Origin: Pedosphaera parvula Ellin514
Lineage (GTDB): Bacteria > Verrucomicrobiota > Verrucomicrobiia > Limisphaerales > Pedosphaeraceae
Length of the DNA stretch: 64,000 nt
Assembly: GCF_000172555.1 (NCBI RefSeq)
Contig: NZ_ABOX02000009.1
Location: forward strand, 1 to 64,000
Direction: 5' to 3'
Of this stretch, positions 1-64,000 are shown one piece after another (positions within the stretch are counted from its first letter, which is position 1; each line of letters opens with the position of its first letter). Position numbers and translations under genes: made by a program. Under the pieces are notes generated by a model, which was given only the letters and a program-made list of their open reading frames with translations, had not been told where the DNA came from and ran no database searches.

Positions 1-456
1 TTGATGTTTAGAATGCCCGGATAGGACGCCAGGGGCGGCATCCGGACTTATTTGCCTGGAGACCACCGCTTTTGGAAAGCGGGGACCGAACTGCTTGCCA
101 GTGGTTTCAGATCAAGGGCCGGTGCGATGCGGGAGCTTTACAGAAAGCGCTGGTTTGGGAACGCTTTCCTGTGGACTCTTTTCTCAATGCCAGCCGTTGT
201 GTTACCGACTCTGTTAAGAACTTGTGAAACATGGTTCCCGAAGGATGCAACGTTGTCCTGAAGCTGCGCGGACAGTACCATTGCCTGTGCGTATGCTCCA
301 AGCTCTCGCAGAGTTTCCTGATGGGGCTAGGGTATGGGCATTTATACAATTGTTAAGTAGGTTAGTCTACTTACATGTATATGTAGCATCCGACGCAGGG
401 GAGGCCGGAGAAGCGAAGAGCTTGTTTTCGAAGCTATTTTGGTTTATTCCTAAGGC
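1..456. other. Stretch without a recognisable gene
   Basis: No reading frame here resembles a known protein; the short frames present have no family-like composition. Two small inverted repeats are visible: a 7-bp stem around 142-168 (GAAAGCG/CGCTTTC), and a perfect 7-bp stem TAAGTAG/CTACTTA with a 6-nt loop at 354-373. The second lies about 85 bases before the first gene and could be an operator or part of its promoter region, but nothing decides this. Confidence 0.5.
354..373. promoter_or_regulatory. Perfect 7-bp inverted repeat upstream of the oxidoreductase gene
   Basis: TAAGTAG (354-360) and CTACTTA (367-373) form a perfect inverted repeat with a 6-nt spacer in an AT-rich stretch before the start codon at 457. 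No T-run follows, so it is not a terminator. An operator is possible. Function is unproven. Confidence 0.25.
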
Positions 457-1803
457 ATGAACCGCCGACAATTCCTCCAGGTCAGCGCCGCTGGGCTGGC
501 CCTGTCCGCCCTGCCGAACTATGCCGCTGAATTTGCCGACCAGAAAAAGCGTGTGGGTTTGATCGGTTGCGGATGGTATGGCAAATGTGACTTATTCCGC
601 CTCATTCAGGTTGCACCCGTGGAAGTGGTGTCACTTTGCGATGTGGACAAGAACATGCTGGCCAACGCCGCCGACATGGTGGCGGAGCGCCAGGTATCGA
701 AAAAGAAGCCGCGCACGTATGGCGATTACCGGGAGATGTTGAAGGAAAAGGATCTGGACATTGTGCTGATTGCCCCGCCGGATCATTGGCATGCGCTGGC
801 GATGATTGAGGCAGCCAAGGCTGGCGCTGACATCTATGTGCAAAAGCCAATCGGGGTTGATGTCATTGAATGCCAAGCCATGCTGACAGCTGCCCGCAAA
901 TACAAACGCGTGGTGCAGGTGGGGACTCAGCGCCGCAGCACGCCGCACCTGATAGAAGCTCGCGATACGATTGTCCGGGAAGGCAAACTCGGCAAGATCG
1001 GCATGGTGGAGATTTGCTGTTATTACCACATGCGTACGTCGGAGAATCCGCCCGATACGGCGCCGCCTGAAAACCTCGATTACGAAATGTGGACTGGTCC
1101 GGCGCCGATGCGCCCATACAACAAGCTGGTGCACCCACGTAGTTGGCGTGCATTCATGGAGTATGGAAACGGAATAGTGGGGGACATGTGCATTCACATG
1201 TACGACATGGCTCGTTGGATGCTGGAGTTGGGCTGGCCGAAGAGCGTTAGTTCGTTCGGAGGCATCCTGGTTGACAAGCACGGCAAATCCAATATTTCCG
1301 ATACTCAAACCATCACGTTTAATCATGGCGATCTGCCGATTGTCTGGACTCATCGCACCTGGGGAGAAGCGCCTGACCCCAAATACCAATGGGCCGCGAT
1401 TTTCTACGGCGATAAAGGGACGCTCAAGGCTGGACTGATGGGATACGATTTCATTCCGCAGGGAAAAGGGCAGCCGGTGCATCGCGATGTGACCTATGAA
1501 TTGGAACAATATCCCGAGGATAAGACCGAGAAGGATTTGGAAAAACATGTCGCTCCAGCCATTCGCGGGCACATGAAGAATTTTCTTTCGTGCATAGCAG
1601 ATCGCAGCAAGCCAGTGGCCGACATTGAGCAGGGATATATTTCGAGTGCCGCCTGCATTCTGGGCAATCTTTCCATGAAGCTGGGGCGTTCGCTGGCCTG
1701 GGATGCCGCCAAAGGGCAGGTGGTCGAGGATGGAGAGGCGAATCAATTGCTCTGCCGTCCATATCGCACTCCGTGGGTGCATCCTTATCCCGATAAAGTT
1801 TAA
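457..1803 (+). CDS. Gfo/Idh/MocA family oxidoreductase, Tat-type signal
   Basis: NAD(P)-dependent oxidoreductase of the Gfo/Idh/MocA family, 448 residues. The N-terminus MNRRQFLQ followed by a short hydrophobic stretch ending near NYAAE resembles a Tat signal, so export is likely, as is common for these proteins in Verrucomicrobiota and Planctomycetota. A Rossmann fold follows, with the dinucleotide motif GCGWYG at about residues 37-42. The usual EKP motif appears here as QKP (VQKPIG, about 130), keeping the lysine. The C-terminal half contains the expected WTGPAP and GDMCIHMYD segments. AAGG precedes the ATG. It is followed by BtpA-like and ThuA genes on the same strand, pointing to sugar or sugar-derivative metabolism. 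The substrate cannot be read from the sequence. Confidence 0.9.
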   Translation: MNRRQFLQVSAAGLALSALPNYAAEFADQKKRVGLIGCGWYGKCDLFRLIQVAPVEVVSLCDVDKNMLANAADMVAERQVSKKKPRTYGDYREMLKEKDLDIVLIAPPDHWHALAMIEAAKAGADIYVQKPIGVDVIECQAMLTAARKYKRVVQVGTQRRSTPHLIEARDTIVREGKLGKIGMVEICCYYHMRTSENPPDTAPPENLDYEMWTGPAPMRPYNKLVHPRSWRAFMEYGNGIVGDMCIHMYDMARWMLELGWPKSVSSFGGILVDKHGKSNISDTQTITFNHGDLPIVWTHRTWGEAPDPKYQWAAIFYGDKGTLKAGLMGYDFIPQGKGQPVHRDVTYELEQYPEDKTEKDLEKHVAPAIRGHMKNFLSCIADRSKPVADIEQGYISSAACILGNLSMKLGRSLAWDAAKGQVVEDGEANQLLCRPYRTPWVHPYPDKV

Positions 1804-1856
1804 GTCGGGCTGGTCTTTGGCCTTTCCTAATGATTGCGCGGGAATAAACTCGGCGC

Positions 1857-2654
1857 ATGAAATCGCGATTGTTTGCGTCTGCCAAGCCGATCATTGGGAT
1901 GATCCATGTGGGAGCATTGCCGGGTACTCCGGCCAATCATCTTTCGCTCGGCAAAATAACTGAAATCGCCGTGCAGGAGGCGAAGATATATCGCGATGCC
2001 GGCGTGGATGGGATTGCCATCGAGAACATGCACGATGTTCCTTATCTGCGGGGCGGTGTGGGACCAGAAATTGTTTCCTCCATGACCATCATTGGCCAGG
2101 CGGTGAAACAGGCTTTTTGCGGCGTAACGGGTATCCAAATACTTGCAGCGGCGAATCGTGAGGCCATGGCCGCGGCGCATGCGGCGGCCTTGGATTGGGT
2201 GCGTGTCGAGGGGTTTGTGTTTGCGCATGTGGCGGACGAGGGATTTATTAATTCGTGTGCGGCCGAGTTGTTGCGTTATCGCAAACAGATTGGCGCGGAA
2301 AAAGTGCAGGTATGGGCGGATATTAAAAAGAAGCATTCCTCCCATGCGATCACCGCGGATATTTCACTCGGCGAAACGGCGCATGCGGCTGAATTCATGC
2401 GGGCAGATGCTTTGATTGTGACCGGTCCTGTCACTGGCAGGCCACCGGTCCCCGCAGATGCGGAGGAAACGAAAGCACACACTCATCTTCCTGTTATTTT
2501 GGGTTCAGGAATGAATGAAGCAAACATCGGACAATTTCTGCCAGTGGCGGATGGATTTATTGTCGGTTCCTCTTTCAAGAAAGCGGGAGATTGGAACAAT
2601 CCTGTGGATTCCAGGAAGGTCAAGGCATTCATGAAGCGGGTAACAGCTCGCTGA
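1857..2654 (+). CDS. BtpA/SgcQ family TIM-barrel protein
   Basis: 265 residues matching the BtpA/SgcQ family along its length: N-terminal PIIGMIHVGALPGTP, then GVDGIAIENMHDVPY (about 50-64), a central VWADIKKKHSSHA segment (about 151-163), and a C-terminal VILGSGMNEANI and DGFIVGSSFK (about 220-245). Family members are TIM barrels related to phosphate-binding enzymes. BtpA itself is linked to photosystem I accumulation in cyanobacteria and SgcQ belongs to an enterobacterial sugar operon, so the biochemical role is unsettled. A sugar-catabolic role fits the neighbours better here. It lies 53 bases after the oxidoreductase and 10 bases before the ThuA gene, so co-transcription is likely. Confidence 0.88.
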   Translation: MKSRLFASAKPIIGMIHVGALPGTPANHLSLGKITEIAVQEAKIYRDAGVDGIAIENMHDVPYLRGGVGPEIVSSMTIIGQAVKQAFCGVTGIQILAAANREAMAAAHAAALDWVRVEGFVFAHVADEGFINSCAAELLRYRKQIGAEKVQVWADIKKKHSSHAITADISLGETAHAAEFMRADALIVTGPVTGRPPVPADAEETKAHTHLPVILGSGMNEANIGQFLPVADGFIVGSSFKKAGDWNNPVDSRKVKAFMKRVTAR

Positions 2655-2664
2655 TCGGCGGCAT

Positions 2665-3420
2665 ATGAGAACCCTTCTTTTTTTCGGACTGGCGTTAATG
2701 ATGGCGAAATTGACTGCTGCCGAGGTGCTCATCGTGGCGGACGAATTTCCCGCCATGGAAGTATTGGCTGGAAAGTTAAGAAGCGAGGAACATCTGGAGA
2801 GTAAGCTGATCGCACAACAGAACCTGCCCGAACAGCTAAGGAAGTACGACTGCGTGATTGTTTACATTCACAAGGCACTTTCGGAAAAGGCGGAGGATGC
2901 CTTCATTGATTATACTAAAGCAGGTGGAAAGCTTCTGGTGCTTCATCATTCCATCAGTTCCGGCAAGAGGAAAAATCCACATTGGTTTTCATTTCTAGGC
3001 GTGGCATTGCCGGAGGGCGATGTTACGGAAGGCGGCTACAAGTGGATTGAAGGGGTAAAACTCGAATTGGTTAATCTCAATCCACATCATTTTATTATGA
3101 CCAACCGTGTTGTGTATCCGGTAAAGATCGCCTACACCAGCACGAACGCACCGGTTGCGAGTGAAGCTTTGCCCGGGTTTGCTCTGGATGATTCGGAGGT
3201 TTATTTGAACCATGTGCATGAGGATGCACGGATTTTGCCGATGGGGCTCAGATATGTGGACGCAAAGGCTGCCAAGACCTATATGCAGGACCGGGCGGGT
3301 TGGATTAAGTCGGCAGGCAGGGGGCAAATCATCTATCTCATGCCGGGGCATCGTAAGGAAGATTTTCAAAATCCGACCTATGCCAGAATTGTGCTTAATG
3401 CGGTGATCTACAAACCGTGA
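2665..3420 (+). CDS. ThuA-like domain protein, secreted
   Basis: 251 residues starting with a signal peptide (hydrophobic LLFFGLALMMAKLTAAE), followed by a ThuA-like (trehalose-utilisation, glutamine amidotransferase-like fold) domain. Supporting segments are KYDCVIVYIHKALSEK, GGKLLVLHHSISSGK (about 91-105, where family members have a conserved histidine), FALDDSEVYLNH and a C-terminal GRGQIIYLMPGHRKEDFQNPTYARIVLNAVIY. ThuA domains often sit beside Gfo/Idh/MocA oxidoreductases in Verrucomicrobiota and Planctomycetota, as here. It begins 10 bases after the BtpA-like stop. The exact reaction is unknown. Confidence 0.87.
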   Translation: MRTLLFFGLALMMAKLTAAEVLIVADEFPAMEVLAGKLRSEEHLESKLIAQQNLPEQLRKYDCVIVYIHKALSEKAEDAFIDYTKAGGKLLVLHHSISSGKRKNPHWFSFLGVALPEGDVTEGGYKWIEGVKLELVNLNPHHFIMTNRVVYPVKIAYTSTNAPVASEALPGFALDDSEVYLNHVHEDARILPMGLRYVDAKAAKTYMQDRAGWIKSAGRGQIIYLMPGHRKEDFQNPTYARIVLNAVIYKP

Positions 3421-3471
3421 GAACAGGTTGTTCCTTGCCAATTAACGGATCTTTGTGTTCTCTATATGCAT

Positions 3472-3540
3472 TGGCAATGGGGTTTGCCTTCTCGGTCAAC
3501 GAGAGAACCGCCTGATTATTTCGGTGCTGATAACTCCTAT
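3472..3540 (+). promoter_or_regulatory. Fluoride riboswitch (crcB motif)
   Basis: All elements of the crcB/fluoride aptamer are visible. The P1 stem is GGCAA (3473-3477) with TTGCC (3484-3488), enclosing the loop TGGGGT. A variable hairpin follows (TTCTC 3489-3493 with GAGAGAA 3501-3507). Then comes a stem ACCG (3507-3510) with CGGT (3522-3525), and the conserved tail GCTGATAACTCCTA (3526-3539). The pseudoknot also forms: GGGGTT (3479-3484) pairs with AACTCC (3532-3537), with one G-U pair. The controlled gene is a CLC-type fluoride exporter, exactly as expected. No U-run terminator follows. A hairpin TTGGTAC/GTACTAA (3540-3562) precedes the leader ORF's ribosome site, so control is probably translational (inference). 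Confidence 0.9.
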
Positions 3541-3573
3541 TGGTACTCAAGTCGTGTACTAACAGGACAACTT

Positions 3574-3684
3574 ATGCCGAAATACAAAATTAAATTTAAA
3601 TGCTTAATAGAGCGAGCCCCCGACAGCGCTATCACCATCTCCTTCGGCCTGTTTAATCCCTGCACCTCCACCCGTTCCTGGTAA
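3574..3684 (+). CDS. 36-residue leader ORF coupled to the fluoride exporter
   Basis: An ATG at 3574 preceded by AGGA (3564-3567, 6-base spacer) opens a 36-codon frame whose TAA overlaps the exporter's ATG (TAATG at 3682-3686). The exporter start has no Shine-Dalgarno sequence of its own, so it probably depends on ribosomes finishing this short frame. The peptide begins MPKYKIKFKC and has no recognised domain. The frame is also open upstream to 3466, but that start lies inside the riboswitch aptamer and is unlikely. It may be a true leader peptide or only a translated link between riboswitch and exporter. Confidence 0.5.
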   Translation: MPKYKIKFKCLIERAPDSAITISFGLFNPCTSTRSW

Positions 3685-4994
3685 TGAAGCACTTTTTTAA
3701 TTTCTCGTTTCATGCCGGAAGTTTGAAGCAACTGTTGGGGTGGTCGTTGCTCACAATCCCTGTGGGAGTGCTGGCAGGTTCAGCGAGTGCTTTCTTCCTT
3801 TGGGCTCTGGATCACGTTACTCACATTCGCCAGCAACACGCATGGTTGCTATTTTTATTACCGGTTGGTGGTGTGGCGGTGGGATTGCTTTACCATTGGT
3901 TGGGTCGAGAAGCAGAGAAGGGGAGTAATTTAATCATCGATGAGATCCATAAACCGGGCGGAGGCGTTCCGCGACGCATGGCCCCGTTGGTTTTGATTGG
4001 GACCCTTATTACTCACTTGTTTGGTGGCTCGGCCGGACGCGAAGGGACAGCGGTACAAATGGGAGGCAGCCTGGCTAGTGGCTTCGGGCGTTTGATTCGA
4101 GTGAAGTCCGAGACCATGCGAATTCTTTTGATGTCCGGGGTGGCCGCGGGATTTGGATCGGTCTTTGGCACTCCTTTAACGGGAGCGGTTTTTGCGATGG
4201 AAGTGCTGGCTGTTGGAAGGATTCAGTATGATGCACTGGTTCCAACATTGATCGCAAGTGTGGTGGGGGATTACACCTGTTCGGCGTGGGGAATCAAACA
4301 CGCGATCTATCAAATCAGTTTCATTGAGCCTGAAGCTGCCAGCGCGATTTTTCATGTAGATGCCCTGCTTTTGTTGAAAGCTGTGACTGCCGGAATTGCT
4401 TTTGGATTGTGCAGCCTGCTTTTCTCGGAACTCGCTCATTCTCTACAGAAGGCATATAAAAAACTTGTTCCGTTGGCACCATTGCGACCGGTGTTGGGCG
4501 GGGTGATGGTGATCGCGCTGGTTTATCTTGTGGGTACGCGTGATTATTTGGGGCTGGGGATTACTTCACCCGACCCAAAAGCGGTCACAATACTGTCGGC
4601 ATTCCATCCAGATGGCGCACACGTCCTGAGTTGGTGGTGGAAAATAGTGTTTACGATCGTGACCATATCCAGCGGGTTTAAAGGTGGCGAAGTGACGCCG
4701 CTTTTCTTTATTGGGGCAACCTTGGGAAATGCCTTGTCGGGACTGCTGCACGCTCCAGTCGATTTATTTGCAGGTTTGGGGTTTATTGGCGTATTCGCAG
4801 GAGCAACGAATACACCGCTGGCTTGCACGATCATGGGTATTGAACTTTTCGGTGCGCACTACACGGTATATTTTGCCGCGGCTTGTTTCATCGCATATTT
4901 TTTCAGCGGCCACGCCGGAATTTACTCTGCGCAACGAGTTGCCGTGCCGAAAAAACAGGTGGATAATGGAGTTGAAAGTGACGTCAGCGCATAG
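3684..4994 (+). CDS. CLC family fluoride/proton antiporter (CLC-F type)
   Basis: 436-residue polytopic membrane protein of the CLC family. It keeps the GREG motif with the gating glutamate (SAGREGTAVQMGG, Glu about 120) and the FGTPLTGAVFAMEV helix (about 161-173). The late GEVTPLFFIGA and FAGATNTPLACTIMGIELFG segments are also present. The first anion-binding loop, GSGIP in chloride-type CLCs, reads GGGVP at about 92-96, and GREGP reads GREGT. I recall such changes from the fluoride-selective CLC-F branch. The fluoride riboswitch just upstream supports that reading strongly. The expected function is to export fluoride in exchange for protons. Translation appears coupled to the leader ORF through TAATG. 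Confidence 0.9.
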   Translation: MKHFFNFSFHAGSLKQLLGWSLLTIPVGVLAGSASAFFLWALDHVTHIRQQHAWLLFLLPVGGVAVGLLYHWLGREAEKGSNLIIDEIHKPGGGVPRRMAPLVLIGTLITHLFGGSAGREGTAVQMGGSLASGFGRLIRVKSETMRILLMSGVAAGFGSVFGTPLTGAVFAMEVLAVGRIQYDALVPTLIASVVGDYTCSAWGIKHAIYQISFIEPEAASAIFHVDALLLLKAVTAGIAFGLCSLLFSELAHSLQKAYKKLVPLAPLRPVLGGVMVIALVYLVGTRDYLGLGITSPDPKAVTILSAFHPDGAHVLSWWWKIVFTIVTISSGFKGGEVTPLFFIGATLGNALSGLLHAPVDLFAGLGFIGVFAGATNTPLACTIMGIELFGAHYTVYFAAACFIAYFFSGHAGIYSAQRVAVPKKQVDNGVESDVSA

Positions 4995-5080
4995 CTGGAT
5001 TTAGCTTGCAGATAAGCTTTGCCAACAACAGTGTAAGTCCGACGGGCATCGAGAATCTCAAGTGCAGCCACAATGATGAT

Positions 5081-5665
5081 ATGAATACATGGAGATACAC
5101 CCAAAATGGTCAGAGGCTCGGCCCGGTCGGCGAAGAAGAATTGAAAGCCTTGTTGAAAAGCGGGGTTCTATCGCGCGATACGCCGGTCTCGAAGGAAGGA
5201 ACAGATTATTGGGCTCCGGCCAATCTTTTTCCTGAACTGATGGAAGGCGCGACCGCGAGCACAACTCCGCCACCGCTGGGCAGCGGCATCCCTCCCTTGA
5301 CCTCGCCACCGTCCATTCAGCCGGGCGCAGCAATTTCAGAGACAGAGGACATAAGTCACAATAAAATCTTTGCCGTATTGGCATACATCGGCCTGCTTTT
5401 CCTGGTTCCATTGCTGGCTGCACCGCAATCCAGATTTGCGCGGTATCACACTAATCAGGGCATTGTGCTTTTTCTCGCACATATCATCGGTATCGCCGCT
5501 GCGGGCATCAGCTTCCTCATTCCATTTGTGGGGTGCATTGGCATGTTGGCGATGGTGGCGGTCAACGTCGGATTTGTCGTATTGATGGTAATGGGAATTG
5601 TGAATGCAGCTTCTGGAGTTTACAAACCTCTTCCCTTGATTGGACATTATAAAATCCTTGAGTAA
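5081..5665 (+). CDS. GYF_2-like plus DUF4870-like membrane protein
   Basis: 194 residues from the ATG at 5081. The frame is open to 5006, but homology-like sequence begins at MNTWRYTQNGQRLGPV. The N-terminal 55 residues form a GYF_2-type domain (W..TQNGQ..GPVGEEELKALLKSG...VSKEGTDYW), often fused to membrane domains in bacteria. A proline-rich linker follows. The C-terminal half (about 90-190) has three or four hydrophobic helices with RFARYHTNQGIVLFL, typical of DUF4870/Tic20-like proteins. The partner of the GYF_2 domain and the function are unknown. The start lacks a clear ribosome-binding site. Confidence 0.75.
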   Translation: MNTWRYTQNGQRLGPVGEEELKALLKSGVLSRDTPVSKEGTDYWAPANLFPELMEGATASTTPPPLGSGIPPLTSPPSIQPGAAISETEDISHNKIFAVLAYIGLLFLVPLLAAPQSRFARYHTNQGIVLFLAHIIGIAAAGISFLIPFVGCIGMLAMVAVNVGFVVLMVMGIVNAASGVYKPLPLIGHYKILE

Positions 5666-5853
5666 CAGAAGAGGAGATCAGCTTGTTTGTGGAGGGAGCT
5701 TGGGGATGGACAGCTTTGGAGCCCAAGGCGGCACTTGGCGCAAAACCGGAACCGACGGCGATTTGGCTGCGATATCGCGTGCTGGCATTTGTAATGTTGC
5801 CTGGTTCGCGATACTATTGCTTCATTCATGATTTGTGAGCAGATGAGGATGAC

Positions 5854-6975
5854 GTGAGTGGCAACCCAACAACTCCCTGGACAATCGAAGGGGCTTTTCC
5901 TGAGAAGCCTTTCGGTCAGGACTATGGTTATGTGCTGAAAGGCAAACTGATTGGCTGCACACGAGAGGAATTAATCGCCCGTTGTTCAAGCGCAGACCTG
6001 CCATATATCCAACTCGTGTGGCATCCGGAGTCTGCGAGAGTTGTTCCTTTGACGCATGTTGAATTCCTGTACGCAGCGTTCCAGGAGAGGAACAAAAAGA
6101 TTTTAAAAGGAAACTTATTGATCGGTTTGGTCGGTTGCATTGTTTTTGGAATACTTTTCGCATTTGGCGGCAATAAGATATGGTTCGGCATCATTTTGGT
6201 TTTCATGGGGGTGCTGCCGGTCGCCCAAAATATTCGTGGCTTGCGAGTCTTGAAACACTCCAAATGGAGTCCGCCTGAGGAAAATGAGAATGTGGAACGA
6301 TACGTGGCCTGGGTCGATTCGAGAAAGATATTGTATACATGGATTATTTTGGCGCTCCTCATCTGTATCATGGCTGTCGAAATGGTCGTTGGAATCGAGA
6401 ATGCCATTCGAGCTGCCGATTTGAATAAACACGCTGTCTGGCGTGGGGAATGGTGGAGGTTGTTTACAGGACCACTCCTACATGGCGGCATTCCTCACAT
6501 TGTCTTCAATGGCATGGCCCTGGTCGGATTGGGACGGCTCATGGAAGTTTTGGCTACGCGATATCATCTGGCCGTGGTGCTCCTATTCTCGGCCTTGACC
6601 GGAAGTATCTTCAGCCTGTTTCTGATTCCCAATACCCCTTCAGTTGGGGCATCGGGAGGATTGATGGGGTTGATTGGTTTTTTGACAGTTCTGGGTCTGC
6701 GACGAAAAGCGGCCCTTCCAGCTGGATTCGTGAAGTCGATTTTTATCAACATCGCCATTATTGCGACGATAGGGATCCTTGGTTACTCGATTATTGATAA
6801 TGCGGGACATCTGGGTGGATTCCTTGGAGGAATAACCATGGGATTGCTGCTGGTGGATCAGAGGAATCAAACATTGCCGTTGAAGAGCGGAACTGGCTTG
6901 AGGATCGCCGGAGTTTCTTCGCTTGTAATGATTCTCGCACTCGGGTGTTTTACCTTGATCAAGATCATCAGGTAA
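5854..6975 (+). CDS. Rhomboid family intramembrane serine protease
   Basis: 373 residues starting at GTG, chosen because GAGGATGAC lies immediately upstream and no better ATG exists. The C-terminal half is a rhomboid domain: WRLFTGPLLHGGIPHIVFNGMALVGLG, the serine motif GASGGLMG (Ser near 267) and the histidine helix NAGHLGGFLGG (His near 318). These form the Ser-His dyad used to cut transmembrane substrates. The N-terminal 150 residues contain an extra soluble region and two hydrophobic helices (about 104-135) not typical of minimal rhomboids. It is one of two rhomboids in the window and its substrate is unknown. Confidence 0.88.
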   Translation: MSGNPTTPWTIEGAFPEKPFGQDYGYVLKGKLIGCTREELIARCSSADLPYIQLVWHPESARVVPLTHVEFLYAAFQERNKKILKGNLLIGLVGCIVFGILFAFGGNKIWFGIILVFMGVLPVAQNIRGLRVLKHSKWSPPEENENVERYVAWVDSRKILYTWIILALLICIMAVEMVVGIENAIRAADLNKHAVWRGEWWRLFTGPLLHGGIPHIVFNGMALVGLGRLMEVLATRYHLAVVLLFSALTGSIFSLFLIPNTPSVGASGGLMGLIGFLTVLGLRRKAALPAGFVKSIFINIAIIATIGILGYSIIDNAGHLGGFLGGITMGLLLVDQRNQTLPLKSGTGLRIAGVSSLVMILALGCFTLIKIIR

Positions 6976-7036
6976 ACTTTCTGTCAATCGTTGGGGCCAG
7001 CGGATTTTTCAGTCTGGACCATCACCCGAAATAAAT

Positions 7037-7067
7037 TGTCCCTTTTCCCTCTTTATGGACATCTATA
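7037..7067 (+). promoter_or_regulatory. Candidate ECF promoter motif, copy 1
   Basis: TGT (7037), GGA (7057) and TATA (7064) before this sigma-factor gene have the same spacing as before its paralogue (18250, 18270, 18277), and both read roughly TGTyaCCTT...GGAyA..TATA. Between them the bases differ. This is what a shared, possibly autoregulated promoter would look like. In this copy the TATA ends five bases before the ATG at 7073, so the transcript would be nearly leaderless or begin translation at the ATG at 7082. Confidence 0.35.
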
Positions 7068-7072
7068 GGTAG

Positions 7073-8728
7073 ATGCCGGAGATGAATGACATTGATCTAT
7101 TGCGACAGTATGCGTCCAGCAAGTCTGAGGAGGCGTTTTCTGCGCTGGTTTCGCGGCATATCAATCTGGTTTATTCTGCTGCGATGCGATATGTCGGCAA
7201 CCAGAGCCAGGCCGAGGAGATTACCCAGGCGGTATTTATCATCCTGGCAAAGAAGGCGGCCAGCCTGTCCAGTGGAACGATACTTTCCGGTTGGCTATTC
7301 AAAACCGCGCGGCTGACGGCGGCAAATTATTTGCGAACTGAAATCCGGCGCAGCCGCCGGGAACAGGAGGCTTACATGCAATCCAATTTGCACGAGACGG
7401 AATCCGAAGCTTGGAAACAGATCGCCCCTTTATTGGACGATGCGATTGCAGAGCTGGGTGAGACGGATCGGAATGCCCTTGTGCTGCGATTTGTGGAAGG
7501 CAAGGATCTCAAGCAGGTGGGGGCCGCCCTCGGTACAACCGAGGAGGCGGCAAAAAAGCGGGTGAGTCGGGCGGTGGATAAATTGCGCGGTCTATTCAGC
7601 AGGAAAGATATTACTCTTTCGGCGGCAGCGTTAAGCGCCGCGATTGCAGCGCATTCAATTCAAGCCGCGCCTGCGGGCCTGGTGGCATCAGTCACGACCG
7701 GAGCCATCACGGGAACGGCGGTAACTACAACAACGTTGAGTCTGGTAAAAGGAACTTTAAAACTTATGGCATGGACAAAAGTGAAAATTGCCGCCGGAGT
7801 CGCGGTAACGGCAATGATGGCGTATCAATGGCACGAGAATTACACTCAGAAACAGGAACTGCACACGGTGCAGGAGCAGTTGCATCAACGTGAGCAGGAG
7901 CTGAAGACGCAGAAGGATACCCTTGCCATCCTCCAAGCTGAGAGATCGGAGATGGCTGAGAAGATGCATGCTGCGCAGGTTGAAAAGGCAAAGTTGATCG
8001 GGGGCAAGAAGGCGGCCGTGGCAGCGGCGACTGCGGCGGCAAAAGCCAGTCTCGCCTCAGGGAGTAACGGGTCATTCGGCGGCATGCTCTCGAAAATGAT
8101 GAGTGATCCGGGAATGAAGGAATTCATGAAGCAGCAAAGCTTGAGTGCACTCAGAATCCAATATGGGCAATTGGTGAAGCAATTAAATCTAAGTCCGGAG
8201 GAGACGGACAAATTTTACCAGATCCTGGGTGATAATGCATTGACGGGCATTGAGAGAACTTCGGCCGTGATGAAGGGAGATGTTGATAGAACAGTGGCCA
8301 AGCAGGAAATAGACGAGGACCAGAAGCAATTGAAAGAGAAGATTAAAGGTTTGCTGGGAGAGGATGGATTCAAGCAGTACGAAGATTATAAGGAGAGCGT
8401 TCCGGCGCAAACCAGTTTAAACCTCTATAAAGGACAACTGACGGAGAATTCTCTCAGTGATGAACAGAGCGCGCGTTTATTGGACATCATGAAACGCGAA
8501 GGCAAACAGGTAACCAAACTGGACAATACTTCCTTGTCGCTTTCCGGTGGCGCGATGGACACCTACCTTAAACAACAATCGGAGAGTAATCAGAGAATCT
8601 TCCAACAGTCTGCTGATTTTCTAAAGCCCGAGCAACTGGCTGCTTTAGGAAAATTTCAGACTAACATGCTCAATATGACCAAGGCCGCAATGAGCATGAG
8701 CAAGCAATTCATGGGCGATGCAAAATAA
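7073..8728 (+). CDS. ECF-like sigma factor with long membrane/coiled-coil tail
   Basis: 551 residues. Residues 1-175 are a complete ECF-type sigma-70 factor. Region 2 is at about 8-80 (AFSALVSRHINLVYSAAMRY...AEEITQAVFIILAKKA). Region 4 is at about 115-175 (AELGETDRNALVLRFVEGKDLKQVGAALG, AAKKRVSRAVDKL). A hydrophobic alanine-rich stretch (about 182-200) and a probable membrane segment near 240 follow. A Gln/Glu/Lys-rich coiled coil (about 255-310) and a helical tail complete it. Such tailed sigma factors are frequent in Verrucomicrobiota and Planctomycetota, where the tail is thought to sense or tether. It is a paralogue of the protein at 18303-19952, including the motif LKLMAWTKVKIA. The start may be the ATG at 7082. 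No anti-sigma gene is adjacent. Confidence 0.88.
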   Translation: MPEMNDIDLLRQYASSKSEEAFSALVSRHINLVYSAAMRYVGNQSQAEEITQAVFIILAKKAASLSSGTILSGWLFKTARLTAANYLRTEIRRSRREQEAYMQSNLHETESEAWKQIAPLLDDAIAELGETDRNALVLRFVEGKDLKQVGAALGTTEEAAKKRVSRAVDKLRGLFSRKDITLSAAALSAAIAAHSIQAAPAGLVASVTTGAITGTAVTTTTLSLVKGTLKLMAWTKVKIAAGVAVTAMMAYQWHENYTQKQELHTVQEQLHQREQELKTQKDTLAILQAERSEMAEKMHAAQVEKAKLIGGKKAAVAAATAAAKASLASGSNGSFGGMLSKMMSDPGMKEFMKQQSLSALRIQYGQLVKQLNLSPEETDKFYQILGDNALTGIERTSAVMKGDVDRTVAKQEIDEDQKQLKEKIKGLLGEDGFKQYEDYKESVPAQTSLNLYKGQLTENSLSDEQSARLLDIMKREGKQVTKLDNTSLSLSGGAMDTYLKQQSESNQRIFQQSADFLKPEQLAALGKFQTNMLNMTKAAMSMSKQFMGDAK

Positions 8729-8731
8729 AAA

Positions 8732-8759
8732 ACGCCTGGCAGATGATTCCACCAGGCGT
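8732..8759 (-). terminator. Rho-independent terminator of the LamG/Ig gene
   Basis: ACGCCTGG (8732-8739) and CCAGGCGT (8752-8759) form a perfect 8-bp stem with a 12-base loop. Read on the minus strand, the stem is followed by a T-rich run (complement of 8722-8731), so it terminates the minus-strand gene ending at 8779. It lies just past the convergent sigma-factor gene's stop. On the plus strand no T-run follows. Confidence 0.8.
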
Positions 8760-8778
8760 CGTTGTATTGAGCCGGTTA

Positions 8779-11700
8779 CTACGGCATTGAGACGCGGTAG
8801 AACTGAGTTGGATTATTCTGTGCGTTCAGGTCGGTAAAGGTGAACTGGCCGTTAGCGTCGAAAGTGCCAGTTGATACAACCGTCCATTGTGCCAGCGGCA
8901 GGCTGATATCGGTCGTTGCCAGGATGGTGTAGGAGGCATTGGCCGGACCCGTGCCGCTGAATTGGACATTACCATCGCTCAGGTGTGTGACTCCTGAGAG
9001 AGCGAAGGATTGCACCTGAAGAACCGCAATGGAACTGGTCGCAGTGCCAACCGAGTTGGTAACCCGCAAGCTGTAATTACCAGCATCCGAGAGTTGCAGA
9101 TTTGTCAGCGTCAGTGTCACATTGGTAGCTCCTGGTATGCTGGCACCACTCTTCAGCCACTGGTAGGCCAAAGGATCAGAACCATCCACCAGCGCCGAGA
9201 GCTTCACACTCTGGCCACTCAAACCATTGGTGTCTTGAGGTTGAGTATAGAAGACCGGGGCGAGAGTGCTTACAGCCGAATACAGGGTCTGTACTTCGGA
9301 GGGTTGGAGGGCATGGTTGTAGAGACGCACATCGTCAATCTCACCCGTAAATGGCCAGTTGTAGCCGGAGACGGCACTCGATTCCCGGGAACCGATGCTT
9401 ACATCATGAGTGCTGTAGAGGAGTGAGTTTGGACCAGTGATGCTGGTTGCCAGTTGTCCATTGGCATAGAGTTTGAGAAATCCGGTGGAAGCATCAAACG
9501 TGGCAACGAGCAACTGCCAACGACCATTGAGGGCAACGGAACTTTGCGCATTGACCGAGGCTCCATTTGCGCCGCGCACATAGAAGCGGTAGAATCCGCC
9601 GTTGACATCGATGGCGTATTGCTCGGTGCCGCCATAACCCTTGGCAATAATGCCGGCATTATTGACCTGGGTGGCTGGACCCTTGATCCAGGCAGCCACA
9701 GAAAGGGCGAGGGAGTTGGTAAAGTTCAAGCTCGCGCTGTCAGGCACTGTCACATAGGTGAGGCCAGAGCCATCGGCGTTGAAATTCAGGGCGCCGTTCA
9801 CGCGGCCCGCAATCCATTCGGAGTCGTCGCCGGGGAAGTTGATGAGATTTCCCGTGTTGCCATTGCCCGACGAATCGGCCGCGGTGATGTCACTGGTTTC
9901 ATCAAACTTCCACCAGGCGAGAGTATTGGCCAGGGAGAAGGTGGTGACCTGCACCACGGCATTTGAGCTGATGGCGAAACCGGAAGCGTTCGTGACTGCA
10001 AGAGTAAAATTTCCCGCGTCCGATAACTGAAGATTGGTTATCATCAGGCTTGAGTTTGTTGCACCGGGAATGCTGACACCATTGTTTTGCCACTGATAAG
10101 TCAGCGGTGCATCTCCATCCACGAAGGCAGAGAGCGCCAGGTTATCACCGACATATTTCGGAGCGCTCAGAGGTTGAGTGTAGAAGACCGGGGCAAGGCC
10201 GCCGAAGGCATTATAGAGCGTCTGCACATCGGCTGCACTCAGGGCGCGATTGTAGATACGAACGTCATCCATGGCTCCGGCAAATGGGAAGTTGTAACCT
10301 GAGGAAGACGATGACTCGCGGTTTCCAATCGAGACCTCGTGATTGTTATCCACGAGCAGAGTGCCGGGAGCGGCAGTGTTGGAAGCGACCAGCTGGCCGT
10401 TGACGTAAATGCACATGGTGGTGAATCTGCCATCATAGGTGGCCACCAGGTGCTGCCATTGTCCATTAGGGGTGACCTGTGTAGTTACGGTAGTGGACGC
10501 TCCTGCTGCACTTCTCACATAGAACCGGTAGGCCGGAGTGGTGAGTTGGTCCGTGTGAACGTCCAGAGTATACTGTTCGTTAAGCCCACCATAGCCTTTG
10601 GAAATGATGCCAGCGCCACTAACCTGGGCAGCCGATCCTCTTACCCAGGCGGCCAGGGTGAATGTCAGATTGGTGTCGAAGTTCAGGCTGGGGGAATCCG
10701 GTATTGTTGCATACTCGGAAGTGGAGCCGGAATTAAACTGGAGGGCACCATTGATTCGGCCATTCACCCATTCGGAGGTAAAGTCAGGGAAGTTAGCCAA
10801 TGAAGCATTGTTCCCATTGGTCGATGAGTCTGCAGCCATGTAGGAACCGGTGCCATCATCAAACTTCCAGTAACCAGCCAAAGCGTTCGTGACATAGAAA
10901 GCCTGCACCTGGATGTTTGCCACTGAGCTGGTGGCGGCACCATAAGCGTTGGAAACTACCAAGGTATAATCGCCTGCATCCGACAGTTGCAACGGTTGGA
11001 ATATGAGGCTGGTATTGGTCGCGCTGATGAGTTTGGTGCCATTTTTCATCCACTGGTAGGTGAAAGGTGCCGTGCCGCCGGCGGTGCCGGAGAGCTTGAG
11101 ATTATCGCCTGCATAGAGTGAAGCACTCGCGGGCTGGCTGACGAATGAGGGTGGATAAACGCCACCTGTAAGATAGAGCGCCTGCACATCCGAGGACGTT
11201 AAGTCGCGATTGTAAATGCGGACGTCATCGATGATTCCTGTGAAGGGTTGATTGTAGCCTGCATTGCCGCTTTGACGATTGCCGATGCTTACTTCGTGTG
11301 TATTGGCCAGCAACGAGAAGGGAGCAACTGCGACCCCTGCCAATTGCCCGTTGATATAAAGATTCATGATGCCGTTGGTTGCATTCAGAACGGCAGCCAG
11401 GTGTTGCCAGGTATTATTGGGTGATACGGTTGTATTCAGGTTAAAGGAGGTGCCATTGGTGTTGCGGACGTAAAAGCGGTAATGGCCTCCATTCACGTCC
11501 AACGTGTATTGCTCGCCTCCATTACCGCTGCCCTTGGCGATGATGCCGGAACTGTTGGTTTGGAGAGTTGAACCGTTTACCCACGCGGCCAGCGTAAATG
11601 TCGAATTCGTGGAGAAATCAAGCACATCGGGAGCCGGTATGGCGAAGCCGGGTATGAGCATGACATCGGAGCCCGAAGCATCGCCGTTAAATGCCAGGCC

Positions 11701-12885
11701 TCCGCCGATCAGTCCGTTCGTCCAGCAGGCGTTGAAATCGGCAAAGTTGAGCAGAGAACCGGTGCTGGCATTTGGTGTGGAATCCAAGGCGGTGGTGGAA
11801 CCACTGCCATCGTCCATCTTCCAATTGCCAACGAGATTATCAACAATATCCGCGGGAGGCAGGCTGGCGACCTGTAGAGTTGCATTTGAACTCGTAATAA
11901 TTCCAACGACGTTGCTAACCTGCACGCTGTAATTGCCGGCACTGGCGAGTTGAGCGTTTGTCACCAACAAAGTCGCGGTTGTGGCACCAGAGATGGGAGA
12001 GCCATTGAAGAGCCATTGGTAGCCGAGAGGCAGAATGCTGTTTGCCTGATCCACTCCCACGGAGAAAGCAGGTAGATCGCCTACGTAGCAGGAGACATTT
12101 CGCGGTTGAGTTGTAATGATGGGGGCCTTGCCGTTGGAGGCGTATAGCTCATAGATATCATTCGTGGAGAGGGCGCGACCATAAATACGCGCGTCATCGA
12201 TCGTGCCTTTGAACGGAAAATTATAGCCGGAGGTGGTGCTTTGTTCCCGTGCTCCAATACTGACTACATGTGTGTTCGGCTTGAGGGAGGTGAGTACACT
12301 GGTGGGTGCCAGTGTGGCATTTAGCTGCCCATTGATGTACATTTGTGTGACGCGATTAGTTCCTGAAATATTGAAAACCACCGCCACATGGTACCAAGTG
12401 TTGGCGGCGGGAGTAAGGGCGGAACTTAACGTTATGGAGTTGGTGGCACTACGCAGAACGATGCGGAATTTACCACCGTTCATATCCAAGTCATATTCCT
12501 CGCCGCCACCGCCGGAGCCTTTGGCGATGATGCCTCCGCCAGCGATCTGCGTGGTGGTACTGAGTTTGACCCAGGCGGCCACGGTGAAGGTGAGACTGGT
12601 GTCAAAGTTAAGGTTGGCTGCGTTTGCCACGGAAACATATTCATTGGTAGGAGTAGTTGTGTTGCAAATCAGAGCGCCGTTAATGCGTCCGTTGGCTGTC
12701 CATTCTGAGTTGTCGGCGGGGAAATTTACCAACGTGCCATTATTACCGTTGCCTGAGGAATCAGCGGCGGCAAGTCCGGTGGTTTCGTCGAGTTTGTAGT
12801 AGGCTACAAGGTTATTCGTAATATCACCTCGTGCGTTAAGTAACACGCAGGAGACAAGTAGAGTCAGCAATGCTTTAAACTTCAT
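8779..12885 (-). CDS. Large secreted protein of four LamG-Ig modules
   Basis: 1368 residues with a signal peptide (MKFKALLTLLVSCVLLNARGD). The protein is four repeats of about 320 residues. Each pairs a LamG/concanavalin-like domain (LVAYYKLDE..., AADSSGNGNNGTL, WHVAVVFN..., DDARIYGRALS) with an Ig-like domain (ITTQPRNVSCYVGDLPAFSV..., YQWLFNGSPISGAT, AGNYSVQVSN). LamG copies begin near residues 24, 345, 667 and 990. A tail of about 70 residues ends FYRVSMP, a C-terminal form common in secreted Verrucomicrobia proteins. Carbohydrate binding or adhesion is likely, with no catalytic domain. The modules are similar enough at DNA level to recombine. It is convergent with the sigma-factor gene and ends at a terminator. 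Confidence 0.88.
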   Translation of the reverse strand: MKFKALLTLLVSCVLLNARGDITNNLVAYYKLDETTGLAAADSSGNGNNGTLVNFPADNSEWTANGRINGALICNTTTPTNEYVSVANAANLNFDTSLTFTVAAWVKLSTTTQIAGGGIIAKGSGGGGEEYDLDMNGGKFRIVLRSATNSITLSSALTPAANTWYHVAVVFNISGTNRVTQMYINGQLNATLAPTSVLTSLKPNTHVVSIGAREQSTTSGYNFPFKGTIDDARIYGRALSTNDIYELYASNGKAPIITTQPRNVSCYVGDLPAFSVGVDQANSILPLGYQWLFNGSPISGATTATLLVTNAQLASAGNYSVQVSNVVGIITSSNATLQVASLPPADIVDNLVGNWKMDDGSGSTTALDSTPNASTGSLLNFADFNACWTNGLIGGGLAFNGDASGSDVMLIPGFAIPAPDVLDFSTNSTFTLAAWVNGSTLQTNSSGIIAKGSGNGGEQYTLDVNGGHYRFYVRNTNGTSFNLNTTVSPNNTWQHLAAVLNATNGIMNLYINGQLAGVAVAPFSLLANTHEVSIGNRQSGNAGYNQPFTGIIDDVRIYNRDLTSSDVQALYLTGGVYPPSFVSQPASASLYAGDNLKLSGTAGGTAPFTYQWMKNGTKLISATNTSLIFQPLQLSDAGDYTLVVSNAYGAATSSVANIQVQAFYVTNALAGYWKFDDGTGSYMAADSSTNGNNASLANFPDFTSEWVNGRINGALQFNSGSTSEYATIPDSPSLNFDTNLTFTLAAWVRGSAAQVSGAGIISKGYGGLNEQYTLDVHTDQLTTPAYRFYVRSAAGASTTVTTQVTPNGQWQHLVATYDGRFTTMCIYVNGQLVASNTAAPGTLLVDNNHEVSIGNRESSSSSGYNFPFAGAMDDVRIYNRALSAADVQTLYNAFGGLAPVFYTQPLSAPKYVGDNLALSAFVDGDAPLTYQWQNNGVSIPGATNSSLMITNLQLSDAGNFTLAVTNASGFAISSNAVVQVTTFSLANTLAWWKFDETSDITAADSSGNGNTGNLINFPGDDSEWIAGRVNGALNFNADGSGLTYVTVPDSASLNFTNSLALSVAAWIKGPATQVNNAGIIAKGYGGTEQYAIDVNGGFYRFYVRGANGASVNAQSSVALNGRWQLLVATFDASTGFLKLYANGQLATSITGPNSLLYSTHDVSIGSRESSAVSGYNWPFTGEIDDVRLYNHALQPSEVQTLYSAVSTLAPVFYTQPQDTNGLSGQSVKLSALVDGSDPLAYQWLKSGASIPGATNVTLTLTNLQLSDAGNYSLRVTNSVGTATSSIAVLQVQSFALSGVTHLSDGNVQFSGTGPANASYTILATTDISLPLAQWTVVSTGTFDANGQFTFTDLNAQNNPTQFYRVSMP

Positions 12886-13137
12886 ATGATGAAGACAATA
12901 TTTGAGTTTTGAAGTGATTAGCTCGATATAAATAAGGGATTTGATGCTGTTTTTATAACTTACCGGTTAAGAAGGGTCAATATGAAAGCGGCTTGTTACC
13001 CGAACGTTACAAAGCACTGTCGATGACTCATAAGCTGAGACTTAGTGCGTTTGCCTTCAATGGCGTTGGTTCGTTTATTTGCTGAGGCTACTTCATGGGC
13101 AGCGTCAATCGAGAAGATGCTGATATGCCCAGGAACG

Positions 13138-14496
13138 TCATACTCCGCCATCTCCGGGACCGCTGCCGATGCCTCCGTCATTAATGAGGTAAATGATCGG
13201 AAGAAACATGGCAATGACGATCGAGCCGACTACAACCGCAAGGAAAACAATCATCACCGGTTCGATAAGGGACATCAGTGCCGAAACCGAGTTGTCCACT
13301 TCCTCGTCGTAGTTGTCAGCGATTTTATTCAGCATTTCCGGAAGGGCACCCGTTTGTTCACCCACGTCGATCATGCCCACTACCATGACCGGAAAGACGC
13401 TCGCCTGCCGGAGCGGGGCAGCGATGCTTTCGCCATTCTTGACGTTGTCATGAACATGTTCGACCGCGTCACGGAGAATAACATTGCCAGTGGTTTCCTT
13501 GACAATATCGAGCGACTGCAAAATCGGGACACCAGTGGTGGTGAGGGTGCCGAGCGTGCGGGTGAAGCGCGCAATGGCAACCTTGCTGAAGAGAGTGCCC
13601 AGGATAGGCATTTTAAGTTTAAACCTATCGAAGACGTTGCGACCTACTCGGGTGCGAAGGCTGAGAAGCAAAATCCCATAAACTGCGGCGGCGATGGCGG
13701 CTGTAAGTACAAAATGAGAGCGAATGGAGTCGCTTATCCCGAGCACCAGTCGAGTGAACGCGGGGAGTGGTTTGCCATTCATCATGCCTTCGAAAACCGC
13801 TTTGAATTTTGGAATGACATAAAGAAGCATAATTCCCATGACTCCGGTGGCGACGCTGATAACAGCGGCGGGGTAGAACAGGGCGGCGATGACTTTTCTT
13901 TTGATCTTCTCCGTTTTTTCCGTGAAATCCGAGAGTCGCTTCAGCGTGATTTCAAGCGAGCCACTGAGTTCGCCTGCCCTGACCATGCTGAGGTAAAGGT
14001 GGTTGAAGACGCGCGGATGCTGAGCCAGTGCTTCACTGAATGTGCAGCCGCCCTCGATGGATGAACCAACCCCGGTGATGATATTTTTGAAGGAGGGATT
14101 CGTTTCCTGTTCCTCCAGCAGACGCAAACAGCGGAGCAGAGGCATGCCGGCATCGAGCGCAGTGGAAAGCTGGCGTGTGAAAATGCAAAGCTGTTTCGTT
14201 TTTACCCGGGCACGAAGGAAAGGAATTTGGAACTTTGCAAGGAACTCCCGCCTTGATGTGCGCGTGGATGAGATCTGAACCTGATGGTTCACAGACTTGG
14301 AAGTGAGGCCCAAACGTTGAGCATGTCTTCGTGCCCGCTCAGCGGGACTTGATGAGGGCTTCAGTTCAGTTACCCGGGTTGGATAGAAGCCCATTTCCTT
14401 GATTCTTTGAATGGCTTCGTTTTGGTTGGCGACCTGAAGGGTGCCCTTGGTTTCCTTGCCGTGCTGGTCCACGGCTTTATAAGTGAAGGTACTCAT
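13138..14496 (-). CDS. GspF/PilC family inner-membrane protein (type II secretion or type IV pilus)
   Basis: 452 residues from the ATG at 14496, which has AGGAG ten bases upstream; the frame is open further 5' but this start fits the family (MSTFTYKAVDQHGKETKGTL). Two T2SSF domains are visible: about residues 125-250 (FTRQLSTALDAGMPLLRCLRLLEEQE..., GGCTFSEALAQHPRVF..., AGELSGSLEITLKRL) and about 325-440 (FTRTLGTLTTTGVPILQSLDIV..., VGEQTGALPEMLNKIADNYDEEV). Three membrane helices are placed as in GspF/PilC. It is the platform protein of type II secretion or type IV pilus machines. No assembly ATPase or pseudopilin is adjacent. The pilus operon at 32586-39068 lacks such a protein, so this orphan might serve it (inference). 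Confidence 0.9.
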   Translation of the reverse strand: MSTFTYKAVDQHGKETKGTLQVANQNEAIQRIKEMGFYPTRVTELKPSSSPAERARRHAQRLGLTSKSVNHQVQISSTRTSRREFLAKFQIPFLRARVKTKQLCIFTRQLSTALDAGMPLLRCLRLLEEQETNPSFKNIITGVGSSIEGGCTFSEALAQHPRVFNHLYLSMVRAGELSGSLEITLKRLSDFTEKTEKIKRKVIAALFYPAAVISVATGVMGIMLLYVIPKFKAVFEGMMNGKPLPAFTRLVLGISDSIRSHFVLTAAIAAAVYGILLLSLRTRVGRNVFDRFKLKMPILGTLFSKVAIARFTRTLGTLTTTGVPILQSLDIVKETTGNVILRDAVEHVHDNVKNGESIAAPLRQASVFPVMVVGMIDVGEQTGALPEMLNKIADNYDEEVDNSVSALMSLIEPVMIVFLAVVVGSIVIAMFLPIIYLINDGGIGSGPGDGGV

Positions 14497-14713
14497 AATT
14501 AAACAACTCCTTTGTTGCATCAGTGTGTCTGATTTGGCTGTGAAATGAGGGTAATGGGGTGGGTGGCTCAAAGCAAGCACAATTGTAGGCAGTTTTCGAT
14601 CCACCCCCACAGTTTTAAGAATTGGCGAAGGACGCAGCGGTGAGATAGCTTGGGGATGGCTTATTCAAGGAGACAATGAGTGACAGACTAGATTATATTG
14701 GATTTGCTGGAGT

Positions 14714-15190
14714 ATGCCTGTGACCTTTTATTCGATGCCACGACCGCCGGCGAACTTACTGTTCGACCAGGTGAAGCTGCGGTTTTTAGGGGTGGTTCCG
14801 GGAGATCAAGTGCGGGGTTTGGTGCCGTTTTACCATTTTCGTATTCTTATAAAAAGGACTACCGACGTGGGGCATATCAATTTTCGCATCGGAGATACGG
14901 AACATGTTCGTCTCTGTGCCGGTCACATTGGATATCAGGTGGAGGAAAGGTTTCGAGGCAGACACTATGCATTTCAGGCATGCTGTGCGATTGCCCCTTT
15001 TGTACGTTCCATCTATCCGGCTGTAATCCTAACCTGCGATCCGGACAATGTGGCGTCGAGGAAAACTATCGAGCGTCTGGGCGCCAGGTTCCTGGATGAA
15101 GTTCCCCTTGCGCCAGCGGACCAGATTTACCATCCGGGATCGTGCGTTAAACGGCGCTACGAATGGGGATTGTGTGCGGAGCAGCCGTGA
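14714..15190 (+). CDS. GNAT family acetyltransferase
   Basis: 158 residues with a GNAT fold: VGHINFRIGDTEHVRLCAGHIGYQVEERFRGRHYAFQAC (acetyl-CoA-binding region, about 55-95) and VILTCDPDNVASRKTIERLGARFLDEV (about 107-133). It resembles the acetyltransferases sometimes labelled tagatose-bisphosphate aldolase-like in databases. Substrate unknown. The ATG at 14714 has no good ribosome site. A 15-codon ORF with a good site (AAGGAGAC, ATG 14676) ends at 14723 and overlaps this start, so translation may be coupled. An ATG at 14735 is the alternative. Confidence 0.8.
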   Translation: MPVTFYSMPRPPANLLFDQVKLRFLGVVPGDQVRGLVPFYHFRILIKRTTDVGHINFRIGDTEHVRLCAGHIGYQVEERFRGRHYAFQACCAIAPFVRSIYPAVILTCDPDNVASRKTIERLGARFLDEVPLAPADQIYHPGSCVKRRYEWGLCAEQP

Positions 15191-15243
15191 CGGAGTTTTG
15201 TGGTGAAACTCAACCTTAATGATAATCGAGCAAGCGGCAAAGC

Positions 15244-15573
15244 TTAGCGAGCAGGCACGAAAATTTGACGTCCACCAGTGGGGGCATGAAAGCCCATGGA
15301 TCTTTCCCAGCGGCTTTGATCCTTGGTGAAGTAAAAGCGGTCCTTTACTGGAGAGTCCTCCGTTAGAACCCGGTAGTATTTGCCCTGGTTAAGGCTAAAA
15401 ACATCACCGGATTCCACAAAGAAGTAATCATAGCCTTCCTTGGTGCCACAGTAGTAGACGGTGTCCTCAGCATGTCGGCGGGCTGTTCCTTGAACAGCCT
15501 CGTAGGAAACCACTTTGGGATGAATGCAGCCGGTTAAGGTGATGAGCAGCAGGAGTGAGAGGGCGATGCGCAT
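15244..15573 (-). CDS. Small predicted lipoprotein
   Basis: 109 residues with a lipoprotein signal: MRIALSLLLLITLTGC, lipobox LTGC with Cys at 16. The mature part (HPKVVSYEAVQGTARRHAEDTVYYCGTKEGYDYFF..., FYFTKDQSRW) matches no family I recognise. It is probably anchored in the outer or inner membrane facing the periplasm. It lies alone between convergent and divergent genes. Function unknown. Confidence 0.7.
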   Translation of the reverse strand: MRIALSLLLLITLTGCIHPKVVSYEAVQGTARRHAEDTVYYCGTKEGYDYFFVESGDVFSLNQGKYYRVLTEDSPVKDRFYFTKDQSRWERSMGFHAPTGGRQIFVPAR

Positions 15574-15695
15574 GATTAGTTAATGTTCGAGGTGCAGACT
15601 ATCAGGATATTGTTGTCAGTTACCAGTTTATCTCGAAGATGCGCTGTTATGTGGATCGTTGCACAAACCTGACCGGAACCGAGGCAGTAAAGTTT

Positions 15696-16223
15696 TTATT
15701 TTTTGGATTTCCCGTTTTGACTCTCCGTCTTTTCAATTTGGCGGAGAAGACTTTCCGGCCTGGTAACCTGTTCAAGGCACTCAGCAGTGGGTTGATCCTT
15801 GAGCGGGATTTCCAGCTTTTCGCATATTTTGTGCAGTAAGCGCAGCATCTCGGTATTTTCCTGTTCAGCAAGGAGGTTGATTTGCAAATCAAGGCGGTTG
15901 CGCCGCTCGCTGAGCCGTCCCAGGCGGTTTTGGCTCATCATGATGATGGGACTGGCGTAAGCAGCCTGGAAGGAGAGGGCGAGATTTAGCAGGATGAAGG
16001 GATACGGATCCCAGTGTTTAACCCAGGCGATCAGATTGAGACAGACCCAGATGGCCAGGAGGACACTTTGAATAATGATAAAGGTCCAACTGCCCACGCA
16101 GGCCGCAAAGCCATCAGCAACACGTTCGCCGAAGGTCCGACTCTCGTCTGCGGCTTGTTCCATTTTTAGGATGGTTTCCACGTTCTTGCGGGTAATTTGC
16201 GAGATAGACTTTTTGCGACTCAT
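15696..16223 (-). CDS. DUF1003 family membrane protein
   Basis: 175 residues with the DUF1003 pattern: a basic N-terminus, FGERVADGFAACVGSWTFIIIQSVLLAIWVCLNL (helix 1, about 31-65), DPYPFILLNLALSFQAAYASPIIMMSQNR (helix 2, about 72-100), then a long polar helix (RLSERRNRLDLQINLLAEQENTEML). The family is common in bacteria and its function is unknown. The C-terminal helix is probably cytoplasmic and coiled. Confidence 0.88.
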   Translation of the reverse strand: MSRKKSISQITRKNVETILKMEQAADESRTFGERVADGFAACVGSWTFIIIQSVLLAIWVCLNLIAWVKHWDPYPFILLNLALSFQAAYASPIIMMSQNRLGRLSERRNRLDLQINLLAEQENTEMLRLLHKICEKLEIPLKDQPTAECLEQVTRPESLLRQIEKTESQNGKSKK

Positions 16224-16516
16224 ATGAAGTTCGAGATTTTGACTTACTAAATTGTAACACAGGAATCAGGCTCGACGAGTGGGTGCCAGACCCCGCAAGC
16301 CATTGGGTTGGAGAGAGTAATCCTTTTGGCAAGCTTTTCCGCTCATTGCTCCCGCCAGTGCGGCAGGAGGCTGGTTTGCATTATCAAGAAGAGAAAGGCT
16401 GGCGGGGAGTTCCAGGTGAAACTTGAGCTGAAAGACATGGAAACTGCGCTCTTTTTCCCGGAGTTTTGGGGGTTACAGCCAATGTTAAAGTGATACAAAC
16501 GGGCCTATTGGTTATC

Positions 16517-17194
16517 ATGGCAAATATCAAAATCCTTCTTGCCGATGACCACACAGTAGTCCGTCAGGGGCTGTGCGCTTTGCTTCTGGCTGAGCATGAC
16601 ATTGAAATCGTGGCGGAAGCGGAAACGGGTCGGCAGGCGGTGCAGATGGCGAACCGATATTTGCCTAATATCATTATTATGGACGTGGCCATGCCGCTGC
16701 TGAACGGGCTGGAAGCGACCCGGCAAATAACCAGCAAGCTGCCGGGTGCAAAAGTGTTGGTGCTCTCGTCATATGGCGACGAGGACTCGGTTCAAAAGTT
16801 GACCGAAGCGGGAGCGGCAGGATACGTGATCAAGCAAACTGCGGCCAATGACCTCGTTACAGCGATTCGCGAAGTACATAAAGGCAATGCTTTCTACAGT
16901 GCAGCCATCTCCCAGCGGTTGCGTGACCAGTTGCACGCAAGATTCCGGAATGGAAAAAGTGTCAGGAACAGCCTCACCTTGCTGACTCCGCGTGAGGCCG
17001 AAGTGTTGGTGCTTATTGCCAAAGGGCAACCCAACAAACAAATGGCTTCCGAACTGGGTATCAGTATCAAAACCATTGAGAAACATCGGCAACAAGTGAT
17101 GAATAAGTTGAATATCCACGATATTGCCGGCCTGACCCGTTATGCGATTTCCAAAGGCATCATTGAGCAAACTCCGGATCTGGCAGTCGCTTGA
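16517..17194 (+). CDS. NarL/FixJ family response regulator
   Basis: 225 residues from the ATG at 16517, chosen because the receiver domain starts there (MANIKILLADDH). The acidic pair is at 10-11, the phospho-acceptor is Asp56 (NIIIMDVAMP), and the conserved Thr/Ser and Lys (Lys106 in GYVIKQT) are present. The C-terminal LuxR-type helix-turn-helix spans about 160-215 (LTPREAEVLVLIAKGQPNKQMASELGISIKTIEKHRQQVMNKL). It is a DNA-binding regulator activated by phosphorylation. No histidine kinase is next to it, so the partner is elsewhere. Confidence 0.92.
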   Translation: MANIKILLADDHTVVRQGLCALLLAEHDIEIVAEAETGRQAVQMANRYLPNIIIMDVAMPLLNGLEATRQITSKLPGAKVLVLSSYGDEDSVQKLTEAGAAGYVIKQTAANDLVTAIREVHKGNAFYSAAISQRLRDQLHARFRNGKSVRNSLTLLTPREAEVLVLIAKGQPNKQMASELGISIKTIEKHRQQVMNKLNIHDIAGLTRYAISKGIIEQTPDLAVA

Positions 17195-17343
17195 GTCGTT
17201 CTACTCCTTAAAAACCGTGAAAATCTGCCATTTACGACGGCTTTGTCTTTACACGGATGGCAATCCTCATTTGGAACTCGTTGCCAGAGAAGAACTGAGG
17301 GCGGCTTGTTACAGTCCTGAGCCGCTGATATATTAAGTAAGTT

Positions 17344-17856
17344 ATGAGCAAGGCATTTACCAAGGAAGCGGATGATAATCCAGAAGCTCCCACGTTACCG
17401 AGGCCAGTTTCGGTATTGCCACCTGGAGCCAAAAACTACCTGACGCCAGACGGTGCTCAAAGGCTGCGAGCCGAATTGAACCGGTTGCAGGCAGAGAAAC
17501 GTTCGCAAACTGCGACCGGCGAGTTTTCAGGCAATGCGCAAACCGAAATGCAGCTGGTAGGCCAGCATATTCTGCAGTTGGAACAAAGTCTGGCAACCGC
17601 CGAGATTGTGCCACCACCGCCGCAACCCTGGGAACAGGTTCGGTTTGGAGCAACGGTTACAGTGCGTGACGAATCGGGGAATGAAACCCGGTATCGTATT
17701 GTGGGCGTGGATGAAACTGATATTGACCGGGACTGGGTGAGCTGGCTATCGCCGATAGCGAGGGCATTAATTAATGCAAGGATTGGGGAACGGGTTCACT
17801 TCCGGTTTCCAGCGGGTGAAAAGCAGTTGGAAATTGTGAGCATCACCTACGAATGA
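17344..17856 (+). CDS. GreA/GreB-like protein
   Basis: 170 residues. After about 30 residues of polar leader, YLTPDGAQRLRAELNRLQAEKR resembles the first helix of the Gre coiled coil. The C-terminal half is a Gre C-domain: VRFGATVTVRDESGNETRYRIVGVDETDIDRDWVSWLSPIARALINARIGERVHFRFPAGEKQLEIVSI, ending like GreB. Gre factors bind the RNA polymerase secondary channel and stimulate transcript cleavage. The acidic tip residues of a full GreA coiled coil are not obvious, because the coil is short (about 34-85). It may therefore be a Gre-like polymerase-binding protein rather than a true cleavage factor. Confidence 0.75.
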   Translation: MSKAFTKEADDNPEAPTLPRPVSVLPPGAKNYLTPDGAQRLRAELNRLQAEKRSQTATGEFSGNAQTEMQLVGQHILQLEQSLATAEIVPPPPQPWEQVRFGATVTVRDESGNETRYRIVGVDETDIDRDWVSWLSPIARALINARIGERVHFRFPAGEKQLEIVSITYE

Positions 17857-17926
17857 TTCATCGCCGCGCATGATTAACAACTTTAAAGAAACATAGGAAA
17901 CATTGTTCGGATCGAATAATAATCGG

Positions 17927-18154
17927 TTAATCCGGATGGAACGGTTTGTTGGTAAGCTTCAAGGAGCCATTCGCAGCAAATAGATTCGTCGCGCGGGGAG
18001 CCCATTCCTGCAGCGGCAAGGCCGGTTTAGTGGATTCGAGGAGGTAGTAGTTTTTTCCGCCGACCATGATCAGGGTTTCCACGATCACACAGTGTGTGGC
18101 GGCCGACATGGTCGTTTGATTGTTTTTGGCGGGGGTTTTTATGGGTTTCTTCAA
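17927..18154 (-). pseudogene. Probable remnant of a secreted-protein C-terminus
   Basis: A 75-codon frame contains VGGKNYYLLESTKPALPLQEWAPRATNLFAANGSLKLTN. This resembles the C-terminal tail found in secreted LamG/Ig-type proteins of this organism (compare YTILATTDISLPLAQWTVVSTGTFDANGQFTFTD at the end of 8779-12885). The usual final YRL/YRV residues are missing and nothing upstream of the frame looks like the rest of such a protein. A degraded 3' fragment is the best reading. An intact small gene is less likely. Confidence 0.4.
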
Positions 18155-18249
18155 GTGAGCTGCGGCTCATACCGTGTAATTCTCAATGTGCTTCCAAGGA
18201 ATGACTGTGCCCTGCTTCGGCGCAGCTTCGCAAAAAATTACAGAAAAAG

Positions 18250-18280
18250 TGTTACCTTCGCGTTTCAGCGGATAAATATA
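18250..18280 (+). promoter_or_regulatory. Candidate ECF promoter motif, copy 2
   Basis: TGTTACCTT (from 18250), GGA (18270) and TATA (18277) have the same spacing as the motif before the paralogous sigma gene at 7073. Here TATA ends 22 bases before the ATG at 18303, a more ordinary distance. A promoter read by these sigma factors themselves is the simplest idea. Confidence 0.4.
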
Positions 18281-18302
18281 AATGGAAACACACTCGAATT
18301 GA

Positions 18303-19952
18303 ATGAAGCAAACGATGGGCGACATCGAACTTTTGAGGGAATACGCGTTGCACGGGTCTGACCAGGCTTTTGCAACACTGGTGTCGCGTTACATCAACAT
18401 GGTGTATTCCGTGGCGTTGCGGCATGTGCGCAATCCGAGCCAGGCGGAGGAAATCAGCCAGGCGGTATTTATAGTTTTGGCAAAGAAAGCAGCGAGCCTG
18501 GGTGGCAGAACGGTGTTATCCGGCTGGTTATTTCATACCGCGCGGCTGACCGCGGCAAATTATGTGCGGAAAGAAATCCGACGGTTAAGAAAGGAGCAGG
18601 AGGCGTATATGCGATCCACATTGTCTGAAGGCGGGGATGTGCCATGGGAGCGAATTGCACCCTGCCTGGATGCGGCCATCGCCGAATTGGGCGAGAAGGA
18701 TCGAAACGCCATTGTGTTGCGGTATGTGGAAGGCAAAAACCTGAAGGAGGTGGGGGAAGCTTTGGGGGCGAGTGAGGATGCGGCCAAGATGCGGGTGAAT
18801 CGGGCGGTGGAAAAGTTGCGTGGTGTTTTTAAGAAGCAGGGGATTGTGCTCTCCAGCGCGGCATTGTGCGGAATCATTGCCGCACATGCGGTGGAGGCGG
18901 CTCCGGCGGGGTTGGCGGGAGCCACGGCGCTGGCAGTGACCCAGGGGACAGCGGTATCGGTATCAACGATGGCGATAGCGAAAGGAACTTTAAAACTTAT
19001 GGCATGGACAAAGGTTAAAATTGCAGGGGGCGTAATCGTGGCCGGGTTGGTGGCTTTTCAATGGCATGAAATCATCGCCCAGAGGCGGGATCTCGCGGCC
19101 GTCCAGCAGGAATTGCACGAGCGCGATAATAAGTTGGAGAAGCAAAAGGCAGAGCTGGAGAAATTACACCAGGAGAGACTGGTGATGGCCGAGGACTTGC
19201 GCACGGCAACCACGGCGAAGGCGAAGGCCATCGGCAAGGAGAAGGCGGCAGTAGCGGCGGCAAAGAGTGCTTCGGTGGCGGCGGCGGGAAAGGAAACATC
19301 GCCAATGGAAATGGCAAAGTTGCTGGTTGATCCTTCCATGAACGAGTTGTTACGGGTGCAAACCAAGGCTCTTTTGAAGGGGCAGATTGGCGGCTTCGCA
19401 AAGAAAATGAATCTGGGTGAGGCGGACATGGACAAGCTCTATAATCTTTATATCGATAAGTCCCTCAAGGACCGCGCGAGTGCGGCGGCGGTGATCCGGG
19501 GAGAAATGGATGTGGACCAGGCGCTAGCCAAACGAGAGCAGGGGAAACAGCAAATGGAGAGTGAACTGAGAGCCCTGCTGGGGGATGCGAATTATGCGCA
19601 GTTTGGAGAATTGAAGAAAGATGCCATTGCCAGGAAATCATTGGAATCACTCAACAGCGAATCCAGTGACAATCCACTGAACGAGACACAGAGGGCACAG
19701 TTTTTGAAGGTGATGCACGACATGCCTGAACTGCCGACGATTGATAATATCGACGTGTTTCGTTCCAAAGAATCCTTGGATCAGGTTTACCAGGGATTGG
19801 AGGATACGGCGCGGAAGCTACGGGAACAATCGTCCGCATTCTTAAGCGCAGAGCAATTGGCGGCGTTGGAGAAAACGCAGACCGGGGTCATCCAACACAT
19901 CAAGTCGGAGCTGGAGCTGGGACAGAAGGTGTTGGTGGGACAGGCGAAGTAG
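18303..19952 (+). CDS. ECF-like sigma factor with long membrane/coiled-coil tail (paralogue)
   Basis: 549 residues, a paralogue of 7073-8728 over its whole length. Sigma region 2 is at about 10-85 (AFATLVSRYINMVYSVALRHVRNPSQAEEISQAVFIVLAKKA). Region 4 is at about 118-178 (GEKDRNAIVLRYVEGKNLKEVGEALG, AAKMRVNRAVEKLRG). A hydrophobic stretch, a probable membrane helix near 240, a coiled coil (about 255-310) and a helical C-terminal tail follow. The best conserved tail segment is KGTLKLMAWTKVKIA, just before the membrane helix. The start could also be the ATG at 18315 (MGDIELL), the position matching the paralogue. No anti-sigma factor is adjacent, so the tail itself may regulate activity (inference). 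Confidence 0.88.
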   Translation: MKQTMGDIELLREYALHGSDQAFATLVSRYINMVYSVALRHVRNPSQAEEISQAVFIVLAKKAASLGGRTVLSGWLFHTARLTAANYVRKEIRRLRKEQEAYMRSTLSEGGDVPWERIAPCLDAAIAELGEKDRNAIVLRYVEGKNLKEVGEALGASEDAAKMRVNRAVEKLRGVFKKQGIVLSSAALCGIIAAHAVEAAPAGLAGATALAVTQGTAVSVSTMAIAKGTLKLMAWTKVKIAGGVIVAGLVAFQWHEIIAQRRDLAAVQQELHERDNKLEKQKAELEKLHQERLVMAEDLRTATTAKAKAIGKEKAAVAAAKSASVAAAGKETSPMEMAKLLVDPSMNELLRVQTKALLKGQIGGFAKKMNLGEADMDKLYNLYIDKSLKDRASAAAVIRGEMDVDQALAKREQGKQQMESELRALLGDANYAQFGELKKDAIARKSLESLNSESSDNPLNETQRAQFLKVMHDMPELPTIDNIDVFRSKESLDQVYQGLEDTARKLREQSSAFLSAEQLAALEKTQTGVIQHIKSELELGQKVLVGQAK

Positions 19953-20063
19953 TAAGCGACAGATTGGTCAGGAAACAATAGGCATGTTTTGCAAGTCAAG
20001 TTGTCTGAGGAGTAGTGGGAGAAATCGTTCCAAGCATCTCAAGGCGAACCTCAGACATGGGGG

Positions 20064-20849
20064 TTAGAGGAAATTTTCAGGAACCTTCACCCGATTTGAC
20101 TCGGTGACCTGAAACCCTGTATCGCGCAACACGGTTTTAAGAAGGGACAGGAAGTCATCTGCCGTTTCCGAGTCAAAGTTCACGATAAACTGCAGGTAAT
20201 CGTTGTGAAGGAGGTAGCTGAGACGCGCTCCGTAATTTCGTAAAAAAAAGTCAATGCTCTGTTCCTTGACAGTGAGGAGGTCAGGCCGGCCCAAGTTCTC
20301 AAAGATGGATTTCATCTCCTCGATCTCAAAATAAGCGGAAGGATGATCGAGGCGGAGTGATGCGTAATCATTCCACGGTTGAAAGAAAGTGCATTCGAAC
20401 GGTTGTACGATAATGCCCGAACTGCTCACCCAATTTACGACATCAAGGAACGATGGGCCTAATTTGAAAAGCTCGGTTTTATGACGAGGGAAGGCGTAGA
20501 TCTCGGAAGGTTTTTCAGGGAGGAAGGCAAGCAGATCGCTATCGATGGTATCCGCAAAAGGGACCAGCCGAGCTTTTTGTTCGGGAGTGAGTCGAATAGT
20601 TCCTTCCTCCCAAAAATCATATGCAAGTGCTTCGCGGGTCATCTTGAGTTCCTCGACAATTCTTTGCGGACGGTATGGTCGGATGTAACCGTCTATATCA
20701 CCTTCACCAAATGTCAGCATGAGCTCGGCGTAACCAGCAGGGAATGCTGTTCCTATTGAGGCTTCGGCAGATCGAAGTTCTTCCGTTGTGACAGGTGCGG
20801 TCTTGTTGGAAACGCAGTAAAGTTCTTGAAAGGAGGTTAGTGCTCTCAT
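20064..20849 (-). CDS. SMI1/KNR4 (SUKH) family protein
   Basis: 261 residues. The N-terminal half fits the SMI1/KNR4 (SUKH) domain: VTTEELRSAEASIGTAFPAGYAELMLTFGEGDIDGYIRPYRP, and later GTIRLTPEQKARLVPFADTIDSDLLAFLP and a tryptophan-containing DVVNWVSSSG. Many SUKH proteins are immunity proteins against polymorphic toxins. The last 90 residues (EEMKSIFENLGRPDLLTVKEQSIDFFLRNYGARLSYLL...) are extra to the minimal domain. No toxin or Rhs/WXG protein lies beside it, so an immunity role is only possible. It could equally be a housekeeping SUKH protein. Confidence 0.75.
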   Translation of the reverse strand: MRALTSFQELYCVSNKTAPVTTEELRSAEASIGTAFPAGYAELMLTFGEGDIDGYIRPYRPQRIVEELKMTREALAYDFWEEGTIRLTPEQKARLVPFADTIDSDLLAFLPEKPSEIYAFPRHKTELFKLGPSFLDVVNWVSSSGIIVQPFECTFFQPWNDYASLRLDHPSAYFEIEEMKSIFENLGRPDLLTVKEQSIDFFLRNYGARLSYLLHNDYLQFIVNFDSETADDFLSLLKTVLRDTGFQVTESNRVKVPENFL

Positions 20850-21014
20850 AATTATCCCTATGTAAACAATGGTAAGGATGCGTTGATGGCATCGTCACGA
20901 AAAAAAGTTCACTAACCTCCGCAACTGAGCGAAGGCTTGTTGCAGATTTTAATCTGTTGATGAATGTTCAGTTGGCAGAGTTGCTTTGCAATTCAGGCAC
21001 TGACGGATTAATTT

Positions 21015-22061
21015 ATGAAAACCTCCGGCAAGATTCCTTTTTCGATTCTCGATCTCGCACCCATTGTGGTTGGTGGCACGGCGGCGCAGTCTTTTCGGAA
21101 CACGCTCGATTTGGCGCAGCACGCGGAGAAGTGGGGGTATTATCGTTACTGGCTGGCGGAGCATCACAACATGACGGGGATTGCCAGCGCGGCGACGTCA
21201 GTGGTGATTGGATATGTGGCGCAAGGAACCAAGTCGATACGCGTGGGTGCGGGAGGGGTGATGTTGCCCAATCACGCGCCGCTGGTCATTGCGGAGCAGT
21301 TCGGGACGCTGGCCTCACTTTATCCGGGACGCATTGATCTGGGATTGGGGCGCGCGCCGGGAACGGACCAGCGGACAGCGCGCGCGTTACGGCGGGATCG
21401 CATGGATAGCGCGGATTCCTTCCCGCAGGATGTAGTGGAGTTGTTATCGTATTTCAAGCCGGTGCAACCGGGACAGACTCTGCGGGCGGTTCCCGGGGCA
21501 GGTTTGGAGGTGAAGGTGTGGCTCTTGGGTTCGAGTCTTTTCAGCGCGCAATTGGCGGCGATGCTCGGTCTGCCATTTGCGTTCGCATCACATTTTGCGC
21601 CGGATCATTTGATGGAGGCGCTGGAGATTTATCGCAGTCGTTTTGAGCCGTCGGAGTATTTGGACAAGCCTCACGCGATGGTGGGGGTGAATGTGTTTGC
21701 GGCGGATACGGACCGGGAAGCGGAACGGGCGTTTACGTCATTGCAACAGGCGTTTATTAATTTGCGTCGCGGCGTCCCTGGACAGTTGCCGCCACCGGTG
21801 GAGAGCATAGAAGAGAGGTGGGCGGAGCATGAAAGGGCTGGGGCGGACCATGCATTGAAGTATTCGGTGGTGGGTTCGCCGGAGACGGTGCGGCACGGGT
21901 TGGAGCAATTCATCGACATGACTGAGGCGGATGAGGTGATGGTGACGGCGCAGATGTATGATCATGCGGCACGGTTGAGGTCGTTTGAAATTGTGGCGGA
22001 AGTGAGGGACAGGATTTGGGCGGGGCAGAGCGAGCGGGCAGATGTTGAAAGTGTGGGGTAG
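21015..22061 (+). CDS. LLM class flavin-dependent oxidoreductase (MsnO8-like)
   Basis: 348 residues of the bacterial luciferase-like superfamily: N-terminal [46 protein letters not shown] (about 5-52), [41 protein letters not shown] (about 78-118), [41 protein letters not shown], and a late [16 protein letters not shown]. The family uses FMNH2 or F420 with a TIM-barrel fold, and this subfamily is the one usually named MsnO8-like monooxygenase. Substrate unknown. An intergenic repeat follows its stop codon directly. Confidence 0.92.
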
Positions 22062-22062
22062 A

Positions 22063-22135
22063 AGGGAATTTTGAATTGCGATTTTGATTTTTGATTGGGG
22101 AGGTGGATGGGGTGGATCGTAGGCCGCAGAGGCGG
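22063..22135 (+). repeat. Dispersed intergenic repeat, copy 1
   Basis: A stretch of about 70 bases immediately after the LLM oxidoreductase stop: TTTTGAATTGCG, ATTTTTGATT, GGGGAGG.GGATGGGG, then GGCCGC. It aligns with 23472-23546, which also follows a stop codon, and with a shorter inverted copy at 57236-57276. There are no terminal repeats or coding potential. It may be a non-autonomous repeat or a transcript-end element. Confidence 0.6.
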
Positions 22136-22172
22136 GTGAGTTTCGCGGATAATATTGAATTGGAGGAGGCGG

Positions 22173-22871
22173 TTACAGGGAAAGTTTGTGCACCGTTTGC
22201 AGGAAAGAATTTCGGTCGGTTAAATCGGGGAAGGTTTGCACGGCGCCTTCGGCAATCAGTCGTTCCGCGTGAAGGCCGGTCCCGATTCCGATAAAGGGAA
22301 TTTTCAGTTTGCGGCAGGCACGGGCATCCCAGACACCATCACCAATATAAATCTTATTCACGAACGCAATCGCCGGAGGCACCGCCGAGGCTCGGAGGAT
22401 GGCGGTTTTCATAATGTCCTCCCTGGCGACGGCGTCATCGGCTGAGGCGGCAGGGAAATGGTCGAAGCAGAGGCCGGCGCTGGACATTTTGAGCCGTGCG
22501 GAACAGCTCCAGGCACCCGTGGCCAGAGCGATGCGGAGGTTTGGAGTGGCGGACAGGTGGAGCAGCAAGTCAGAGGCCCCTGCAATGGCTTGGAAAGGGG
22601 ATTGTTGGCACGCGTCTGTGAGCAACCGCACAAACGTTTGCTGAAACCCCAAAGTCTCCTCCAGCGTAGGTAGCCGCTCTTTGCGCAGAGCGAATAATTC
22701 CTGAAGGATGCCTGCATCGGTGGCATGCTGATAGTGTGACCAATCCGTATCAACTTCTGTGAATGCAAATACCTCGGCCAGTGCCTGCGCGAAACAGTGT
22801 CCATCGATGTGCATCGTCTCTGTGAGCGTGCCGTCAATGTCGAATATGACAACGGATTTGGAAGTGTGCAT
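22173..22871 (-). CDS. HAD family hydrolase (phosphatase)
   Basis: 232 residues from the ATG at 22871 (the frame runs to a TTG at 22880). It has the haloacid dehalogenase motifs: I, FDIDGTLTET (Asp11 nucleophile, Asp13); II, IALATGAW (about 119-126); and a late IYIGDGVWDARACRKLKIPFIGIGTG (about 186-211, motifs III and IV region). An alpha-helical cap lies between motifs I and II. Length and cap fit phosphoglycolate phosphatase-like enzymes, but the substrate cannot be fixed. It lies convergent with the LLM oxidoreductase. Confidence 0.88.
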   Translation of the reverse strand: MHTSKSVVIFDIDGTLTETMHIDGHCFAQALAEVFAFTEVDTDWSHYQHATDAGILQELFALRKERLPTLEETLGFQQTFVRLLTDACQQSPFQAIAGASDLLLHLSATPNLRIALATGAWSCSARLKMSSAGLCFDHFPAASADDAVAREDIMKTAILRASAVPPAIAFVNKIYIGDGVWDARACRKLKIPFIGIGTGLHAERLIAEGAVQTFPDLTDRNSFLQTVHKLSL

Positions 22872-23011
22872 GGCGCTCAAAGCTGGGGTAGAAAAGGAAT
22901 GCCATCAATCAAATCTTTCACCAAGTCATCGACAAGGTGCTGAGGTGATGGCGTTGGCGGCTGGCTTGACAAGCCGGACTTGAATGGGCAAGAGTGGGCG
23001 TTGATTACGCC

Positions 23012-23464
23012 ATGCTGAGTGAACCTGTCATTCGGAAGATTCGGGAGGATGAGCTTGCGAGCTTGTTGAGTCTTTATCGTCATTTGCATCCAACTGATCC
23101 CGAGCTGGCGGTTACGGTTGAAGTGGAGGCGTTGTGGCAGCGCATCGTTGCCGATCCCCAAGTGCATTATTTGGTGGCTGTGGTGGAGGAACGGATGGTT
23201 TCGACATGCGCATTGGCGATTATTCCCAATTTGACACGAGGAGGTCGACCGTACGGTTTGATCGAAAATGTGGTGACTGATCCGGAGTTTCGGAAGCGAG
23301 GAATTGGGACGCGAATTCTGAGAGACGCGATTGAGGTGGCGCGGCGGGAGAATTGTTACAAGGTGATGCTGCTGACGGGACGCAAGGATGACGCGACGTT
23401 GCGATTCTATGAGCAGGCGGGTTTCGAGGCGGGAGTTAAGACTGGGTTTGTGGCGAAGTTGTAG
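23012..23464 (+). CDS. GNAT family acetyltransferase
   Basis: 150 residues with a clear acetyl-CoA-binding motif: PYGLIENVVTDPEFRKRGIGTRILRDAIEVARRENCYKVMLLTGRKDDATLRFYEQAGF (about 81-140). The N-terminus reads VIRKIREDELASLLSLYRHLHPTDP. The ATG at 23012 is preferred; the frame also has a GTG at 22994 and neither has a good ribosome site. Substrate unknown. A dispersed repeat follows the stop. Confidence 0.85.
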   Translation: MLSEPVIRKIREDELASLLSLYRHLHPTDPELAVTVEVEALWQRIVADPQVHYLVAVVEERMVSTCALAIIPNLTRGGRPYGLIENVVTDPEFRKRGIGTRILRDAIEVARRENCYKVMLLTGRKDDATLRFYEQAGFEAGVKTGFVAKL

Positions 23465-23471
23465 AAGGAGT

Positions 23472-23546
23472 AAAGGGAAGGAAATTTTGAATTGCGATTT
23501 TTGAATTGGGGAGTGAATGGGGCGGGTTGTGGGCCGCGTACGCGGA
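23472..23546 (+). repeat. Dispersed intergenic repeat, copy 2
   Basis: Second copy of the element at 22063: AAATTTTGAATTGCGATTTT, TGAATTGGGGAGTGAATGGGG and GGGCCGCG in the same order. It again begins within ten bases of a stop codon, here that of the acetyltransferase ending at 23464. Confidence 0.6.
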
Positions 23547-23702
23547 TGGGCTCGACGGATGTGATTGGAGCTACGACGAGGTTAGAGTTCGAGTCTTTCC
23601 AGACGGGCACCAGCCTCACTCCACCGAGTTATTGATTGCTGGCGCGCGGGATTGAATTTTTGGATTTGATTTGGGCGTGGGATGGAGGATGTTGGCGGCT
23701 AA

Positions 23703-24290
23703 ATGAACTGGCTGGCACACTCGCTCTTGTCCGAACCTTCGGCGGAGTTTCGCATGGGGAATATCCTGGCGGACATTCTGCGAAGGCCAGAGTTGGAGTT
23801 AATGCCGGTGGGGATTTTGCGCGGGGTGGCGTGTCATCGAAGGATTGATGCTTTCACGGATCGGCATCCGATTATCCGGCAGAGCAAGCAGCGGGTGAAT
23901 GGTTCGTTCCGGAGGTATGCGAGCATTTTGGTGGATGTGTTCTACGATCATTTGCTGGCGAAGGAGTGGCATCGGCATGCGACGGTGTCGCTGGAGCAAT
24001 TCACGTCGGAGGTGTATGCGGGGATTGATGAGTTGCCGCGCGAGGTGCCGTTGATGGCGCGGATGAGATTGGAGCAGATGCGGAGGGAGAATTGGCTGGG
24101 GCGATATCGGGAGATTGAGGGAATCAGGCAAGCGTTGGAGGGCGTGGGTAGTCGATTGCGGCGACCGGTGGATTTGGGTGCGGCGGTGGCGGATTTGGAG
24201 ATGCATTACGACGGGTTCAAAGAGGATTTTGGGATGTTCTTTCCGGAGTTGAGAAAGCACGTGGAGGGTAATACTGCAGAAATTGAATAG
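23703..24290 (+). CDS. ACP phosphodiesterase-like protein (AcpH/DUF479)
   Basis: 195 residues matching the AcpH family from its first residue: MNWLAHSLLSEPSAEFRMGNILADILR, GVACHRRIDAFTDRHPIIRQSKQRV (about 42-67) and FYDHLLAKEWHRH (about 80-92). These carry the His/Asp residues of the family's HD-like metal site. AcpH removes the 4'-phosphopantetheine arm from acyl carrier protein. Members outside Enterobacteria are often annotated as DUF479, so the exact substrate is an inference. Confidence 0.9.
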   Translation: MNWLAHSLLSEPSAEFRMGNILADILRRPELELMPVGILRGVACHRRIDAFTDRHPIIRQSKQRVNGSFRRYASILVDVFYDHLLAKEWHRHATVSLEQFTSEVYAGIDELPREVPLMARMRLEQMRRENWLGRYREIEGIRQALEGVGSRLRRPVDLGAAVADLEMHYDGFKEDFGMFFPELRKHVEGNTAEIE

Positions 24291-24449
24291 CCAAAAAAAC
24301 ACAAACGGCGCAAAGGAATGGAGTTCGGAACCTTACCCGCAGAACACGGAGGATAAGATAGAAGAGAGGCGGAGAATCGCAATTCTAAAGGATTTTTACT
24401 TTTTATTTCACCTCGACTTGAGTCGTGATTGTAATGGCTTTCGGGCTTT

Positions 24450-25328
24450 TCATTTCGTTGCGGCTTGATTGGTCCTTGCGGGATCAATGCGCTGGAGGGC
24501 GGTTTGGATTTCTTTTTCGAGGTCTGACGGGGCGTCCTTCAGAAGGTTGGTGAGTTTGGGAATGGCTGCCTTGGAGGCAGGGCCGTATCGGCCGAGCATC
24601 CAGACGGCACTTTTGCGAACATCTGGATGTTTATCGTCCAAGGTTTCAATCAGGGCAGGGACGATGATGTCGGACTGCTTCTTATAGATGCCTCCGAAAG
24701 ATGCGGCAGCCATACGGCGAACTTCGGGTGCCGGGTCTTTCAGTGCGCGGATGAGAGCAGGGACAATGACGCCGGGTTGAGTCTGGGAGAGCTCAAGAGC
24801 ATTCGCAGCGATGGTGCGCACGCTGGAATTATTGTTGGTTAGCGCCTTGAGTAAAGCGGGTGTGGCTTCCGGAGCGAGTAGGGGTGTGTAGCCCCTGGGA
24901 TCATATGCCAGGACATTGACGGCCTGAAGCGCGGTAGTGGGATTATCGAGACAATCGGCGATGGCTGGAATGGCAGGCTTTCCCACGGAGCCGAGAGCCT
25001 GAAGTGCCTCGAACGCCTGGTAATGACGCTGATAGCCCGTGCGAAGGTATGTCCGAAAAACAGAATAGCGTTGAAGAAAAAAATAGCACTTGTCCTTCCA
25101 TTTGATTTCACGCGAGTGGAGGTCGTGGATCAGGAATGGAAGAGCATTTGTGCCCATGTTGCGAAAGGCATCGTCGCGCAGAGTGGAAGGACCCATTTGA
25201 AGCCATTGGGTGAGCGATTTGCCTTGGTAGACTGGTTCGTGAGGGCTTCGACGAAGGAGATGCCAAATAATGATGCTGATGAGGAGCAGCAACAGGGCTA
25301 TGAACAGAGTGCGGCGGTTGGGCCTCAT
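24450..25328 (-). CDS. HEAT-repeat protein with N-terminal membrane anchor
   Basis: 292 residues. After MRPNRRTLFIALLLLLISIIIWHLL (signal anchor, about 7-25) and a short linker containing PVYQGKSLTQWLQMGPS, the rest (about 75-280) is HEAT/PBS-lyase-like repeats: FEALQALGSVGKPAIPAIADCLD, IAANALELSQTQPGVIVPALIRALKDPAPEVRRMAAASFGG, KHPDVRKSAVWMLGRYGPASKAAIPKLTNLLKD. Such repeats are protein-binding scaffolds, usually periplasmic when anchored like this in Planctomycetota and Verrucomicrobiota. Partner unknown. Confidence 0.85.
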   Translation of the reverse strand: MRPNRRTLFIALLLLLISIIIWHLLRRSPHEPVYQGKSLTQWLQMGPSTLRDDAFRNMGTNALPFLIHDLHSREIKWKDKCYFFLQRYSVFRTYLRTGYQRHYQAFEALQALGSVGKPAIPAIADCLDNPTTALQAVNVLAYDPRGYTPLLAPEATPALLKALTNNNSSVRTIAANALELSQTQPGVIVPALIRALKDPAPEVRRMAAASFGGIYKKQSDIIVPALIETLDDKHPDVRKSAVWMLGRYGPASKAAIPKLTNLLKDAPSDLEKEIQTALQRIDPARTNQAATK

Positions 25329-25612
25329 TGGTGGTTAGGATGACGCAATTTCAACAGGGAGACTAGGGAAAAACAAGGGTTTGGCCACCAGAACCTAGCC
25401 GTAAACACGCTGAACAGTTGCCAATGAAACGGTGCGCGCGTTGGCACCTCCACGCGCTGCATCGCTTGAACGTGCTGCAAGTGATGGCTCAGTCGATGAA
25501 TGTGGTTGGTGTTTAATTTACGGTTTTAGTGCGATGCTCCGCAGGCAGGCAGGTTCTTCAATTTGGGCTTTTTGTTTTGATATACGATGGATGGTTCGTA
25601 TATTAGCAACGC

Positions 25613-25915
25613 GTGCTCGAGTTGATCCCAGTTGTAGTTTCCATTGCTTTTTTGATCAGCATTTTTAGTTGGTGCTGCTGGTACTGGTTTTTCATTGCGC
25701 GTGCCAGTGCTCGTAAAGGGAAATGGGGTATCAATCGTCAGGTTGTTGATTGCCATGACTGTGGGCAGCGGATGCCAAGATTTCGCATTCCGCAGTCCTT
25801 TCAGCAAGGATGTTGGGGAGGTTGGACATGCCGATCCTGTGGCTGTGAGATGGATAAATGGGGGCGGAAGATTGAGTCTTCGGCGATTCCAAAGGCGAAG
25901 AGTCCATTACAGTGA
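25613..25915 (+). CDS. Small membrane protein with zinc ribbon
   Basis: 100 residues from a GTG. One hydrophobic helix (IPVVVSIAFLISIFSWCCWYWFFI, about 5-28) is followed by a four-cysteine zinc ribbon: CHDCGQRMPRFRIPQS (about 48-63) and WTCRSCGCEMDKWGR (about 71-85). The spacing and the MPRF and MDKWGR edges recall zinc-ribbon proteins seen in several soil bacteria, but I do not recognise a named function. No good ribosome site precedes the GTG. The frame overlaps the upstream end of the next lipoprotein's open frame by only a few bases, so it is a real candidate gene. Confidence 0.6.
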   Translation: MLELIPVVVSIAFLISIFSWCCWYWFFIARASARKGKWGINRQVVDCHDCGQRMPRFRIPQSFQQGCWGGWTCRSCGCEMDKWGRKIESSAIPKAKSPLQ

Positions 25916-26004
25916 AGCAGCGTTGTCGGCCGGGCCCCAAACCAAAATCCTTCCTGCCATTCGAAGATTTTCTTTTGGCATTCGGTATGGTAAATAATCA
26001 AGCC

Positions 26005-26550
26005 ATGTCGAATTCCATGCGAAGCTTCTTGTATGTTTTCACGTTGGGCATGGTTTCATTCATGGGATGCACCCGTTCGACTGACACTAAACTCTCGACG
26101 ATGCAGCCCGGTCAGGGTGGGAGTGCAAAGAGATCCGCGCTGGTTGGGAAAGCAGGGGCGGTGCAATTACTCGAATTTGAAAAGGACCTGGCTATTCGGG
26201 CAGTTCGGATTGTGAAGATCTCAGACACGGTCACAAATGTGGCCGCAACCGATACGATTGATGGCGACTACGGTAACGAGGTGAAGGTCGGCATCGTGCA
26301 GTTAGGGCGGGGCGGGGTGTCCAATGGCAAGTTCCTGGTTACCATCGCGGTTTCCAATTCCAGTAACCAGCTCGAAACAGGATACCTTTTTAGCATGGAC
26401 TCGCGCGAGGGCCCGAAGGAGTATTATGCTCCGCGAGTCCTCAGACTTTCGAGTTCCACCTGGACACAGGTTTACAGTTTCAAGGAAAGTTTTCCACAGT
26501 CGGAGCTGAGAGTTGAATTGCTTGGAGGCGGAAAGGGCACTGAAAAATAG
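26005..26550 (+). CDS. Predicted lipoprotein
   Basis: 181 residues from the ATG at 26005, the start that gives a lipoprotein signal (MRSFLYVFTLGMVSFMGC, Cys about 22). The frame is open to 25912 without a signal. The mature part contains LLEFEKDLAIRAVRIVKISDTVTNV and YGNEVKVGIVQLGRGGVSNGKFLVTIAVSNSSNQLETGYLF, a beta-rich pattern that matches no family I know. Function unknown. Confidence 0.65.
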   Translation: MSNSMRSFLYVFTLGMVSFMGCTRSTDTKLSTMQPGQGGSAKRSALVGKAGAVQLLEFEKDLAIRAVRIVKISDTVTNVAATDTIDGDYGNEVKVGIVQLGRGGVSNGKFLVTIAVSNSSNQLETGYLFSMDSREGPKEYYAPRVLRLSSSTWTQVYSFKESFPQSELRVELLGGGKGTEK

Positions 26551-27068
26551 GCCAGATGCAGTTTGCTTATGTATAAAAGTAAGATTGACATAGTTAGTAT
26601 AATTGTGTAGTGATATGAAAATACATGAGCATCGGACTGCCTATTTGTGATTTTGAGGGTACCGTTCGGAAAATGAGACTGACTCGTTGGATGAAGTATT
26701 TATTTGTGGCAGTCGAAATGAGAACTTTGGCGGGAATTGGCTTGATGACGTGCCGGTTATATCTCGGGTTAACTAGCGCTAACTTGGGCTAACTCGGGTT
26801 ATCTCGCCTTAACTCGGGTTAAAAAAAGTGGACTCTGAGCAGGTAGGAAGTCGGAACTCGGAAACTTAGCCATCAAAGGCAGGCTGGTTGGGTTAACGGA
26901 ACACTTTGGAGCGGAACTGAAAGAGAGTGAGGCCGAATTGAAATGAGGAGTCAAAGAATGAACGAAACGGCTGGTTGGTTTCCTAAGTTACACAATGCCA
27001 TTAAGGAAATATGAGCTTGAATTAATGGTTCTACTATTTAATTTAGTCAACTCGACTGCAAAAAATTT
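26551..27068. other. Intergenic stretch with a 10-bp tandem repeat
   Basis: About 520 bases without a plausible gene, separating the lipoprotein from the exopolysaccharide locus. It holds the 10-bp tandem repeat described separately (26761-26820), then AT-rich sequence toward the epimerase start. A promoter for the locus is expected here but no clear hexamers can be assigned. Confidence 0.6.
26761..26820. repeat. Imperfect 10-bp tandem repeat, six units
   Basis: Six successive units close to ACTCGGGTTA (for example ACTTGGGCTA, ACTCGGGTTA, TCTCGCCTTA, ACTCGGGTTA), followed by an A-run. The 10-bp period is close to one turn of B-DNA, so each unit would face the same side of the helix, as in clustered protein-binding sites. 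Slippage repeat is the plain alternative. Confidence 0.7.
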
Positions 27069-28043
27069 ATGAGTTCAGGAAAAATTATTGTGTGCGGTGG
27101 CGGCGGATTTATCGGTGGTCATTTGATCGCCGATTTGCTGCGTCAAGGCCATCGCGATATTCGTTCGGTGGATATCAAGCCGACGAAGGAATGGTATCAA
27201 ATTTCGCCGAAGGTGGAGAATTTGCAGTTGGATTTGCAGGAGAAGGGCGCGTGCGAACAGGCGTTGAAGGGAGCGCACACGGTTTATAATCTGGCGGCGG
27301 ACATGGGCGGAATGGGGTTCATCGAGAACAATCGCGCGTTGTGCATGTTGTCGGTGTTGATCAATACGCATTTGTGCATGGCGGCGAGGGACAACGGAGT
27401 GCAACGATATTTTTACGCGTCTTCGGCCTGTGTTTATGCGGCGGACAAGCAGACCATGGCGGAAGTGACCGCGTTGAAAGAAAGTGACGCCTATCCTGCT
27501 ATGCCGGAGGATGGTTACGGTTGGGAGAAGCTTTTTAGTGAACGGATGTGCCGGCATTTCCGGGAAGATTTCGGGTTGCAAGCGCGGGTGGCGCGTTATC
27601 ACAACGTTTACGGACCTTACGGGACCTATGAGGGCGGTCGTGAGAAGGCGCCGGCAGCGGTTTGCCGGAAAGTGATTTCCGCGAAGCTGAGCGGCAAGCA
27701 TGAGATAGAGATTTGGGGTGATGGCAAGCAGACCCGGAGTTTCATGTATATCGATGATTGCGTGAAGGGAACGCAGGATATTTTGGCGAGTGAGATTTTG
27801 GAGCCGATCAACCTGGGTAGCAGCGAATTGGTGACGATTAACGGGTTGGTGGATCTCGTTGAGCAAATCGCCGGGATCAAGCTCAAGCGCAACTATAATC
27901 TATCGGCACCGAAAGGGGTGAAGGGGCGGAATAGTGATAATACCCTCATTCATCAATATCTGGGATGGGAGCCGAGCACCAAGTTGCGTGATGGCATGGA
28001 GAAGACGTATCGTTGGATTTACGATGAAATGACAAAGAAATGA
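27069..28043 (+). CDS. GDP-mannose 3,5-epimerase-like NAD-dependent epimerase
   Basis: 324-residue extended SDR. The nucleotide-binding motif is GGGGFIGG (10-17), with VYNLAADMGGMGFIENN (about 72-88). The active site has SSAC (Cys121), Tyr150 and Lys154 (YGWEK), and GREKAPAA (Lys193). This pattern and its spacing match plant GDP-mannose 3,5-epimerase, in which I recall Cys145, Tyr174, Lys178 and Lys217 as catalytic, a constant offset of 24. The protein would convert GDP-mannose toward GDP-galactose/gulose, supplying a sugar for the exopolysaccharide made by the genes that follow. Other GDP-sugar epimerase activities remain possible. Confidence 0.88.
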   Translation: MSSGKIIVCGGGGFIGGHLIADLLRQGHRDIRSVDIKPTKEWYQISPKVENLQLDLQEKGACEQALKGAHTVYNLAADMGGMGFIENNRALCMLSVLINTHLCMAARDNGVQRYFYASSACVYAADKQTMAEVTALKESDAYPAMPEDGYGWEKLFSERMCRHFREDFGLQARVARYHNVYGPYGTYEGGREKAPAAVCRKVISAKLSGKHEIEIWGDGKQTRSFMYIDDCVKGTQDILASEILEPINLGSSELVTINGLVDLVEQIAGIKLKRNYNLSAPKGVKGRNSDNTLIHQYLGWEPSTKLRDGMEKTYRWIYDEMTKK

Positions 28044-28070
28044 GTGTTGGTCGTGCGGTTTTCGCATCGA

Positions 28071-28090
28071 TCTTTACGCGTGCGTAAAGA
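28071..28090. promoter_or_regulatory. 20-bp palindrome upstream of the exosortase gene
   Basis: TCTTTACGC and GCGTAAAGA are perfect inverted 9-mers separated by GT, 82 bases before the exosortase start. The two-base centre and absent T-run argue against a terminator, while a dimeric-regulator operator fits. Confidence 0.4.
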
Positions 28091-28171
28091 AGTGGAAGCT
28101 CGTCAGTTATGAAGCGAATTAATTTGAGCAGTTCTCTGGTTCAATGGTCTAATTGAAGCAGAAATAAGATC

Positions 28172-29146
28172 ATGGAAAGCCAGCCAAACAGTCCAGGTAT
28201 AGTGGCAGAGTTCAAAGCGGAATTCCTCCGTTGCTGGCAATTGCTTCCGAACAAGGGATTATTCTTTGGGCTTCTGGGAGGGTGGTTGATGCTGTTCCAA
28301 TTCCTCGGTAATGGCACTTTTGGGTATGTCGATACGAGTTCTCTGCTGAAATGGATGTATGCCGCCTACAACATCAAGAATACGGTGACTGATGATGGGA
28401 TAGGGAATTTGGTTCCATTTGCAGTGCTGGCGCTTTTTTGGTGGAAGCGAAAGGAGTTGCTGGCTTTGAAATTGGAGCCTTGGTGGCCTGGGCTGGTGGT
28501 TTTGTTTCTTTCGCTTGCGCTGCATGTGATCGGGTATTTGGTGCAGCAACCGCGCCTTTCCATCGTCGCTCTTTTTACCGGGATTTACGGATTGACGGGT
28601 TTGGTTTGGGGATTCGGTTGGATGTGGCGGAGCTTCTTTCCCTATTTTCTATTTATCTTCAGCGTGCCGCTGGGATCGTTGGCTGAGCCCATCAGTTTTC
28701 CATTGCGTGTTTTTGTGACAAAGATTGTGGCGATGATTGCACCATTGCTTGGCATTGATGTGATTCGGGAGGGAACGCAGCTCTATGACGGAGCCAGGAC
28801 CTATCAGTTTGAGGTTGCTGCAGCATGCAGCGGCATTCGAAGTCTGACGTCGATCATTGTCATAACGACAATCGTTGCTTTTGTATTTTTGTCAGGGAAT
28901 TCCAAGCGAATGATCATGATTGTCGCGGCTTTTCCGCTGGCGGTCATCGGCAATGTGATTCGGTTAATGGGCGTGGTGGTGGTGGCTGATATGTTCGGGC
29001 AGGATTGGGGCAATCGCGTTCATGACAGCTTCATACTCAGCATCCTGCCGTATATTCCTGCGATTTTGGGAGTGTATGCTTTGGCGTTCTGGTTGAACAA
29101 GCCCCGGGCGGAATCACCTCTGCCATTGGAGACCAAGCCGGTATGA
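28172..29146 (+). CDS. Exosortase (archaeosortase/exosortase family)
   Basis: 324-residue polytopic membrane protein with about eight helices. The exosortase catalytic set is visible: Cys219 in AAACSGIRSL, Arg264 in GNVIRLMGVV and His284 in NRVHDSF. Exosortases recognise short C-terminal PEP-CTERM-type signals and are thought to act as transpeptidases linked to exopolysaccharide export. The gene overlaps the next one (EpsI) by ATGA and sits between sugar-modifying genes, the usual context. No substrate with a recognisable sorting signal was found in the window. Confidence 0.92.
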   Translation: MESQPNSPGIVAEFKAEFLRCWQLLPNKGLFFGLLGGWLMLFQFLGNGTFGYVDTSSLLKWMYAAYNIKNTVTDDGIGNLVPFAVLALFWWKRKELLALKLEPWWPGLVVLFLSLALHVIGYLVQQPRLSIVALFTGIYGLTGLVWGFGWMWRSFFPYFLFIFSVPLGSLAEPISFPLRVFVTKIVAMIAPLLGIDVIREGTQLYDGARTYQFEVAAACSGIRSLTSIIVITTIVAFVFLSGNSKRMIMIVAAFPLAVIGNVIRLMGVVVVADMFGQDWGNRVHDSFILSILPYIPAILGVYALAFWLNKPRAESPLPLETKPV

Positions 29147-29895
29147 ACAAGCAAAAATGGTTCATACTAATAACGGCCATGGGTTTGATGGCAGCCACTG
29201 CGGGAGTACTGTCGTGGTATAAGACTGCACAGAAGTTGGGTGCGCCTGGCGTGAAAACAACTCCCATTGCTGGAAGTCATCGTCTGAATATTCAGCTTCC
29301 CGAGTTGGTGTTGGATTATACCTCCGAGGCTGTGCCAACGGATCAGGGGTTGTTGGATTATATGCCGCAGGACACGAGTTTTGTGCAACGGCATTACGTG
29401 TCACAAGATGGTTTTCATACGATACTGAACGTGGTCCTGATGGGCACAGATCGCACGAGTATTCATAAGCCGCAGTTTTGCCTGAGGGGTCAGGGTTGGG
29501 ACATTGATGGCGGGAAGTCGACGGAAACCACGATCCGCATGACCCGCCCTTATGCTTATGATTTGCCAGTCATGAAACTGATCGCGTCGCGAACCTTTTC
29601 AGAAAAAGGGCGCTCGTTTACCAAGCAAGGAGTTTATGTTTACTGGTTTGTGGCGGACAACGACCTGACCGCACAGCACCGGACGCGCATGTGGCACATG
29701 AGCATGAATTTGCTAAGGACGGGCGTTTTGGAGCGCTGGGCTTATGTAACTTGCTTTGCTGTGTGCGATCCCGGTGAAGAGGAGGCAACTTTTGAGCGGA
29801 TGAAGAAATTTATTGCGGCTTCCACGCCTCAATTTCAGCTGGCAGCTGGTCCTCATGCTGCAACTGCCGAATTACCACAGACGGCTTCTAGATGA
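29143..29895 (+). CDS. EpsI family protein (exosortase-associated)
   Basis: 250 residues: one N-terminal membrane helix, then a DUF3485/EpsI-type domain with the characteristic QDGFHTILNVVLMGTDRTSIHKPQFCLRGQGWDIDGGKSTE (about 87-128). A further conserved region, VYWFVADNDLTAQHRTRMWHMSMNLLRTG (about 166-194), follows. EpsI accompanies exosortases in exopolysaccharide clusters; its exact job is unknown. It starts inside the exosortase stop codon (ATGA), indicating translational coupling. Confidence 0.92.
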   Translation: MNKQKWFILITAMGLMAATAGVLSWYKTAQKLGAPGVKTTPIAGSHRLNIQLPELVLDYTSEAVPTDQGLLDYMPQDTSFVQRHYVSQDGFHTILNVVLMGTDRTSIHKPQFCLRGQGWDIDGGKSTETTIRMTRPYAYDLPVMKLIASRTFSEKGRSFTKQGVYVYWFVADNDLTAQHRTRMWHMSMNLLRTGVLERWAYVTCFAVCDPGEEEATFERMKKFIAASTPQFQLAAGPHAATAELPQTASR

Positions 29896-29999
29896 GCGGT
29901 TCAGAAGTCAGTTTGATTATCAGAAAGGCCGACCTTGTTATTTACATCCAACGGATGTGGATCAGAAACCGAATGAATTTTGGTTAGCTAAGCCGTGCC

Positions 30000-31391
30000 A
30001 TGTTACGTCGTCATCGCCAGATAAAGATGCAAATCCAACAGTTGTTGGATGCTTTGTTGTTTGCTGCCAGCTTCTGGTTTGCGTGGGTGTTGCGGGCGAA
30101 TCCGGATGTGATCACCACCCTGCGCCTCAATCCTGTCAGTCCCTTTGACGCGTATTACTGGCTGTATCTGTTGTTGATTCCAACCGGTCCATTGGTGTTG
30201 GAAGCCCAGGGATTTTACGATCGACCGTTGCTTTGTCCCCGGCGGAGTACCATTTGGCTGTTGTTCAAGGGCTGCTTGTTCACCACGATTGGTTTGATCA
30301 TGGCGTTGTTCTTTCTGCGCCTCGAACTCGCGCGTTCAGTTGCGGTCTTATTCGGCATCAATAGCTTTTTCTTGATATTTTTAAAGGAAGAGGTGGTTCG
30401 CCTGGGTTTGAAGAGCAAGTTTGCGCAGTCCCAGATCGAACGGCGGTTCATTCTGGTGGGTACGGAAGAGGAAACCGCCGAAATGCGCAAGGAGTTAAAA
30501 GCCCGCCCGGAAGCAGGCTTGGTGGTGCTGGCAGAGGTGGACCTCAATCATACTTCAATAGAGGCGATGACCAATATGCTGCATGAACACTCCGTGAACG
30601 GGGTGATTCTCAACGCCAAACACAATTACTTCCAACAGGTGGAGGCCGCAATCCGCACCTGCGAACTTGAAGGCGTGGAAGTCTGGCTGGTGGCTGACTT
30701 CTTCAAAACGCAGATTTCCCGTCCAAGTTTTGATGACTTTCACGGCCGGCCTGTGCTGGTGTTCAGTTCGACGCCGCAAGCATCCTGGCAGAGCGTTCTT
30801 AAGCAAGTGCTTGATTTTATGGTGGCCTTGGTGGTTGTAGTCTCGTTTTCCTGGGCTTTTGCTCTGGTGGCCATGCTCATCAAGCTGAACTCACCTGGGC
30901 CGGTGTTATTCAGGCAGAAACGTTGTGGCGTGAACGGCCAGCCTTTCACTATCTTTAAGTTTCGCACCATGGAAACAAATGCGGAGCAGCGCAAGCATGA
31001 ACTGGCGGCCATGAATGAGATGTCCGGGCCGGTGTTTAAAATGAAAAACGATCCGCGCATTACACCCATCGGTCGTATTCTGCGCAAGTATAGCATTGAT
31101 GAGGTTCCGCAGTTTTTTAACGTGTTACGGGGGGAAATGAGCCTCGTGGGGCCACGGCCATTGCCGGTCGACGAAGTAAAGCGCTTCGATGATCTGGCTC
31201 ATCGCAGGCGGCTCAGTGTGAAACCCGGTCTAACATGCCTTTGGCAGATAAGCGGACGGAATGACTTGTCTGATTTTCGCGATTGGGTGAGGCTCGATCT
31301 TGAATATATTGATAATTGGTCCCTGTGGCTGGATTTGAAAATCATGTGGCGAACCGTCCCAGTGGTGCTAATTGGCAGCGGCGCCAGATAA
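30000..31391 (+). CDS. Exopolysaccharide polyprenyl-phosphate sugar transferase
   Basis: 463 residues. The N-terminal 130 residues carry about five hydrophobic helices, followed by a CoA-binding-like middle (RFILVGTEEETAEMRKEL..., about 140-240) and a C-terminal bacterial sugar transferase domain. The latter has a membrane helix (about 273-295), VLFRQKRCGVNGQPFTIFKFRTM, GPVFKMKNDPRITPIGRILRKYSIDEVPQFFNVLRGEMSLVGPRPLPVDEV and the LSVKPGLTCLWQISGRNDLSDF signature. These enzymes start repeat-unit assembly by loading a sugar-phosphate on undecaprenyl phosphate, in line with the exosortase/EPS context. Confidence 0.92.
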   Translation: MLRRHRQIKMQIQQLLDALLFAASFWFAWVLRANPDVITTLRLNPVSPFDAYYWLYLLLIPTGPLVLEAQGFYDRPLLCPRRSTIWLLFKGCLFTTIGLIMALFFLRLELARSVAVLFGINSFFLIFLKEEVVRLGLKSKFAQSQIERRFILVGTEEETAEMRKELKARPEAGLVVLAEVDLNHTSIEAMTNMLHEHSVNGVILNAKHNYFQQVEAAIRTCELEGVEVWLVADFFKTQISRPSFDDFHGRPVLVFSSTPQASWQSVLKQVLDFMVALVVVVSFSWAFALVAMLIKLNSPGPVLFRQKRCGVNGQPFTIFKFRTMETNAEQRKHELAAMNEMSGPVFKMKNDPRITPIGRILRKYSIDEVPQFFNVLRGEMSLVGPRPLPVDEVKRFDDLAHRRRLSVKPGLTCLWQISGRNDLSDFRDWVRLDLEYIDNWSLWLDLKIMWRTVPVVLIGSGAR

Positions 31392-31420
31392 TAATTCATC
31401 TTTGATGCAAGGAGGTCTTG

Positions 31421-31435
31421 CCAGAGAGCCTCTGG
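31421..31435. promoter_or_regulatory. Hairpin after a strong SD-like sequence before the decarboxylase gene
   Basis: CCAGAG and CTCTGG form a perfect 6-bp stem with a three-base loop (31421-31435). It immediately follows AAGGAGGTC (31409-31417), a near-perfect ribosome-binding sequence, while the nearest ATG is at 31457. It may mask translation or bring the site near the ATG when folded. Confidence 0.3.
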
Positions 31436-31456
31436 TCTGATTCATTACGCAGTCTT

Positions 31457-32422
31457 ATGCCTGCAAAGCGAACGTTTGTGAAAACAAAACAACCCACTTC
31501 CGTGGTCACCGGGGGGGCAGGCTTTTTGGGTTCACATCTCACCGATCTTCTGCTTGAGCGCGGCCACAGGGTAATTGCGATTGACAATCTGGTGACGGGT
31601 GCGGTGAAAAACATTGCCCATCTCGCGGGTAACAGTCAGTTCAAATTTATAAACCAGGACGTAACGGAATATATTTATCTGGACGAACCTGTTCAGTATG
31701 TCTGGCATTTTGCTTCGCCTGCCAGCCCGATTGATTATCTTGAAATTCCGATTAAGACTTTGAAAGTGGGTTCCTTGGGAACACACAAAGCTTTGGGATT
31801 GGCCAAAGCCAAAGGAGCGCGATTCCTCATAGCCTCCACCTCTGAAATCTATGGTGATCCTCTGGTCCATCCGCAGCGGGAGGAATATTGGGGGAATGTC
31901 AACACGATCGGACCACGCAGTTGTTATGACGAAGCCAAGCGCTTCGGAGAGGCACTGACGATGGCATATCATCGTGAGCATGGCGTTGAAGTGCGGATCG
32001 TGCGCATTTTTAACACCTATGGGCCCAGGATGCGTTTGAATGATGGTCGTGTGGTGCCGGCCTTTATCAGCCAGGCGTTGCAGAACAAGCCTTTAACGGT
32101 TTTTGGCGAGGGGAATCAGACGCGCAGTTTCTGCTATTGCTCAGACCTGATTGCGGGAATTTACCGATTAATGAACAGTTCTGTGGATGAACCTGTCAAT
32201 ATTGGTAACCCGCACGAGATGACCGTGCTGGAATTTGCAAAAGAGATTATTCAGGCGACTGGATCAAGAAGTAAAATTGTGTTTAAGGCTTTACCACAGG
32301 ATGATCCGAAGCAGCGTCGGCCAGATATCACGCGTGCGAGGACAAGGTTGAAATGGGAGCCCAAGGTTTCCTTACAGGAGGGTTTGATAAAAACCATTGA
32401 TCACTTTCGAGGCAGACTATGA
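31457..32422 (+). CDS. NAD-dependent epimerase, UDP-glucuronate decarboxylase-like
   Basis: 321 residues from the ATG at 31457. The frame also has a TTG at 31418 three bases after a strong SD, so the start is uncertain. The motifs are [10 protein letters not shown] (nucleotide-binding), [42 protein letters not shown] (catalytic Ser/Thr), CYDEAKR (Tyr-Lys pair), [10 protein letters not shown] and [20 protein letters not shown], the YGDP segment and the Arg-rich RRPDITRAR tail are typical of UDP-glucuronate decarboxylase (UXS), which makes UDP-xylose. With the epimerase at 27069 it probably provides sugars for the exopolysaccharide. Confidence 0.85.
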
Positions 32423-32585
32423 TGTGCGGGATAATTTTGCCGACTGAAATAGAGGCGGAAAGTATCAAAAAAAATATTTTGTGTTTGACCGCCAGACGTA
32501 ATTTCGGTAACCACCACGAATTGCCTTTGAATTGTACCGGCCAAAGAGCAAAATTTGCCGGTCAATTGGAGGACGAAAAAATAGA

Positions 32586-34505
32586 ATGTTAAATTCAAAG
32601 TCATTTCTGACGGTCGACTTCGGGGCAGGTAGCCTCAAGTTGGCTGAGTTTGAAATTAACGAAGCCGGCGGCTTGCGTTTAAAGCAATATGGCCTCAAGC
32701 CCCTCGGGTTGGAGGGCTCGAAGGAGGAAACGCGCGAAGCTGCCATGCTTAAGGCACTGCAGGAGGTTTTGGCGGAAAAGGGGATCAAGGCCAAGGATGT
32801 CAATGTCTGTGCGCCCGGCTTTCACGTTTTTTCCAAATTTGTAAAACTTCCGCCGGTCGATACTTCCAAAGTCACCCAGATCATCCAATATGAGGCGCAA
32901 CAGAATGTGCCTTTCCCGCTTTCGGAAGTGGTTTGGGATTACCAGATTTTGGGCTCATCGGCCAGTGGCGAACTGGAAGTGCTTCTGGTTGCAATCAAAT
33001 CCGAAATTGTAGAAGGCCTCTTCCGAGTAACCGAAAAGGCCGGGCTGCGCCTCCAGTTGGCGGATGTATCCCCTGCGGCTCTTTGTAATGCCTTCCGATA
33101 TAATTACGGTGACCTGGAAGACTGCACCATGCTGTTGGACATAGGCGCGAAGACGAGCAACCTGTTGTTTTTCGAAAAAGGAAAAGTCTATTCCCGCAGC
33201 ATCAATCTGGGTGCCAATTCAATCAGCCAGGATTTTGCCAACGAATCAAAGTTGCCTTTTCCCGAAGCCGAGGCCAAGAAAATCAGTGAGGGGTTCGTCA
33301 GCTTGGGAGGTGCGTACGAGGAGCCTGAAAATCCACATCAAGCCGCTATTTCCAAGATCGCCCGGCAGTTCATGACCCGGTTGCACATTCAGGTAAATCA
33401 GACCATGCAGTTTTATCGCGGCCAGCAGGGTGGCTCTCCGCCGCAACGGTTGTTTCTATCCGGTGGGGCTTCGATCATGCCTTATACCGCACAATTTTTC
33501 GCAGAAAAACTTAATGTGCCGGTGGAGTATTTTAATCCGTTTCGAAACGTTCAGATCGATCCGGCGATTAATTTGGAGGAGTTGGCTCGGGTCGCGCATT
33601 CTTTGGGGGAGGTTGTTGGGTTGGGATTGCGTAATCTTGCGCATTGCCCGGTTGAACTGAACCTGATGCCTGAAAGCACCCTGAATTGGGTTAATTTCAA
33701 TCAAAAAAAACCCTACTTCATTGCCACAGTTTTCAGCTTGGTCGCAGTTGTGTTTGCAACGGGCTTCATTTTCGATCGTCTGGCAAATGTCTATACGGAC
33801 GAACTGGACAAGTTGAAGCAGGACATAGCACCGTTATTGGCAAAAGAATCAGCCTTTAACAAGGCCTACAAGGATATGCAAAAATCCCAGCAGGATGCGC
33901 TGCAATACGCAACCTTGCTCGGAGATCGCTTTTATTGGGGCGAGGTTCTCACGGACATGCACCGCACCATGGCGCAGGTGGAAGGTGAAACCGGGGCGAG
34001 TTTGCACACTCCCACGGGAGTCTGGATCGAAAAAATGATAAGTGCACGTATGTCTGCTGAAGAACTTGCAGCCACTAACGAAGGTGCGCCTGCAGTCAAT
34101 CCGTTTGACCCGGCAGTTTATGGCGGGCGCGGTGCCAGAGGGCGGATGGGATTGCCCGGGCAGGATCCTACAGTTCCTCCTGCTGCTGAACAGGCTCCGG
34201 CCTCTCCGACCCCTGAGGGTACTCCAGCAACACCCGCTCCGCGCCGAGGCCCGAAGGGTTCCAGTTCCTCGACAAATGAAATTTCAACCATAACCATCCT
34301 TTGTCGCGCGGTGGATGTCACCAGCAGCAGTAGTGTGGCATCTGCGAATACCGACATAGCTTATGCAGTAGAACGGGCCTTAAAAGAGTCCCCTCTGTTT
34401 GACAAGGATGAAACCCACCTTTCCGGTACGATCAATCCGACCGATGCCAATGGAACATTCACCTTCGGCGTGGATGTAAAACTCAAGCGACCACTGAAGT
34501 TATAG
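32586..34505 (+). CDS. PilM-like protein with PilN-like tail (Amuc_1101-type)
   Basis: 639 residues from the ATG at 32586 (GGAGG about 13 bases upstream). Residues 1-355 are an actin-like PilM ATPase fold: FLTVDFGAGSLKLAEFE, PPVDTSKVTQIIQYEAQQNVPFPLSEVVWDYQIL, CTMLLDIGAKTSNLLFF (phosphate-binding) and LFLSGGASIMPYTAQFFAEKL. A membrane helix (about 378-400) then leads into a periplasmic coiled-coil/PilN-like portion and a proline-rich linker near 530-560. Separate PilM and PilN of Proteobacteria are thus in one chain. Homologous order in Akkermansia is Amuc_1101, 1100, 1099, 1098. It aligns the pilus assembly machine beneath the membrane. Confidence 0.88.
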   Translation: MLNSKSFLTVDFGAGSLKLAEFEINEAGGLRLKQYGLKPLGLEGSKEETREAAMLKALQEVLAEKGIKAKDVNVCAPGFHVFSKFVKLPPVDTSKVTQIIQYEAQQNVPFPLSEVVWDYQILGSSASGELEVLLVAIKSEIVEGLFRVTEKAGLRLQLADVSPAALCNAFRYNYGDLEDCTMLLDIGAKTSNLLFFEKGKVYSRSINLGANSISQDFANESKLPFPEAEAKKISEGFVSLGGAYEEPENPHQAAISKIARQFMTRLHIQVNQTMQFYRGQQGGSPPQRLFLSGGASIMPYTAQFFAEKLNVPVEYFNPFRNVQIDPAINLEELARVAHSLGEVVGLGLRNLAHCPVELNLMPESTLNWVNFNQKKPYFIATVFSLVAVVFATGFIFDRLANVYTDELDKLKQDIAPLLAKESAFNKAYKDMQKSQQDALQYATLLGDRFYWGEVLTDMHRTMAQVEGETGASLHTPTGVWIEKMISARMSAEELAATNEGAPAVNPFDPAVYGGRGARGRMGLPGQDPTVPPAAEQAPASPTPEGTPATPAPRRGPKGSSSSTNEISTITILCRAVDVTSSSSVASANTDIAYAVERALKESPLFDKDETHLSGTINPTDANGTFTFGVDVKLKRPLKL

Positions 34506-34506
34506 T

Positions 34507-35520
34507 ATGTCCTGGATCAAACGAAACATAGGCTTTGTGATAGGCAGCTTGGTGGCCTTAGGGTTGCTGGGTGCTGGTGTGTTCTATCTCTTTGCAAAAA
34601 TTGGAAATGCGAATGGAATCACCGAAGAGATCCAGAAACAATATACCGAGCTGGACCGTCTGAACAAACTCAACCCTCACCCTGGTTCCGGCAAGGTTGA
34701 CAATGTCAAGATTGCCAAGGAGCACGAGCAAAAACTGCGTGCTTACATGGCGAAAGCGCAGCCACTTTTCCAACGGGTGCCGCCTATTCCAGATTCACCG
34801 AAAATTTCAAATGCAGAATTTGCCGCACAGTTGCGCAATACGGTTGCACAGTTGCGCCGGGACGCAGAACAAGCCAGCGTTCAAATTCCGAAGGATTATT
34901 ATTTCACCTTCGAAGCGCAAAGAAGGCTCATGCTCTTTGATGCAGGCAGCCTCGAAAAACTGGCCGTCCACCTTGGTGAAATCAAAGCACTCTCGGAAAT
35001 TTTTTTCAGCGCAAAGATCAATTCCCTTGATGCAGTAAAACGCGAGTTGGTTTCTACCAACGACAACAACCCTGGTGACTACTTAACAGGGAAAAAGACG
35101 GTGTCAACGCCGCTTGCGGATGTTACACCATACGAGTTTACTTTTAAAAGCTTCAGTCCGGAGTTGGCTCAAGTGCTGAGTGGGTTGGCTAATTCGCCTA
35201 ACGGTTTTATCGTCAAGAGCATCAATGTAGAACCTGCACCGCAGGTCGAAAATATTCAAGGAATGCCCGGTGCCATGCCTGTTCCACTCCAGCCACAAGC
35301 CTATGTCCAACCATTCTATCCTCCACCCGGGGGCGGCGGTGCTGATGCGGTGCTTGGGCCTGGGAGACGCGGTGCGGCAAACTATATTCCTCAACCGGTT
35401 CCGGCGGCCCAGCCAACGGCTAGGACAGGAGCAGGTGGTATGACGACGGCCCTTAACGAAAGACCGCTAAGAATCACCATGGTGGTTGAAGTTGTCAAGA
35501 TGAAGCCGGCTGCCAAATAA
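34507..35520 (+). CDS. Amuc_1100-like pilus operon protein
   Basis: 337 residues beginning one base after the previous stop. A single membrane helix (IGFVIGSLVALGLLGAGVFYLF, about 8-29) precedes a coiled-coil segment (about 35-75) and a periplasmic domain, with a Pro/Gln/Gly-rich stretch near 255-310. Length, topology and operon position agree with Amuc_1100 of Akkermansia, the outer-membrane-enriched protein known for its effects on host receptors. No functional claim about host signalling can be carried over to this environmental bacterium. It may act like PilO in pilus alignment. Confidence 0.75.
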   Translation: MSWIKRNIGFVIGSLVALGLLGAGVFYLFAKIGNANGITEEIQKQYTELDRLNKLNPHPGSGKVDNVKIAKEHEQKLRAYMAKAQPLFQRVPPIPDSPKISNAEFAAQLRNTVAQLRRDAEQASVQIPKDYYFTFEAQRRLMLFDAGSLEKLAVHLGEIKALSEIFFSAKINSLDAVKRELVSTNDNNPGDYLTGKKTVSTPLADVTPYEFTFKSFSPELAQVLSGLANSPNGFIVKSINVEPAPQVENIQGMPGAMPVPLQPQAYVQPFYPPPGGGGADAVLGPGRRGAANYIPQPVPAAQPTARTGAGGMTTALNERPLRITMVVEVVKMKPAAK

Positions 35521-35527
35521 GGTTCTC

Positions 35528-36322
35528 ATGGAGTTTCTCAAAAAACATTACGAAAAGTTGTTGTTGGGGTTGGTGTTGTTGGGGTTGACCATTGCCGCAG
35601 CATTATTACCCTTTATCATTTCGGGCAAGCGAAAAGACCTGGACAGCGTTCGTGACGCTTTAATCAACCCGAAAGTGAAGGAACTGCCTGCCTTGGACCT
35701 GAGCGCCGAAGAAGCAGCCCTTCAGCAGGCGCAGACGCCTGTGCAACTAATCTTGTCCGGAAAACATAATCTGTTCAATCCGGTGCTATGGCAAAAAACG
35801 CCTGACAATCGATTGGTGAAGATACAGACCGGCAATGAGGTTGCGGGAGCTGCGGAAGTGATGGAAATCCGGCCTTTGTATCTTACCTTGTCCTTCGATT
35901 CTGTCAGTGGCAAAGGGTATCTGTTCGGTGTGGAAAATCAGGCTGGAGCGACCACTGCCAAGCAGCAGAAGCACCAAACCCTTTCCTCCAAGGAAACTCC
36001 GAAAAATGACTATTTCACCTTGCGGGAAGCGAAAGGACCTGCGGAAAGTCCGACCGCGTTTATTTTGGAGCTTAATGACACCGGAGAAAGCGTGAATATT
36101 GCCCCAGGGAAACCATACAAACGGGTGGAAGGCTACGAGGCGGACCTTAAGTATGGGCCCGAAAATAATCAGATGAAAAGGAAGCGGGTCGGAGCCATTG
36201 TGACGTTCGCTGGTGGTCAATACAATATCGTTGCCATTTCTCAGAGCAACGTTGTATTGTCGGCAAAATCGAACGACAAGAAAACAACTCTTAATTTCAA
36301 TGCAGTAAAAGAACCGCGTTAA
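35528..36322 (+). CDS. Amuc_1099-like pilus operon protein
   Basis: 264 residues: a short cytoplasmic start (MEFLKKHYEK), a membrane helix (LLLGLVLLGLTIAAALLPFIIS, about 11-32) and a periplasmic part rich in beta-strand patterns (VMEIRPLYLTLSFDSVSGKGYLFGVEN, GKPYKRVEGYEADLKYGPENNQMKRKRVGAIVTFAGGQYNIVAISQSNVVLSA). The latter is reminiscent of a PilP/GspC-like domain that contacts the secretin. It sits between the Amuc_1100-like and secretin genes, as in Akkermansia. Only seven bases separate it from the previous gene. Confidence 0.72.
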   Translation: MEFLKKHYEKLLLGLVLLGLTIAAALLPFIISGKRKDLDSVRDALINPKVKELPALDLSAEEAALQQAQTPVQLILSGKHNLFNPVLWQKTPDNRLVKIQTGNEVAGAAEVMEIRPLYLTLSFDSVSGKGYLFGVENQAGATTAKQQKHQTLSSKETPKNDYFTLREAKGPAESPTAFILELNDTGESVNIAPGKPYKRVEGYEADLKYGPENNQMKRKRVGAIVTFAGGQYNIVAISQSNVVLSAKSNDKKTTLNFNAVKEPR

Positions 36323-36347
36323 TTTTTACCCAACGCAAAAAAAACCC

Positions 36348-39068
36348 ATGATTAAAGCAGCCCTAAGACTATTCGGTTTGGTTTTTCTTCTCGTCGCAGC
36401 CATCAGTGTGAGAGCGCAGACGGTTTCTCCAGATGCAAGCACCGCCGCTTCAGAGGAAGCAGTCAGACGTGCCGCTGATACCAGATCGCTTCGCCAAGAT
36501 CTGGTGCTGGCCCAGTCGGCCCAGCAGCGTAAAGACTATGTGCAGGCAGCCAGACTTTACGAACACTGTTACACCTTGGTGCAGCGCATTGGGCCAGCTG
36601 CACAAATTCAAGCCGAGACGCGCCAGGTAGTGATCGGTTTGAGTGCAGTGCTATTGGAACTGGCTCACCAGGCACAAGCCCACGGTGACTACGTTACCGC
36701 TGATGAACGCATTAAGCGAGTGCTTATCATTGATCCGCACAATCAGGTCGCACTCCAAATGGCACAGGACAATAAAAGATTAATCGCTCTCCAGGCGGGA
36801 AAAGTTCCAAGTGCAGAGGTCCTGGCCGAATTACCCGGTATTCACACAAATGAAATCAGGGTGGCAACACTGGTTCAGGACGGTAAAGTGCTCTTCGAAG
36901 CCGGCAAGTTGGATGCCGCAGAAGCGAAGCTTGAACAGGCTTATAAGGAAGATCCGCAGAGTGTAGGGGCTTACTATTACTTGAACCTCATCAAGGAGAA
37001 GCGTAATGGTCAAGCAGTTCGCCGCAGCGAACTGGAATCGAAAGACGCAATTTTGCAGGTTGAAAAGCAATGGGACGTGTCGCTCCAAAAGCAACAGTTG
37101 CAGTTGCCCAACAGTTTTGCACGTTCTACTGCGGTTTATACTAGTAAAGGTCGTCAGGCAATCCAGTCCAAGCTCGATCGTATCCGTGTTGACTCAATTA
37201 AATATGATGGATTGCCGCTCGCGGAAGTGATCAACAACTTGAGTGAGATTGCCAAAACCCGCGATCCTGATAGGACAGGCATTAATTTCTTCATCAACCG
37301 CGAAGCCCCTGCTGGTGCAACACAGCTGGCAGCGCCTGGGGGAATTGATCAGACTACCGGATTGCCTACCGCGGCAGCGGCCTTGCCAACGGAGCCAGTG
37401 GATGTGGGCGGAGTGACGGTAAAAATTGCACCGGCATTAACAGACGTTCGTCTGGCCGACGTGCTTGATGCAATTACTAAAACCTCTGATAAACCGATCA
37501 AATATTCAATTGAGGATTATGCTGTGGTATTTTCGCTGAAAGGGCCAGAAACAGTTCCACTGTTTACCAGAACTTATCGCGTAGATCCTAATACCTTTAG
37601 GCAAGGTTTGGAATCCGTGGGTGGTATTGCCTTCGGAAATATTACCACTGGCAGCTCCGGCAGCGGTGGCGGTGGTGGCGGCGGTGGCGGACAAGGCGGT
37701 CAAGGGAGTGTCGATACCATTGTGCCGCGCGTAAATGTGGCTGCGGGAGCTGTTTCAGGCGGGCAACAAGGTGGTGGTGGCCAGACGGGCGCAAACGGCA
37801 TTCGCAACGTCACGAAAACCAACGCTTATGAGGAAGTGCAAATAGCCGTTAGAAACTTTTTCACCGCTGCAGGAGTGGACTTTAATCCTGTGAATCCCGC
37901 CAATGTTGGAAAATCCCTTTTCTTCAATGATCGTAAAGGGATTCTGATGGTTCATGCTTCCTCTCAGGATTTGGATATCATAGAAAAAGCGATTCAGACC
38001 TTAAATGTAGCACCTCCACAAATTAACATTAAAGCCAAGTTTATCGAAATTACCCAAAATGATTCAAAGGCCTTGGGATTTGACTGGTTTCTCGGAAACT
38101 TTCTATTGGGCGGAGGCAAACTTGGAGCCCAAGGCGGAACAGCTCCAAGTTTTGCCGGAGCTCCTAGTACGGCGAACCCATCTGGAGTTTTTCCTGGATC
38201 CCCAGCTACCATTGATCCAGTAACCGGGCTTGGATCGCTTCCTACAACAATTCCTCCTTCAACCAGCGATCAGTTGATTACTGGAGGGCTTCGGAATACC
38301 GCTGGTACTGCTACTGTTCCCACTATCGCAACCGTAACCGGGTTGCTCACGGATCCTCAGTTCCGTGTCGCCATTCGTGCGTTGGAACAGCGCGATGGAG
38401 TTGATCTGCTCACGGCCCCGGACGTTACGACAGAGAGTGGACGACAAGCTCAAATCCAGGCGATCGACATTCAAACGATCGTTACCGGGCAGCAGTTCGG
38501 ACAAGGTGCCAATGGAGCAAACGCTGCCAGCGGAGTTGGTTCGACGGTAATCCAAAATACGGCCACTACTTCGCAATACACGACACAAACGCTCCCATTC
38601 GGCCCCGTGCTAGATGTCATTCCTTACGTCTCGGCCGACGAGTTCTCCGTGCAAATGACGATTATCCCAACCGTTACTGAATTCGTTCAGTATGACCCGC
38701 CTGGCCCGTTTGTTCCCCAAGCGTCCGCCATTGCGGGTGGAACAAGTGTTGTTGGTGCTTTGCCCCTGCCGCACTTCCGTATGCGTCAAGTAACCACCAG
38801 CGTTACTGTTTGGGATTCTCAGACAGTTGTTCTTGGTGGTCTCATCACTGACAGCGTTACCAAAATCAAGGACCAAGTTCCGCTTCTGGGTGATATGCCA
38901 TTTGTGGGACGGCTCTTCCGTAGCGAATCATCCCAAAAGACGAAAAAGAACCTGGTCATTTTTGTAACGCCGACAATCATTAATCCTGATGGATCGCGCT
39001 ACCACTCGGATGATGAAATGCCCTTCGCAGCGAACTCGTTTCCGCCGCAGAAGCCAATTACACAATAA
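36348..39068 (+). CDS. Type IV pilus secretin (Amuc_1098-type, PilQ-like)
   Basis: 906 residues. A signal peptide (about 1-24) leads into a TPR-like helical region (about 50-220: KDYVQAARLYEHCYTLVQ, FEAGKLDAAEAKLEQAYKEDPQSVGAYYYL). Secretin N-domains follow (about 285-410, 485-570), joined by a glycine-rich linker near 430-450. The beta-barrel secretin domain (about 650-895) carries VPLLGDMPFVGRLFRSESSQKTKKNLVIFVTPTIINPDG, the standard secretin signature. It forms the outer-membrane channel for pilus extrusion. The long TPR-bearing N-terminus is a feature of the verrucomicrobial type. It ends the operon; a terminator follows at 39084. Confidence 0.9.
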   Translation: MIKAALRLFGLVFLLVAAISVRAQTVSPDASTAASEEAVRRAADTRSLRQDLVLAQSAQQRKDYVQAARLYEHCYTLVQRIGPAAQIQAETRQVVIGLSAVLLELAHQAQAHGDYVTADERIKRVLIIDPHNQVALQMAQDNKRLIALQAGKVPSAEVLAELPGIHTNEIRVATLVQDGKVLFEAGKLDAAEAKLEQAYKEDPQSVGAYYYLNLIKEKRNGQAVRRSELESKDAILQVEKQWDVSLQKQQLQLPNSFARSTAVYTSKGRQAIQSKLDRIRVDSIKYDGLPLAEVINNLSEIAKTRDPDRTGINFFINREAPAGATQLAAPGGIDQTTGLPTAAAALPTEPVDVGGVTVKIAPALTDVRLADVLDAITKTSDKPIKYSIEDYAVVFSLKGPETVPLFTRTYRVDPNTFRQGLESVGGIAFGNITTGSSGSGGGGGGGGGQGGQGSVDTIVPRVNVAAGAVSGGQQGGGGQTGANGIRNVTKTNAYEEVQIAVRNFFTAAGVDFNPVNPANVGKSLFFNDRKGILMVHASSQDLDIIEKAIQTLNVAPPQINIKAKFIEITQNDSKALGFDWFLGNFLLGGGKLGAQGGTAPSFAGAPSTANPSGVFPGSPATIDPVTGLGSLPTTIPPSTSDQLITGGLRNTAGTATVPTIATVTGLLTDPQFRVAIRALEQRDGVDLLTAPDVTTESGRQAQIQAIDIQTIVTGQQFGQGANGANAASGVGSTVIQNTATTSQYTTQTLPFGPVLDVIPYVSADEFSVQMTIIPTVTEFVQYDPPGPFVPQASAIAGGTSVVGALPLPHFRMRQVTTSVTVWDSQTVVLGGLITDSVTKIKDQVPLLGDMPFVGRLFRSESSQKTKKNLVIFVTPTIINPDGSRYHSDDEMPFAANSFPPQKPITQ

Positions 39069-39083
39069 TCAAGGACTAAAGCT

Positions 39084-39129
39084 TGCAAGTCTCTCTCCAT
39101 TATGATGTTCCGAAGGGGAGAGGCTTTTT
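39084..39129 (+). terminator. Rho-independent terminator after the pilus operon
   Basis: AAGTCTCTCTCC and GGGGAGAGGCTT form a stem with one bulge and a loop of about 14 bases, followed by TTTTT. It sits 16 bases after the secretin stop and separates the pilus operon from the secreted-protein genes. Confidence 0.75.
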
Positions 39130-39316
39130 ACAGTTGCAAATTCAGAACCGCGTATAAGCGGCAAAGCTGTTTAAACCATGATGCAAAAAAGGATGCTGCC
39201 AGGATTAAAGTGCGGGAACGTTTCTGAAAGCCACTGTCGCGTCCATCTTGAGACAAATAATGCCAAGAAATCATGGACACTGGTAAGCCCATTTGATACA
39301 AAACTAGGAAAATCTT

Positions 39317-41215
39317 ATGCCACTATTGCAGCGCGTCTGTAGAACACTTGGAACGTTGTGCTTGGTTGTGCCCGGCATTGCTTTCGGACAGGCAAGTTAT
39401 GTGCGTCAAGGAGGAGAGTATGCTCCCGCTGGCAATCTGGCAGCTGATCAAGTTCATCCTTCCGTAAGCATCAATACCTCGGGTGGCTTTGTCGTCTGGC
39501 AAGACAATATTAGCGATGGGGACGGTCTCGGCATTAGCGTGCAAAAATTGGATAATACCTTCTCGCGCTCATTTGCTCCATTTCGCGTTAATCAACAAAG
39601 TGTGGCCGATCAGGAAAATCCTCAGGTCTCATTGCTGAACAATGGCGGTGCAGCATTTGTTTGGCAGGGCGGGCAACAGGGATATCAGCACATCTACGCC
39701 AGATTTCTCTCCACCTCGAACACTTGGGTAACCGGGGACATAATGGTGAACGCTACGACCAACTATTTCCAGATGAATCCCGTGTTGGCCACCCTGACCA
39801 ACGGAAATGTGATCGTGGCATGGTCAAGCCTGAACCAGGATGGGAGCATGCAAGGCGTGTATGCCCAACAATTGACACCCGCCGGAGCCAAGGTTGGCAC
39901 CGAGTTTCAGGTGAACCAATACACCTCCTACAATCAACGCACTCCAACCGTGGCTGCTCTTGCGAATGGGAACTTTGTCATTGCCTGGGTGTCGGAACAA
40001 CAGCGTACGGCAGCAACAACCAACGGGCCAGCAGCCAGTGTAGACATTTACGCGCGTCTTTACAATTCCGCTTCGTCTCCATTGGCAGGCGAATTTATTG
40101 TAAATGGAGCAAACAATATCTGCGCTAATCCAAGCGTCGCTAGTTCATCGGACGGTGGTTTTTGCTTAAGTTGGAGTCAGAAGGACACAAGCGTCTTTGA
40201 AAATAGTTGGGATGTCTGCAGCCGAAGTTTCTTAACAGCTGGAACTGGCGGTGTGATCAGATTTGTAAACACGCAGCGTTACGGAGATCAGTATGCTCCT
40301 AGAATTGCCGCTTGTGGCACTGATTACATGGTCATCTGGACCAGTTTGGGTCAAGACGGCTCCCGTGAAGGTGTTTACGGCCAATTCCTGCATAGCGATG
40401 GGTCCCCAGCCGGGGGAGAGTTCCGAGTCAACAGTTCAACTGCCGGTCAGCAAATCCAGCCGACACTTGCTGCCGATGGCTCCAAACGTTTTCTGGCAGT
40501 CTGGACCAGTTACACTGGCATTGCTACGAGCTTCGATTTGTTTGCCCAGCGCTATGCCACTTCGCAACTGCCCTTGCTCGCGCCCGCCAAACCATTCGCC
40601 ACCGCCATTAACTCAAGTCGCCTGACAATCACCTGGCCTTTACTCGCGGGATTTAACCTGGATCACTGGGAGTTATACGTCGATGGGGCTGCGACGCCCA
40701 TTATTGTCACAACTAATGTGTGGACAATGAGCGGCCTGGCACCGAACAGCACACATACATTTCGTCTGGCCTACGTCCTGACCGATACTCGGCACTCACC
40801 CTTGTCTGCGACCGCCACAGGTACGACGTGGGGCTCGGACGATAACGCGGACGGTTTACCGGATGATTGGCAAGCCCAATATTGGGGTAGTAATCCAGCG
40901 AACTGGCCCGCACCAAACACGCTTTTGGCTCCCGGTGGACCAACAGTTCTACAGGCATTCCAATCGGGCAGCAATCCACTGGATCCGAATACCTGGTTCA
41001 AGGTTGCGACAATATCTACAGCCCAAGGTCAATTCCTGATCTGGAACACCCAGCCCGGCTCAGTTTACCAGGTTATGACTTCAAGTGGCATACCGTCGCA
41101 ATGGTCAAACTTCGGTCTGGCTAGATTCGCGGCGGGTACGAATGATTCAGTGTTTTTGGGCAGAAATCCAATTGGTTCGTTTAATTTCTATAAAGTTAGC
41201 CGCCTGCGCTATTAA
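39317..41215 (+). CDS. Secreted protein with repeat domain and fibronectin-III-like domain
   Basis: 632 residues with AGGA before the ATG and a signal peptide (hydrophobic TLGTLCLVVPGIAFG). Residues 40-400 contain repeated beta-rich blocks such as NPQVSLLNNGGAAFVWQGGQQGYQHIYARFL, NGNVIVAWSSLNQDGSMQGVYAQQL and FLAVWTSYTGIATSFDLFAQRY, probably a beta-propeller. Residues about 410-495 look like a fibronectin type III domain (PAKPFATAINSSRLTITWPLLAGFNLDHWELYVDG). The last 80 residues end FYKVSRLRY, the C-terminal tail type of secreted proteins in this group. Surface or cell-adhesion role plausible; no catalytic motif. It is the first of three secreted-protein genes in a row. Confidence 0.78.
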   Translation: MPLLQRVCRTLGTLCLVVPGIAFGQASYVRQGGEYAPAGNLAADQVHPSVSINTSGGFVVWQDNISDGDGLGISVQKLDNTFSRSFAPFRVNQQSVADQENPQVSLLNNGGAAFVWQGGQQGYQHIYARFLSTSNTWVTGDIMVNATTNYFQMNPVLATLTNGNVIVAWSSLNQDGSMQGVYAQQLTPAGAKVGTEFQVNQYTSYNQRTPTVAALANGNFVIAWVSEQQRTAATTNGPAASVDIYARLYNSASSPLAGEFIVNGANNICANPSVASSSDGGFCLSWSQKDTSVFENSWDVCSRSFLTAGTGGVIRFVNTQRYGDQYAPRIAACGTDYMVIWTSLGQDGSREGVYGQFLHSDGSPAGGEFRVNSSTAGQQIQPTLAADGSKRFLAVWTSYTGIATSFDLFAQRYATSQLPLLAPAKPFATAINSSRLTITWPLLAGFNLDHWELYVDGAATPIIVTTNVWTMSGLAPNSTHTFRLAYVLTDTRHSPLSATATGTTWGSDDNADGLPDDWQAQYWGSNPANWPAPNTLLAPGGPTVLQAFQSGSNPLDPNTWFKVATISTAQGQFLIWNTQPGSVYQVMTSSGIPSQWSNFGLARFAAGTNDSVFLGRNPIGSFNFYKVSRLRY

Positions 41216-41220
41216 ATTTT

Positions 41221-43407
41221 ATGTTGCAAATGATCAAACGATTCTACTGGGTAATGGTCTTCGCAGCTGTGACCCAGGTGGCCTCCGCGTTTTCCTTGAT
41301 CGGTCCTTACGAGGCCTATCAAGTAGACACTATTGGTTATCACCTGCCTGGAGACATTGGCGCGCCAAAAAATCTGCTGAGCGAGTATCGATGGAACACT
41401 CCGACAATTTATTATGCCTACGATGAGGCGTTCACTGGTTTCTTCAGATCAAATGGAACTTTTGCTGTGGATCAGGCTTTTAGCTTGCTTAACAACCTGA
41501 AGAATCTGTCAAGTTATAGTCCGGAACTCTCAGAGTTCTCGTTGAATACGAGCCGGTATAATTATGAGGCTCAGGCTCTTGCCTTGATCGATTTGAAATC
41601 GGTCGCGCTGTCAGTAATCGTTGAGGAGTTGGGGTTGACGGACCCCGAGCGTTGGGTATGGACTTTAAGGGGGCGTGTCACACAGCCGGGCGCTTCCTGT
41701 CCGTTCATGATTTACACCACGGAAATGCGCAATTACGATCCTCTGAGTAATGCCTACAGTCCTTATGTCAACGGAACTCTGTGGAGTTACCTCATTATTG
41801 AAAACTGCGGCGTAGGAGGACCGCCAAGCGCAATATCGCTTACATTCCCTGTCGACCCAACAGCACCCAATGGGACACCAGTTGTATCATTGGTGAATGG
41901 TAGGAGTACTAGCGGTTTCGGTTTATTCTTCAACGGTTTATCGCGGGATGACGTGGGTGGTCTTCGATATCTCATGGGGACGAACAATTATAATGTCGAA
42001 ACAGTGGAGACGAATAGTCTGCAATTCGTTACAAACCGCTTCAGCCAGTTGCTCGTCACGACAAATTTAACGACACTGATTGCGCAATCACTCACTAACG
42101 ACCCAGTATCACTGACTGCACTCTTTCCAGGGCTGATCATCGACAGTTTTACGAACTTTTTCGTCAACGTGATCACCACTAACTTTACAGCCACTTTCGT
42201 AAATAAACCTTTTGTCCCAGCCTTTACACCGGCCAGTCTTGTACTGACGACAAACTTCACTACGAATGCTGCAGTTCGTTTCATTTACAAGTTTGCGAAT
42301 GTCGTCACAAACACCTACTTTACAAAGGGCTTTGTAACAATTACCGATACCTCCGTGACGAATGGTGGGTCTTGGACGCCAACAGGCGCCAGTCTGGTCA
42401 CAAATGTCACCACGCGAACGGTTATTACCAACATAGCGAACGGCACATTTTACCTAATTCCATCCAATACGTGTGGTGTTCAAATAATAAACACCCAACT
42501 TGTCTCCCTGGTAACTTTTACGAATACAATCGCTGGAATTACTAACGTGGCAGGAGTGACGAATATAGACGGTCAGAACTTCCGACGTGACATTATTACC
42601 TATAACACAAATTTTAGTTTGATTGTCTATCCGATCTTGTGTGTTACGAACTCGGTGGATAAGCGTGAAGGTATTGACCACATCAAATTTGTTCGAGTTG
42701 ATTTGGATCCAATCAGCGGAAGAATCAAGAATGGACCCATCACGAATATCTACCACCTGGTTTCAGTCAATCAAACAAATCCGCAACCGACAATTCAAAC
42801 ATTCATTCGGGTGCTCAATTTTCCAGATTGGTTGTTTTCAGGGATAGAGGATCCGTCACCTCTGGGTGATGCAGCTGTTTATCGAGAATTTCCACGTTTC
42901 ACACCAGTGCCAAACTTTGGCACAAATGCCGGACCAGGAATCCTCCAGGGGCCTGTTGACTTTTTGTTCAATATAAACGGGCCGCTTATTGTAAACTTCT
43001 ATTCTACAAATTTCTTCCTAAACGGATTGCCTCAGGCACAGGGTCAAACGAATTTTGTTTGGGGATCTTTTGATAGTTCCACGAATGCGCCCATTGTTTA
43101 CCCTGAGTCATATACGATTACAAACATTGACAACCTGCTCTTTTTCTACGTGATAACCACTGCGCCTCCGGATGGTCGAGTGGGGGTATCGTACAGCACA
43201 CAGCTTGATACCGCAGGCGGGCAGGCCCCATTTCTCTGGTCGCTCAATGCCTCCTCGGCGGGCTTGCCGGATGGCTTGACTCTCTCACCGGATGGAGTCA
43301 TTAGTGGCACGCCTACGACGGAAGGGATTTACGATTTCACCGTTGATGTGACGGAGAGTGGGGGCCGAACAACAACTCAGGATCTATCGATAAACATTAC
43401 GCCTTGA
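41221..43407 (+). CDS. Large secreted protein with Asn/Thr-rich region and C-terminal putative Ig domain
   Basis: 728 residues, signal peptide (KRFYWVMVFAAVTQVASA). The N-terminal 230 residues (NTPTIYYAYDEAFTGFFRSNGTFAVDQAFSLLNNL...) resemble the secreted metalloprotease-like N-domains only weakly, and no HExxH motif is visible. A long middle region (about 255-520) is rich in Asn, Thr, Phe and Val with repeating TNFT/VTN patterns. The C-terminal 80 residues are a He_PIG-type putative Ig domain (PPDGRVGVSYSTQLDTAGGQAPFLWSL, GLTLSPDGVISGTPTTEGIYDFTVDVTE). It starts five bases after the previous stop, so they are probably co-transcribed. Function unknown. Confidence 0.72.
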   Translation: MLQMIKRFYWVMVFAAVTQVASAFSLIGPYEAYQVDTIGYHLPGDIGAPKNLLSEYRWNTPTIYYAYDEAFTGFFRSNGTFAVDQAFSLLNNLKNLSSYSPELSEFSLNTSRYNYEAQALALIDLKSVALSVIVEELGLTDPERWVWTLRGRVTQPGASCPFMIYTTEMRNYDPLSNAYSPYVNGTLWSYLIIENCGVGGPPSAISLTFPVDPTAPNGTPVVSLVNGRSTSGFGLFFNGLSRDDVGGLRYLMGTNNYNVETVETNSLQFVTNRFSQLLVTTNLTTLIAQSLTNDPVSLTALFPGLIIDSFTNFFVNVITTNFTATFVNKPFVPAFTPASLVLTTNFTTNAAVRFIYKFANVVTNTYFTKGFVTITDTSVTNGGSWTPTGASLVTNVTTRTVITNIANGTFYLIPSNTCGVQIINTQLVSLVTFTNTIAGITNVAGVTNIDGQNFRRDIITYNTNFSLIVYPILCVTNSVDKREGIDHIKFVRVDLDPISGRIKNGPITNIYHLVSVNQTNPQPTIQTFIRVLNFPDWLFSGIEDPSPLGDAAVYREFPRFTPVPNFGTNAGPGILQGPVDFLFNINGPLIVNFYSTNFFLNGLPQAQGQTNFVWGSFDSSTNAPIVYPESYTITNIDNLLFFYVITTAPPDGRVGVSYSTQLDTAGGQAPFLWSLNASSAGLPDGLTLSPDGVISGTPTTEGIYDFTVDVTESGGRTTTQDLSINITP

Positions 43408-43445
43408 GTAAGCGGAGATTAAATCTGAAGAGTTAACCGAAGTAT

Positions 43446-46277
43446 ATGAAGCGATTTACGACTGCCCTAACAACCCTGTGTCTCCTGGCGTGTGTCTTGA
43501 CCATGAAGGCGGCGTCGCCACTTTATGAAAATGATGGCTCAGTTGTCGCCCCGCCACAGGTAATTCCGCAAATAGATGCTACAAATTTTGTAAATAAGGG
43601 GGTCATGAGCCTCAATTTTCAAGGGACAGGCCAAAATTTACAATACCTTGAAACCGCGGATACACTAAACTTTACCAATACTGGTTATATGATAGCCAAT
43701 ACTGGATTCAAGTTTGATACTTTTGCGGGAGGTCCGGGCGGCAATGGGAGTCGTCGGCAAGCCGCCAACTGGAACAATAGTGGAAACGTGTTTGCTGGAC
43801 CGACCAACTCCATAGTGACAGTTAGTTTCTTCCAGTTTTTATTCCAGCAGGAATCGGCGTTGCTTCAAGTATGGTCGACAAACATCGTTAACCAAGGGAC
43901 GGTAGGCTTGGCCTCTGACGGTCTCATCACGTTAACTGGGAAAAATATTGACCTGACGCGTGGCCATCTGGCAGGGGCTGGAAGTTTTGGATTCTATGAT
44001 AATTTTTGGGGAATTGGAACTGAAACGAATGGTAGCGATTTTTATGATACGGCCTTCGCTATCAGTAGCATTGAACCAGTGACCTTCCCACAGGGAAATT
44101 TTTTTGCTGAGGTTTTTGCCATTGCGCCGAATATCTACATCTGGACGAATCAATTTATTCTCGGCACGAATGTTCAGAATGTAATTCAGGCGGTTTTCGT
44201 TGATAGCACGGACACCAATGTAATTAGCAATGTGGCATTCGATACCTCTTTTGGAAATTTCTCCGTGCCAACGATTCAGATTCAGGCATTGGTAACAAAC
44301 TCCTTCGGCCAACAATTCACGAACGAGTTGTATATCCAGGACGGATTCGCGGTGATCGGTCGCAATCAGCGATTACTTAATGATGGTTTCTACGGCATTC
44401 CCCCAGTGTCGGTTAACACGTTCATGCCAAATAATTACGCTTACGCCACCGCATTCAATGGCTTTGATCAGTTGGATCCAAGCAATTCCGATTTGATCAC
44501 CACCCCGATCGATTATCAGGGTTCCAACCAATTTTCGATGTTTGAGCTCCAATTATCACCACTGAGTTCTCGTCCATTTCCTGAAGTGACCTATTCGACC
44601 ATCACCAACGTTCCTGGTCGCGTTGAGATTAACGCGCAAAGTGCTCTGAATCTGGAACGAACCCGCATTGACTCATTCAACTATGCGAGCATCTCATCAA
44701 CCAATCACTTTATTGGCAGTACCAATGCACAAATTGTAGTTCCATTTAGCAGTTTCAATTTGGGAAGTACCAACGGTAGCATGGTTATATCCAATCTACT
44801 TGCTCCAGTTCTGCCACGCTTGAATGGATTTGTAGATCTTTATAGCGCCAGATGGGTAACCACCAATGCGGCTGGAGAGACAAATTTGTGGTTTACAACG
44901 ATTGTCAATCCAAGCATTCAGCCTTATTTCCCAAGCACGATCAAGGATATGACGCTGCGCAGCACCAATTTAGTAATCGCTGACACACTAAACGTGACCA
45001 ACAACCTGCTGTTGGACACAGAGCGCCTCACTCTCAGCAGTAATGCGCCGGGAGCATTATCACTCAATGGAGTAATATTCTCTCAATCCACCAACATTGT
45101 TTGGTCAGGAAGTCTTCCGCGCTTGAATTATCTTACCAACAATGGAGAAATTGTGGTTCAAAACGCCATTTATTTCGCTGGCACACGGCACTCACCTTAC
45201 TTTGACACCGCTTTTGAAGAACCTTACCAAGCCATGGTTAACCACGGTGCGATCGGAGCCCAGGGCATTAGGGTATGGGCAAATTATTTTGAAACCACCG
45301 GTTCATCGATGATCTTTAATGATGCCTATTTCTTTAACTTTGGATCTGGTTCAATGGATGCGGTCTATGGTCCCTTGGAGATATATGCGGTTAATCGTGG
45401 ACTTTTTGCCAATGGCATTTTGGAAGCAGATCTTGCTGGGGTAACGTTAGGTGGCGGGGATTTGACCATCAGTAATATGACAATCTTGTCTGCCTTGGAT
45501 ATTACACTTCAGCCAACAAACTCCATTACGGATGGTGGAATCGTTGCTCTGAACACATGGCAACTTACGGGAGGCTTTAACTTGGTGACTAAACCACCGG
45601 TAGGAGATCTTTTGGGAACAACCGTGATTATCACGGTCACGAATTTCTTCGAGGAATCGAGAAGCTTCTGGGCAGGTGAAAATCGGGGTAATTCCAATTC
45701 GGGCTTTTTAAACAATGTCGCAGTTGGTCATTTAGTTCTGGATGGACAGGGTTTTGACACACTCTTCAGCTTTTATGGAATGGGTGATAATAATGCCATT
45801 TACATAGATCTTTTGGAGTTGGACAATTTCGCAACAAACAACGTCGGAGGTACTAATTTCACTTCGTTGAACATCAATAGCAACATGACCGTTTACTTTG
45901 CCGGTGCTTTGGCCGGCGGGGTGGATATATCCAGTGCGTTAAATGGAGCCAATGGTGGGCACTTGGTTTGGGTTCCAACCTTTACGGGCAAGATTAGTTC
46001 CAAAGTTATTACGCACGCTCCCCCGCAGACAGGTGGAAATCTGAATGCAGGAGTTAAAATGGAGAAGGCGGGCGTACAAAAGGCCATGATTTCCTGGCAG
46101 GCCGCAGCTCATTCAACCAACTATCTCTATTCCTGCACCAATCTGGTGAACCCGCAATGGACACTGTTGACGAACTTTGTTCAAGGTTCTGTAGGCAATG
46201 TATTCACCTTTGGAGACACGGCCAACACCAATGGCTCTGTTTATTACAAGATCCGTGTTGATCCTCCAAAACCGTAA
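43446..46277 (+). CDS. Very large secreted protein, Asn/Thr/Phe-rich, unknown family
   Basis: 943 residues with a signal peptide (TTLCLLACVLTMKAAS). The body is rich in Asn, Phe and Thr with repeated segments such as FTNTGYMIANTGFKF, LNLERTRIDSFNYASI and NITNVTLQP-like strands, compatible with a long beta-structure (perhaps a right-handed parallel fold). It ends YYKIRVDPPKP, like the tails of other secreted proteins here. No domain I can name. It follows its neighbour by 38 bases and is terminated by the hairpin at 46297. An adhesin or surface filament is a guess. Confidence 0.72.
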   Translation: MKRFTTALTTLCLLACVLTMKAASPLYENDGSVVAPPQVIPQIDATNFVNKGVMSLNFQGTGQNLQYLETADTLNFTNTGYMIANTGFKFDTFAGGPGGNGSRRQAANWNNSGNVFAGPTNSIVTVSFFQFLFQQESALLQVWSTNIVNQGTVGLASDGLITLTGKNIDLTRGHLAGAGSFGFYDNFWGIGTETNGSDFYDTAFAISSIEPVTFPQGNFFAEVFAIAPNIYIWTNQFILGTNVQNVIQAVFVDSTDTNVISNVAFDTSFGNFSVPTIQIQALVTNSFGQQFTNELYIQDGFAVIGRNQRLLNDGFYGIPPVSVNTFMPNNYAYATAFNGFDQLDPSNSDLITTPIDYQGSNQFSMFELQLSPLSSRPFPEVTYSTITNVPGRVEINAQSALNLERTRIDSFNYASISSTNHFIGSTNAQIVVPFSSFNLGSTNGSMVISNLLAPVLPRLNGFVDLYSARWVTTNAAGETNLWFTTIVNPSIQPYFPSTIKDMTLRSTNLVIADTLNVTNNLLLDTERLTLSSNAPGALSLNGVIFSQSTNIVWSGSLPRLNYLTNNGEIVVQNAIYFAGTRHSPYFDTAFEEPYQAMVNHGAIGAQGIRVWANYFETTGSSMIFNDAYFFNFGSGSMDAVYGPLEIYAVNRGLFANGILEADLAGVTLGGGDLTISNMTILSALDITLQPTNSITDGGIVALNTWQLTGGFNLVTKPPVGDLLGTTVIITVTNFFEESRSFWAGENRGNSNSGFLNNVAVGHLVLDGQGFDTLFSFYGMGDNNAIYIDLLELDNFATNNVGGTNFTSLNINSNMTVYFAGALAGGVDISSALNGANGGHLVWVPTFTGKISSKVITHAPPQTGGNLNAGVKMEKAGVQKAMISWQAAAHSTNYLYSCTNLVNPQWTLLTNFVQGSVGNVFTFGDTANTNGSVYYKIRVDPPKP

Positions 46278-46296
46278 CGACACATTTCAATGGCCT

Positions 46297-46330
46297 CGAA
46301 AGGTGCACCGGTTTCTGGTGCACCTTTTCG
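46297..46330 (+). terminator. Rho-independent terminator after the three secreted-protein genes
   Basis: A stem of AAAGGTGCACC (46299-46309) with GGTGCACCTTT (46317-46327), a seven-base loop, then further T bases. It lies 20 bases after the last secreted-protein stop. Confidence 0.82.
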
Positions 46331-46469
46331 TTTGTAGCAGGTCTACTTGAAGTTAGCCAACTTGAGTCCAGTCGCAAAGACAGAATGACAACGACTGTGG
46401 ACCGACAGCTGATTGAGTGCTTTTCATGTTCCATCTAAGGACTAATCTGCCGATGTTATTTACCACAAA

Positions 46470-47054
46470 ATGAAAGTTTACGGGCTAACGGGAGGAATTG
46501 GGATGGGCAAATCCACTTCCGATAAGTTGCTTCGGGATCGTGGCATCAGTGTGATTGATACTGACATAATCGCACGTCAGCTCGTGGAACCTGAAAAGCC
46601 TGCGTTGTCGGAGATTGTCGATGCTTTTGGCACTGGTATGATTGATGGTGAAGGACGGCTCAGGCGAGAGGAATTAGCCAGGTTGGTGTTCGAAGATCCA
46701 GGCTCGCGGCAGATGTTGGAGGATATCCTTCATCCCCGTATTCGTGCAGTTTGGACTGCGCAAGTGGAGGCATATCGGAAAGAGGGGCAAAGCTGCGTTG
46801 TCGTTGTGATTCCGCTCTTGTTCGAAACGAATGCCGCTCCATCTTTCGACGCGATCATATGTGTTGCCTGTTCCGCCACCACCCAGTTTGAGCGCCTCCT
46901 ACAACGTGGGTGGAACCCCGAACATGTTGAAAAACGTATCCGTGCGCAGTGGCCAGTGGATAAAAAGATGAATCAGGCGGATTATGTGGTTTGGACAGAA
47001 GGGGACTTGGAGATTCATGCCAAACAGCTCGCCCGTATTTTTCCGTTGCATTAA
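46470..47054 (+). CDS. coaE: Dephospho-CoA kinase
   Basis: 194 residues: P-loop GGIGMGKST (8-16), IDTDIIARQLVEP (about 29-41), LEDILHPRIRAVW (about 87-99) and VVVIPLLFETNAAPSFDAIICVACSATTQFERLLQRG (about 111-147). This is the standard CoaE layout and length. It phosphorylates dephospho-CoA to coenzyme A, the last step of the pathway. It is followed by glgB after about 80 bases. Confidence 0.94.
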   Translation: MKVYGLTGGIGMGKSTSDKLLRDRGISVIDTDIIARQLVEPEKPALSEIVDAFGTGMIDGEGRLRREELARLVFEDPGSRQMLEDILHPRIRAVWTAQVEAYRKEGQSCVVVVIPLLFETNAAPSFDAIICVACSATTQFERLLQRGWNPEHVEKRIRAQWPVDKKMNQADYVVWTEGDLEIHAKQLARIFPLH

Positions 47055-47137
47055 CTCACAAGGAATTACGAGCGTCGGAAAAGACCTCAAAAAAAGTGCC
47101 TCGTGTTTTGCTGGACTTCATGTAAATTGCTGACGAC

Positions 47138-49333
47138 ATGCTTCTTACTAGGGACGAATTAGAGAGTTTAATCCACGCGCGGCATCGCTCGCCTCATCAA
47201 CTTTTGGGGATGCATCCGCTGGGTGACGGGTCTGGGGTGGTGGTGAGGGCTTTTCTGCCGAATGCAGCCAAGGTGCGGATTGAACCCACCCACGAGAAGA
47301 ATAAGCCAAGTTTTGAATTGCAGCAGCTGGATCCGGCGGGTTTGTATGAAGGGACCACCAAAGGAGCCAAGCATGTTTATGCTTACGACCTGGTGATCAC
47401 TGATTATCAAGGAGGAGTCCGGCGTACCCGCGATCCCTATTCGTTCCTGCCCACCGTTGGCGAATCAGACCTGTATTTGTTCGGGAAAGGAGATGAACGC
47501 CGTATCTACGAGAAATTGGGAGCGCAATTGCGGACAGTGGACGGCGTTCACGGAACGAGCTTTGCAGTTTGGGCGCCAAATGCACAACGGGTGAGTGTCG
47601 TTGGTGATTTCAACGGATGGGATGGACGTTATTATCCCATGCGGCTCTTAGGGGCTTCCGGAGTTTGGGAATTGTTTGTTCCCGGGGTGGGGGAAGGCGC
47701 CCATTACAAATATGAAATTCAAAATATTCACGGTCAGGTAGTTTTAAAGGCCGATCCATATGGATTCTTTTTTGAATCGGCCCCAAAGAATGCATCCATT
47801 GTTTGGAACAACAAAAAGTTTAAATGGACCGATGGCGAATGGTTGAAGAAACGCAGGGAACAGAATGTGTTGCGTGCACCGATGAGCATTTACGAAGTGC
47901 ACATAGGTTCCTGGAAAAAGAAATCGGTCGCCGAGTCATTTAGTTATCGCGAATTGGCCGGAATGCTTGTTTCTTACGTGAAGCAGATGGGATTTACACA
48001 CGTGGAATTCCTACCCGTTTCAGAGCATGCATATTATCCATCCTGGGGTTATCAGGTAACCGGATTTTATTCGCCGACCGCGCGGTTCGGCACTCCTGAT
48101 GATTTTCAATATCTGGTCAATGCACTGCATGAGGCTGGTATCGGGGTTTTAGTAGATTGGGTTCCTGCTCATTTTCCGCGCGACGAATGGGCTCTGGCCA
48201 AATTTGATGGCACAGCCCTATATGAGCATCAAGATCCACGTCAGGGGGCACATCAAGACTGGGGGACTCTCATCTTTAACTATGGCCGTCACGAAGTGTG
48301 CAACTTCCTGACAGCTAACGCCCTGTTTTGGTGTGAACGATTCCACATCGACGGGTTGCGCGTGGATGCCGTAGCCTCGATGCTTTATCTCGATTATTCC
48401 CGCAAGGAGGGAGAGTGGGTTCCAAATCAGTTTGGCGGGCGTGAGAATTTGGACGCTGTGGAATTCCTGCGAAAGTTCAATTATCTCACCCATACCGAGT
48501 GTCCCGGCGTGGTGACCATTGCTGAGGAATCAACCGCGTGGCCATTAGTAACCCGGCCGCCTTACCTCGGCGGCCTGGGCTTTTCTCTGAAGTGGAACAT
48601 GGGCTGGATGCATGACACATTAAATTATTTCATGCGTGATCCGATTCATCGCAAATACCATCAGAACGATCTCACCTTTGCGATGCTTTACCACTTCAAC
48701 GAAAACTTTGTTCTGCCGTTGTCGCATGACGAAGTCGTTCATGGAAAAGGATCACTTTTAGGCCGTATGCCCGGAGACGATTGGCAAAAATTTGCGAATT
48801 TGCGTGTGCTCCTCGGCTATCAGTGGACGTTCCCCGGCAAGCCGCTGCTCTTCATGGGGTGCGAGTTCGGCCAACGTGCGGAATGGAATGCAAATAGCGG
48901 ACTTGATTGGTGGCTCCTTGGCGCAGGACCGTTTCACGCAGGCCTGCAACGTTTTGTAGAGGATCTCAACAAGCTTTATGTTGCCGAGGCGGGATTGTGG
49001 GAATCTGATTATGACGTTAGTGGGTTTTATTGGATCGACTGCACAGATCAGAATAACAGCATAATGTCCTTTGTCCGGCAGAACCAGAGTCGCACGAGTG
49101 AATTGGTGGTCATCATGAACCTCACTCCCGTTCCGCGGCCCAGTTATCGAATCGGGTTGCCTCGCGGCGGAGTGTGGCGTGAGGTGTTAAATAGCGACGC
49201 GTCTATTTATGGGGGCAGTAACATGGGAAATCTGGGAGGTGTAAGTGCAGAGGATTACCAGGTGCACGGCCAGCCCCACTCCGCGGAATTTGTCCTCCCA
49301 CCAATGAGTATTCTGGTGTTTAAATCTGGTTAG
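47138..49333 (+). CDS. glgB: 1,4-alpha-glucan branching enzyme
   Basis: 731 residues, full length for GlgB. It has the N-terminal carbohydrate-binding modules (ending about 220; SFAVWAPNAQRVSVVGDFNGWDGRYYPM), a GH13 barrel and a C-terminal beta domain. The catalytic residues fall at Asp410 (DGLRVDAVASMLYLDYSRKEGEW), Glu463 (TIAEEST) and Asp531 (LSHDEVVHGKGS), matching E. coli Asp405, Glu458 and Asp526. It makes alpha-1,6 branches in glycogen. No other glycogen gene lies in this window. Confidence 0.96.
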   Translation: MLLTRDELESLIHARHRSPHQLLGMHPLGDGSGVVVRAFLPNAAKVRIEPTHEKNKPSFELQQLDPAGLYEGTTKGAKHVYAYDLVITDYQGGVRRTRDPYSFLPTVGESDLYLFGKGDERRIYEKLGAQLRTVDGVHGTSFAVWAPNAQRVSVVGDFNGWDGRYYPMRLLGASGVWELFVPGVGEGAHYKYEIQNIHGQVVLKADPYGFFFESAPKNASIVWNNKKFKWTDGEWLKKRREQNVLRAPMSIYEVHIGSWKKKSVAESFSYRELAGMLVSYVKQMGFTHVEFLPVSEHAYYPSWGYQVTGFYSPTARFGTPDDFQYLVNALHEAGIGVLVDWVPAHFPRDEWALAKFDGTALYEHQDPRQGAHQDWGTLIFNYGRHEVCNFLTANALFWCERFHIDGLRVDAVASMLYLDYSRKEGEWVPNQFGGRENLDAVEFLRKFNYLTHTECPGVVTIAEESTAWPLVTRPPYLGGLGFSLKWNMGWMHDTLNYFMRDPIHRKYHQNDLTFAMLYHFNENFVLPLSHDEVVHGKGSLLGRMPGDDWQKFANLRVLLGYQWTFPGKPLLFMGCEFGQRAEWNANSGLDWWLLGAGPFHAGLQRFVEDLNKLYVAEAGLWESDYDVSGFYWIDCTDQNNSIMSFVRQNQSRTSELVVIMNLTPVPRPSYRIGLPRGGVWREVLNSDASIYGGSNMGNLGGVSAEDYQVHGQPHSAEFVLPPMSILVFKSG

Positions 49334-49354
49334 AAACAGCTGGTCAAAAGTAAA

Positions 49355-50068
49355 TCAACACTTGAAAGCGACAGAGTGTATCCCTGCATGTCGGGACAGC
49401 ATGGCGGTAAGTTTTTGGCCCAAACTGAATTCCTCGGGCTTTTTCAGTCTTAGCTCGCAGGAAACTGTTTTTGATCGCTTCACAAAATCATAATATAGAT
49501 CCATCGATCTTATGACGGTTCCCAATGAGGAAAGAATCTCCTTGAGATCTTGTTCTGACATGGTGGTTAAATCCATCGTAATAGTGAGCCTTGCATAAAG
49601 GTTTTGACTGATTCGCGCCTCGACCCGTGGGAGCAGTAATAAAATTGCGAGGACTGCGATAAGTCCCACTGTGCCCGCGAAAAACAGACCTGCTCCAAAG
49701 CAGAGGCCAAGCATAGTCGAAATCCAAAGTGTGGCGGCCGTAGTAATTCCGCGCACGTGATTATCGTTTCGAATGATTGTTCCCGCTCCGAGGAACCCCA
49801 TGCCAGTCAGCACACCGGCTGCAAGGCGCATCGGGTCGGGGCGCCATGAACTGCTTGTAGTCACGGTATCGGCAAAGGCAACCTGGGAGATAACCATGGC
49901 TAAAGCCGCGGCCGCACAAACCATGGTGGTGGTTCGGAAGCCGGCGGGACGTCCGTGATGTTCGCGCTCGGAACCTATCAACATGCCGGCGATCATTGCC
50001 ACTCCCAACCGGACCACGACTTCGGTGTGAGAGGGTATCGCTGTGAATTCTACCAGAAAAGCGTCCAT
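49355..50068 (-). CDS. MgtC/SapB family membrane protein
   Basis: 237 residues from the ATG at 50068; the frame is open further but this start matches the family. It has N-terminal helices with LGVAMIAGMLIGSEREHHGRPAGFRTTTMVCAAAALAMVIS (about 20-60), AAGVLTGMGFLGAGTIIRNDNHVRGITTAATLWISTMLGLCFGAG (about 79-123), both MgtC/SapB signatures, and a C-terminal soluble domain. MgtC proteins are linked to low-magnesium growth and inhibition of the F-type ATPase; no Mg-sensing leader was found upstream. Confidence 0.9.
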   Translation of the reverse strand: MDAFLVEFTAIPSHTEVVVRLGVAMIAGMLIGSEREHHGRPAGFRTTTMVCAAAALAMVISQVAFADTVTTSSSWRPDPMRLAAGVLTGMGFLGAGTIIRNDNHVRGITTAATLWISTMLGLCFGAGLFFAGTVGLIAVLAILLLLPRVEARISQNLYARLTITMDLTTMSEQDLKEILSSLGTVIRSMDLYYDFVKRSKTVSCELRLKKPEEFSLGQKLTAMLSRHAGIHSVAFKC

Positions 50069-50170
50069 TGACCTTGTTTTTAGTGAAGGCTGTTTGGTTT
50101 TGAGCCTGTCAGATTTTACTTCTGAAACTTTCGTTTGTAAAAGGAGGAGATCGCCGGTGGATGGAACCAA

Positions 50171-50509
50171 ATAGATCGGCTACGGCAAGCCGCATGGAAA
50201 ATACAACTGAACTGAAGAATGTGCGCCTAATGCGCCACGTTTTTACGCGGATGGAAGACGGGCCTTTTCACCTTCACCATGATAAAGAAGATGGAGAGCA
50301 CCACAAAATCTCTTGTAAGGCAGATACGTAGTTTCTGCATACCAGATGGGTAGCAGGGGCTATACCAACTCATAAAAGCCCATTGTTATTGAATGTTTTG
50401 CCGGTTTCTGGAGTGAAAAGTTCAAATACGGCCTGAATTTGATATTTTTGGTGGCTACCTGTCTTCTGAATTCCAGCTTGTGTCCAAATGTGATACACTG
50501 CGAACCAAC
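50171..50509. other. Intergenic stretch with nothing recognised
   Basis: About 340 bases upstream of the MgtC-like gene and downstream of the secreted hypothetical. I see no gene, terminator hairpin with a T-run, or known regulatory motif. Confidence 0.5.
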
Positions 50510-51202
50510 TTAATCCTTGGGGTAATGGTCGATTGTTGGAAGTTTCCGCACCCGGACGTCTGCTTCAAAGATCACAAGGTTGCGTTTGACTATAAACCTC
50601 GTCTTGCCGGCCATTGATATGGCTTGCAAGGTCTCCCAGCCATTCAGATTCCAAGCCGCAAAGCTGTGCCTATAAAAGTGCCATGAATCGCGAGAGTACA
50701 ATTCGGGAACGAATTTCAACCCTAATTTTTGCTTCAGAATCGGGAGCAAATAATCCCAATCCTTGTCGTAGTATAAGGCGTGCGGCACAAACATTTCCTG
50801 CCTCAACTGCTTCAAGGTGGAATCATTCTTGATCTGATATAATGGTTCGAGTGGATCTTCGTCCGAATGCAAGAGAAGAAAAGGGGGCAGGAAAGTGGCT
50901 CGAACGAGAGTTTGATTGGTCAAGGCATTCACTGCGTCCAGTAAAGTGGGGGAGGCATTGGTCAGATTGGCCTTTGCACGACGAAACATGTAAAACTCGT
51001 CCGTCGCACCGGGCATAAAAATGAGAGCTTTTACCGTGGCATTTGACTGAAAGGAATTGAGCATCACTTGCACGCAATTGGTCCGGTTCAGTTGCGTGGT
51101 ATCGGTGCTCAAAGGCATGCGACTCAAGGCGTCCTGCCAACTCTCGGCAACTCCGCGTAATGAAGGAAGAATGAACAGCAGTAAGACGAGAAATTTGTGC
51201 AT
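50510..51202 (-). CDS. Secreted protein of unknown family
   Basis: 230 residues from the ATG at 51202, which gives a clean signal peptide (MHKFLVLLLFILPSLRGVAES). The mature part (SRMPLSTDTTQLNRTNCVQVMLNSFQ, VKALIFMPGATDEFYMFRRAKANLTN, FLPPFLLLHSDEDPLEPLYQ, FVPELYSRDSWHFYRHSFAAWNLNGWETLQAI) matches no family I recognise. Its start lies two bases before the hscB stop, so it is probably the last gene of the purB-iscA-hscB transcript. Function unknown. Confidence 0.65.
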   Translation of the reverse strand: MHKFLVLLLFILPSLRGVAESWQDALSRMPLSTDTTQLNRTNCVQVMLNSFQSNATVKALIFMPGATDEFYMFRRAKANLTNASPTLLDAVNALTNQTLVRATFLPPFLLLHSDEDPLEPLYQIKNDSTLKQLRQEMFVPHALYYDKDWDYLLPILKQKLGLKFVPELYSRDSWHFYRHSFAAWNLNGWETLQAISMAGKTRFIVKRNLVIFEADVRVRKLPTIDHYPKD

Positions 51203-51204
51203 GA

Positions 51205-51807
51205 TCAAAAGGAGAGCTGTACGACCCGCTCCTGAATCTGCTCTGACCAACGGGCAAAATAACTTAACAGTCGGTAAACCTCTTCGAGACGTCCAAGCAA
51301 CTGCTGACGCTCAGCCTCGGCTGTTCCCCAAAGGGTATTCATCGATTGAATTTCTTCAATGAGAGTATCCCGACGGGCATTAATTTTCCTTTGGAGCGAA
51401 TTCAATTTATCGGTCCACTCCTGAGCGCGTTCAAACAATTGAACCTTTAGCATCGGGGAGGTGATCTTTTCCTTTTCAGTAATGAAGGCATCGACCTGTT
51501 TGCAGAGTTGGCCAATTTCGAAAAACTCCTCCATCATTCCAGGCGGAATGCGTTGAATGTCCTTCGGTTTTGTACCGACTTCCAGCTCCAAAAGATGTTG
51601 CAACCTGTCCTTTGGCTCGCGCAGGCAGTTGTAGGCCGCGTTCAGTTCAGAGTATTGCTGGTTGGCGGCCAATTTATCCTTCTGAGGAGCATTATGGACG
51701 CGGTCAGGATGGACTTTGGACGAGAGGACGATAAATCTCTGCTTTAGAATATCCGGGTCCAGCCAAGGTTGGCGCGGCTCATTCAATAACGCAAAATTAT
51801 CGGTCAT
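51205..51807 (-). CDS. hscB: Fe-S assembly co-chaperone HscB
   Basis: 200 residues: an N-terminal J domain with the HPD motif at 33-35 (LSSKVHPDRVHNAPQKDKLAANQQYSELNAAYNCLREPKDRLQHLLELE) and a helical HscB C-domain (GMMEEFFEIGQLCKQVDAFITEKEK, then FERAQEWTDKLNSLQRKI). HscB brings the scaffold IscU to the chaperone HscA for Fe-S cluster transfer. It lies 50 bases after the IscA-type gene; hscA and iscU are not in the window. Confidence 0.92.
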   Translation of the reverse strand: MTDNFALLNEPRQPWLDPDILKQRFIVLSSKVHPDRVHNAPQKDKLAANQQYSELNAAYNCLREPKDRLQHLLELEVGTKPKDIQRIPPGMMEEFFEIGQLCKQVDAFITEKEKITSPMLKVQLFERAQEWTDKLNSLQRKINARRDTLIEEIQSMNTLWGTAEAERQQLLGRLEEVYRLLSYFARWSEQIQERVVQLSF

Positions 51808-51857
51808 GAAGAAATGGGAGATTGCCTCCGGGCTAAAGTCAGCGCAGCAGAACGCCT

Positions 51858-52244
51858 TTAAGCACTGAAACTCTCACCACATGAACAACTCGTGGCTGCG
51901 TTCGGGTTCTTCACTTTAAACCCGCCTTCCTGCAGGGCGTCCAGATAATCCAGTTCACTGCCTGTGACATAGAGTGCGCTCTTAGGATCTACCACAACCT
52001 TAATGCCGCTGGATTCAACCAGAATATCGCGGTTCGCGGGACCGTCCTGCAAATCCATTTTATATTGCAGGCCGGAGCATCCGCCACCAACCACAGCGAC
52101 GCGCAACACTCCCTGCGCGCGACCTTGTTTGGTGAGCAATGAACTCACTTTTTTCGCCGCACTCTCAGTGACCTTGATCAGTCGTTCATCTCCCACGCGG
52201 AAAGCCGGCGCTGAGGTGGTCTTATTGGATGTTGCTGCAATCAT
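51858..52244 (-). CDS. IscA/ErpA-type iron-sulfur carrier
   Basis: 128 residues from the ATG at 52244; earlier frame residues look unrelated to the family. The carrier cysteines are Cys56 (GGGCSGLQY), Cys120 and Cys122 (SCSCGESF), with DPKSALYVTGSELDYLDALQEGGFKVKNPNA between them, as in the A-type carriers that pass Fe-S clusters to apoproteins. IscA, ErpA and SufA cannot be told apart from sequence alone. It sits between purB and hscB on the same strand. Confidence 0.9.
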   Translation of the reverse strand: MIAATSNKTTSAPAFRVGDERLIKVTESAAKKVSSLLTKQGRAQGVLRVAVVGGGCSGLQYKMDLQDGPANRDILVESSGIKVVVDPKSALYVTGSELDYLDALQEGGFKVKNPNAATSCSCGESFSA

Positions 52245-52307
52245 ATTTTCAACCGTAATGAAACTATCTTGCGTCAAGTATGCCGTCAACCGTGATACAA
52301 TACCACG

Positions 52308-53621
52308 TTATAGCCCAAGTTTCTTAAATCGCGTTTTAATTTGCTTAAAATGGAAATCAAGATTGCACAGCTTGTCCAACTCCGTCTGTGTGAGATGTTT
52401 GGCGACTTCAGGGTCATTAAGCAGTTGCGTTTTGAAATCTGCATTCGCATCACCCGCATGCTTGGACTGCCAGGTCTTCATCGCATTACGCTGAACCAGT
52501 TCGTACGCCTGCTCCCGGGTAAGGCCCTTTCGAATCAGGGCCAGCAGGATGGTCTGTGAATTCCACATTCCCAGCGTTAAGCCCATGTTGCGTTTCATGT
52601 TCTCCGGATAGACAATCAATCCCTCTGTCAGCTTCGTAAGCGTCGCCAACATGTAATCCAGCAACGTGCAGGAATCGGGGAAGATGATGCGTTCCACTGA
52701 ACTGTGACTGATGTCCCGTTCATGCCAGAGCGCAACGTTTTCCATGGCGGCGATGGCATTTCCGCGCAACACGCGGGCCAGGCCGGTCAGACGTTCGCCC
52801 GTAATGGGATTACGTTTGTGCGGCATGGCGCTGGAGCCTTTCTGACCAACGGCGAAGAATTCTTCGGCTTCCAAAACTTCCGTTCGCTGGAGGTGCCGGA
52901 ACTCGGTGGCCCAACGTTCAATGCTGGCCCCAATCAAGGCCAGTGCATTCATAAACTCGGCATGCAAGTCTCGCTGCACGACTTGAGTCGCAACGGGTGC
53001 CGGGCGCAGTCCGAGTTGCTTGCAAACAAAAGCCTCTACTTTGGGCGACAAGTGCGCGCTGGTACCAACTGCTCCAGAAAGTTTGCCTATGGCAACTGTC
53101 TCTCGAACTGCCTCCAGGCGTTTGAGGGCACGGCCAAATTCGTCATACATCAACGCCATTTTCAAACCGAACGTGGTCGGCTCGGCATGGATGCCGTGGC
53201 TGCGCCCGATCATTGGTGTTAGCTGATATTTGCGGGCTTTGCTGGCGATTACCTTGCGGAGAGTTTTGACGTCTTCAATCAGAATATCTGCTGACTGTAC
53301 CATTTGGACGGCAAAAGAGGTGTCTACAATATCGCTGCTGGTCAGTCCAAAATGCAGCCAGCGACTCGCTGGAGCGCCGATGTTTTCCCCGACATTCGTG
53401 GTGAACGCAATGACATCGTGATTCAGTGTGCGCTCAAGTTCTTTGCAGCGCTCCAGGCTGAAAGCCGCCTTGGACTTCATTTGCTCAAAATCTTTTTTGG
53501 GCACCAGTCCCTCTGCCACCAGTGCCTCGCTGGCGAGCAATTCAATCTTTAACCAAATTTCCAGTTTGCGTTGCTCGCTCCAAATCTCCCGCATTTCAGC
53601 CCGTGAATAACGTTGAATCAT
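52308..53621 (-). CDS. purB: Adenylosuccinate lyase
   Basis: 437 residues of the fumarase/aspartase superfamily: MIQRYSRAEMREIWSEQRKLEIWLKIEL start, DVIAFTTNVGENIGAPASRWLHFGLTSSDIVDTSFA (about 69-104), GRSHGIHAEPTTFG (about 138-151) and the signature GSSAMPHKRNP (about 262-272). It acts in purine synthesis, releasing fumarate from SAICAR and from adenylosuccinate. It lies 64 bases before the iscA start on the same strand, probably one transcript. Confidence 0.95.
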   Translation of the reverse strand: MIQRYSRAEMREIWSEQRKLEIWLKIELLASEALVAEGLVPKKDFEQMKSKAAFSLERCKELERTLNHDVIAFTTNVGENIGAPASRWLHFGLTSSDIVDTSFAVQMVQSADILIEDVKTLRKVIASKARKYQLTPMIGRSHGIHAEPTTFGLKMALMYDEFGRALKRLEAVRETVAIGKLSGAVGTSAHLSPKVEAFVCKQLGLRPAPVATQVVQRDLHAEFMNALALIGASIERWATEFRHLQRTEVLEAEEFFAVGQKGSSAMPHKRNPITGERLTGLARVLRGNAIAAMENVALWHERDISHSSVERIIFPDSCTLLDYMLATLTKLTEGLIVYPENMKRNMGLTLGMWNSQTILLALIRKGLTREQAYELVQRNAMKTWQSKHAGDANADFKTQLLNDPEVAKHLTQTELDKLCNLDFHFKQIKTRFKKLGL

Positions 53622-53696
53622 GACGTGATTAAAATGGAAACTTGCGTAAAAGGCAAAGCCTCTTGGTGAACGATGAGCAGTGAGTTGTTCGGCAAG

Positions 53697-54581
53697 TTAC
53701 TTGCGCTTGGCCATCCTGGCCCGGGCCGCTTCGAGGATCTGCCGTTCCCGCTCCGTCAAACTTTGGATGCCGTGGGCAGAAATCTTGTCCAGAATGGGAT
53801 CCACTTCCTTGCTGATAAACTCCGCGGATGGAAGCTCTTCGGGTTCGACATTCTTGGGTTGGATCCAGGTTTTTGGTTTGTCAGAACGGACTTTCACCAA
53901 TTCGCGACGACGCATTTTCGGCCGGAATGGCTGCCAGACCACCAGTGGCTTTTGAACCTGGGTAATCCACCGGATATAAAACATGCCGGTGAGAATGCCA
54001 CCCAGATGAGCGCAATGAGCCATCTTCCAGAACGGGACTATGATGCCGATTATCGAAAAACCCATGGCGATCCAAACCAGAGTGCGAACTTTTAGCTCGA
54101 TAGGTGGAAAAAGCAAATTGATGGACCGATCAGAAAACAGGGTCGCATAGGCCGCTATCAACCCATAGACTCCCGCCGAAGCCCCCACAATGGGGACGTC
54201 AAGATGGCTTGGCCACACGACTGCACCTCCCATTTGCAAGAGTCCACCCAGCACCCCGCTTAACAGATAAAGCTTCAAGAAACTCGTTTTCCCCAGCGCT
54301 TCTTCCACGGCATGACCAAAGAAATAAAGCGTCAACATGTTTCCCAAAATGTGGAAAAACCCCTGATGCAAAAACTGAAAAGTAAGCAACTGCCAAATGA
54401 AACCGTGTTTCAGGCCATCGAGACTGAGGACGCCGTAGTATTGAAGATCGTAGAAGTCCCGCGGTCCGACCGTGTTTTGGACCACGAACATGACCACATT
54501 GAGGATAATCAGGACGACAGTCACTGACCACTGCGGTTCCCAACGGGACCGCTGGCGCATGTAGTCTCTATCCTCTAACAT
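53697..54581 (-). CDS. Rhomboid family intramembrane serine protease
   Basis: 294 residues from the ATG at 54581 (the earlier frame start is TTG). Rhomboid core: FLHQGFFHILGNMLTLYFFGHAVEEALG (about 70-97), GASAGVYGLIAAYATL (catalytic Ser near 137) and CAHLGGILTGMFYIRW (His near 197). The last 80 residues are charged, cytoplasmic-looking and end RQILEAARARMAKRK. It resembles the Pfam rhomboid family closely and precedes purB on the same strand. Confidence 0.9.
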   Translation of the reverse strand: MLEDRDYMRQRSRWEPQWSVTVVLIILNVVMFVVQNTVGPRDFYDLQYYGVLSLDGLKHGFIWQLLTFQFLHQGFFHILGNMLTLYFFGHAVEEALGKTSFLKLYLLSGVLGGLLQMGGAVVWPSHLDVPIVGASAGVYGLIAAYATLFSDRSINLLFPPIELKVRTLVWIAMGFSIIGIIVPFWKMAHCAHLGGILTGMFYIRWITQVQKPLVVWQPFRPKMRRRELVKVRSDKPKTWIQPKNVEPEELPSAEFISKEVDPILDKISAHGIQSLTERERQILEAARARMAKRK

Positions 54582-54670
54582 ACCATCGCAAAATACGCGT
54601 AGCACTTCCAAGTTTCAATGAGCATTTTGAGAACAAAGATTATTTTCGCTCTTACCAAGATGGAGCCGAA

Positions 54671-55627
54671 CTACATAAATTTCAAAAGATCAAAGCCGTG
54701 CGAGATTACCTGTTCATGGTCTAACTCGTTGCTCGCAAGAATACAAGCCGCACGCGCCTGCGGACGAATACGGAGGAGGTAGTCATAAGTTTCCTTAGTG
54801 CCTACCAGCAAGGCAGTTGAAAATACATCCGTTTCTGTGGCTGATGGCAGGGCGACTGCCGCCAGGAGCGCACTTTTCACCGGCCTGCCACATCGTGGGT
54901 CGAGGACGTGCCCGAAACTCCCTCCTTCGCTCTGAAAGGACTTTCCCCAAACGGCAGAAACCGAGAGCGCTTCATCCTTCAAACTGATTGTTGCAAAAGG
55001 GGAGGCCGCAACGTCAGTGGAGAGTGCTGGACCCTGAACCGCCACTTTCCAACTCTCTGATTCAGGGGGACTTCCCAAAGCAAGGATGCTGCTTGTTCCG
55101 CCGTTAACGAGCGCACTCGAAATACCCATGTCACGTATCAAATCCGCTGCTCGCTCCACCGCATAGCCTTTACCCATCGCCCCCAAGTCCAACATCACTC
55201 CCTTGCGCGCAAAACGAACCGTGAAATCCTTCGGGTTCAATTCCACCAAATCCATTCCCACATTGGCACGTGCCTCCGCCAACTCCTCCGCGCCGGGCAC
55301 GCGCCCCGTCCCTCCCATAAACCCCCAACACCGAATCAGCGGAGCAATCGTGATATCAAAAGCACCCTTCGTTTCCACGCTAAGTTCCCTGGCTTGTTTC
55401 AACAGCTTGAACAGGCTCGGCGTAACCCGCACCGGTTCTTGAGCCGCGCGAGCGTTCAAGTGGGCGATCTCACTCGTCGGTTGATACAAACTGAGCTGCG
55501 CCTCAATGCGCTGAATCTCATCCAACGCCTCCTCGCCCGCCGCCCGCAAGGCTGCCGGATCTTCGCCATTCAGGACGATCTCAAAACGAGTGGCCATGGC
55601 GTGTCGGGCAACGGCGATGGTCTCCAT
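54671..55627 (-). CDS. apbE: FAD:protein FMN transferase
   Basis: 318 residues of the ApbE family: FEIVLNGEDPAALRAAGEEALDEIQRIEAQLSLYQPTSEIAHLNA (about 15-59), GAFDITIAPLIRCWGF (about 89-104), MLDLGAMGKGYAVERAADLI (about 145-164), ALVNGGTSSILALG and a late FGHVLDPRCGRPVKSALLAAVALPSATETDVFSTALLVG. It moves FMN from FAD onto Thr/Ser of target proteins. No lipoprotein signal is seen at the N-terminus, unlike many periplasmic ApbE proteins. The start has no clear ribosome site, because the T-rich tail of the preceding terminator lies just upstream. Confidence 0.92.
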   Translation of the reverse strand: METIAVARHAMATRFEIVLNGEDPAALRAAGEEALDEIQRIEAQLSLYQPTSEIAHLNARAAQEPVRVTPSLFKLLKQARELSVETKGAFDITIAPLIRCWGFMGGTGRVPGAEELAEARANVGMDLVELNPKDFTVRFARKGVMLDLGAMGKGYAVERAADLIRDMGISSALVNGGTSSILALGSPPESESWKVAVQGPALSTDVAASPFATISLKDEALSVSAVWGKSFQSEGGSFGHVLDPRCGRPVKSALLAAVALPSATETDVFSTALLVGTKETYDYLLRIRPQARAACILASNELDHEQVISHGFDLLKFM

Positions 55628-55630
55628 ATA

Positions 55631-55670
55631 AACAAAAACCGGGTTTCGCAGGCTGAACCCACGAAACCCG
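55631..55670 (-). terminator. Rho-independent terminator after the Gfo/Idh gene
   Basis: CGGGTTTCG (55640-55648) and CGAAACCCG (55662-55670) form a perfect 9-bp stem with a 13-base loop. On the minus strand the stem is followed by a T-rich run (complement of 55631-55639), so it ends the gene that stops at 55688, directly before apbE. Confidence 0.8.
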
Positions 55671-55687
55671 TCGAAACCGATTATTGA

Positions 55688-57067
55688 TCAGGACAACGGC
55701 AGCGTTCCGTAGGTGATCGGCGTCACTTCCTTGCCGTCTCCCGTGGTAATCTTGCGAGTCTTGTCGTTGAACAGGCACATGATATTCAAGCGCTGAGACA
55801 TTTCTGCCAGCGAGATCACCGTCTGTGCGCGCAAAGCGAGGTCGATGTTGCCGAAAGTCTTTTTGCCGGAGCGAATGCAATCGAACCAGTTCTTTTCCAT
55901 CTCGTTAATCTTCTCGCCGCTCGGCTCAAGGTGTTCAATTACCTGCGGATCAATTTCTTCGGAGAAAGCAGGTTCGGGCTTTAACTCGATGCGGTTGCCG
56001 CCACCCATATACAAAGTGGCTTTATGGCCGCGAATAATCGAAGTCAACCCCACCTGGTTTAACGAACTGCTTGTGATCAAAATATTCAGCCCGCTTGGGA
56101 ATTCCGCGAGGAGTTGAACCTGCTCAGGCACATCACGCTCAGGAGTTCCGGAAGTATTCGCATCCGTGTGCGCCGCCTTGTTCCCGAGGCACACAACGCG
56201 CGATGGGAATTCAGGACTGCCCGTGGCCAGCATCAACGGATGCAGACGGTGCGGGATAAGGTCACCCAACAAACCAGCACAATACGGATAATATTTGCGC
56301 CAGCGGAAGTAGGAGTCAGCGTCAAAAGCCTTCTTGTTATGAACCTTCCCCTGCCAACGTTCCCAATTCACATCCTCCGGCGTGCACCAGGGCTGAATCG
56401 GGTAATTCCACTCACCCTTCGGATTATTGCGCATGTAGGAATCCTGCGCCAAAACCATCTGCCCAATCTTGCCCGCCTGGATCAATTCCGCCGCCTTGTG
56501 CCAGCGAGCGTCCGAACAAATTTGCGATCCAATCTGCAAAGCCTTCCCCGTGCTCTTCACCGTGTCCGCAATCTGGAACGCCTCACCCAAATAACGGGTC
56601 ATCGGCTTTTCCACGTACACATGCTTGCCCGCCTGCATCGCATCAATCGCGCATTGCGCATGCCAATGGTCCACCGTTGCGATTGTGACGGCATCAATAT
56701 CCTTCCTCTCCAGCAACTTCCGATGATCATCAAACTCCTGGATGTCACCGCCAATATACTTGTGCGCATCCGCCGCGCGATACTTGGACAAATCGCAAAC
56801 CGCCACCTGCACAATGTTATTAGCTGTCGCAAACTCCTTCTGGGTGCGCACGTGCGCCATGCCCTGATTTCCCACGCCGATATAGCCAACCACGATGCGA
56901 TCGTTGGCCCCGATTACCCGGCCGGGTGAAGGCGCTTGATTTTGCCCATATACAGGCGTTTTGAAAAGATTGGTCGAAGCGACAACCGCCGCAGCAGTGG
57001 AAGCTTTCTTGATGAATTCCCGACGTGTTGCCATGCCGGCCGCTGGTTTGGTTTCTTTATTATCCAT
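55688..57067 (-). CDS. Gfo/Idh/MocA family oxidoreductase, Tat signal
   Basis: 459 residues from the ATG at 57067 (the earlier in-frame start is TTG). A Tat signal, TRREFIKKASTAAAVVASTNLF (about 14-35), precedes the Rossmann domain with GYIGVGNQGMAH (about 64-75), the catalytic EKP motif (HVYVEKPMTRYLGE, about 148-161) and a C-terminal domain with WKYYPYCAGLLGDLIPHRLHPLMLATG. It differs from the oxidoreductase at 457 mainly by the canonical EKP. The substrate is unknown; export suggests a periplasmic sugar-derivative reaction. Confidence 0.9.
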   Translation of the reverse strand: MDNKETKPAAGMATRREFIKKASTAAAVVASTNLFKTPVYGQNQAPSPGRVIGANDRIVVGYIGVGNQGMAHVRTQKEFATANNIVQVAVCDLSKYRAADAHKYIGGDIQEFDDHRKLLERKDIDAVTIATVDHWHAQCAIDAMQAGKHVYVEKPMTRYLGEAFQIADTVKSTGKALQIGSQICSDARWHKAAELIQAGKIGQMVLAQDSYMRNNPKGEWNYPIQPWCTPEDVNWERWQGKVHNKKAFDADSYFRWRKYYPYCAGLLGDLIPHRLHPLMLATGSPEFPSRVVCLGNKAAHTDANTSGTPERDVPEQVQLLAEFPSGLNILITSSSLNQVGLTSIIRGHKATLYMGGGNRIELKPEPAFSEEIDPQVIEHLEPSGEKINEMEKNWFDCIRSGKKTFGNIDLALRAQTVISLAEMSQRLNIMCLFNDKTRKITTGDGKEVTPITYGTLPLS

Positions 57068-57235
57068 AAAGGGCAATGTTAAATTAGAATTACACTATAG
57101 CCTAAGACGAACACGAGCCCCACAAAATTCGGGGTCGGTTCCCCAACTAAACCAAGAATTCGCCTTCAAGTAAACCGCATAATGAACTCTTCGAGTATTT
57201 CGTGGTTAAAATAAATTCCGTTCATTTTCAGGCTT

Positions 57236-57276
57236 TTCCATTCCCAAATTCAAAACTCGCAAATCAAAAATCCCCC
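57236..57276 (-). repeat. Dispersed intergenic repeat, inverted copy 3
   Basis: Read on the minus strand, TTTTTGATTTGCGAGTTTTG then AATTTGGGAATGG aligns with the repeats at 22063 and 23472. It lies in the gene-free stretch between the Gfo/Idh gene and the lipoprotein at 57386. Confidence 0.5.
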
Positions 57277-57385
57277 TTTGGCCCCACCACAGGCTACAGA
57301 TGCCATCAAAGACTTGATTTTAACCGCCGCCTCCAACACCATCCCTGAAGAGTAGCAAGAAACCGCCAACATTTTCACTCAACCA

Positions 57386-57871
57386 ATGACAAGGAAGCTT
57401 TTAATTCCTATTTTAATGCTCTGTCTGCTGATCCAAGGTTGCGTGGGAATCGGCGTATCGAAAACACGAAACGAGGCATTTCAAAATCCGAAGATTTCAG
57501 ATGTCGCTTATGTCTCAGGACTTTCCCACACCGATGCAAGCCAGACCAATGTGGTTGTGTACACAGCCACCTGGTTGGAGAACCATTGGGGCAGGCCAGC
57601 ACGCATCACCCACGTTGGGGTAGACAGCCAGACCGAGGTTTGGACCTACAAGTTTGACATAATCTGGAATGGCGTCACACCAGTTCTTTTGGTTCCCATC
57701 CCAATCATTTTGCCGGTTGGCAGAGAGCAAATTCAGTTTGTCTTGCAGGATGGGAGAGTCGTCAGCGCAAAAGAGCACAAGGAACAGTCCTTCGGCGGCG
57801 CCTATGGCTTATCCGCGGCCCTGCACGATAAATTTTGGACCCTTTTCCTGGGACGATTAAGCGGCACATAA
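57386..57871 (+). CDS. Predicted lipoprotein
   Basis: 161 residues, lipoprotein signal MTRKLLIPILMLCLLIQGC (lipobox IQGC, Cys 19). The mature part (SDVAYVSGLSHTDASQTNVVVYTATWLENHWGRPARITHVGVDSQTEVWTYKFDIIWNGVTPVLLVPIPIILPVGREQIQFVLQDGRVVSAKEH) contains a hydrophobic stretch near 94-112 but no family I can name. It is convergent with the membrane protein at 57875. Function unknown. Confidence 0.68.
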   Translation: MTRKLLIPILMLCLLIQGCVGIGVSKTRNEAFQNPKISDVAYVSGLSHTDASQTNVVVYTATWLENHWGRPARITHVGVDSQTEVWTYKFDIIWNGVTPVLLVPIPIILPVGREQIQFVLQDGRVVSAKEHKEQSFGGAYGLSAALHDKFWTLFLGRLSGT

Positions 57872-57874
57872 AAC

Positions 57875-58549
57875 CTAACCCTCCTGCAAACCGGATACAA
57901 TGGTTTCCGCGCCGCGCTTCATCCGCGACGTGCTGACGAACAGATGTACGAGTGGAACCACGAATACTGGAAGTAGCAGAAGGCCTGCAGGACCAAGGTT
58001 GACGTTGGAGGATTGACCGGAAATCACCGCCACTAATCCTGCCAGTTGAAGCAAACCAAGGGGAAAAAGATAGATGATGATGAACAGCTTGGTGGTGAAT
58101 TTCCAACTCTCAGCCGGCCAGGAAAGTCCTGCTTCCTCGCAAAACCAGCGCATCGCAACACAGAACGCTACGATTGCAACCTGGGTCACGAGGCCAAAGA
58201 GATTCACGGCCGCCACAACCAGCGGAGGTAGCGGCATTATGAAGTGAGCACGGATTGTATTGAGCACAACCAGGACGGAGACGACTTTGACAAACCTCAT
58301 CAGCGTTACAAATCGGTCTTGCACCGCGATGGCACTCAGCTTGAAGACGCCGACCATGATGAGGACAGCACCAAGCGTATCATTCAGAAGGCTATACTTG
58401 AAGCCCGAACCGCGGATCGTCCACGAGATTTCGAAGATGCAGAGAAGTCCTCCCCAAAAGATCATCCGCAGAGGAGTGATGGCACGAGTAACGGAATCCA
58501 CGTCCATGATGCCATCGGTCGGAACTTCTGCCTCTGGCTCAAGCATCAT
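57875..58549 (-). CDS. Polytopic membrane protein of unknown family
   Basis: 224 residues with about six hydrophobic helices (for example IFWGGLLCIFEISW, GAVLIMVGVFKLSAIAV, VVSVLVVLNTIRAHFIMPLPPLVVAAVNLFGLVTQVAIVAFCVAM, LFIIIYLFPLGLLQLAGLVAVI and LLLLPVFVVPLVHLFV) and short charged ends. No conserved motif identifies a transporter. It could be a small integral membrane protein of regulatory or metabolic role. Confidence 0.62.
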   Translation of the reverse strand: MMLEPEAEVPTDGIMDVDSVTRAITPLRMIFWGGLLCIFEISWTIRGSGFKYSLLNDTLGAVLIMVGVFKLSAIAVQDRFVTLMRFVKVVSVLVVLNTIRAHFIMPLPPLVVAAVNLFGLVTQVAIVAFCVAMRWFCEEAGLSWPAESWKFTTKLFIIIYLFPLGLLQLAGLVAVISGQSSNVNLGPAGLLLLPVFVVPLVHLFVSTSRMKRGAETIVSGLQEG

Positions 58550-58858
58550 AGCGATTTCCTCAAAGGACTTCTTTTCATTTATCGGATGAGCAAAAACTGG
58601 AACTGTTTCTGACCAGCCTTGCCAAAACAGAATGTGCCGCCAGCTCCCAAAATCAAGCCTTTAATGCCACAAAGGATTCGGCCCAAAGTTGACACCGATT
58701 AATTTCTTTTCTGACCACAACTGCCAGACCGCCTCCCGCTACGCCGACCACACCGTCACCAACCATGCCGCCTCCCGCCCATTTCCCCTTGACCGGGACT
58801 TTTCCAAGACATATTCCTACTTTCAGAATGAAATAAGGAAACCGTTTCGCCTTTGTAG

Positions 58859-59266
58859 ATGAGTCAGCATAGCACCATTCTCCTTTTTGTTTCCGCAGCA
58901 TATCTGTTCGCGGGCATTTTTACTTACGTCGGCTTTTTTCTGCGCTCACAATCTCAGAAGTTTCTCCAAGGCGCGATTGTCACCAAGGGCAGAATTGTTG
59001 CAATGGAGTCGTCGGGCGAGGCCTTTCACCCGGTATTTACATTCACCGATCTTCAGGGCAGGGAGTATCAGGTCCACTCCATGGTTGGCAAATTTTCAAC
59101 AGCTCACAAGGAAGGCGAAATTGTTGACGTGTTTTACCAACCGCAAGCACCGCATGAGGCTATCATGAAGGATTCCATCCGGAGCTATCGTATGTTTTTC
59201 TGCGCAGCTGCTCTGGCCTTTACCATCGCCACCCTCATCTTAATCTTTGTTCTTCGGGCCATATGA
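58859..59266 (+). CDS. DUF3592 family membrane protein
   Basis: 135 residues: an N-terminal helix (ILLFVSAAYLFAGIFTYVGFFL, about 7-28), a beta-rich central domain (VTKGRIVAMESSGEAFHPVFTFTDLQGREYQVHSMVGKFSTAHKEGEIVDVFYQPQAPHEAIM, about 41-103), and a C-terminal helix (about 109-132). This is the DUF3592 layout and length. The function of the family is unknown. Confidence 0.85.
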   Translation: MSQHSTILLFVSAAYLFAGIFTYVGFFLRSQSQKFLQGAIVTKGRIVAMESSGEAFHPVFTFTDLQGREYQVHSMVGKFSTAHKEGEIVDVFYQPQAPHEAIMKDSIRSYRMFFCAAALAFTIATLILIFVLRAI

Positions 59267-59350
59267 CCAGCACCATCCTCTTTCAAATGGCCCAAACTCT
59301 CTTAAGGCCCGTCGGGCCGGCCTGTCTATAGCAACGACGTTCCCCTAAAA

Positions 59351-59422
59351 CTTTCTTCCCTTCGCCCAACAACCACAACCATCCACCACCACCGTTCCGA
59401 AGGGCCAAGGCCGTTCATTGAG
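59351..59422. repeat. Dispersed repeat, copy 1 (CCTTCG...CGAAGGG type)
   Basis: About 72 bases (CCCTTCGCCCAACAACC, ACCATCCACCACCACCG, CGAAGGG, AAGGCCGTTCATTGAG) that align base for base with 62247-62318 at about two-thirds identity or more, same orientation. Both lie just downstream of a gene. The reverse strand of the better copy reads GPRPFDAVVEDDGSY, so it may be a decayed gene fragment rather than a mobile element. Confidence 0.5.
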
Positions 59423-59587
59423 CACAAACCCTTCGCTCCCCTCCAACGCCCCACTGACATCAAACGCTCGATTTCAATGCAACCAGCTTCACCTACATCG
59501 CCGGGATTATAAAAAACCTCCGAAATTATTGTTTCGGCCAATGAAAAGGGAGAGTTTAATTAAAACAGCAACACGACTTGAACCTTG

Positions 59588-59594
59588 GTTAGGC
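59588..59594 (+). repeat. attC-like right box preceding a small gene
   Basis: GTTAGGC fits the GTTRRRY right core of integron attC sites, preceded by TTGAACCTTGG, which resembles TGAACTTGG before the right box at 60788. No matching left box is seen nearby, so it may be a decayed or chance site. Confidence 0.25.
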
Positions 59595-59640
59595 AACCTC
59601 AGTTCAAAAACTTGATAATAAGTGAACCACATTCGCGCGG

Positions 59641-60159
59641 ATGAAAAATAAGCCAACACCAACGAGTCGCCAGTTGCTGATTCGCAAAATTTTCCCGTGG
59701 GCATTGGTTGCGTTTCTATTTCTGTTCGGCCTTGGGGTTGCCTTTCTGTCTTCGTTTTCTGTGATAGCTGCTGTCGTTGCATGGATTGTATTGTTTTCAT
59801 GGGCAGTCTATTCGGTGAGCAGACGCGCTATGCATAAGCAGCGTTCGTTTTTCGAGGTCAGCCGACCGCTATTCAGTTATGTTATTTGCGGAGTTTTGAT
59901 TGCAACAGGGAGCTATCTTCTTTTTGACAGTATTCATGCCATCACACGCGGCAGTATTCACATCGCGATTCACCCCAAGTATTCGAGTATGCGTGGCTCT
60001 GGTGGTATGACCTTTTATCGGGCGGACAATCCGGGCGGATTTTGGGGGTGGGTTTGTGGTGATTGCTACTTTGCCCTGGTGTTCTTTTACATTGCCATCA
60101 TAGAGGTCATTATTACCCTCAAACAACGTAATCATGTTAAACATAAACCTGTGGCCTAA
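59641..60159 (+). CDS. Small membrane protein, unknown family
   Basis: 172 residues with four hydrophobic helices (IFPWALVAFLFLFGLGVAFLSSFSVIAAVVAWIVLFSWAVY, LFSYVICGVLIATGSYLLF, CYFALVFFYIAIIEVIITL) and a polar loop between. No family recognised. Its TAA stop sits inside an attC-like left box (GCCTAAC, 60154-60160), the position expected if it were an integron cassette gene. Function unknown. Confidence 0.6.
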   Translation: MKNKPTPTSRQLLIRKIFPWALVAFLFLFGLGVAFLSSFSVIAAVVAWIVLFSWAVYSVSRRAMHKQRSFFEVSRPLFSYVICGVLIATGSYLLFDSIHAITRGSIHIAIHPKYSSMRGSGGMTFYRADNPGGFWGWVCGDCYFALVFFYIAIIEVIITLKQRNHVKHKPVA

Positions 60160-60182
60160 CCACGCGGCCGCAACGGACACTC
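60154..60182 (+). repeat. attC-like left-box repeat, copy A
   Basis: GCCTAACCACGCGGCCGC, AACGGACACTCG closely matches ACCTAACCATGGGCCGCAAC, GAACTCG at 60700. GCCTAAC fits the RYYYAAC left core of attC. No matching right box follows before the next gene, so this copy is incomplete. Confidence 0.4.
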
Positions 60183-60359
60183 GCGCAGGTTGCGAGCGAC
60201 CACGCACATGACCTCTCAGAATTCAAAGAAGCGCGGAAGAAGTTCTAGAACAATATTGGTCCCGGGGCTTTGGCGATGCTTTACGGCCTATACAATTTTG
60301 GCATTGTCGCATTTCCACGCGACTCCAATATAAATCCGGCATCCAACACCTCACAAAAT

Positions 60360-60692
60360 ATGAAATTAAAACTTACAGTCGCACTGACATTGGCCGTGGC
60401 GCTTCTTTATGGCTGCGCCAAACCATCAGCTCCAACGACCAACCTCGGAGCCGTCGAAGTCGCGACCACTAAGCTGACACGTCATTATCCTTTGAGCGGA
60501 GACCGGGATTGCACGCTCACTTTGACCACTCTCATAGATGGACAGGTTCTGGTTGAAGCAGTGGTGTTGCGTAAAGATGCCCAAGGCAATGTAACGGTAT
60601 TGGCGCGGCCCCGCAAAAAAGCCCCTTTCGGACAGGAAGTCAGTCTGCCAATAGGAGATGGAAATATCGTGTTGACGCCTAAGCGAATATGA
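60360..60692 (+). CDS. Predicted lipoprotein
   Basis: 110 residues from the ATG at 60360, giving a lipoprotein signal MKLKLTVALTLAVALLYGC (Cys 19). The mature part (AVEVATTKLTRHYPLSGDRDCTLTLTTLIDGQVLVEAVVLRKDAQGNVTVLARPRKKAPFGQEVSLPIGDGNIVLTPKRI) is beta-rich and not a family I know. The attC-like site at 60700 begins eight bases after its stop. Confidence 0.65.
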   Translation: MKLKLTVALTLAVALLYGCAKPSAPTTNLGAVEVATTKLTRHYPLSGDRDCTLTLTTLIDGQVLVEAVVLRKDAQGNVTVLARPRKKAPFGQEVSLPIGDGNIVLTPKRI

Positions 60693-60699
60693 CCACGCC

Positions 60700-60794
60700 A
60701 CCTAACCATGGGCCGCAACGAACTCGTTGCCATCATGCTCCGGTTCCAATCCATGCCTCCCCGCGGACCGTCTCGCTGAACTTGGATGTTAGGT
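60700..60794 (+). repeat. attC-like recombination site, best copy
   Basis: The left box ACCTAAC (60700-60706; RYYYAAC) and right box GTTAGGT (60788-60794; GTTRRRY) lie within a 10-bp inverted repeat, GCCACCTAAC and GTTAGGTGGC, 95 bases apart overall, within the usual attC size. The next gene's ATG at 60803 is only nine bases past the right box, as in integron cassettes. The inner boxes are not clearly complementary, so the call needs a structure search. Confidence 0.5.
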
Positions 60795-60802
60795 GGCAGC
60801 CG

Positions 60803-61165
60803 ATGCGTCTCGTGCCTTCAACAATTTTGGTTCTCGCTCTGGTGGGTTGCTCAACCAGCGAGCGAGGCGACATCATTGATCTGAGAGACACACCTTCACC
60901 AGACGGGCGTTACGTTTGCACTGTGTTTGGCGAGACTTTCTACAACACGACGGGATACGCTCAGCACATTTACTTGCGTCGATCCGGGGAGCAGCGCGGC
61001 TACCCAGGCAATGTTTACGTCGTGCCGGTCGGAGATGACGTGGCGGTTTCGTGGACATCACCCACCAATCTTTTGGTGAGATTAAGCTTTGAGACGCGGC
61101 GTACTATCCCGGCGGTGACAAACGTCGCAGGAGTGACTGTCACTTATTCAGAGATGACCAAATGA
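60803..61165 (+). CDS. Predicted lipoprotein in attC-like context
   Basis: 120 residues from the ATG at 60803, chosen for its lipoprotein signal MRLVPSTILVLALVGC (Cys 16). The mature part (IIDLRDTPSPDGRYVCTVFGETFYNTTGYAQHIYLRRSGEQRGYPGNVYVVPVGDDVAVSWTSPTNLLVRLSFETRRTIPAV) resembles small single-domain lipoproteins with a repeated Tyr/Val strand pattern, but no named family. It sits between two attC-like sites. The TGA stop lies about eight bases before the next left box. Confidence 0.65.
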   Translation: MRLVPSTILVLALVGCSTSERGDIIDLRDTPSPDGRYVCTVFGETFYNTTGYAQHIYLRRSGEQRGYPGNVYVVPVGDDVAVSWTSPTNLLVRLSFETRRTIPAVTNVAGVTVTYSEMTK

Positions 61166-61172
61166 CCTGGCC

Positions 61173-61222
61173 ACTTAACCATGCACCGAAGCGCCCCCGG
61201 ACGCTCTATGCCTGACCTTGGA
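61173..61222 (+). repeat. attC-like repeat, copy C
   Basis: ACTTAAC (61173-61179) fits RYYYAAC and is followed by CATGCACCG, as CATGGGCCG follows copy B. At its far end CTGACCTTGGAC parallels CTGAACTTGGAT just before the right box of copy B, but GTTRRRY itself is replaced here by AGTACAC. A decayed copy is likely. Confidence 0.35.
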
Positions 61223-61239
61223 CAGTACACGGTTCGAGC

Positions 61240-61578
61240 ATGAAGGCTCCATATTGCTTAAGCGACTATTCAATTTCCGAACTCATCAACCTCTTGATAA
61301 CTGCGCGTGCTGAACGGGCTCGGTTAGAGGTTGGTTATCCGGCGACTCTAATCGTTAAAAGCCGCGAAATCGAAATTGAAGGGCCAGCCGTTACTCCCGA
61401 AGCCATAGCAGAATTGGTTCGCAGTGTCGCGTGCACAAGGCAGATTAGAAATCTAAGGAAGTATGGCACGATCGAGGCTATCTACACTTTCAAAGGCTCT
61501 CGATTTCTGGTTCGTGCTGTTGATGCATTTGGTGATTGTCGATTGGATTTACAACCTGTCGTAGCGCTGATAAATTAG
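61240..61578 (+). CDS. Small protein of unknown family
   Basis: 112 residues beginning MKAPYCLSDYSISELINLLITARAERARLEVGYPATLIVKSREIEIEGPAVTPEAIAELVRSVACTRQIRNLRKYGTIEAIYTFKGSRFLVRAVDAFGDCRLDLQPV. The pattern (a helical start, a strand pair, a helix, strands) suggests a small alpha/beta domain; I cannot name it. It follows the attC-like copy C by 17 bases and may be another cassette gene. Confidence 0.55.
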   Translation: MKAPYCLSDYSISELINLLITARAERARLEVGYPATLIVKSREIEIEGPAVTPEAIAELVRSVACTRQIRNLRKYGTIEAIYTFKGSRFLVRAVDAFGDCRLDLQPVVALIN

Positions 61579-61784
61579 CGCGTCATGGTCGAATGGTACA
61601 ACGAAAGTGTATGCTGATTTCTCGGCCATGAGCTGCAGACAACAGCCGGGCCGCCGGACGGTTCGAATGAATTTCAGCATGGCGGTTCGCGTGGGAGCCC
61701 GTCCCCGGCGGTCGACGCTGAGCTTGATCGTCACGCGGCTCGCACGCATATCCAGTTCCGAATGTCGAAATTCAAAACAACGCT

Positions 61785-62246
61785 ATGAAACAAAGCTCAG
61801 TTCCGGAAGGGTATCGCTCCATCACGCCTTACCTGAAACTTCCAAACTGCGCGCGTCTCATCGAGTTTTTGAAAAAGGCGTTCGATGGCATTGAGAAGGC
61901 CAGGTTGTTGCGACCGGATGGCGCCGTGCTCCACGCCGAGTTGATGATTGGAGATTCGCTGGTGATGATTCATGAAGCACCGGGTCACTGGAAGCTCAAA
62001 CCGTCGACGCTTTATCTTTACGTTAGCGACGTTGATGCCACGTACAAAAAAGCCATTGAAGCCGGAGGCACCTCCATGATCGCACCGACGAACATGTATT
62101 ATGGCGACCGCGTTGCCTGCGTTAGCGATGTGTCCGAGAACGATTGGTGGATTGCCACACGTCTTGAGAATCCGCCGATTGAGGAGATACAGGAACGAGC
62201 CACAACTTTCTTGAAAGCAAGGTCTGAAGCCATCGGCCTCTCGTAA
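61785..62246 (+). CDS. VOC family protein (glyoxalase/PhnB-like)
   Basis: 153 residues of the vicinal oxygen chelate fold: SITPYLKLPNCARLIEFLKKAFDGIEKARLLRPDGAVLHAELMIGDSLVMIHEAPG (about 13-67), TLYLYVSDVDATYKKAIEAGGTSMIAPTNMYYGDRVACVSDVSENDWWIATR (about 75-127). The PDGAVLHAELMIGDS and MYYGDR segments are typical of PhnB-like glyoxalase/bleomycin-resistance-fold proteins. Metal-dependent function or ligand is unknown. A dispersed repeat begins at its stop. Confidence 0.9.
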   Translation: MKQSSVPEGYRSITPYLKLPNCARLIEFLKKAFDGIEKARLLRPDGAVLHAELMIGDSLVMIHEAPGHWKLKPSTLYLYVSDVDATYKKAIEAGGTSMIAPTNMYYGDRVACVSDVSENDWWIATRLENPPIEEIQERATTFLKARSEAIGLS

Positions 62247-62318
62247 AATTCTCCCCCTTCGCTCAATAACTCCCATCATCCTCCACCACCGCATCGAAGG
62301 GACGCGGCCCATCCTTAA
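62247..62318. repeat. Dispersed repeat, copy 2 (CCTTCG...CGAAGGG type)
   Basis: Second copy of the element at 59351: CCCCCTTCGCTCAATAACTC, CATCATCCTCCACCACCG, CGAAGGGACGCGGCCC and CCTTAA align without gaps to the first. It begins at the VOC gene's stop and runs to the cheB-like gene's stop. Confidence 0.5.
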
Positions 62319-62938
62319 CAAATCAGTTCGTTTATCTCGCGCGAAGCATCCTTTCCTGGAACCAGGGTCATTAACCGGGGTGCAATCTCCGTGATAGGAA
62401 GAACAAAATCCACCGCTCCAGTATGAATCGCCGACTTGGGCATGCTAAAATGCAGTGAAGTAGCTTTGTCCTGGGTGATGACTCGGCCTCCATGCGCCTT
62501 GATGGCTTGCACTCCTGTCGCGCCATCTGAATCCGAGCCGCTCAGCACTACCCCGATGACCCTTTCCTTGTAAACCTCTGCTGCGGACATAAATAGGGGT
62601 TCCGCGGCGGGACGGGTAAAACGGATTTTTTTTCCTTTAAAGAGGTTCAATGTGCCGCTTTCGCAGACTCGAACATGCCAGTCGGGAGGTGCAACGTAGA
62701 CCGTGGAACATTGCATGAGGTCACCCTCTGCAGCCCATTTGACGTCCAACAATGAACGCTGGTTTAGAATTTCGGCAAGCTTGCTGGTGAAATGCGGGGA
62801 AAGATGCATCACGACGGCGATGGCCGCCGGAAAGTCCTCCGGCAACGAATCAAGAATATGGCTTAATCCGTGAAGGCCGCCTGCGGAGGCAGCTATTGTT
62901 ACCACCCACTGCGCCGGTCGTGATTTGAAATTAGACAT
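62315..62938 (-). CDS. Stand-alone CheB methylesterase domain
   Basis: 207 residues from the ATG at 62938: only the CheB catalytic domain, with no receiver domain. The catalytic triad is visible as Ser18 (TIAASAGGLHG), His45 (AAIAVVMHLSPH) and Asp138 (SGSDSDGATG). The substrate-pocket segments STVYVAPPDWHV and FMSAAEVYKERVIGVVLSGSDSDGATGVQAIKAHGGRVITQDKATSLHFSMPKSAIHTGAVDFVLPITEI fit. CheB removes methyl groups from chemoreceptors, but no chemotaxis gene is near it. Such orphan CheB domains may have other substrates. Confidence 0.9.
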   Translation of the reverse strand: MSNFKSRPAQWVVTIAASAGGLHGLSHILDSLPEDFPAAIAVVMHLSPHFTSKLAEILNQRSLLDVKWAAEGDLMQCSTVYVAPPDWHVRVCESGTLNLFKGKKIRFTRPAAEPLFMSAAEVYKERVIGVVLSGSDSDGATGVQAIKAHGGRVITQDKATSLHFSMPKSAIHTGAVDFVLPITEIAPRLMTLVPGKDASREINELIC

Positions 62939-63138
62939 AATTAAAGTTCGTTCTTCAGGAAAAAACCGCAATTGGGAATTATAACCAGGCTCCGCGACGA
63001 CACGCCTTACGAAGACAAAACCATCTCACAAACTCGCTGTGGCTAAATCACTTTGACTTCGCATCCGATTCCTCCCTAAGCTGCGCTTGCGGAACAGGTC
63101 AATATTTTGATGCCGATGAATCCTCAAGTAAAACTACC

Positions 63139-64000
63139 ATGAACTCGACAAATCCAAATAATTGGAAGGGCCTGCCATTAGCCGAGGTCGATACTCCTTC
63201 ATTGCTCCTGGATGCCGACGCCTTGCAGGCGAATATCGACCGGATGGCCGCCTTCTTCGTCAACCGGCCCAGCGGGTTGCGTCCGCACTTCAAAAGCCAC
63301 AAATGCACAAAGATCGTCCGGTTGCAAATGCAAGCCGGTGCCGTGGGCATTACCTGCGCCAAGCTGGGCGAAGCGGAAGTCTTGGCCGATGCTGGCATTC
63401 GCGAAATCCTCATCGCCAACCAAATCGTCGGTCACGTTAAAATCGCGAGACTCATCCAGTTGGCAAAACGCGCCGCCCCAATCGTCGCCGTGGATTCAGA
63501 GGAAAATGCCCGGATGCTCTCTGCCGCCGCTTCCGCCGCAAATGTGGAAATCCGCGCCCTCGTGGAAGTGGACATCGGTTTGAACCGCTGCGGGGTTAAA
63601 TCTGGCGCACCCGCACTGGCGCTGACGCGATTAATCGCTTCGCTGCCCGGAATCAAATTCGAGGGATTGCAAGGCTACGAAGGACACTTGGTGGACCTGC
63701 CCGACGAAGCTGAACGTGCGGAGAAAACCCGCGCCGCCCTCAAACCACTGGTCGAAACCCGCCGACTCATTGAAAGCTCCGGCATTCCCGTCAACATCGT
63801 TACCGGTGGCAGCACGGGCACCTATACCTTCACGGGCGATTTCCCTGGGGTCGATGAAGTGCAGGCTGGCTCTTATGCCGCCATGGATTGGTATTACTTC
63901 GACATCCGCCCCGAGTTTCGACAGGCCATGTCCATTCTGACCACCGTCATCAGTCGCCCGGCACCGGACATTGCCATTGTCGATGTCGGGCGCAAAGGTG
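63139..64000 (+). CDS. D-threonine aldolase/DSD1-like PLP enzyme (3' end cut by window)
   Basis: At least 287 residues and still open at the window edge. Start ATG at 63139: MNSTNPNNWKGLPLAEVDTPSLLLDADALQANIDRM..., then GLRPHFKSHKCTKIVRLQMQAGAVGITCAKLGEAEVLADAG, with the PLP lysine expected at Lys52. Further segments are ILIANQIVG, LVEVDIGLNRCGV, FEGLQGYEGHL, and GGSTGTYTF...VDEVQAGSYAAMDWYY. These fit the alanine-racemase-fold, DSD1/D-threonine aldolase group, which acts on D-3-hydroxy amino acids. Whether it is an aldolase or a dehydratase cannot be decided without the C-terminal metal site. Confidence 0.88.
   Translation, partial: MNSTNPNNWKGLPLAEVDTPSLLLDADALQANIDRMAAFFVNRPSGLRPHFKSHKCTKIVRLQMQAGAVGITCAKLGEAEVLADAGIREILIANQIVGHVKIARLIQLAKRAAPIVAVDSEENARMLSAAASAANVEIRALVEVDIGLNRCGVKSGAPALALTRLIASLPGIKFEGLQGYEGHLVDLPDEAERAEKTRAALKPLVETRRLIESSGIPVNIVTGGSTGTYTFTGDFPGVDEVQAGSYAAMDWYYFDIRPEFRQAMSILTTVISRPAPDIAIVDVGRKG

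Follow-up and report, generated by a model that had tools for sequence, protein, structure and literature searches.

Why do the spacers between four small genes on the same strand carry boxes reminiscent of recombination sites? The question is raised by positions 59.6–61.74 kb of the window, as we call the whole 64-kb stretch of DNA that was analysed. It is the start of contig C9 (NZ_ABOX02000009.1) of the Pedosphaera parvula Ellin514 genome, a draft of 7.4 Mb in 102 contigs with a completeness of 95.9%. Integrons are gene-collecting systems of bacteria, in which an integrase, IntI, captures cassettes via folded attC sites. With high confidence, we consider the region as the remnant of an array of four such cassettes (gene 1–A, gene 2–B, gene 3–C and gene 4–D), which is now best described as a degraded CALIN (cluster of attC sites lacking an integron-integrase; PMC9024848, the paper on IntegronFinder 2.0), without an integrase next to it. 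This view results from the agreement of three lines of evidence: the family to which the sites belong, the remains found spacer by spacer and the cassette homologs in other genomes. The features are, in order:

59588–59594, + strand: possible R' half-box GTTAGGC opening cassette 1; weak; complementary in 7/7 positions to the R'' box GCCTAAC of site A
59641–60159, + strand: gene 1, an open frame for a predicted membrane protein of 172 amino acids
60154–60198, + strand: site A, a decayed attC; R''-spacer-L'' and the centre are kept, the 3' half is lost
60360–60692, + strand: gene 2, a predicted lipoprotein of 110 amino acids (signal ...ALLYGC)
60700–60794, + strand: site B, a complete attC by covariance models, profile HMM and box geometry
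60803–61165, + strand: gene 3, a predicted lipoprotein of 120 amino acids (signal ...LALVGC)
61173–61230, + strand: site C, a decayed and shortened attC; the R''/L'' half and CTGACCTTGGA are kept, R' is lost
61240–61578, + strand: gene 4, a stand-alone domain of 112 amino acids resembling the N-terminus of PilT ATPases
61626–61736, + strand: site D, a decayed attC 3' of gene 4; both halves are recognisable, the core boxes are lost

Site B is an attC. Its anatomy agrees box for box with that of bona fide attC sites: R'' (ACCTAAC), a 9-nt spacer and L'' (CAACGA) with an extrahelical A are followed by L' (TCGCTG), another 9-nt spacer and R' (GTTAGGT). The R'' and R' ends, ACCTAAC and GTTAGGT, are complementary in 7/7 positions. 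As had been proposed, GTTAGGT closes a span of 95 bases inside a perfect 10-bp inverted repeat, GCCACCTAAC / GTTAGGTGGC, and an ATG, that of gene 3, lies past the site at 60803. The L''/L' stem (CAACGA-A- / TCGCTG) is present but weakened. It forms five of six pairs with the extrahelical base on the L'' side, while the stem past L is largely broken; the next six positions keep three pairs, which makes 8/12 inner pairs overall.

Two covariance models were built within the analysis, and site B was left out of both. R1 was derived from 16 attC sites of integron loci of the phylum and of contig C15 of the source genome, R2 from 11 sites of a single attC family on other contigs of the source genome. 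The R2 sites show changes paired on both sides in 20 cells, as compared to 9.7 in shuffles, and a covariation score of 0.271 versus 0.114. A recombination site that folds is expected to show such paired changes; the R2 sites are, however, mutually related, and their covariation is therefore support, not proof. Site B passes with either model. With R2 it reaches 43.8 bits (E 1.8e-10 in the window, 2.1e-8 in the whole genome), with the cross-phylum model R1 20.8 bits over its full length (E 0.0026); R1 has no other match in the 64 kb, even when E values up to 10 are admitted. The signal is mostly one of sequence, since a plain profile HMM already yields an E value of 1.4e-9. Folding of the bottom strand is only moderately better than that of shuffles (z −1.6; 12/200 as good), and none of 500 shuffles aligned to the consensus as well as the spacer of B. 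A pattern search of the genome with the right half of B matched B alone; the conclusion that B is unique in the genome is contradicted by the attC model.

The other three sites have suffered. In each of A, C and D, one or both of the R''/R' ends are missing. RYYYAAC boxes are indeed located at 60154 (GCCTAAC), 60700 (ACCTAAC) and 61173 (ACTTAAC), in every case at the stop of a + strand gene or just past it, A and B have CCTAACCA..GGCCGCAACG in common, and CTGA.CTTGGA recurs, all as originally predicted. The prediction had thus listed A, B and C correctly, A and C being decayed, but had missed D (61626–61736). A weight matrix for the 5' half, derived from attC sites of the genome itself, places B first, A second and C fourth among about 64,000 positions of the + strand; no position on the − strand attains the score of C. 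The corresponding matrix for the 3' half ranks D first and B second in the window. The family consensus aligned to spacers A and C better than to any of 500 shuffles each, and to spacer D from position 7 to 93, where 1/500 shuffles was as good. Four neighbouring spacers showed no attC likeness in the same comparison, with 47 to 290 of 500 shuffles as good. Since the alignments of A to D beat the shuffles and those of the neighbours do not, an attC, or what is left of one, stands behind every one of the four genes, always in the orientation of the gene.

Of course, a motif as short as RYYYAAC is common on its own, and four unrelated small genes could carry such boxes by coincidence. This reading is refuted and deserves practically no credence: B has an E value of 1.8e-10, A and C are top-ranked, all four spacers are matched and three of the genes have homologs in cassettes. 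Two further candidates are of a different kind. The half-box GTTAGGC at 59588, 46 bases 5' of the start of gene 1, could not be confirmed as part of an attC, the spacer around it showing no similarity to the attC family (202/500 shuffles as good). A match of the 5' half at 60417 falls within gene 2 and is taken as chance.

The genes themselves are small, and none of the four reading frames has been interrupted. They had been described as mostly lipoproteins. This holds for genes 2 and 3, which have lipoprotein-like signals, but not for the predicted membrane protein of gene 1 and the PilT-N-like domain of gene 4, which is 30% identical over 99 amino acids to the N-terminus of a PilT-family protein of TIGR01420. 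Gene 1 has no Pfam match over the cut-off, no NCBIfam match and no homolog among 320 genomes of the order, so that its status as a cassette derives solely from site A and its position. The predicted structure of gene 3 is all-beta with a mean pLDDT of 61.7, which is too uncertain for a structure search. A comparison of gene 3 with its homolog in genome G467 gave a dN/dS of 0.09 at a dS of about 1.6, which is near saturation; the ratio is therefore a rough sign only of purifying selection on the family. A search of the genome contigs with genes 1–4 joined, by means of six peptide patterns, produced no match; as a later whole-genome search did find relatives, this outcome reflects the six patterns.

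Do these genes travel as cassettes elsewhere? Homologs of genes 2, 3 and 4 stand right next to attC sites in other genomes of the order, those of gene 1 do not; looking for the same genes beside attC sites, a check that had been suggested, was thus successful for three of the four. The best case is gene 3 in a genome of the same order (G295; contig C6, locus L048), where a homolog with 49% identity (E 1.9e-23) sits between one attC at 10948–11046 and another at 11435–11527. It starts 6 bases past the former; 37 bases separate the end of its matched part from the latter, which scores 87.8 bits with the R2 model of the source genome. This array begins about 440 bases from an intact IntI (418 bits; cut-off 265). 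Homologs of gene 2 lie between attC sites in two genomes (G512 and G597) and directly adjoin attC in G476 and, on two contigs, in G504. For gene 4, a homolog is found between two attC sites in G468. Other gene 3 homologs occur in G467 (77%), G602 (63%) and G513 (35%), and the closest ones, in G467 and G602, have no attC alongside. A direct repeat of about 50–60 bases stands on either side of the G467 homolog (L178:9800-10600). The original prediction was to be given up if no site passed an attC covariance model and if the genes lacked mobility among relatives; both possibilities were tested, and neither came true.

The attC family is by no means confined to the window. The source genome contains about 30 attC sites over about ten contigs; apart from C9, the sites, which form several arrays, are found on C15, C34, C36, C13, C46, C35, C66, C56 and C21 (L068, L120–L127), and C15 alone has ten sites, in both orientations, at 70961–83625. 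Another genome of the same family (G530) has 54 sites of the R2 type over many contigs (loci L210, L218 and L223); within this family, 26 were also counted in G533, 9 in G458 and none in G408. Such scattering over many contigs, in the source genome as in G530, might suggest that the sites are palindromic repeats dispersed through the genomes of this bacterial family, which resemble attC by accident and have nothing to do with integrase action. The G295 array largely refutes this idea, and we regard it as very improbable: a site of the same family, the one with 87.8 bits, belongs to an array that directly follows an intact integron integrase. The sites, moreover, are mostly arranged in arrays with gene-sized gaps, and their boxes, 9-nt spacer and extrahelical base agree with those of attC.

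The integrase is a different matter. Integron integrases above the curated cut-off were detected in 107/387 genomes sampled from the phylum, and integrons have been reported from Verrucomicrobiota (PMC8618304). In the window and in the assembly, no complete integron integrase was found (no TIGR02249 match over the cut-off). Shards of integron integrase are present on C15 and C22; the search thus agrees with the designation of the locus as an orphan attC cluster. Short integrase pieces around FLTALAQNxVxASTQNQAFNAILFFY are repeated in several locations of the genome (L068:5960-6238, 8766-8864 and 14040-14159; L070:4387-4455 and 5705-5830; L069:6442-6540). They look as if several integrons had decayed.

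Alternatively, the array could be dormant instead of dead, with B being recombinable and a complete integrase either lying outside the assembled sequence or coming from another source. Both core boxes are kept in B, the draft consists of 102 contigs with a completeness of 95.9% and some attC arrays near contig ends, and complete integrases with integrons of the same attC type exist in the order. The source genome, however, offers nothing but shards of integrase, sites A, C and D lack core boxes, and the same family showed only a split integrase gene, that of G530, which lies in two pieces on C93 and C95. Dormancy is unlikely. The array of four cassettes is probably immobile, as there is no adjacent integrase, three sites are damaged and the stem of B is weakened; the loss of core boxes and of a complete integrase suggests as much.

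According to the known mechanism of integrons, each gene would have arrived as a circle, which IntI inserted by recombination at the bottom strand of the folded attC. Today no integrase adjoins the array, and in three of the four attC sites a core box or an entire half is gone. What is left is a probably immobile array with its reading frames retained. Capture by IntI, loss of mobility and retention of the genes by selection are events of the past that we infer. CALINs may originate from off-target insertion, from the loss of intI or from rearrangement (PMC8618304). The integrase shards favour loss of intI, while the scattered arrays leave room for the other origins.

Only one genome of the same genus (G534) was seen. 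There, the homologies to position 57136 of the window and to position 66423 of C9 lie 50 bases apart, which means that a 9.3-kb block with the array (57137 to C9:66422) is missing. Part of the block, from 63138 onward, with a gene resembling D-threonine aldolase/alanine racemase, is found on another contig of that genome. As the block includes non-cassette genes, the difference is not a clean one at the level of cassettes; the comparison shows a variable region, not the insertion of cassettes. A CheB-like gene at 62315–62971, considered as a synteny marker, has no close ortholog in the relatives.

How does the locus compare with known systems? Like a CALIN (PMC9024848), it has small genes on the same strand, attC sites between them and no integrase nearby. 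The default of IntegronFinder 2.0, however, demands at least two attC sites, whereas a scan of the window with the models used here reports a single one, because only one of the four passes the covariance models; the other three are recognisable by sequence only. The chromosomal integron of G295 shares with the window the attC family, a homologous gene 3 cassette and the bacterial order, but its IntI and its attC sites are intact, while the window has one near-complete site and no integrase. An IntI gene with attI adjoining the array, which would make a complete integron, is not found in the window. CALINs are already known; the array is a new and strongly decayed member of this class. Less ordinary, and more interesting, is how many separate arrays this family has. 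Integron arrays may have been scattered into about ten or more chromosomal places per genome and may then have lost their integrases, cassette genes like genes 1–4 ending up fixed as ordinary genes. Integrons would thus have turned into resident genes throughout this lineage of Verrucomicrobiota, a tentative view that we hold with more doubt than conviction.

Some implications go beyond the locus. An attC model specific for a genome, combined with a search for cassette homologs, recovers integron remnants that are too decayed for a scan with covariance models. Three uncharacterised families of small proteins, two of lipoproteins and one with a PilT-N-like domain, become tied to the cassette pool of Verrucomicrobiota. 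Cassette genes that survive their recombination sites also offer a direct route to asking which captured genes a host keeps. A search of a plasmid collection gave no match. The Rfam scan of the window reported no attC family; its sole report was a fluoride riboswitch at 3464–3546 (RF01734, 44.1 bits).
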